Shown one piece after another: positions 1 through 19,320 of a stretch of DNA of 19,320 bases. The position numbers and the translations under genes are program-made. Position 1 is the stretch's first letter; every line of letters begins with the position of its first letter. Origin of the DNA: a bacterium. Its GTDB lineage: Bacteria > Blakebacterota > Blakebacteria > Blakebacterales > Blakebacteraceae. The DNA lies in assembly GCA_025774205.1 (NCBI GenBank), contig JALGWK010000004.1:1-19320 (forward strand). Reading direction: 5' to 3'. The notes under the pieces are model-generated. The model was not told the origin of the DNA and did not search any database. It was given only the letters and a program-made list of their open reading frames with translations.

Positions 1-1
1 T

Positions 2-3000
2 GGTGATGATTTCGACCGGGCGGTCGCGGCTCTGGAAGGGGAAGAGCCGGAGGAAGAGCCGGAGGAAGAGGAGGCGGTCGAGGAGGAAGAGGAAGGTGTG
101 GAAGAGCAGGCAGAAGAGCGAAAGCAGAAAGTGCCCGATCTCACCTCCCTGGAATTCCCCGATCTTCACCGGATCACCGTCCGGGTGAGAGGCCCGGAGG
201 CAACGCACCGGGTTGATCTCCTGCCGCGCAAACCGTGGCAGACTTCTCCGGCATCGGGTCGGTCAGCCGCCGCCTCACGCGACTTCCCCCTGTCGCGACT
301 GCTGACGACCGAAGGGCTCTTCCGCGATTCCGACCAGGACTTCGTGCCCGACGAGATGATCGCGCATTTTTCGGTGGACGGCGGGGAGGCGGCCGAGGCG
401 CTGGTGGACCTTGCCGCCCGGATCGGACTCGAGACAGCCGGAATGCGGTTCCCTCTGGCCCGGGTGGGCGGCGAGGATGACTACCCGGAAGAATCGGGTT
501 TCCCGGTCATCGTGGGATCGGACCACTACCAGACGAGAAGACTCCTGAAGGAAGAGCGGCTTCACGGACTCCCGGTTGGACCGGGGGAGGGCTATCTCCA
601 GTTCGCGGCCGAGGCCTTCAATGGCAACAGCGGCCTGGTGATCGGCGGTACCGATCAGGAAGGACTCGAGACGATCACCACCTGGATCGCGGAGCGCATG
701 CCGTGGCTCTGGACCCGGGGCAAGGGTGAGTTCTCGCTCGAGGATGTCGAGACCGAGGTGCGCCGGTTCTTGAAAGCGGGCGGGCAGGTGAGTCTGGCGC
801 TCGGCAAGCTCGACCGGTGGCTCGAACGGATCGAAGGACGCGACCTCGAGAAGATCGAGGTCGAGATCGCCGCCAGGGAGGTCGAGCCTGGACTCGACTC
901 CCATATCCGGGATCGGGTCAGGAACCGGTTCCCCGGGACGGAGACGAGCACGCAGGTGTTCAGGACAGGGTTCGGCACGAACCGGCCGATCTTCGAGGAA
1001 TCGCTGGAGATCCCGTGGGAGGTGGACACCTTCCGTGATCTCTTCCGGGGGAAGGCCCTGCCCGCGCTGGCTTCGTCGAACGGTGGCCGCATCGTGGTAC
1101 GGGTGAGTGAATCCCCGGCGGTGCGGGCCGATCTGAAAGAGGAGATCGAAGCCGATCTGCGCCGGGCAGGGATCGATCCCTCGTCATTCACCATCGAGGT
1201 GATCTGCGCCTACAAGCAGGGGTACAGCTGGCTCCACGACGTGATCCTGCCGCGGCTCCTCGATCGGGAGATCGGCGGCATCGAGATAACCTACCATACC
1301 CTGAAGGATTCCCGGGAGGTGCGCTGGCAGGCGATCCATGCCAACACCAGGTGGCTGCAGGAGATCTTCCCCATCGACGTGGTCATGGGACGGGAACTTG
1401 GGATCCCCGATTCACTGATCACGTTCACGCCCACCCAGGAGATCGATCCGATCTACACCGTCACCGCGACCGATCGCGCGGGCAATGTCGTACTCCGGGA
1501 GGATTTCGATCCGAAGTACGTGGTGCGGCCCTTCTTCGACCTCTTCCCCGAGTATGAATCACTCCGGGTGACCACCGGATGGGTGCTGGTGGAGTCCGAC
1601 GGACAGATCGTGCTGGATGAGCGCATTCCCACCGATCCGGAGGTATTCTGGGATCATCTGCAGACCTCCACTTTCCGGAAGATCATCGACTACGTGATGG
1701 ACCTGCAGGAGGGGCGCCCTTCACCGAACAACGCGCCCTATTTCGATGAACTGCGCATCGACCTCACCCTGAGCGAACCCGACTATCGACTCGATGTGGA
1801 TGAAGAGGTGATCTCCTCCCTGGAGGCCCTTCACGAGGACATTCTCTTCGAGACCCTGACGCTCTTCAACCTGATCGGTAACCGGTACGGAGTAGGAACT
1901 CTGAGCTATCCCGGACGGGTTCTGCCGTGGGTGCATCCCGCCCGGGACGGGGAAGCAGGGCACGCTTCGATCACCATGACCGGGCGGGAGCGGGCGGCCC
2001 CCGAACTCGTCATGACGTGGACCGAACGGGGATCGGAACCGGTCAAACAGCGGTATCCGCTCACGAACCTCGGGGTGGAACCGCCGGTTCTGCGTGGTAT
2101 CACGGTGAAATCAGGAGATGAGGGACTGTCGCGGATGCTCTTCGAGGTTGTCGCGACCGATACGGTCGACCGGTACGATGAGTATCGCTACCGCGGATCG
2201 GAGTCGGCGATCGATCGGAGCTTCCTCTCTTCGGAACTGCTGGCCGACATGGTTCTGAACCTGGCCGGTCTCCATGCCGCCGGTCTCTACGAAGAGGAGA
2301 TGAGTCTCGACCGGGTGGGGGAGTTCCTCTTCCGGATCACCCTGGAGGATTCGACCGAGTTCACCCGGCTCATTCCCCTGCCGCGGAGCCGGAATCCGAT
2401 GAGCACCGACAACCCGCGGCTCGAGGATCGGCGCTTCCGTTATCGTGGAGAACCGCTGGTGCAGTGGGAGACACCGATCCCGCCGGGGGAGTGCAACGAG
2501 ATCCTTGCCCGCCTCGGCACCTTCCCCAACGTGAACGTCTACTATATGGCCACCTCGCTGCTGGGGCAGGATGTCTTCGCGGTCGATCTCCATCCGCCGG
2601 TCGAGGCCGCCTACCTCTCCCAGGCGAAGCTGAACGCTCTCCGTCCGACGCTGCTGCTGCACGGCCGGGTTCACGGCAACGAGGTCTCCAGCACGAGCCA
2701 CCTGCTGAGGCTCATCGAACTGTGCGCGACCGATTCGACCTGGATGGAGTACCTGAACCAGGTGAACCTGGTGATCTATCCCATCACCAATCCCGACGGC
2801 GCGCAGATCGCGTATGACATGTGGCGGGAGACCCCCGATTTCATGCTCCACGTGGGACGCCCCGGAGCGCTCGGCAACGACGTGACCTCCCGGGAGGTCA
2901 GGGGCGATCACCGCTACCCTGAAGCGGGGATGGTCCACCGGCTGCGGGAGGCCTGGCTCCCCGATATCGTCATCGACATGCACGGGGTTCCCTCGCACGA

Positions 3001-3577
3001 ATGGGTGCAGTATTTCGCCGGGTACAGCGGCTGGGTGCGGAGCCGGTACGGCGGAGCCCGCAGTTACTGGCTGCCACGGGGGTGGTACATCCCCGGCTTC
3101 AGCTGGATCGACGATGACCGCTATCCGGAGATCGAAACCGCCCACCGGGCGATCACCGATTCGCTCCTCATAGCCGTCACCTCGGTCGCCGATGTCGATG
3201 CCGCCAACCGGCGTATCTACGACCGGTATCTCAAGTATGGTCGCCAGGACGAGGAAACCCACCGGGAGTACTTCTACCGGGGGATCCAGCTCGAGGCCGG
3301 GTTGCGGGGCAGGAGGATATCGGGTTCCGGGGTCACCGGCCCGAAGGTTACCTACTTCACCATGACGACCGAAGCGGCCGATGAGACCGCTTACGGTGAC
3401 TGGCTCGATCTCATGTGTCGGGCAGGCCTCTCGAGCAGTCAGGCCCTGCTGAATTATCTCTACCACGGGGTGAACGATGTCGAGCGGGAGAACCGGGCGA
3501 ACGGGGAGTACATCACCCGCAGCGTGAGCAGGGTGAAACCCGTAACGCCGGATTCGGGAGATGAAAAGAAACGTTAG
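2..3577 (+). CDS. M14-family zinc carboxypeptidase-like protein, N-terminus outside window
   Basis: The reading frame is open from the first codon at base 2, so the true start lies upstream; 1191 residues are visible. Numbered from base 2, residues 12-42 are a Glu-rich low-complexity linker. A long region of unrecognised folds follows to about residue 800. The last third is an M14 metallocarboxypeptidase domain: the zinc motif HGRVHGNE holds H891 and E894 (HxxE), NPDG follows, and DMHG supplies the third ligand H994. E1098 in GIQLEAG is a candidate catalytic Glu. M14 enzymes cleave C-terminal amino acids or peptidoglycan peptides; which applies here cannot be told. The protein is far longer than typical M14 enzymes (300-450 residues), so most of it is accessory. 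Export is likely but the signal region is not visible. The GTG at 98 is only an internal codon. The gene is followed by two small genes on the same strand. Confidence 0.85.
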   Translation, partial: GDDFDRAVAALEGEEPEEEPEEEEAVEEEEEGVEEQAEERKQKVPDLTSLEFPDLHRITVRVRGPEATHRVDLLPRKPWQTSPASGRSAAASRDFPLSRLLTTEGLFRDSDQDFVPDEMIAHFSVDGGEAAEALVDLAARIGLETAGMRFPLARVGGEDDYPEESGFPVIVGSDHYQTRRLLKEERLHGLPVGPGEGYLQFAAEAFNGNSGLVIGGTDQEGLETITTWIAERMPWLWTRGKGEFSLEDVETEVRRFLKAGGQVSLALGKLDRWLERIEGRDLEKIEVEIAAREVEPGLDSHIRDRVRNRFPGTETSTQVFRTGFGTNRPIFEESLEIPWEVDTFRDLFRGKALPALASSNGGRIVVRVSESPAVRADLKEEIEADLRRAGIDPSSFTIEVICAYKQGYSWLHDVILPRLLDREIGGIEITYHTLKDSREVRWQAIHANTRWLQEIFPIDVVMGRELGIPDSLITFTPTQEIDPIYTVTATDRAGNVVLREDFDPKYVVRPFFDLFPEYESLRVTTGWVLVESDGQIVLDERIPTDPEVFWDHLQTSTFRKIIDYVMDLQEGRPSPNNAPYFDELRIDLTLSEPDYRLDVDEEVISSLEALHEDILFETLTLFNLIGNRYGVGTLSYPGRVLPWVHPARDGEAGHASITMTGRERAAPELVMTWTERGSEPVKQRYPLTNLGVEPPVLRGITVKSGDEGLSRMLFEVVATDTVDRYDEYRYRGSESAIDRSFLSSELLADMVLNLAGLHAAGLYEEEMSLDRVGEFLFRITLEDSTEFTRLIPLPRSRNPMSTDNPRLEDRRFRYRGEPLVQWETPIPPGECNEILARLGTFPNVNVYYMATSLLGQDVFAVDLHPPVEAAYLSQAKLNALRPTLLLHGRVHGNEVSSTSHLLRLIELCATDSTWMEYLNQVNLVIYPITNPDGAQIAYDMWRETPDFMLHVGRPGALGNDVTSREVRGDHRYPEAGMVHRLREAWLPDIVIDMHGVPSHEWVQYFAGYSGWVRSRYGGARSYWLPRGWYIPGFSWIDDDRYPEIETAHRAITDSLLIAVTSVADVDAANRRIYDRYLKYGRQDEETHREYFYRGIQLEAGLRGRRISGSGVTGPKVTYFTMTTEAADETAYGDWLDLMCRAGLSSSQALLNYLYHGVNDVERENRANGEYITRSVSRVKPVTPDSGDEKKR
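41..70 (+). repeat. 12-bp tandem repeat coding for an EEPE acidic tract
   Basis: The unit GAAGAGCCGGAG occurs at 41-52 and 53-64, and half a unit follows at 65-70. It is in frame with the peptidase gene and gives EEPE repeats within a longer acidic stretch. This is probably a flexible linker that can change length by slippage. Confidence 0.7.
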
Positions 3578-3595
3578 TGTCACGTGACATGACAC
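3578..3595. promoter_or_regulatory. Perfect 12-bp palindrome after the M14 gene
   Basis: TGTCACGTGACA (3578-3589) is a perfect palindrome directly after the peptidase stop. It lies inside a wider GTGTCA/TGACAC inverted repeat (3577-3595). There is no following T-run, so it does not look like an intrinsic terminator. It could be a dimeric-regulator site for the downstream small genes or mere chance; no known consensus was recognised. Confidence 0.3.
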
Positions 3596-3621
3596 TGGCG
3601 TCGATAACGAGGAGCAGGATC

Positions 3622-3885
3622 ATGAACGCAGGACGGACGGAACCTGATTCGATTGCCGGTGATGAAGACTTCATCCGTTTCATGCAGGTCGCCCGTGAGG
3701 ATCCGGAGATCCACCAGAGATGTATCACGGTCCTTTCGCAGGACGACTTCAACCGGCAGTCGCTGCTCAATACCTGGATCTCCGACCTCGAGCTGCAGAG
3801 CGCGCCGGCGGAACTGCGACGGGTGCTCACCTATCTGCTCGACAGTGAGGTTGCCGCCGCTGCCCTGCGACTGCTGCGGGAATGA
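3622..3885 (+). CDS. Small hypothetical helical protein (87 aa)
   Basis: I do not recognise this gene with confidence. The ATG at 3622 is preceded by GAGGAG with a suitable gap, whereas an in-frame GTG at 3577 overlaps the upstream stop and has no ribosome site, so the shorter 87-residue form is preferred. The product is acidic, has no signal peptide or membrane segment, and looks helical. The pattern DEDFIRFMQVAREDPE, then LLNTWISDLELQSAPAELRRVL, loosely recalls Nif11-type leader domains (F-x-x-F, a DP pair, later Glu/Leu helices), but the match is weak and no double-Gly cleavage site is seen. A second small gene starts 12 bases after its stop, so the two are very likely co-expressed. Confidence 0.65.
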   Translation: MNAGRTEPDSIAGDEDFIRFMQVAREDPEIHQRCITVLSQDDFNRQSLLNTWISDLELQSAPAELRRVLTYLLDSEVAAAALRLLRE

Positions 3886-3897
3886 AGGAGGAGCACG

Positions 3898-4050
3898 ATG
3901 AGCAGTACCTGGGAACTGAGAGATGGGAAAGTGCTGGTCGTGGAGGATGCCGAATCTGCCTCGCTGGTGGTCGTGGCCCGGGATCTGAAGAGTGCCGGGG
4001 AGAAAACGGCCGTCCTGCAGGAGATTATTCTGGAACTGGAGAACCGGTGA
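3898..4050 (+). CDS. Small hypothetical protein (50 aa)
   Basis: A short reading frame starts at ATG 3898, 6 bases after a full AGGAGG ribosome site (3886-3891), and ends at TGA 4048-4050. The product starts MSSTWELRDGKVLVVEDAE and has a beta-like first half and an amphipathic helical end (AVLQEIILELENR). No Cys, signal peptide or membrane helix is present. The strong ribosome site, the tight spacing after the 87-residue gene and the normal codon use argue that it is real. The family is not recognised. It may be a partner of the preceding small protein. Confidence 0.6.
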   Translation: MSSTWELRDGKVLVVEDAESASLVVVARDLKSAGEKTAVLQEIILELENR

Positions 4051-4113
4051 CGGCCAGAGAACGTTAGAGGCGACTACCCCCAGAACCTTTACCGGTCAGC
4101 AGGGAGAGATGTG

Positions 4114-4797
4114 ATGGCTTCGGAACTGCCGCAGTGCGCGAGTTGTGCCTTCGATTCAGAGGATCAGATCTGCCGGAATCCTGACGGGATGGGTCCCGCG
4201 GACTGTCCGACGGTAATGAATGAAGAGGCCGTCGCCCGGGCAGTGGCGAAGTATGAGGATCCGACGGTGTACGAGTTCGCCCGCCAGGCCTCGATCCAGG
4301 AGGCCGAGGGGTACGGTGACCGCGATCGGAAACCGTTCGTGAAACACCCCGTCAAACCGCGGCTGGAGGAGATCGTTGACTTCGCCCGGCGGATGGGTTA
4401 CGAACGTCTGGGAGTCGCGTTCTGTGCCGGTCTCCACTCCGAGGCGGGACTGCTGGAGAGGGTCCTCACTGGAGCCGGTTTTGAGACGGTCTCGGTGGTT
4501 TGCAAGGTCGGCTGCACGCCGAAGGAGACGCTCGGGATCGAGGAGCATGAGAAGATACGGATCGGGGAGTATGAGTCGATGTGCAACCCGATCGCCCAGG
4601 CGGAGGTCCTGAACGAGGCGGAGACCGAATTCAACATCCTCCTCGGTCTCTGCGTGGGGCACGATTCCCTCTTCTTCAGGCACTCGGAAGCGCCGGTGAC
4701 AGTCTTCGCCGCCAAGGACCGGGTCATGGGGCACAACCCGATCGCGGCCCTCTATACGCTTGATTCGTATTCGGTGCGGTTCGCTCCCTCAGACTGA
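4114..4797 (+). CDS. DUF1847 cysteine-rich putative metal-binding protein
   Basis: The 227-residue product matches what I know of the DUF1847 family. Its N-terminus carries C8-x2-C11, C20 and C31-P (CASC...ICRNPDG...DCP). Further cysteines follow at C104 (FCAGLHSE), C130 and C134 (CKVGC), C157 (SMCNP) and C180 (GLCVGHDS). Such a pattern suggests bound iron, zinc or an Fe-S cluster; the reaction is unknown. A conserved-looking GHDSLFF...GHNPIAALY tail completes the domain. No signal or membrane segment is seen, so it is probably cytoplasmic. ATG 4114 sits 7 bases after GGGAG; the GTG at 4111 would be too close to it. The family is mostly found in anaerobes. It lies 63 bases after the small-gene pair and may share their transcript. 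Confidence 0.8.
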   Translation: MASELPQCASCAFDSEDQICRNPDGMGPADCPTVMNEEAVARAVAKYEDPTVYEFARQASIQEAEGYGDRDRKPFVKHPVKPRLEEIVDFARRMGYERLGVAFCAGLHSEAGLLERVLTGAGFETVSVVCKVGCTPKETLGIEEHEKIRIGEYESMCNPIAQAEVLNEAETEFNILLGLCVGHDSLFFRHSEAPVTVFAAKDRVMGHNPIAALYTLDSYSVRFAPSD

Positions 4798-4813
4798 ACC
4801 GGCGCTCCCGGTT
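4797..4813 (+). terminator. Weak hairpin after the DUF1847 gene
   Basis: AACCGG and CCGGTT form a 6-bp stem around a 5-base loop starting at the last base of the stop codon. There is no T-run after it, so it is at best a weak or factor-assisted terminator. Confidence 0.2.
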
Positions 4814-4858
4814 GCCGATCTGATACGCAGCGACATCCGTCGCACGGCCGAAGGAGTC

Positions 4859-4867
4859 TGGTATAGT
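4859..4867 (+). promoter_or_regulatory. Extended -10 promoter candidate for ettA
   Basis: TGG TATAGT gives a TGn extension plus a 5/6 match to TATAAT, about 50 bases before the ettA start. No good -35 hexamer is visible at 17 bases upstream, as is usual for extended -10 promoters. Confidence 0.4.
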
Positions 4868-4917
4868 ATATTGCCCATGTAGCAGTTCTTCTTTACGGGA
4901 AGATCCCGGAGACGCTC

Positions 4918-6594
4918 ATGGCAGACATCATTTTCTGGACCCGGAACCTTCGCCGGGTCTACCCGCCCGACAGGATCATCCTCGAGGACATATCCCTTTC
5001 CTTCTTCAGTGGAGCCAAAATCGGTGTGCTCGGCGCCAACGGTTCAGGCAAGAGCACTCTGCTGAGGATCATGGCCGGCGTCGATCCCGACTTCTCCGGA
5101 GAAGCCCGCGCGGCCGACGGCACCCGCATCGGCTACCTGCCGCAGGAACCGGAACTCGATCTGACGAAGACCGTTCGCGAGGTCGTCGAAGAGGGGGTGT
5201 CGGAACTCCGTTCCCTTCTGCAGCGGTTCGAGGAGATCAGCATGAAGTTCTCCGAATCGCTCTCCGAGGATGAGATGGAGCGGCTCCTCAACGAGCAGGC
5301 CGGGGTACAGGATGAGATCGAGGCGGCGGGGGCGTGGGAGATCGACCGTACGGTGGACATCGCCATGGATGCCCTGCGCGTACCCGACGGGGACATGCTC
5401 GTCGAGGTCATCTCCGGCGGCGAGCGTCGACGGGTGGCGCTCTGCCGGCTCCTCCTCCAGCACCCCGACATCCTGCTGCTCGATGAGCCGACCAATCACC
5501 TCGACGCCGAATCGGTAGCCTGGCTCGAACGATTCCTGGCCGAATACAGCGGCACCGTGATCGCGGTGACGCACGATCGCTACTTCCTCGACAATGTGGC
5601 CGGATGGATCCTCGAGCTCGATCGTGGACACGGAATCCCGTGGGAAGGCAATTACAGTTCGTGGCTCGAACAGAAGCAGGAACGCCTGCGGGTGGAGGAG
5701 AAGCAGGAGTCGAGCCGGCAGCGCACTCTCCAGCGCGAACTGGAATGGATCCGCATGGCTCCCCGGGCCCGTCAGACGAAGAGCAAAGCCCGCATCAACG
5801 CCTACGAGGAGATGCTGGCCCGCGGCAGTGGCGAGCTGGTCGGCCGGGCTGAGATCGTCATACCCAACGGTCCCCGGCTGGGGGATATCGTGGTGGAGGC
5901 GCGTGAGGTGGTGAAGGGTTTCGGGGATCGACTCCTCATGGATGGGCTCTCTTTTCACCTTCCCCGGGGAGGTATCGTCGGAGTGATCGGGGCCAACGGG
6001 GCCGGCAAGACCACCCTCTTCCGGATGATCGCCGGAGGGGAGTCGCCTGACACAGGTTCCCTGCGGGTGGGAGAGACTGTCCAGCTGGCCTACGTCGACC
6101 AGATGCGGGAACAGCTCTCACCGGAACTCACTGTCTGGGAAGAGATCTCGGGGGGGCGGGAGATGCTCCAGATCGGGAAGCGCGAGATAAAGTCGCGCGC
6201 TTATGTATCAGCCTTCAATTTCAGGGGCACCGATCAGCAGACCAGGATCGGGGACCTTTCCGGGGGTGAGCGCAACCGGGTGAATATGGCCAAACTGCTG
6301 CAGAGCGGCGCCAACCTGATCCTGCTTGATGAACCGGCCAACGACCTCGATGTGGATACCCTGCGGGCCCTCGAGGAGGCTCTGCTTGCCTATGCCGGCT
6401 GCGCGATGATCGTCAGCCACGACCGGTGGTTCCTCGACCGGATCGCCACCCATATTCTGGCTTTCGAGGGGGAGAGCAGGACGGTCTGGTACGAAGGCAA
6501 CTACCAGGAGTACGAAGAAGACCGGCGAAAACGGCTGGGCGCGGAAGCCGACCAGCCGCACCGGATCAGGTACAAACCGCTGAGACGTGACTGA
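4918..6594 (+). CDS. ettA: ABC-F translation factor EttA (energy-dependent translational throttle)
   Basis: The protein has 558 residues; E. coli EttA has 555. Two ABC ATPase domains are complete. Domain 1 has Walker [10 protein letters not shown] (39-47), signature SGGER (166-170) and Walker B ILLLDEP (D189, E190). Domain 2 has Walker [10 protein letters not shown] (about 357-365), signature LSGGERNRV (about 448) and Walker [13 protein letters not shown], with Ala where Thr is usual. Between them lies the linker with [20 protein letters not shown], which matches the EttA tRNA-interaction linker. The arm insertion is at about 100-145. The [16 protein letters not shown] and [15 protein letters not shown] stretches and the end IRYKPLRRD are typical of EttA. 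It is cytosolic and ribosome-bound: EttA enters the E site and gates the first elongation steps according to ATP/ADP. It probably has its own promoter, with GGAG just before ATG 4918. Confidence 0.93.
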
Positions 6595-6597
6595 GTT

Positions 6598-6621
6598 ATT
6601 TGCACTATCTATTGTGCAAAT
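6598..6621. promoter_or_regulatory. Inverted repeat 1, possible enhancer-binding-protein site or ettA hairpin
   Basis: ATTTGCAC and GTGCAAAT form perfect 8-base arms around the spacer TATCTATT. The same core, GCAC-TATnnATT-GTGC, recurs at 6705-6720. The arms resemble NtrC-type sites (TGCAC...GTGCA), but the spacer is 8 rather than the usual 7. It lies about 215 bases upstream of the start site predicted from the sigma-54-like promoter. Being directly after the ettA stop, the hairpin could instead or also act as a terminator, with CTTTTTG shortly after. Confidence 0.5.
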
Positions 6622-6704
6622 CAGCCCTTTTTGCTGCCAGACAACGTAAGTTGCGGTTGAATAAGAAGATATCTGATTTTGGATGGTCAGTTTTACAAAT
6701 TATG

Positions 6705-6720
6705 GCACTATGGATTGTGC
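6705..6720. promoter_or_regulatory. Inverted repeat 2, second copy of the same operator-like core
   Basis: GCAC-TATGGATT-GTGC repeats the core of the site 103 bases upstream with the same 8-base spacer, again followed by an A-run (AAAA). Only the GCAC/GTGC arms are perfect here. It lies about 110 bases before the predicted sigma-54 start, a normal distance for an enhancer. Confidence 0.5.
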
Positions 6721-6797
6721 AAAAACTGTCCGCTCATTCACGTACCTGATCCTTCAAAACCCAATAAGATACTGATTCTTCGCGCCATTTCCATGTT

Positions 6798-6813
6798 TGG
6801 CCCGATCATTGCT
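6798..6813 (+). promoter_or_regulatory. Sigma-54 (-24/-12) promoter candidate
   Basis: TGGCCCGATCATTGCT matches the consensus TGGCACGnnnnTTGCW at every fixed position but one. The GG and GC dinucleotides are exactly 10 bases apart. Transcription would start near 6824, about 220 bases before the large prepilin ATG. Sigma-54 with a PilR-type activator is a well-known control for type IV pilin genes. Confidence 0.6.
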
Positions 6814-6842
6814 CTATATATGCGAGCCTGCGTCCTGTACCG

Positions 6843-6959
6843 GTGCAGCGGGACCGGGAAAGTACGGGCGTACCCTCCCGCGGGGAAGGAGGGTTCACCC
6901 TGAACGAGGTCGTGATGACCATGTCTTCTCCGAGATTACTCGGGCGAATTACCCCGTGA
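6843..6959 (+). pseudogene. Truncated type IV prepilin leader
   Basis: In the frame starting at GTG 6843 the translation reaches RGEGGFTLNEVVMTM and then stops at TGA 6957-6959 after SSPRLLGRITP. GG|FTLxE with Glu at position 5 is the prepilin peptidase signature, and the next gene carries the closely similar EGGFTLVELMV. The hydrophobic helix is not continued in any frame, so most of the mature pilin seems to have been deleted. No good ribosome site precedes the GTG, and the true start is unknown. It may be the relic of a pilin gene that once headed this transcript, or an assembly error. A functional mini-leader is less likely. Confidence 0.45.
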
Positions 6960-7045
6960 GGCCCAGGGACAGGTGGAACGGGGCGACCAGACTTGCGCCG
7001 GATACATGCGGCACGGTTGCCCGTACCAAGCGTTAGGAGCGCGCA

Positions 7046-10000
7046 ATGCCGTGTCCGACAGCCCTGCATACCGCCCGAGGACCGGAGCCCCGGTCTGACA
7101 CCTCACGCGCCACCGTGAACGGAAGGTCGTCAGCTGAGGGGGGATTTACGCTCGTTGAGTTGATGGTCTCCCTGGTGCTGACGTCTGTGATGTTCTCGGC
7201 GATGCTGGTCGCCTTCCAGGCCCAGAACACGATAAACACGGTCGAACTCGACGTGATCGAGACGCAGCAGAACGCCCGGATGGCGATGACCTCCCTCGGG
7301 ACCGACATCCGGCAGGCAGGCTACTACGTCGATCACTTCAACCGGCAGCCGGTCTGGATCGACGCGGCCCCCAACCAGCTGACCTTCAACGCCAATCTCT
7401 CCGACCGTTTCGTGGCGATGAACCGCGATTCGGCGGTCCCGTTGAGCGATGGTACGATGTACAAGCCGGGCGATTTCACTTCCCTGCCCCAAAATGAGAA
7501 CCTGCCGGTCTTCCTCGACCGATACCTGAACGAATCGGAGACGATCCGGCTGACCCTCGATCGGACCCACGATGGGCTGGTAACGGTCGACGACCGCCAG
7601 CCCGGGGCCGCCAATCCGAACCTCTATACCCTCACCAAGGAGGTCAACGGGAACCCCCCGGCGATCCTGGCCTACAACGTGAGGGGTCCGGCGGCTTACC
7701 CCGACGGCACCCTGCCGCCGCCCATCTTCCAGTACTGGGGGGTATTCACCTTACCCGACGTTCTGGAACTGTGGGGGGACAGCAACAGCGACGGGGCCCT
7801 GTCCCAGGCGGAGATCAACGCGTTGACACCGGTCTCCCGGGCCAACCTGCCGAATGTCCAGCGAGTGGATATCACGGTCATCGTTGAGACCGGCCGCCTT
7901 GCCCACGGCTACGAGGGACCGTTCGGCACCAGCGGCGACCCCTACCAGTACCGGTCGTATACGCTGAGGCGTCAGATCAGGGCCCGGAACGTGGGGATCA
8001 ATCCGAGTGGCTGGCTGCTCTGCGGGGTACCTCCCGATCCCCCCCTGAATCCCTTCGGGTACGACACCCCCGCGGACAATGGCGGCAGCATCACCATCGA
8101 ATGGGACTCCTCACTTGACGAGTTCATCGATGAAGAGGATGTCCAGTACTACTCTGTCTACCGGAAGCTCGGGTCGGCCGGAGAGGAAGAGGTGGTGGGG
8201 CAGATACAGGCGATCATCGCCGACACCAACTACGTCTTCATCGATGACGGCGACGTCGACAACTTCAACTCACCGGTGGATGGTCTGGAATATTACTATC
8301 GCATGGCCGCCTGGGACTGCGCTCCCCAGGAGTCCGTGCCAACTGCCTGGATCGGTCCCATCGTCAGCATACCGAACGGGCCTCAACCGCCCGTCATCGA
8401 TGACGCCTGGGATACCCCCTGTGACACCGGACTGGATATTACCGTCCGCTTCCTTGCCAGCCCGCAGGACAATGGTCTGGCCGGCGGAGTCGAGAGGTAC
8501 CAGGTCTACCGCGGCACCGTCTCGGATGGCACCATCTTCTCCAAGGTCCTGGTCGACACCCTGGTCGATGCTGTCGGTCAGACGGCCTATGAATTCCATG
8601 ACACGGTCGGCAATGATGCCGGTTTACCACCGGTCGACAATACGGACTACTACTACATCATCCGGGCCGTAAGGGCCGGGATTGAAAGCGAAAACAGCAA
8701 CGAGGCCGGAGCCGTCTGGAGTTCGGAAGGTCTCTCGGCCGCCAGGCTCATCTCGGTCGTGGACAAGCCGGGCGATGACGGTCGGGCCCTGCTGCTGGCA
8801 TGGCGCCGATCACCTTCGGAAGACTGCACTCCCGGGCCGGAGCACTACTGGCTCATGCGACGGGTCAAGGGAACCTCGACCTGGAACAAGGTCGGGGAAT
8901 TTCTGGCTGCGGGACAGCAGACCTACAACCACGAGGACAATAACCTCGGCGCGGGGCTCATTCCCGGCACCACCTATGAATATCTCGTTCTGACGAAGCT
9001 GGGTACGGAGTTCGAGGAATCCAACGTCGAGGAGGGGACCCCCGCGGCGAACCCGCTCATCGGGCCGCCGGCGGGACTGTCGGCCGAAGATGAGGCATGT
9101 GATCCGAACGGCAATATCATCCTCGAGTGGAGCGCTTCTCCCGATGACGGGGACGGCTCATTCCTGGTAGATCAGTACCTCATCTACCGGTGGCGGGGGG
9201 GCTTCGCGCCCGGCCTGATCGCGATAGTCACCGCCGATGGTTCGGAACTCTACAACTGGACCGATTCGGCGGCCACCAACCCCGGGAACGCACCGATCCT
9301 GGGTGTCACCTACTGGTACCACGTGACCGCCTACAACAGCTCCACTTCAGCCGAGAGCGATCCATCGAACGACTCCGAGGCCACCGCCGACGGTTCCCCG
9401 GGGGCAGCGGAGATCACTGCCGCCTTCGATACCTTCCAGCCGACGCAGAGAGAGATCCGGGTGGAATGGCTGGCCTCCGAGGATGATGGCGGATGTTCCG
9501 ATTCGGTGTACGACTACCGCATCTTCCGGACGACGGTGCAGGGGAATTACACCGCCCCCGCGATCGGCCACCTCCACGCCGACGACTCCGAACTCTATTT
9601 CTGGCTGGACAATCTCTCCAACTCCACCAACCCTCCCGCGGATGGCCAGACGTACTGGTACATCATCCGCGCCTACGACATCGTGAACGATCTCCTCTCG
9701 ATGGCCAGCAACGAGTTCGGACCGGTCGAACCGTTCGGGGATGCCTGCGAATGCTGTCCGATCTTCCAGGATGATTTCGAGAGTGGGAATCTCGGCTGGA
9801 CTTCCGGCGGCAACCGGGACGACTGGCAGCTCGGGCGACCGCGCGGCAAGTCGTTCGATCCCAGCGTGGCGCATTCAGGTGCCAATGTCTGGGGGAACGA
9901 CATCGGGGAGGGATCGTTCGACGGCATGTACCGCTCCCGGGCCGACAACTGGATTATCAGTCCAACGATGGACCTCTCCGGGTACAACAATGGCACGGTG

Positions 10001-10654
10001 ATGCTCTCCTACTGGCGCTGGCTCTCGGTACAGCAGGGTACCCACGACGACGCGGAGTTGAGGATCGATAACGGTTCCGGTTGGCAGACGATGTGGCAGA
10101 ATCAGAGCGATGTCAACACGGTGGATGGAGAATGGAAGGAGCAGCTGCTCGATCTCACCCCCTACCTGGTGCTCGGCAGTCCGAACGTCAGGATCGCCTG
10201 GGCGCTCGACACCAACAACTCGCAGCAGTTCGGCGGGTGGAACATCGACGACGTGGAGGTCTGTTACACATCAGCAGGTCCATGTGACATCTTCCTCTAT
10301 ATTGGTGACTCGGTTGCCCTGAACCAGGGGAATAACCTCTTCTTCGATATCTTCAACACGAGTGACGTACCGGTCGACATGCTCGGGATGATCATTGACT
10401 GGTCGGTCGAAGGCAGTCTGCTGAAGTCTATCGCCACTCAGGGAAGCGGTCCCGGAGAAGTGTGGACAACAGCAGTCTCCCAGGCGCCCACGGTTGAGGC
10501 AACGTTCTCCACGCCGGTGACGTTCGACGCGGATGGATCAGTTCGATTCAAGCTGAGATATCAACCGGGACAGCTGAGGGGCTCCGCCCTTCGACTGCGG
10601 TTCATCACTGAATGTGGCGTATCGAACGAGATCGTCATCCAGCTGCCGGGTTAG
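7046..10654 (+). CDS. Giant PilW-like prepilin with FN3 modules and a beta-sandwich head
   Basis: This is a 1202-residue protein. A 33-residue basic leader ends at GG|FTLVELMV, with Glu38 at mature position 5, and is followed by a hydrophobic helix to about 58. DIRQAGYYVD at about 90-100 is typical of PilW minor pilins. Residues D245-E256 (DSNSDGALSQAE) fit an EF-hand calcium loop. From about 325 to 893 there are five FN3-like modules of about 110 residues, each with a Y-x-(I/V)-(Y/F)-R strand and a late YYY/YWY strand. A beta-sandwich follows at about 905-1073 (FQDDFESGNLGWTS...NWIISPTMDLSG...GGWNIDDVEVC), then a C-terminal beta domain. PilW proteins are normally about 250-350 residues, so this is an adhesin-like fusion, presumably processed by a prepilin peptidase and displayed at a pilus tip or on the cell surface. 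No other pilus gene is nearby. AGGAG precedes the ATG by 6 bases. Confidence 0.85.
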   Translation: MPCPTALHTARGPEPRSDTSRATVNGRSSAEGGFTLVELMVSLVLTSVMFSAMLVAFQAQNTINTVELDVIETQQNARMAMTSLGTDIRQAGYYVDHFNRQPVWIDAAPNQLTFNANLSDRFVAMNRDSAVPLSDGTMYKPGDFTSLPQNENLPVFLDRYLNESETIRLTLDRTHDGLVTVDDRQPGAANPNLYTLTKEVNGNPPAILAYNVRGPAAYPDGTLPPPIFQYWGVFTLPDVLELWGDSNSDGALSQAEINALTPVSRANLPNVQRVDITVIVETGRLAHGYEGPFGTSGDPYQYRSYTLRRQIRARNVGINPSGWLLCGVPPDPPLNPFGYDTPADNGGSITIEWDSSLDEFIDEEDVQYYSVYRKLGSAGEEEVVGQIQAIIADTNYVFIDDGDVDNFNSPVDGLEYYYRMAAWDCAPQESVPTAWIGPIVSIPNGPQPPVIDDAWDTPCDTGLDITVRFLASPQDNGLAGGVERYQVYRGTVSDGTIFSKVLVDTLVDAVGQTAYEFHDTVGNDAGLPPVDNTDYYYIIRAVRAGIESENSNEAGAVWSSEGLSAARLISVVDKPGDDGRALLLAWRRSPSEDCTPGPEHYWLMRRVKGTSTWNKVGEFLAAGQQTYNHEDNNLGAGLIPGTTYEYLVLTKLGTEFEESNVEEGTPAANPLIGPPAGLSAEDEACDPNGNIILEWSASPDDGDGSFLVDQYLIYRWRGGFAPGLIAIVTADGSELYNWTDSAATNPGNAPILGVTYWYHVTAYNSSTSAESDPSNDSEATADGSPGAAEITAAFDTFQPTQREIRVEWLASEDDGGCSDSVYDYRIFRTTVQGNYTAPAIGHLHADDSELYFWLDNLSNSTNPPADGQTYWYIIRAYDIVNDLLSMASNEFGPVEPFGDACECCPIFQDDFESGNLGWTSGGNRDDWQLGRPRGKSFDPSVAHSGANVWGNDIGEGSFDGMYRSRADNWIISPTMDLSGYNNGTVMLSYWRWLSVQQGTHDDAELRIDNGSGWQTMWQNQSDVNTVDGEWKEQLLDLTPYLVLGSPNVRIAWALDTNNSQQFGGWNIDDVEVCYTSAGPCDIFLYIGDSVALNQGNNLFFDIFNTSDVPVDMLGMIIDWSVEGSLLKSIATQGSGPGEVWTTAVSQAPTVEATFSTPVTFDADGSVRFKLRYQPGQLRGSALRLRFITECGVSNEIVIQLPG
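7778..7813 (+). other. EF-hand-type calcium loop inside the prepilin
   Basis: Residues 245-256, DSNSDGALSQAE, have D1, N3, D5, G6, L8 and E12, the exact pattern of a canonical 12-residue EF-hand or dockerin-type loop. It sits at the end of the pilin head, before the FN3 modules. Confidence 0.65.
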
Positions 10655-11816
10655 CGGGAGGAGGAGGGGGGGGGCGCACTCGCCTCGACTGAAGATCACG
10701 AAGTGAGGCCAGCACGCGGTCTACGCGCTCCAGGTGCGAGCGCACCGTATCGTTATCCTCGAGTTCGAGGGTGGTCTCCCAGATCTGCTTTGCCTGTTCG
10801 TAGTGACCGTTCGTATAGAGATCGTTCCCCTGCCCCAGATATATCTCCACCTGGCGGACAATTCGCTGGTTGAGTTGTCCCCGAACATCCGATACCTCGG
10901 GGGAGTCGGGGGCCATGATCTCTGCTTCATCCACGAGCCGGCGCGCTTCCAGCAGCAGCTGCTGGTCGAGAGCGTCTCTGGCCTCGTTCAGACGCTGATC
11001 CACTTCTCTCTGCCGTCGCTCACGTTCCGCGCGAATCCGGGCCGCTTCGTCCCTTCTGCGATCGTCCTCCTGGATATTCGCCACCTGTGTCTCAGCTGCT
11101 GCAAGGAGGCGGATCTCTTCTCGTTCGGCCATGGCGCGGCGTTCATGCTCCCGACTGATCTGATCCATCGCAGCTTCTACCCGGGGGGTACGTTCTATCC
11201 GGGCGGCGATGATGATATAGCCCTCGGCAGTGAAGTAATCACCATCCAGCAGCGCTTCTTCCCCTGCTGTGGAGAGGCGCTCAACGATACTGGTGAGTTC
11301 TGCCTGAATTGCGGCGACCTGCCTGCGCCCTGCGAGGTGATAGGGGTCGACCCGGGCAATTTCCTGCCGGAGGGGGAGCTCCTGAAGGAGCCGCTCCGCC
11401 CGCAGCAGTATCAGCCTGTCGTCCACGTCGTTCAACAGCATTGTCTGCCGTTGCCGCATATTCTGCTCGGCGGTATCGATCTCCTCACTGGTCGGGTACT
11501 TCTGGCGGGCCTCAACCAGCATGGCTATGGCGCTGGTCCAGTCACCCTCTGCTTCTATCGCTTCGGAACGCGCGATCATGGACCGGGCGTATTCGTCAGC
11601 GAGGTCCTGCACCTCGGCCTCCAGCGCTCGAAAGCTCTCGCGTTCCGGGTGGGTTGGAGGAATATCGCGCAGTTCCCGCAGCGCTTCACCGAAATCCTGA
11701 CGCGCGACGAGGGCGTTGATCTCGTTTATGGTGGGTGGACGGAGGAAACTGGGAATGGTGCAACCGCACAGGAGAGCCAGAGCCACCATCACACTATTTC
11801 GCAGAGACGTTCTCAT
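10635..11816 (-). CDS. TPR-type lipoprotein with coiled coil and proline-rich tail
   Basis: The 393-residue product has an N-terminal signal peptide with a lipobox (LCGC, lipidated Cys19), so it should be membrane-anchored outside the cytoplasm. Residues 30-110 are helical TPR-like repeats (FGEALRELRDI..., DWTSAIAMLVEARQKYP). Residues about 210-290 are a charged coiled coil rich in Arg and Glu, and a C-terminal TPR (NGHYEQAKQIWETTLELED) precedes PPPPPPANPAAG. This suggests a scaffold for protein contacts; the partner is unknown. Its ATG overlaps the cyclase stop in an ATGA (11813-11816) and no ribosome site is visible, so translation is probably coupled to the cyclase. Its last 20 bases overlap the end of the convergent prepilin gene. 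Confidence 0.82.
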   Translation of the reverse strand: MRTSLRNSVMVALALLCGCTIPSFLRPPTINEINALVARQDFGEALRELRDIPPTHPERESFRALEAEVQDLADEYARSMIARSEAIEAEGDWTSAIAMLVEARQKYPTSEEIDTAEQNMRQRQTMLLNDVDDRLILLRAERLLQELPLRQEIARVDPYHLAGRRQVAAIQAELTSIVERLSTAGEEALLDGDYFTAEGYIIIAARIERTPRVEAAMDQISREHERRAMAEREEIRLLAAAETQVANIQEDDRRRDEAARIRAERERRQREVDQRLNEARDALDQQLLLEARRLVDEAEIMAPDSPEVSDVRGQLNQRIVRQVEIYLGQGNDLYTNGHYEQAKQIWETTLELEDNDTVRSHLERVDRVLASLRDLQSRRVRPPPPPPANPAAG

Positions 11817-13474
11817 GAATTGGAGGCTACTACCTGTTTCAATATCGATACAATCTCTTTATCCCCGATCGTCCGGTATGCTGGTCTGATGCTTTTGACG
11901 ATATAGCTGTTAACCGGCTCACTCTTGCCGCGCAGATGAATCAAATCATGCTTCTTGACCATAATACGCTCCGCCAGATCCGGATGCTTCTTTGTTTCCT
12001 CGGTTATCACGATCTGCCCCGGTCCGGCCGCTGAGTGGAGCCGGGAGGCCAGGTTGACGGAGTCACCGACGACCGTGTACTGCATGCGCTCAGAGGATCC
12101 CATATTACCTGCCAGCATCCATCCCGTGTTGATCCCGATCCGGAACTGAACCGTGACGCGTCCTTCTTCCGAACGCTGTTCGTTGAGTTTCTTGGCGAGC
12201 TTCTGGATAGTGATGGCGCAGTCGATGGCGTGGAAACAGTGATCGGGGTCTTCCTCCGGTGCGCCGAACAACAGCATGGCGCAATCGCCGATGTATTTAT
12301 CGACGATACCGTGGTGGAGAGCGGCAATGTGGGCGATGTGGGTAAAATAGCTGTTGAGAAGGTCGGCGACTTCATTCGGTTCCAACTGTTCCGAGAGCCG
12401 GGTAAATCCCACGATGTCGGCAAAGAGCACACTGGCCTGCACGTGTTTGCCGCCGATTCTGACCTCCGCGAGATTGGAGAGGATCTCCTGCGCCACAGTA
12501 GGGGACACGTACCGGGAGAAAATCTTCTCGACCTCTGTTTTCTGCAGGATGCCGTCGGCCATGGTATTAATGGAACTCATCAGTTGCCCGAACTCATCTC
12601 TGCGTTTCTCGGTAAAGCGGTACTGTATGTCTCCCTTGCTCAGGGCCCGGCTGGCATCCATCAGTTGATGGATCGGCCGGGAGAGGCGGCGGCCGATGAA
12701 TATGGAGAGGCCGATTCCGAAGAGGATCATGACGATGGTGGCTGCGACAATAACCCGCACCGAGGATTGGAGAGATTCGTTCAGGTAGGCACGGCTGAAC
12801 GTTACCATAATCCATCCGACCGCAATATCGCCGTATAATGAAGGGCTGACGAACGTCACCACGTCCCGATTTCCCTCCCCGCCTGCAGGATCGTACCATT
12901 CGATATACGGCTGATCCTGCTCCCCTGCTTCACGGTTCGACATCTCGATAGGTTCTGCGGTGTAATGGGGAATTGCCCCGGAACTGGCCAGTGTGTCGCC
13001 ATCCGCCGAGAGAACAGCAGCACCCAGCACGCTCGCATTACTCCTCAGGGTGGTTACCAGCGGTCCGAGTCGCCAACCCTCGTCAGCAAGGATCGGATCT
13101 GTGGCCGATCCGGCCATCTGATCGGCAACCGTCTGGCCGAAGTCGTACGTCTGTGCGCGAAGCAGTCGGGTCTGTCTGTTGAGGATTCCCAGGCCGAGCG
13201 CCGACATGAGGATGAGAATGACGAATCCGATTGAGAAGGAGTATTTGTAGGTAATGGGAATTCGGGTGAGCAGCGGAATGGTCCTGCTTTTCCTTAAAGC
13301 AGGCCACAACAACCTGGCTGCGACCTTGATCAGCTCGCCGGCCCGGATCAGGAGTGAGCGAAAGAATGTGTTCCTGTCTGTGTCTGTCATGCCTGGTCCG
13401 TTGGAGTGAGGAACCTGACCGTTCACCTTCGTGAGCTGAGTGTTCTGACCGTATTGTACTCTTCCCGCCACCAT
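11813..13474 (-). CDS. Membrane-bound class III adenylate cyclase with extracytoplasmic sensor and HAMP domain
   Basis: The 553-residue protein makes cAMP from ATP. In order it has a basic N-terminus, a membrane helix (78-98), an extracytoplasmic CACHE-like sensor (about 99-238), a second helix (239-261), HAMP (262-310) and a class III cyclase domain (about 345-515). Metal-binding D353 (FADIVGFT) and D397 (KYIGD) are present, as are adenine-selecting K393 and D471 and transition-state N474 and R478 (GDSVNLASR), so it should be an active adenylate cyclase. The start is uncertain. AGGAGG overlaps the stop of the upstream oxidoreductase but lies 16 bases from ATG 13474; an alternative ATG at 13390 has no clear ribosome site. 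The gap to the upstream gene is 20 bases and the downstream lipoprotein gene overlaps by 4, so all are likely one operon. Confidence 0.9.
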   Translation of the reverse strand: MVAGRVQYGQNTQLTKVNGQVPHSNGPGMTDTDRNTFFRSLLIRAGELIKVAARLLWPALRKSRTIPLLTRIPITYKYSFSIGFVILILMSALGLGILNRQTRLLRAQTYDFGQTVADQMAGSATDPILADEGWRLGPLVTTLRSNASVLGAAVLSADGDTLASSGAIPHYTAEPIEMSNREAGEQDQPYIEWYDPAGGEGNRDVVTFVSPSLYGDIAVGWIMVTFSRAYLNESLQSSVRVIVAATIVMILFGIGLSIFIGRRLSRPIHQLMDASRALSKGDIQYRFTEKRRDEFGQLMSSINTMADGILQKTEVEKIFSRYVSPTVAQEILSNLAEVRIGGKHVQASVLFADIVGFTRLSEQLEPNEVADLLNSYFTHIAHIAALHHGIVDKYIGDCAMLLFGAPEEDPDHCFHAIDCAITIQKLAKKLNEQRSEEGRVTVQFRIGINTGWMLAGNMGSSERMQYTVVGDSVNLASRLHSAAGPGQIVITEETKKHPDLAERIMVKKHDLIHLRGKSEPVNSYIVKSIRPAYRTIGDKEIVSILKQVVASNS

Positions 13475-13494
13475 TCCACCAAGACCTGAGCCTC

Positions 13495-14655
13495 CTACTT
13501 CAGCTGTTCCATACCGGCGAACTCACGGTAGGGCGAGAACTTCTCGAGCACTTCAAGGTCATCCCCGGTCAACTCGTCCGTCACGATTCGTGCCAGCACA
13601 TGCGCCAGGCCGGGGCCGAGCATGAATCCCTGGCCGCACATACCAACAGCATGGATGTACCCCTCGACCTCCCTGTCCCTGCCCACGATCGGTGATGCGT
13701 CCGGGGTCATCGGATAGAGTCCGCGCCAGCTCCGCCGGACCTTCAGGTTCTTCAATCTGGGCATCAGGTCCACCATGCGCCTGGCAATGTGGGGCATGAA
13801 CCAGGAGGTTTCACGACGGTCGGTTCCCACGAGGGGGGGATCGGGGGTGAGGCAGAAGATCAGCTGACCGGTCCGGTGCTGGTAGAAATAGTAGTTGGCC
13901 GATCCTTCGACCGGTCGGATATCGACGATCATCGGTTTGAGAAAGGGGGCCACCGGCTCGGTCACGCCCGCCTCATGAGAATCGGGAGTGATCGGCACTT
14001 CGAGCCCCACCATCTCCGCGATCCCCCCGGCTCCTGCCCCGGCGGCATTGATCACGACCGGCGTTGAGTACGATCCCCGGTCGGTCACCACCCCGCTGAT
14101 CCTGCCGTTTTCCCGACGGATCTCCGTCACCAGTTCCTTGAACCGGTACTCCGCGCCGAGTTCCAGGCTCTGACGGTAGAACTGCCAGGTGGCCAGCAGG
14201 GGGGAGGCGCTGCCGTCCCCGGGTGACCAGGTCCCGCCGATCAGGCCGTCACGATTCAGGTCGGGCACCACCTCGAGCAGATCGTCCCGGTCGAGCCAGG
14301 AAATATCGAGACCGTACGACTGCTGAACGGTGATGAGATCCTTCAGGATCCGTTCCTCACGCCCGCGATAAGCGACGAAGGAATATCCGCCCCGCGTCCA
14401 CTCAATGCTCTCTCCGTACCGTTCCTCCCACCCGGAGAAGACCTCGATACTCTTCAGACAGGTCCGGATCTTGGCCACATCGGAATGGGTGGCCCGGATA
14501 CCCCCGATGGCGGCCTTGCTCGCTCCCTGGCCGACACTCGCGCGGGCGTCGATGACCAGGGGGCGGAGGCCGGCCTCGGCCAGATACAGCGCGGTGGGGG
14601 TGCCGACGCTGCCGGCACCGATGATGATCACGTCGTATGTTCCGTGGTTTCCCAC
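13495..14655 (-). CDS. FAD-dependent oxidoreductase of the DAO family (HcnC/SoxB/proline dehydrogenase beta-like)
   Basis: The protein opens with an FAD-binding beta-alpha-beta fold (IIIGAGSVGTPTALYLAEAGL) and an acidic ribose-binding residue in LVIDA. GIRATHSD, INAAGAGAG and the C-terminal GLYPMTPDASPIVG and GMCGQGFMLGPGLA motifs follow. This is the DAO/SoxB/HcnC pattern of enzymes that oxidise the C-N bond of amino acids or amines such as glycine, sarcosine, proline or opines. The substrate cannot be read from sequence. It follows the Fe-S flavoprotein gene directly, so electrons probably pass from its FAD to that partner and not to oxygen. I chose GTG 14655, just after the upstream stop, with GAG 7 bases before it. 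A GTG at 14685 would add ten residues overlapping the partner gene. Confidence 0.85.
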   Translation of the reverse strand: MGNHGTYDVIIIGAGSVGTPTALYLAEAGLRPLVIDARASVGQGASKAAIGGIRATHSDVAKIRTCLKSIEVFSGWEERYGESIEWTRGGYSFVAYRGREERILKDLITVQQSYGLDISWLDRDDLLEVVPDLNRDGLIGGTWSPGDGSASPLLATWQFYRQSLELGAEYRFKELVTEIRRENGRISGVVTDRGSYSTPVVINAAGAGAGGIAEMVGLEVPITPDSHEAGVTEPVAPFLKPMIVDIRPVEGSANYYFYQHRTGQLIFCLTPDPPLVGTDRRETSWFMPHIARRMVDLMPRLKNLKVRRSWRGLYPMTPDASPIVGRDREVEGYIHAVGMCGQGFMLGPGLAHVLARIVTDELTGDDLEVLEKFSPYREFAGMEQLK

Positions 14656-14659
14656 CCGG

Positions 14660-16825
14660 TTACTCTTCGGTTCCGCAGAACACACCGATCGGGATCTCGA
14701 CGAAGAAGGGGCGATCGACGTTCCCGGTGATCTCCTCGAGATCGATGCCTTCCTCGGCGAAGAGCTGCATGATGAGTCCGCTGCATGTTTTCGAACCGCA
14801 GGCGCCCATCCCCGACCGGGTGGCGACCTTGATCTCGTTGATGTCGCGCGAACCGGCCCTGATCATCTCGCGGATCTCTCCGGCGCTGACCCGTTCGCAG
14901 CGGCATACGATCGTATCGTCGGTCAGCCGCTCCACGTAGAGATCCATCGGCTCGGTCACATTCTCTTCCTGTACCTGGAGCCCGGCGATCTGTTTCGCGA
15001 TCTCCCGGGGAGCTTTCACGAGGATCTTGAAGGTGTTGCTCTTTTTCGGTTTCTTCTTCCCGCTCTCCGGCTCCTCATCCCCGGGTACATCCGGCAGGCC
15101 GGGAACGGCGATGGCGCCCGGCCTCACCTTCTCCACTACACAGGTTCCCAGCACGGCTCCGACGGTATCCAGAACCGTGACAAGGTCGCCCTTTTTCACC
15201 GATTCCTTCGTGAACTCGTGGGCGATGGTGACGATCGGGTTCTCCGGGTCCTTCCGGTAATCCACCATCGTCACCGCCAGGCCGGGACAGATGGTGACAC
15301 ACTGGGCGCAGCCGGTGCACGTTTCACCGATCTCGTCGCCGATGAATCGGGGCGTGTTGCGGATGTCGTCGCCCACCGTGACAGCGTGGATTGGACAGAC
15401 GGAGATGCACGGATTGCAGGGGATCTCCTCGGAGCAGTGGAAGAGTGGGAATATCCCCTCTTCCTTCTCCGGGATCTCCTCGTCGTAGGTCATGCCCGGT
15501 TTCGATTTCAACACCTGTTCCGTCGCCAGCCAGTCATCGGGCGTCTCTTCGACGTCCCGGCCCAGGGTCCTGGCGATCTCCCGTCCCTTGATCTTTCCCG
15601 AGAACATCGCGGCCGAGGCCTCGGCGATCTCCCGGGCGTCACCGGCAGCGAACACCTCCATACCGAAATCGACAGCCTTGTGATAGAACTCGTCAACCGG
15701 GTCGAGCCCGACCGCGATGAGCACCGTGTCGCACTCGAATGACTGTTCGGTGCCCGGTATGGCCTTCCAGTCGGGGCCGATCCCGGCGATGGTGACCGAT
15801 TCGACGGTCTCATCGCCATTGGCTGAGACGATGGTATGGGAGGTGTAGATCGGAACACCGAACCGGACCAGCTTGTCCTTGTGGACCTTGTAGCCGCCGC
15901 ACTTGGGCAGCGCTTCGACGAGCCCCACGACCTGGATCCCGGCCTGCAGGGCGTGATAGCCGGCGATGAGCCCCACGTTGCCGCCCCCCACGATGAAGAG
16001 CTTTTCGGCGGCTCTCACCAGATCACGGTTCACCAGGGTCTGGAAAGCGCCGGCGCCGTAGACTCCAGGCAGGGTGTTGCCCCTGAAGATCAGAGACTTC
16101 TCCCGCGCTCCCGCAGCTACGAGCATCGTCTTCGGCTGGACCAGGACGTAGTGTCTGCCATCGCGGACCAGGCCCACCTTCCGGTCGCTGAAGACCGCCA
16201 CCGCGTTGGTATTAATCCAGCAGGTCACGGTATCGAGCCGGGCTGCCTCCTCCTCCAGCACTTCACCGATCTCGATACCCCGCATCCCGGCGTAACAGTC
16301 GGCCATCGAGCCGAAGAACTTGTGGGTTTGAAGCACCAGCTTGCCGCCCAGCTTGTGCTTGTCATCAACAACGAGGGTCTCAACTCCCGCCCGGCCCAGT
16401 TCGATGGCCGCCGAGAGTCCCGCCGGACCCCCGCCGATGATGAGACATTCCACTTCCATCTCTTCAGTGTCATGGAAAGAGGGCGCGTCCTCGACTGCGG
16501 GGAGCGCCGGCAGGCTCTCGACCGGTTCCACCCGCATACCCGGCTGTATGATCTCCATGCACGATTTCACCGGATAGCCGTCGGCGATGACCATGCACTG
16601 GGAACATTGTCCGTTGGCGCAGAAGATGCCCTGGGGGGAGTCATCCTTTGGATGATGCCCGAAGATGCGGATACCGTTGGCGAAAAGAGCCGACGAGATC
16701 ATCTCACCCTGACGGGCGGTGAGTTCCTCCCCCGACCAGAAGAACTCGAGCGTCTCTCCATCTGAGGCAGTGAGAATGGGATGTTCACGGATATGGAAAT
16801 CGTCTGGATGCAAACCGGTCTCCAT
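14660..16825 (-). CDS. Multi-cluster Fe-S flavoprotein: 2Fe-2S + pyridine nucleotide-type FAD + 2x4Fe-4S + BFD-like 2Fe-2S
   Basis: The 721-residue protein has an N-terminal 2Fe-2S ferredoxin domain (C69, C74, C77, C89), then an FAD/NAD-binding disulfide-oxidoreductase-like module with GGGPAGLSAA (about 131-140) and GGGNVGLIAG (about 280-289). A dicluster ferredoxin insert follows (C464-x5-C470-x2-C473-x3-C477; C503-x2-C506-x2-C509-x3-C513), then a Lys-rich linker (about 585-597) and a BFD-like 2Fe-2S domain (C641, C643, C676, C681). HcnA plus HcnB, or SoxA without its C-terminal folate half, have the same outer parts; the 4Fe-4S insert is extra. It should carry electrons from the DAO-family partner encoded next to a soluble or membrane acceptor. 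ATG 16825 lacks a close ribosome site: GGGAGG is 19 bases away, and an in-frame CTG start between them is possible. A Fur-like box lies upstream. Confidence 0.88.
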   Translation of the reverse strand: METGLHPDDFHIREHPILTASDGETLEFFWSGEELTARQGEMISSALFANGIRIFGHHPKDDSPQGIFCANGQCSQCMVIADGYPVKSCMEIIQPGMRVEPVESLPALPAVEDAPSFHDTEEMEVECLIIGGGPAGLSAAIELGRAGVETLVVDDKHKLGGKLVLQTHKFFGSMADCYAGMRGIEIGEVLEEEAARLDTVTCWINTNAVAVFSDRKVGLVRDGRHYVLVQPKTMLVAAGAREKSLIFRGNTLPGVYGAGAFQTLVNRDLVRAAEKLFIVGGGNVGLIAGYHALQAGIQVVGLVEALPKCGGYKVHKDKLVRFGVPIYTSHTIVSANGDETVESVTIAGIGPDWKAIPGTEQSFECDTVLIAVGLDPVDEFYHKAVDFGMEVFAAGDAREIAEASAAMFSGKIKGREIARTLGRDVEETPDDWLATEQVLKSKPGMTYDEEIPEKEEGIFPLFHCSEEIPCNPCISVCPIHAVTVGDDIRNTPRFIGDEIGETCTGCAQCVTICPGLAVTMVDYRKDPENPIVTIAHEFTKESVKKGDLVTVLDTVGAVLGTCVVEKVRPGAIAVPGLPDVPGDEEPESGKKKPKKSNTFKILVKAPREIAKQIAGLQVQEENVTEPMDLYVERLTDDTIVCRCERVSAGEIREMIRAGSRDINEIKVATRSGMGACGSKTCSGLIMQLFAEEGIDLEEITGNVDRPFFVEIPIGVFCGTEE

Positions 16826-16901
16826 GCGGCTCAGGCTGCTGATTCCTCCCTGCGATCGGACGGCCGGGTGTATCGGGCCCGGGTCAATCCGGCAGTACCG
16901 A

Positions 16902-16920
16902 TATAATGATAATCATAAAG
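16902..16920. promoter_or_regulatory. Fur-box-like operator
   Basis: TATAATGATAATCATAAAG matches the 19-base E. coli Fur consensus at 15 positions, including 14 in a row (ATAATGATAATCAT). It lies 77 bases upstream of the Fe-S flavoprotein start and 182 before nagB. It overlaps -10-like hexamers on the minus strand (TATGAT, TATCAT) in otherwise GC-rich DNA. Iron-responsive control of the minus-strand redox operon is inferred. Other Fur-family proteins (PerR, Zur) have related sites. Confidence 0.55.
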
Positions 16921-16961
16921 GGATGAAAATAGGACCAGATAGTCTTTTTTTAGGTCAATCC

Positions 16962-16999
16962 CCCTGTTCCACATCCTTTATAAACGATCGATAACAGGG
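16962..16999. repeat. Spaced inverted repeat upstream of nagB
   Basis: CCCTGTT (16962-16968) and AACAGGG (16993-16999) are perfect 7-base arms around 24 bases that include TTTATAAACGATCGAT. It might be an operator or a structure in the nagB leader. No known consensus was matched. Confidence 0.3.
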
Positions 17000-17101
17000 C
17001 TGGCCCGAAAATGCTTTTTCCCGGGGAACTCTCTCAGGCTTTCATATCCAGAACCTGTATTGTACGCTCATCAATCGGGAGAAAAGGAGAAAAGGGCACC
17101 C

Positions 17102-17872
17102 ATGGAAGTCATCATCAAGGACAGCTATGAGGAGATCAGTGCACTCGCGGCCAGAATGATCGCACAGGTCGTGCGCGGGAAACCGAACGCCGTCGTGGGG
17201 CTGGCGACCGGCAGTACGCCGCTTGGAACCTACCAGGAACTGATCCGACTGCATAAGGAGGAGGGGCTCGATTTAAGCGGTGTCACCACCTTCAACCTGG
17301 ACGAATATGTCGGGCTGCCCGGCGATCACGACCAGAGTTACCGCTGGTTCATGAATAAGAACCTCTTCAACCATATCAACATCGATCCCGCCAACACCCA
17401 TGTGCCGAACGGTATGGCGGACGATATCGAGAGGTCGTGCGAGGAATACGAAGAGGCCATCACGGCCGCGGGTGGGATAGACATCCAGTTGCTGGGGATC
17501 GGGGAGAACGGCCACAGCGCCTTCAACGAACCCGGTTCCTCGCTCGGTTCACGCACCCGTGTCAAGACCCTGGATGAGGAGACGATCACCGATAACGCCC
17601 GCTTTTTCGAGAATATGGAGGATATTCCGCGTTACGCGATCACGATGGGTATCGGAACCATCATGGATTCCCGGGCGGTCATACTGCTGGCCAACAAGGA
17701 ATCGAAGGCCGAAGCCATCTCGATAACGGTGGAAGGTCCCATCACAGCCATGGTGCCGGCAACCATTGTGCAGATGCACCCGAAAGCCACTATCATCGTG
17801 GACCGACCGGCGGGATCGAAACTGACCCGGGAGTACCCCGACCGGCCGGCTCGGATAGTGAACCCGACCTGA
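17102..17872 (+). CDS. nagB: Glucosamine-6-phosphate deaminase NagB
   Basis: The 256-residue enzyme converts glucosamine 6-phosphate to fructose 6-phosphate and ammonia in the cytosol, the step that sends amino sugars into glycolysis. Phosphate-binding GLATGSTPLGTY (33-44), the proton-relay Asp D67 in FNLDEYVGL, and N136-G137-H138 with E143 in GENGHSAFNEPGSS match the family's active site. E. coli has Asp where N136 stands; Asn is usual in the shorter B. subtilis-type enzymes. The length fits those forms, so allosteric control by GlcNAc-6-P is doubtful. ATG 17102 follows AGGAG and AGGG; an upstream TTG at 17060 is not needed. No convincing sigma-70 promoter was seen. The next gene follows after 11 bases. 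Confidence 0.93.
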   Translation: MEVIIKDSYEEISALAARMIAQVVRGKPNAVVGLATGSTPLGTYQELIRLHKEEGLDLSGVTTFNLDEYVGLPGDHDQSYRWFMNKNLFNHINIDPANTHVPNGMADDIERSCEEYEEAITAAGGIDIQLLGIGENGHSAFNEPGSSLGSRTRVKTLDEETITDNARFFENMEDIPRYAITMGIGTIMDSRAVILLANKESKAEAISITVEGPITAMVPATIVQMHPKATIIVDRPAGSKLTREYPDRPARIVNPT

Positions 17873-17883
17873 ATCGAGCTGCC

Positions 17884-19320
17884 ATGTCCGGAAGAAACCT
17901 CCTTGAAGCGGTCGTGAACGCGACCTCCGACTCACCGATCATCCGGGAGCAGGCCCGGATCAGGGAGAGGGTGACCGGCGGGAGTGTCCTCTTTGCCGAC
18001 GACACCCTGCGCGAACTCACCCCCAATGAGATCAGGATTCTCGAGGGGAACCTGAACCGATGTGACGACTGGGGCCGGATCCGGGTCGTGAACGGCTTCG
18101 ATCCCGAGCGGGTCCGGGGCTCATCCCTCTTCGGCCGGATCGTGCTGGGCAGGTTCACCGGCGAGGCGGAACTGGAGCCCGGTATCGTGGTCCCGACCGG
18201 GATCTTCGGGAGCAGGATCTCCGATTGTGAGATCGGGGACGAGGTGACGGTCGTGGATGTTCATCTCCTCGGGAAGATGATCGTGAAGGAGGGAGCGGTC
18301 CTTTTCAACTGCGGCAGTGTGGTCTGCACTGGTGAGACCACCTTCGGAAACGGGGTGGAACTGCCGATCGCCATCGAGACAGGCGGCCGGGAGGTGAGAA
18401 CCTACGCCGAGATCACAGTAGCAGTGGCCGCCGAGGTGGCGACTTCCAGGGACAACGCCGATCTGATCGGGGAATACGAGCGCCTGGTCGACGCCTACGC
18501 CGAGCAGTGTCGCGGAGAATTCGGCGTGATCGGCGCCAATGCCCGCCTCTCCAACACCCCCCGGATCGAGAACGTCTTCATGGATAACTGCTGCGTGATC
18601 CGGGACGCCGGCATGGTGAAGAACGCCACTCTGCTTGGTACAGGAGAGGAACCGGCGGAGATCACAAGCGGCGCTCTCGTCACCGACTCGATCCTCCAGT
18701 GGGGTTCAGAAGCAGCCAGCGGTGCCATCGTGGACCGCTCGGTATTGACCGAGCACTCCCACGTCGAACGTCACGGCAAGGTCACTGATTCCCTGCTCGG
18801 ACCGAATACCGGGGTGGGGGAGGGCGAGGTCACGGCGTGTCTCGTTGGTCCCTTCGTGGGCTTCCACCACCAGGCGCTGCTGATAGCGGCCTTCTGGCCT
18901 GAAGGGAAGGGGAACGTCGGATATGGCGCCAATGTCGGTTCAAACCACACCTCGAAAGCTCCCGACCAGGAGATCTGGTGCGGTGAGGGGACCTTCTTCG
19001 GGCTGGGCGTGAATATCAAGTTCCCTTCCGATTTCACCGGCGCGCCCTATTCGATCATCGCCACCGCGGTCAACGCGTTGCCCCAGAAGGTGACCTTCCC
19101 CTTCTCTTTGATCAACTCCCCCTCGGCGGTGATCCCCGGTATCTCCCCGGCCTGGAACGAGATCATGCCCGGATGGGTGCTGTCGGACAATATCTTCGCC
19201 GTCCGGCGCAACGAGGGAAAGTACCTGAGTCGGAACAAAGCCACGCGATCCCGTTTCGACTTCGAGGTCTTCCGCCCCGACATCATGGATCTCGTCCTCA
19301 GGGCCCGCGATGCCCTCCAA
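17884..19320 (+). CDS. DUF4954 left-handed beta-helix protein, C-terminus outside window
   Basis: The frame from ATG 17884 has no stop in the 479 codons to the window edge. The product opens with a helical start and LTPNEIRILEGNLNRCDDWGRIRVV, then a long run of hexapeptide-like turns (FGSRISDCEIGDEVTVVDVHLLG, IENVFMDNCCVIRDAGMV, VDRSVLTEHSHVERHGKVTDSLLGP). The KGNVGYGANVGSNHT and FFGLGVNIKFPSDF motifs are what I know from the DUF4954 family (about 650-700 residues). The left-handed beta-helix is the fold of sugar acyl- and nucleotidyltransferase C-terminal domains, but no activity is proven. The gap after nagB is 11 bases and only a weak GAG ribosome site is seen, so it is probably co-transcribed with nagB. 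A role in amino-sugar metabolism is inferred from that alone. Confidence 0.85.
   Translation, partial: MSGRNLLEAVVNATSDSPIIREQARIRERVTGGSVLFADDTLRELTPNEIRILEGNLNRCDDWGRIRVVNGFDPERVRGSSLFGRIVLGRFTGEAELEPGIVVPTGIFGSRISDCEIGDEVTVVDVHLLGKMIVKEGAVLFNCGSVVCTGETTFGNGVELPIAIETGGREVRTYAEITVAVAAEVATSRDNADLIGEYERLVDAYAEQCRGEFGVIGANARLSNTPRIENVFMDNCCVIRDAGMVKNATLLGTGEEPAEITSGALVTDSILQWGSEAASGAIVDRSVLTEHSHVERHGKVTDSLLGPNTGVGEGEVTACLVGPFVGFHHQALLIAAFWPEGKGNVGYGANVGSNHTSKAPDQEIWCGEGTFFGLGVNIKFPSDFTGAPYSIIATAVNALPQKVTFPFSLINSPSAVIPGISPAWNEIMPGWVLSDNIFAVRRNEGKYLSRNKATRSRFDFEVFRPDIMDLVLRARDALQ

Follow-up and report, generated by a model that had tools for sequence, protein, structure and literature searches.

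PilY1 is regarded as the usual tip adhesin of the type IVa pili (T4aP) of diderm bacteria. Raynaud et al. (2021; PMC8179133) have defined and surveyed modular type IV pilins, in which a class III leader is present and a non-pilus domain is fused after the pilin, and the domains added in their 15 commonest architectures include FN3 (IPR003961). Since the survey already lists FN3 fusions, the principle is known. PilB of Streptococcus sanguinis, one of these modular pilins, is a direct adhesin that has been modelled at the pilus tip (PMC8179133). Giant PilWs as such were not the subject of any paper found in the literature searched. The protein analysed here carries a class III leader and, fused after its pilin, FN3-like modules and a choice-of-anchor-J domain; what is novel is a modular pilin in the PilW slot with both a stalk and a jelly-roll head. 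With a probability of roughly 0.7, we consider it a giant modular PilW-type minor pilin whose stalk and head serve as a built-in T4aP tip adhesin, taking the role of PilY1 by fusion.

The window, i.e., the whole stretch of 19,320 nucleotides that was analysed, is the complete contig C362 of a 3.09-Mb MAG (G000; 527 contigs, 86% complete) from a phylum with four genomes in the search set. The ORF at 7046..10654 (+) is a single frame of 1202 codons without an internal stop, and a likely ribosome binding site, AGGAG, is present at 7035..7039 (+). The sole Pfam match of the 1202-residue protein is N_methyl (PF07963) at residues 30–53, with 23.3 bits against a cut-off of 21.2. A homologue in G002, a genome of another genus of the same family, covers residues 23–1201 with 61% identity. 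Comparison of the two showed a pN of 0.20–0.36 against a pS of 0.69–0.90 for every module, and GC3 was 0.68–0.86 across all modules. All modules are under purifying selection, and the ORF is one selected coding frame rather than a chance fusion. The intact frame, the full-length homologue, a pN well below pS and the uniformly high GC3 therefore make a frameshift joining two genes very unlikely, and the pilin and FN3 parts belong to one gene, as the earlier note had supposed. No homologue was found in a MAG of the same genus (G001), which is only 82% complete, and no relatives were found in viral contigs and plasmids.

The prepilin (class III) leader occupies residues 1–33 (7046..7144, +), and the motif G33|F34-T-L-V-E38 provides the Glu+5. 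It is followed by a PilW-type pilin module at residues 34–326 (7145..8023, +), delimited by alignment and prediction, with alpha1 at about residues 36–90. Residues 34–319 align with PilW pilins of several bacteria, including PilWs of an ordinary fimT-pilV-pilW-pilX operon, and an alignment of 11 PilWs showed that E5, the QQNAR motif and an Arg-Asn near the end are kept. In nearly all of the ordinary PilWs aligned, no more than about eight residues separate the invariant Arg-Asn from the C-terminus, and the extension has therefore been attached beyond the point where the pilin naturally ends. Both the leader and the PilW-like pilin of the earlier note are thus confirmed, the former by an N_methyl score above cut-off and Glu+5, the latter by homology across the pilin, Glu5 and the canonical C-terminus. 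A tree of the pilin module was set aside on account of weak support and of two rows (L117 and L130) that were a wrong frame or ORF.

Beyond the pilin are five mutually alignable stalk modules of 109–121 residues each, placed by inter-module alignment and profile at residues 328–445 (8027..8380), 446–562 (8381..8731), 563–671 (8732..9058), 672–783 (9059..9394) and 784–904 (9395..9757), all on the plus strand. About five FN3-like modules had been claimed, and the stalk-module profile does match solved FN3 domains in the PDB, with weak but consistent E-values for titin (1.7e-4), the FN3 of chitinase A1 (4.4e-4) and an Fn3-like protein (4.8e-3). The stalk modules, searched in pieces, had no Pfam match up to E 10, and none reaches an fn3 model, hence the label FN3-like. 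The claimed beta-sandwich corresponds to a choice-of-anchor-J (MAM-like jelly-roll) domain at residues 905–1078 (9758..10279, +), where the NCBIfam model NF038128 matches residues 907–1072 with 35.1 bits against a cut-off of 30; the G002 homologue scores 26.1 bits, under that cut-off. With a profile of the jelly-roll, the PDB yielded Immune inhibitor A and reelin; these solved relatives do not show sugar binding. The jelly-roll family has members in many genomes beyond the phylum. Choice-of-anchor-J proteins are often T9SS cargo, a reading that was dropped because of the prepilin leader. The C-terminal domain (residues 1079–1202 with the stop; 10280..10654, +) is 62% identical in G002, and its 124 residues gave no convincing match. 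The AlphaFold models were of too low a quality to reveal folds, with a pLDDT of 34 for residues 784–1202 as a single sequence and of 43 for the pilin module (12 sequences), where the first part of alpha1 alone is fairly confident and the sheet is of low confidence.

The pilus genes that would accompany such a pilin are found in both genomes. In G002, pilX (PilX_N plus DUF4900) lies immediately 3' of the giant pilW, which begins at the very end of contig C223, and another contig (C334) ends with pilA-pilD-fimT-pilV. The two contig ends share only a few bases, so we infer their adjacency from gene order. In G000, pilA-pilD are located at the end of C476, which stops inside pilD, the prepilin peptidase gene. 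Contig C268 opens inside a pilX homologue. Next come a PilM-like ORF (recognised by eye), PilN and PilO; an unassigned ORF occupies the PilP position ahead of a secretin and a 1711-residue protein with 13 Big_1 domains. PilB and PilT are encoded on C402, and a second PilB with PilC on C279. The type IV pilus machinery of G000 therefore includes PilB, PilT, PilC, PilD, PilA, PilN, PilO and secretins. The earlier note had set a search for such machinery as a check and had named its lack, or a frameshift between pilin and FN3 parts, as grounds for refutation; with the machinery present and the gene in one frame, neither applies. The same genome also contains a separate operon with a short PilW of 142 aa (C324), T2SS-like genes (GspM-like, secretin and GspE-like; C480) and a GspG-like pilin (C224).

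Some other features of these loci were also noted. The 1711-aa protein (L098:6093-11228), with 13 Big_1/invasin-D3 domains, lies directly 3' of pilN-pilO-secretin in G000 and is a candidate surface adhesin of the pilus locus. The PilX partners (L046:317-1735 and L098:1-1224) contain DUF4900 and have over 400 aa, and the PilX-like protein of G037 and G316 reaches about 800 aa, which means that PilX has grown as well. Three MAGs of the phylum (G000 C476 and C268; G001 C194; G002 C334 and C223) have contig breaks within or next to the pilA-to-pilX region, as if the region varied between strains or assembled poorly.

The earlier note stated that the gene stands alone, with no pilus assembly genes in the window. 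That the gene naturally stands alone is not supported, given the pilX that follows it in G002 and the apparently adjoining pilA-pilD-fimT-pilV, and the window keeps remnants of fimT and pilV at about 6823–7011. A probable C-terminal remnant of the minor pilin gene fimT lies at 6823..6885 (+), where a tblastn search of the 551-nt region upstream with residues 229–249 of the G002 FimT gave 48% over 21 aa (E 0.02). A pilV remnant at 6870..6923 (+), inside a 38-aa ORF at 6843-6959, has the prepilin leader VPSRGEGGFTLNEVVMTM, with 14 of 18 residues identical to the G002 PilV. Two more pilV scraps in different frames (FSEITRANYP and PREAQGQVERGDQTCAGYMR; 6925..7011, +) align to PilV past residue 60. 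The best score of the pilV scrap alignment was not reached in 2000 shuffles, which kept base composition but not dinucleotides; the remnants were called from tblastn anchors only, the gapped DNA alignment of pilV being left out as over-flexible. The scraps are collinear, in native order and just upstream of pilW, with deletions and frameshifts, so pilW has been separated from that operon, whether through a rearrangement or through an error of assembly. Downstream of pilW, no pilX was found in the window, and a convergent TPR gene overlaps the pilW stop.

A transposition of a fimT'-pilV'-pilW piece and an assembly misjoin are nearly evenly balanced as explanations. An assembly chimera, in which pilW belongs between pilV and pilX and its ABC-F and TPR neighbours are false joins, has about an even chance of being correct. 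The breaks of C476 inside pilD and of C268 inside pilX leave the native place of pilW in G000 unassembled, the downstream join falls in a G-rich stretch just past the pilW stop, several deletions in the pilV scraps stand beside an intact pilW, and the genes that flank a 6.9-kb stretch of the window are close neighbours in G001, all of which favour a false join. However, the junctions read contain no N run, the window shares no 21-mers with the ends of C476 and C268, and a real transposition with decay of pilV fits the data equally well. A chimera would bear on location only, the protein itself being confirmed in G002. Because the gene is detached from its operon, its expression in G000 is putative. 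That this copy is a displaced, dying gene, no longer made or kept out of the pilus by the breakage of its partners, is improbable; the fimT and pilV scraps and the missing pilX speak for it, whereas the intact frame of 1202 codons, the ribosome binding site and the strong constraint in all modules between G000 and G002 speak against it, though constraint would not reveal a very recent loss.

Other features of the window were also recorded. A TPR protein and a HAMP-adenylate/guanylate cyclase form a pair at 10635-13474 (-), which together with pilW corresponds to the 6.9 kb that G001 lacks between the flanking genes. A 19-bp near-palindrome, GCACTATNNATTGTGCAAA, occurs at 6602-6620 and 6705-6723, 103 bp apart, between the ABC-F gene and the pilV remnant; it was checked as an element end and, among the fetched loci, occurs only in this contig (including overlapping copies). 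The two copies may be an operator or an element end. A 1159-aa protein at 98-3577 (+) contains peptidase M14 (zinc carboxypeptidase) at residues 810–912 after a long, unassigned N-terminal part.

Giant PilWs are not confined to this family. A profile of the pilin with the first FN3-like module, run over 386 genomes, and reading of loci revealed PilW-type prepilins of 940–1927 aa spread over at least 12 families and encoded for the most part in minor-pilin operons; examples are those of G037 (1657 aa), G316 (1660 aa), G269 (1057 aa) and G373 (1927 aa). In G037 and G316, both outside the phylum, a pilin with an FN3-like stalk is encoded in fimT-pilV-pilX-pilW operons followed by pilM-to-pilQ-like genes, and the pilin and FN3-like module are common to G037, G182 and G316 over nearly the whole profile. 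The earlier note had asked for a search for the same architecture in related genomes; G002 has it over almost the full length, and G037 and G316 have the plan of a pilin with an FN3-like stalk. Other giant PilWs have SdrD-B, CarboxypepD_reg, FG-GAP or Big_7 in place of the FN3-like modules. Six loci (L140, L141, L142, L143, L144 and L147) encode PilW-type prepilins of about 980–1070 aa with SdrD-B or CarboxypepD_reg and FG-GAP repeats, that is, an integrin-propeller-like FG-GAP part fused to the pilin and adjoining a PilX-like gene. PilY1 was above cut-off in 34 of the 386 genomes; of those with giant or related PilWs, 19 were searched and none had it above cut-off. The contrast between genomes with giant and with short PilWs, for which 15 giants were counted, one (G101) by open frame only, is suggestive and not significant (p = 0.06); against all other genomes p was 0.24, and an association of giant PilWs with PilY1 absence is not claimed. 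We regard it as possible, although rather less probable than the reading of the single protein, that giant PilWs widely replace PilY1 across many uncultured diderm lineages. The T4aP tip adhesin of these lineages would be fused to PilW, with stalk and head modules swapped from one lineage to another (FN3 plus jelly-roll, SdrD-B plus FG-GAP propeller, Big_7 and others) and the operon position of the pilin unchanged.

As a tip adhesin, the protein would function as follows. PilD would cut the prepilin after Gly33, and the hydrophobic alpha1 and the pilin module would enter the FimT-PilV-PilW-PilX priming complex of a type IVa pilus. The five FN3-like modules would form a long flexible stalk carrying the jelly-roll head and the C-terminal domain past the pilus tip, where these may bind a surface, a polysaccharide or another cell. 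By its fusion, PilW would then take over a task that otherwise falls to PilY1, a separate protein at the tip. Tip position, adhesion, ligand and substitution for PilY1 are the parts of this scheme that we infer. Fusion of sfGFP to PilW3 stopped the pilus of M. xanthus from functioning (PMC7541494), so any large load on PilW needs a narrow or flexible shape to get through PilQ. Passage of the giant PilW through PilQ is the main functional doubt, and how an appendage of nearly 900 residues could pass where an sfGFP-PilW fusion blocks is a question that the protein raises.

The earlier note had also considered a secretion pseudopilus. A GspJ-like minor pseudopilin of a T2SS-like system, with FN3 and jelly-roll modules that recognise or cap secreted substrates rather than external surfaces, is unlikely; the T2SS-like parts of G000 and the equivalence of HIJK pseudopilins and PilHIJK minor pilins (PMC10191384) are consistent with it, but the G002 gene lies with T4aP genes, and the pilX homologue of G000 leads into PilN, PilO and a secretin. 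As G000 also has a separate short-PilW operon and T2SS-like genes of its own, a secretion pseudopilus is the less probable location, and the GspJ models stay below cut-off (TIGR01711 had no match in the window protein up to E 1 and gave the G002 homologue 15.4 bits against a cut-off of 64.85). Somewhat less remote, yet still doubtful, is a structural extension that acts as a spacer, a secretin cork or a PilX scaffold and binds no ligand. FN3 arrays often serve as spacers, and the PilX partner is enlarged as well, which would suit such a role. A stalk with a distinct terminal jelly-roll is, however, the usual plan of surface adhesins, and the terminal modules differ among lineages, as expected for ligand binding. 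A built-in tip adhesin remains the preferred reading. If PilW brings a stalk and a head of its own, the grip of pili on surfaces without PilY1 would be explained, and tip adhesins of uncultured lineages could be recognised from sequence.

Compared with known systems, the protein shares with the ordinary PilW of the T4aP FimU/FimT-PilV-PilW-PilX priming complex (PMC7541494) the leader, Glu5, the QQNAR region, the Arg-Asn end and, in G002, the place before pilX; it differs in about 880 extra residues past the natural C-terminus and in a genome, G000, where PilY1 was not found. Like PilC/PilY1, it is proposed as an adhesive T4aP tip cap with exchangeable modules, but it has no PF05567 domain and is itself a pilin. 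CofB and TcpB of type IVb pili are likewise minor pilins of great length, in which beta modules follow the pilin, and are located at the tip (PMC8179133), although their modules and pilus class are different and CofB is an adapter for the secreted CofJ. The protein also resembles PilB of S. sanguinis, in which non-pilus modules are likewise grafted onto an N-terminal pilin motif and for which, as here, a tip adhesin is proposed. PilB has a vWA module, whereas the present protein builds on a PilW-type pilin from a T4aP operon of the diderm type and adds to it five FN3-like modules, a choice-of-anchor-J head and a C-terminal end of unassigned fold, and at 1202 aa it is larger than the multi-domain extreme of 860 aa quoted by Raynaud et al. 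(PMC8179133).
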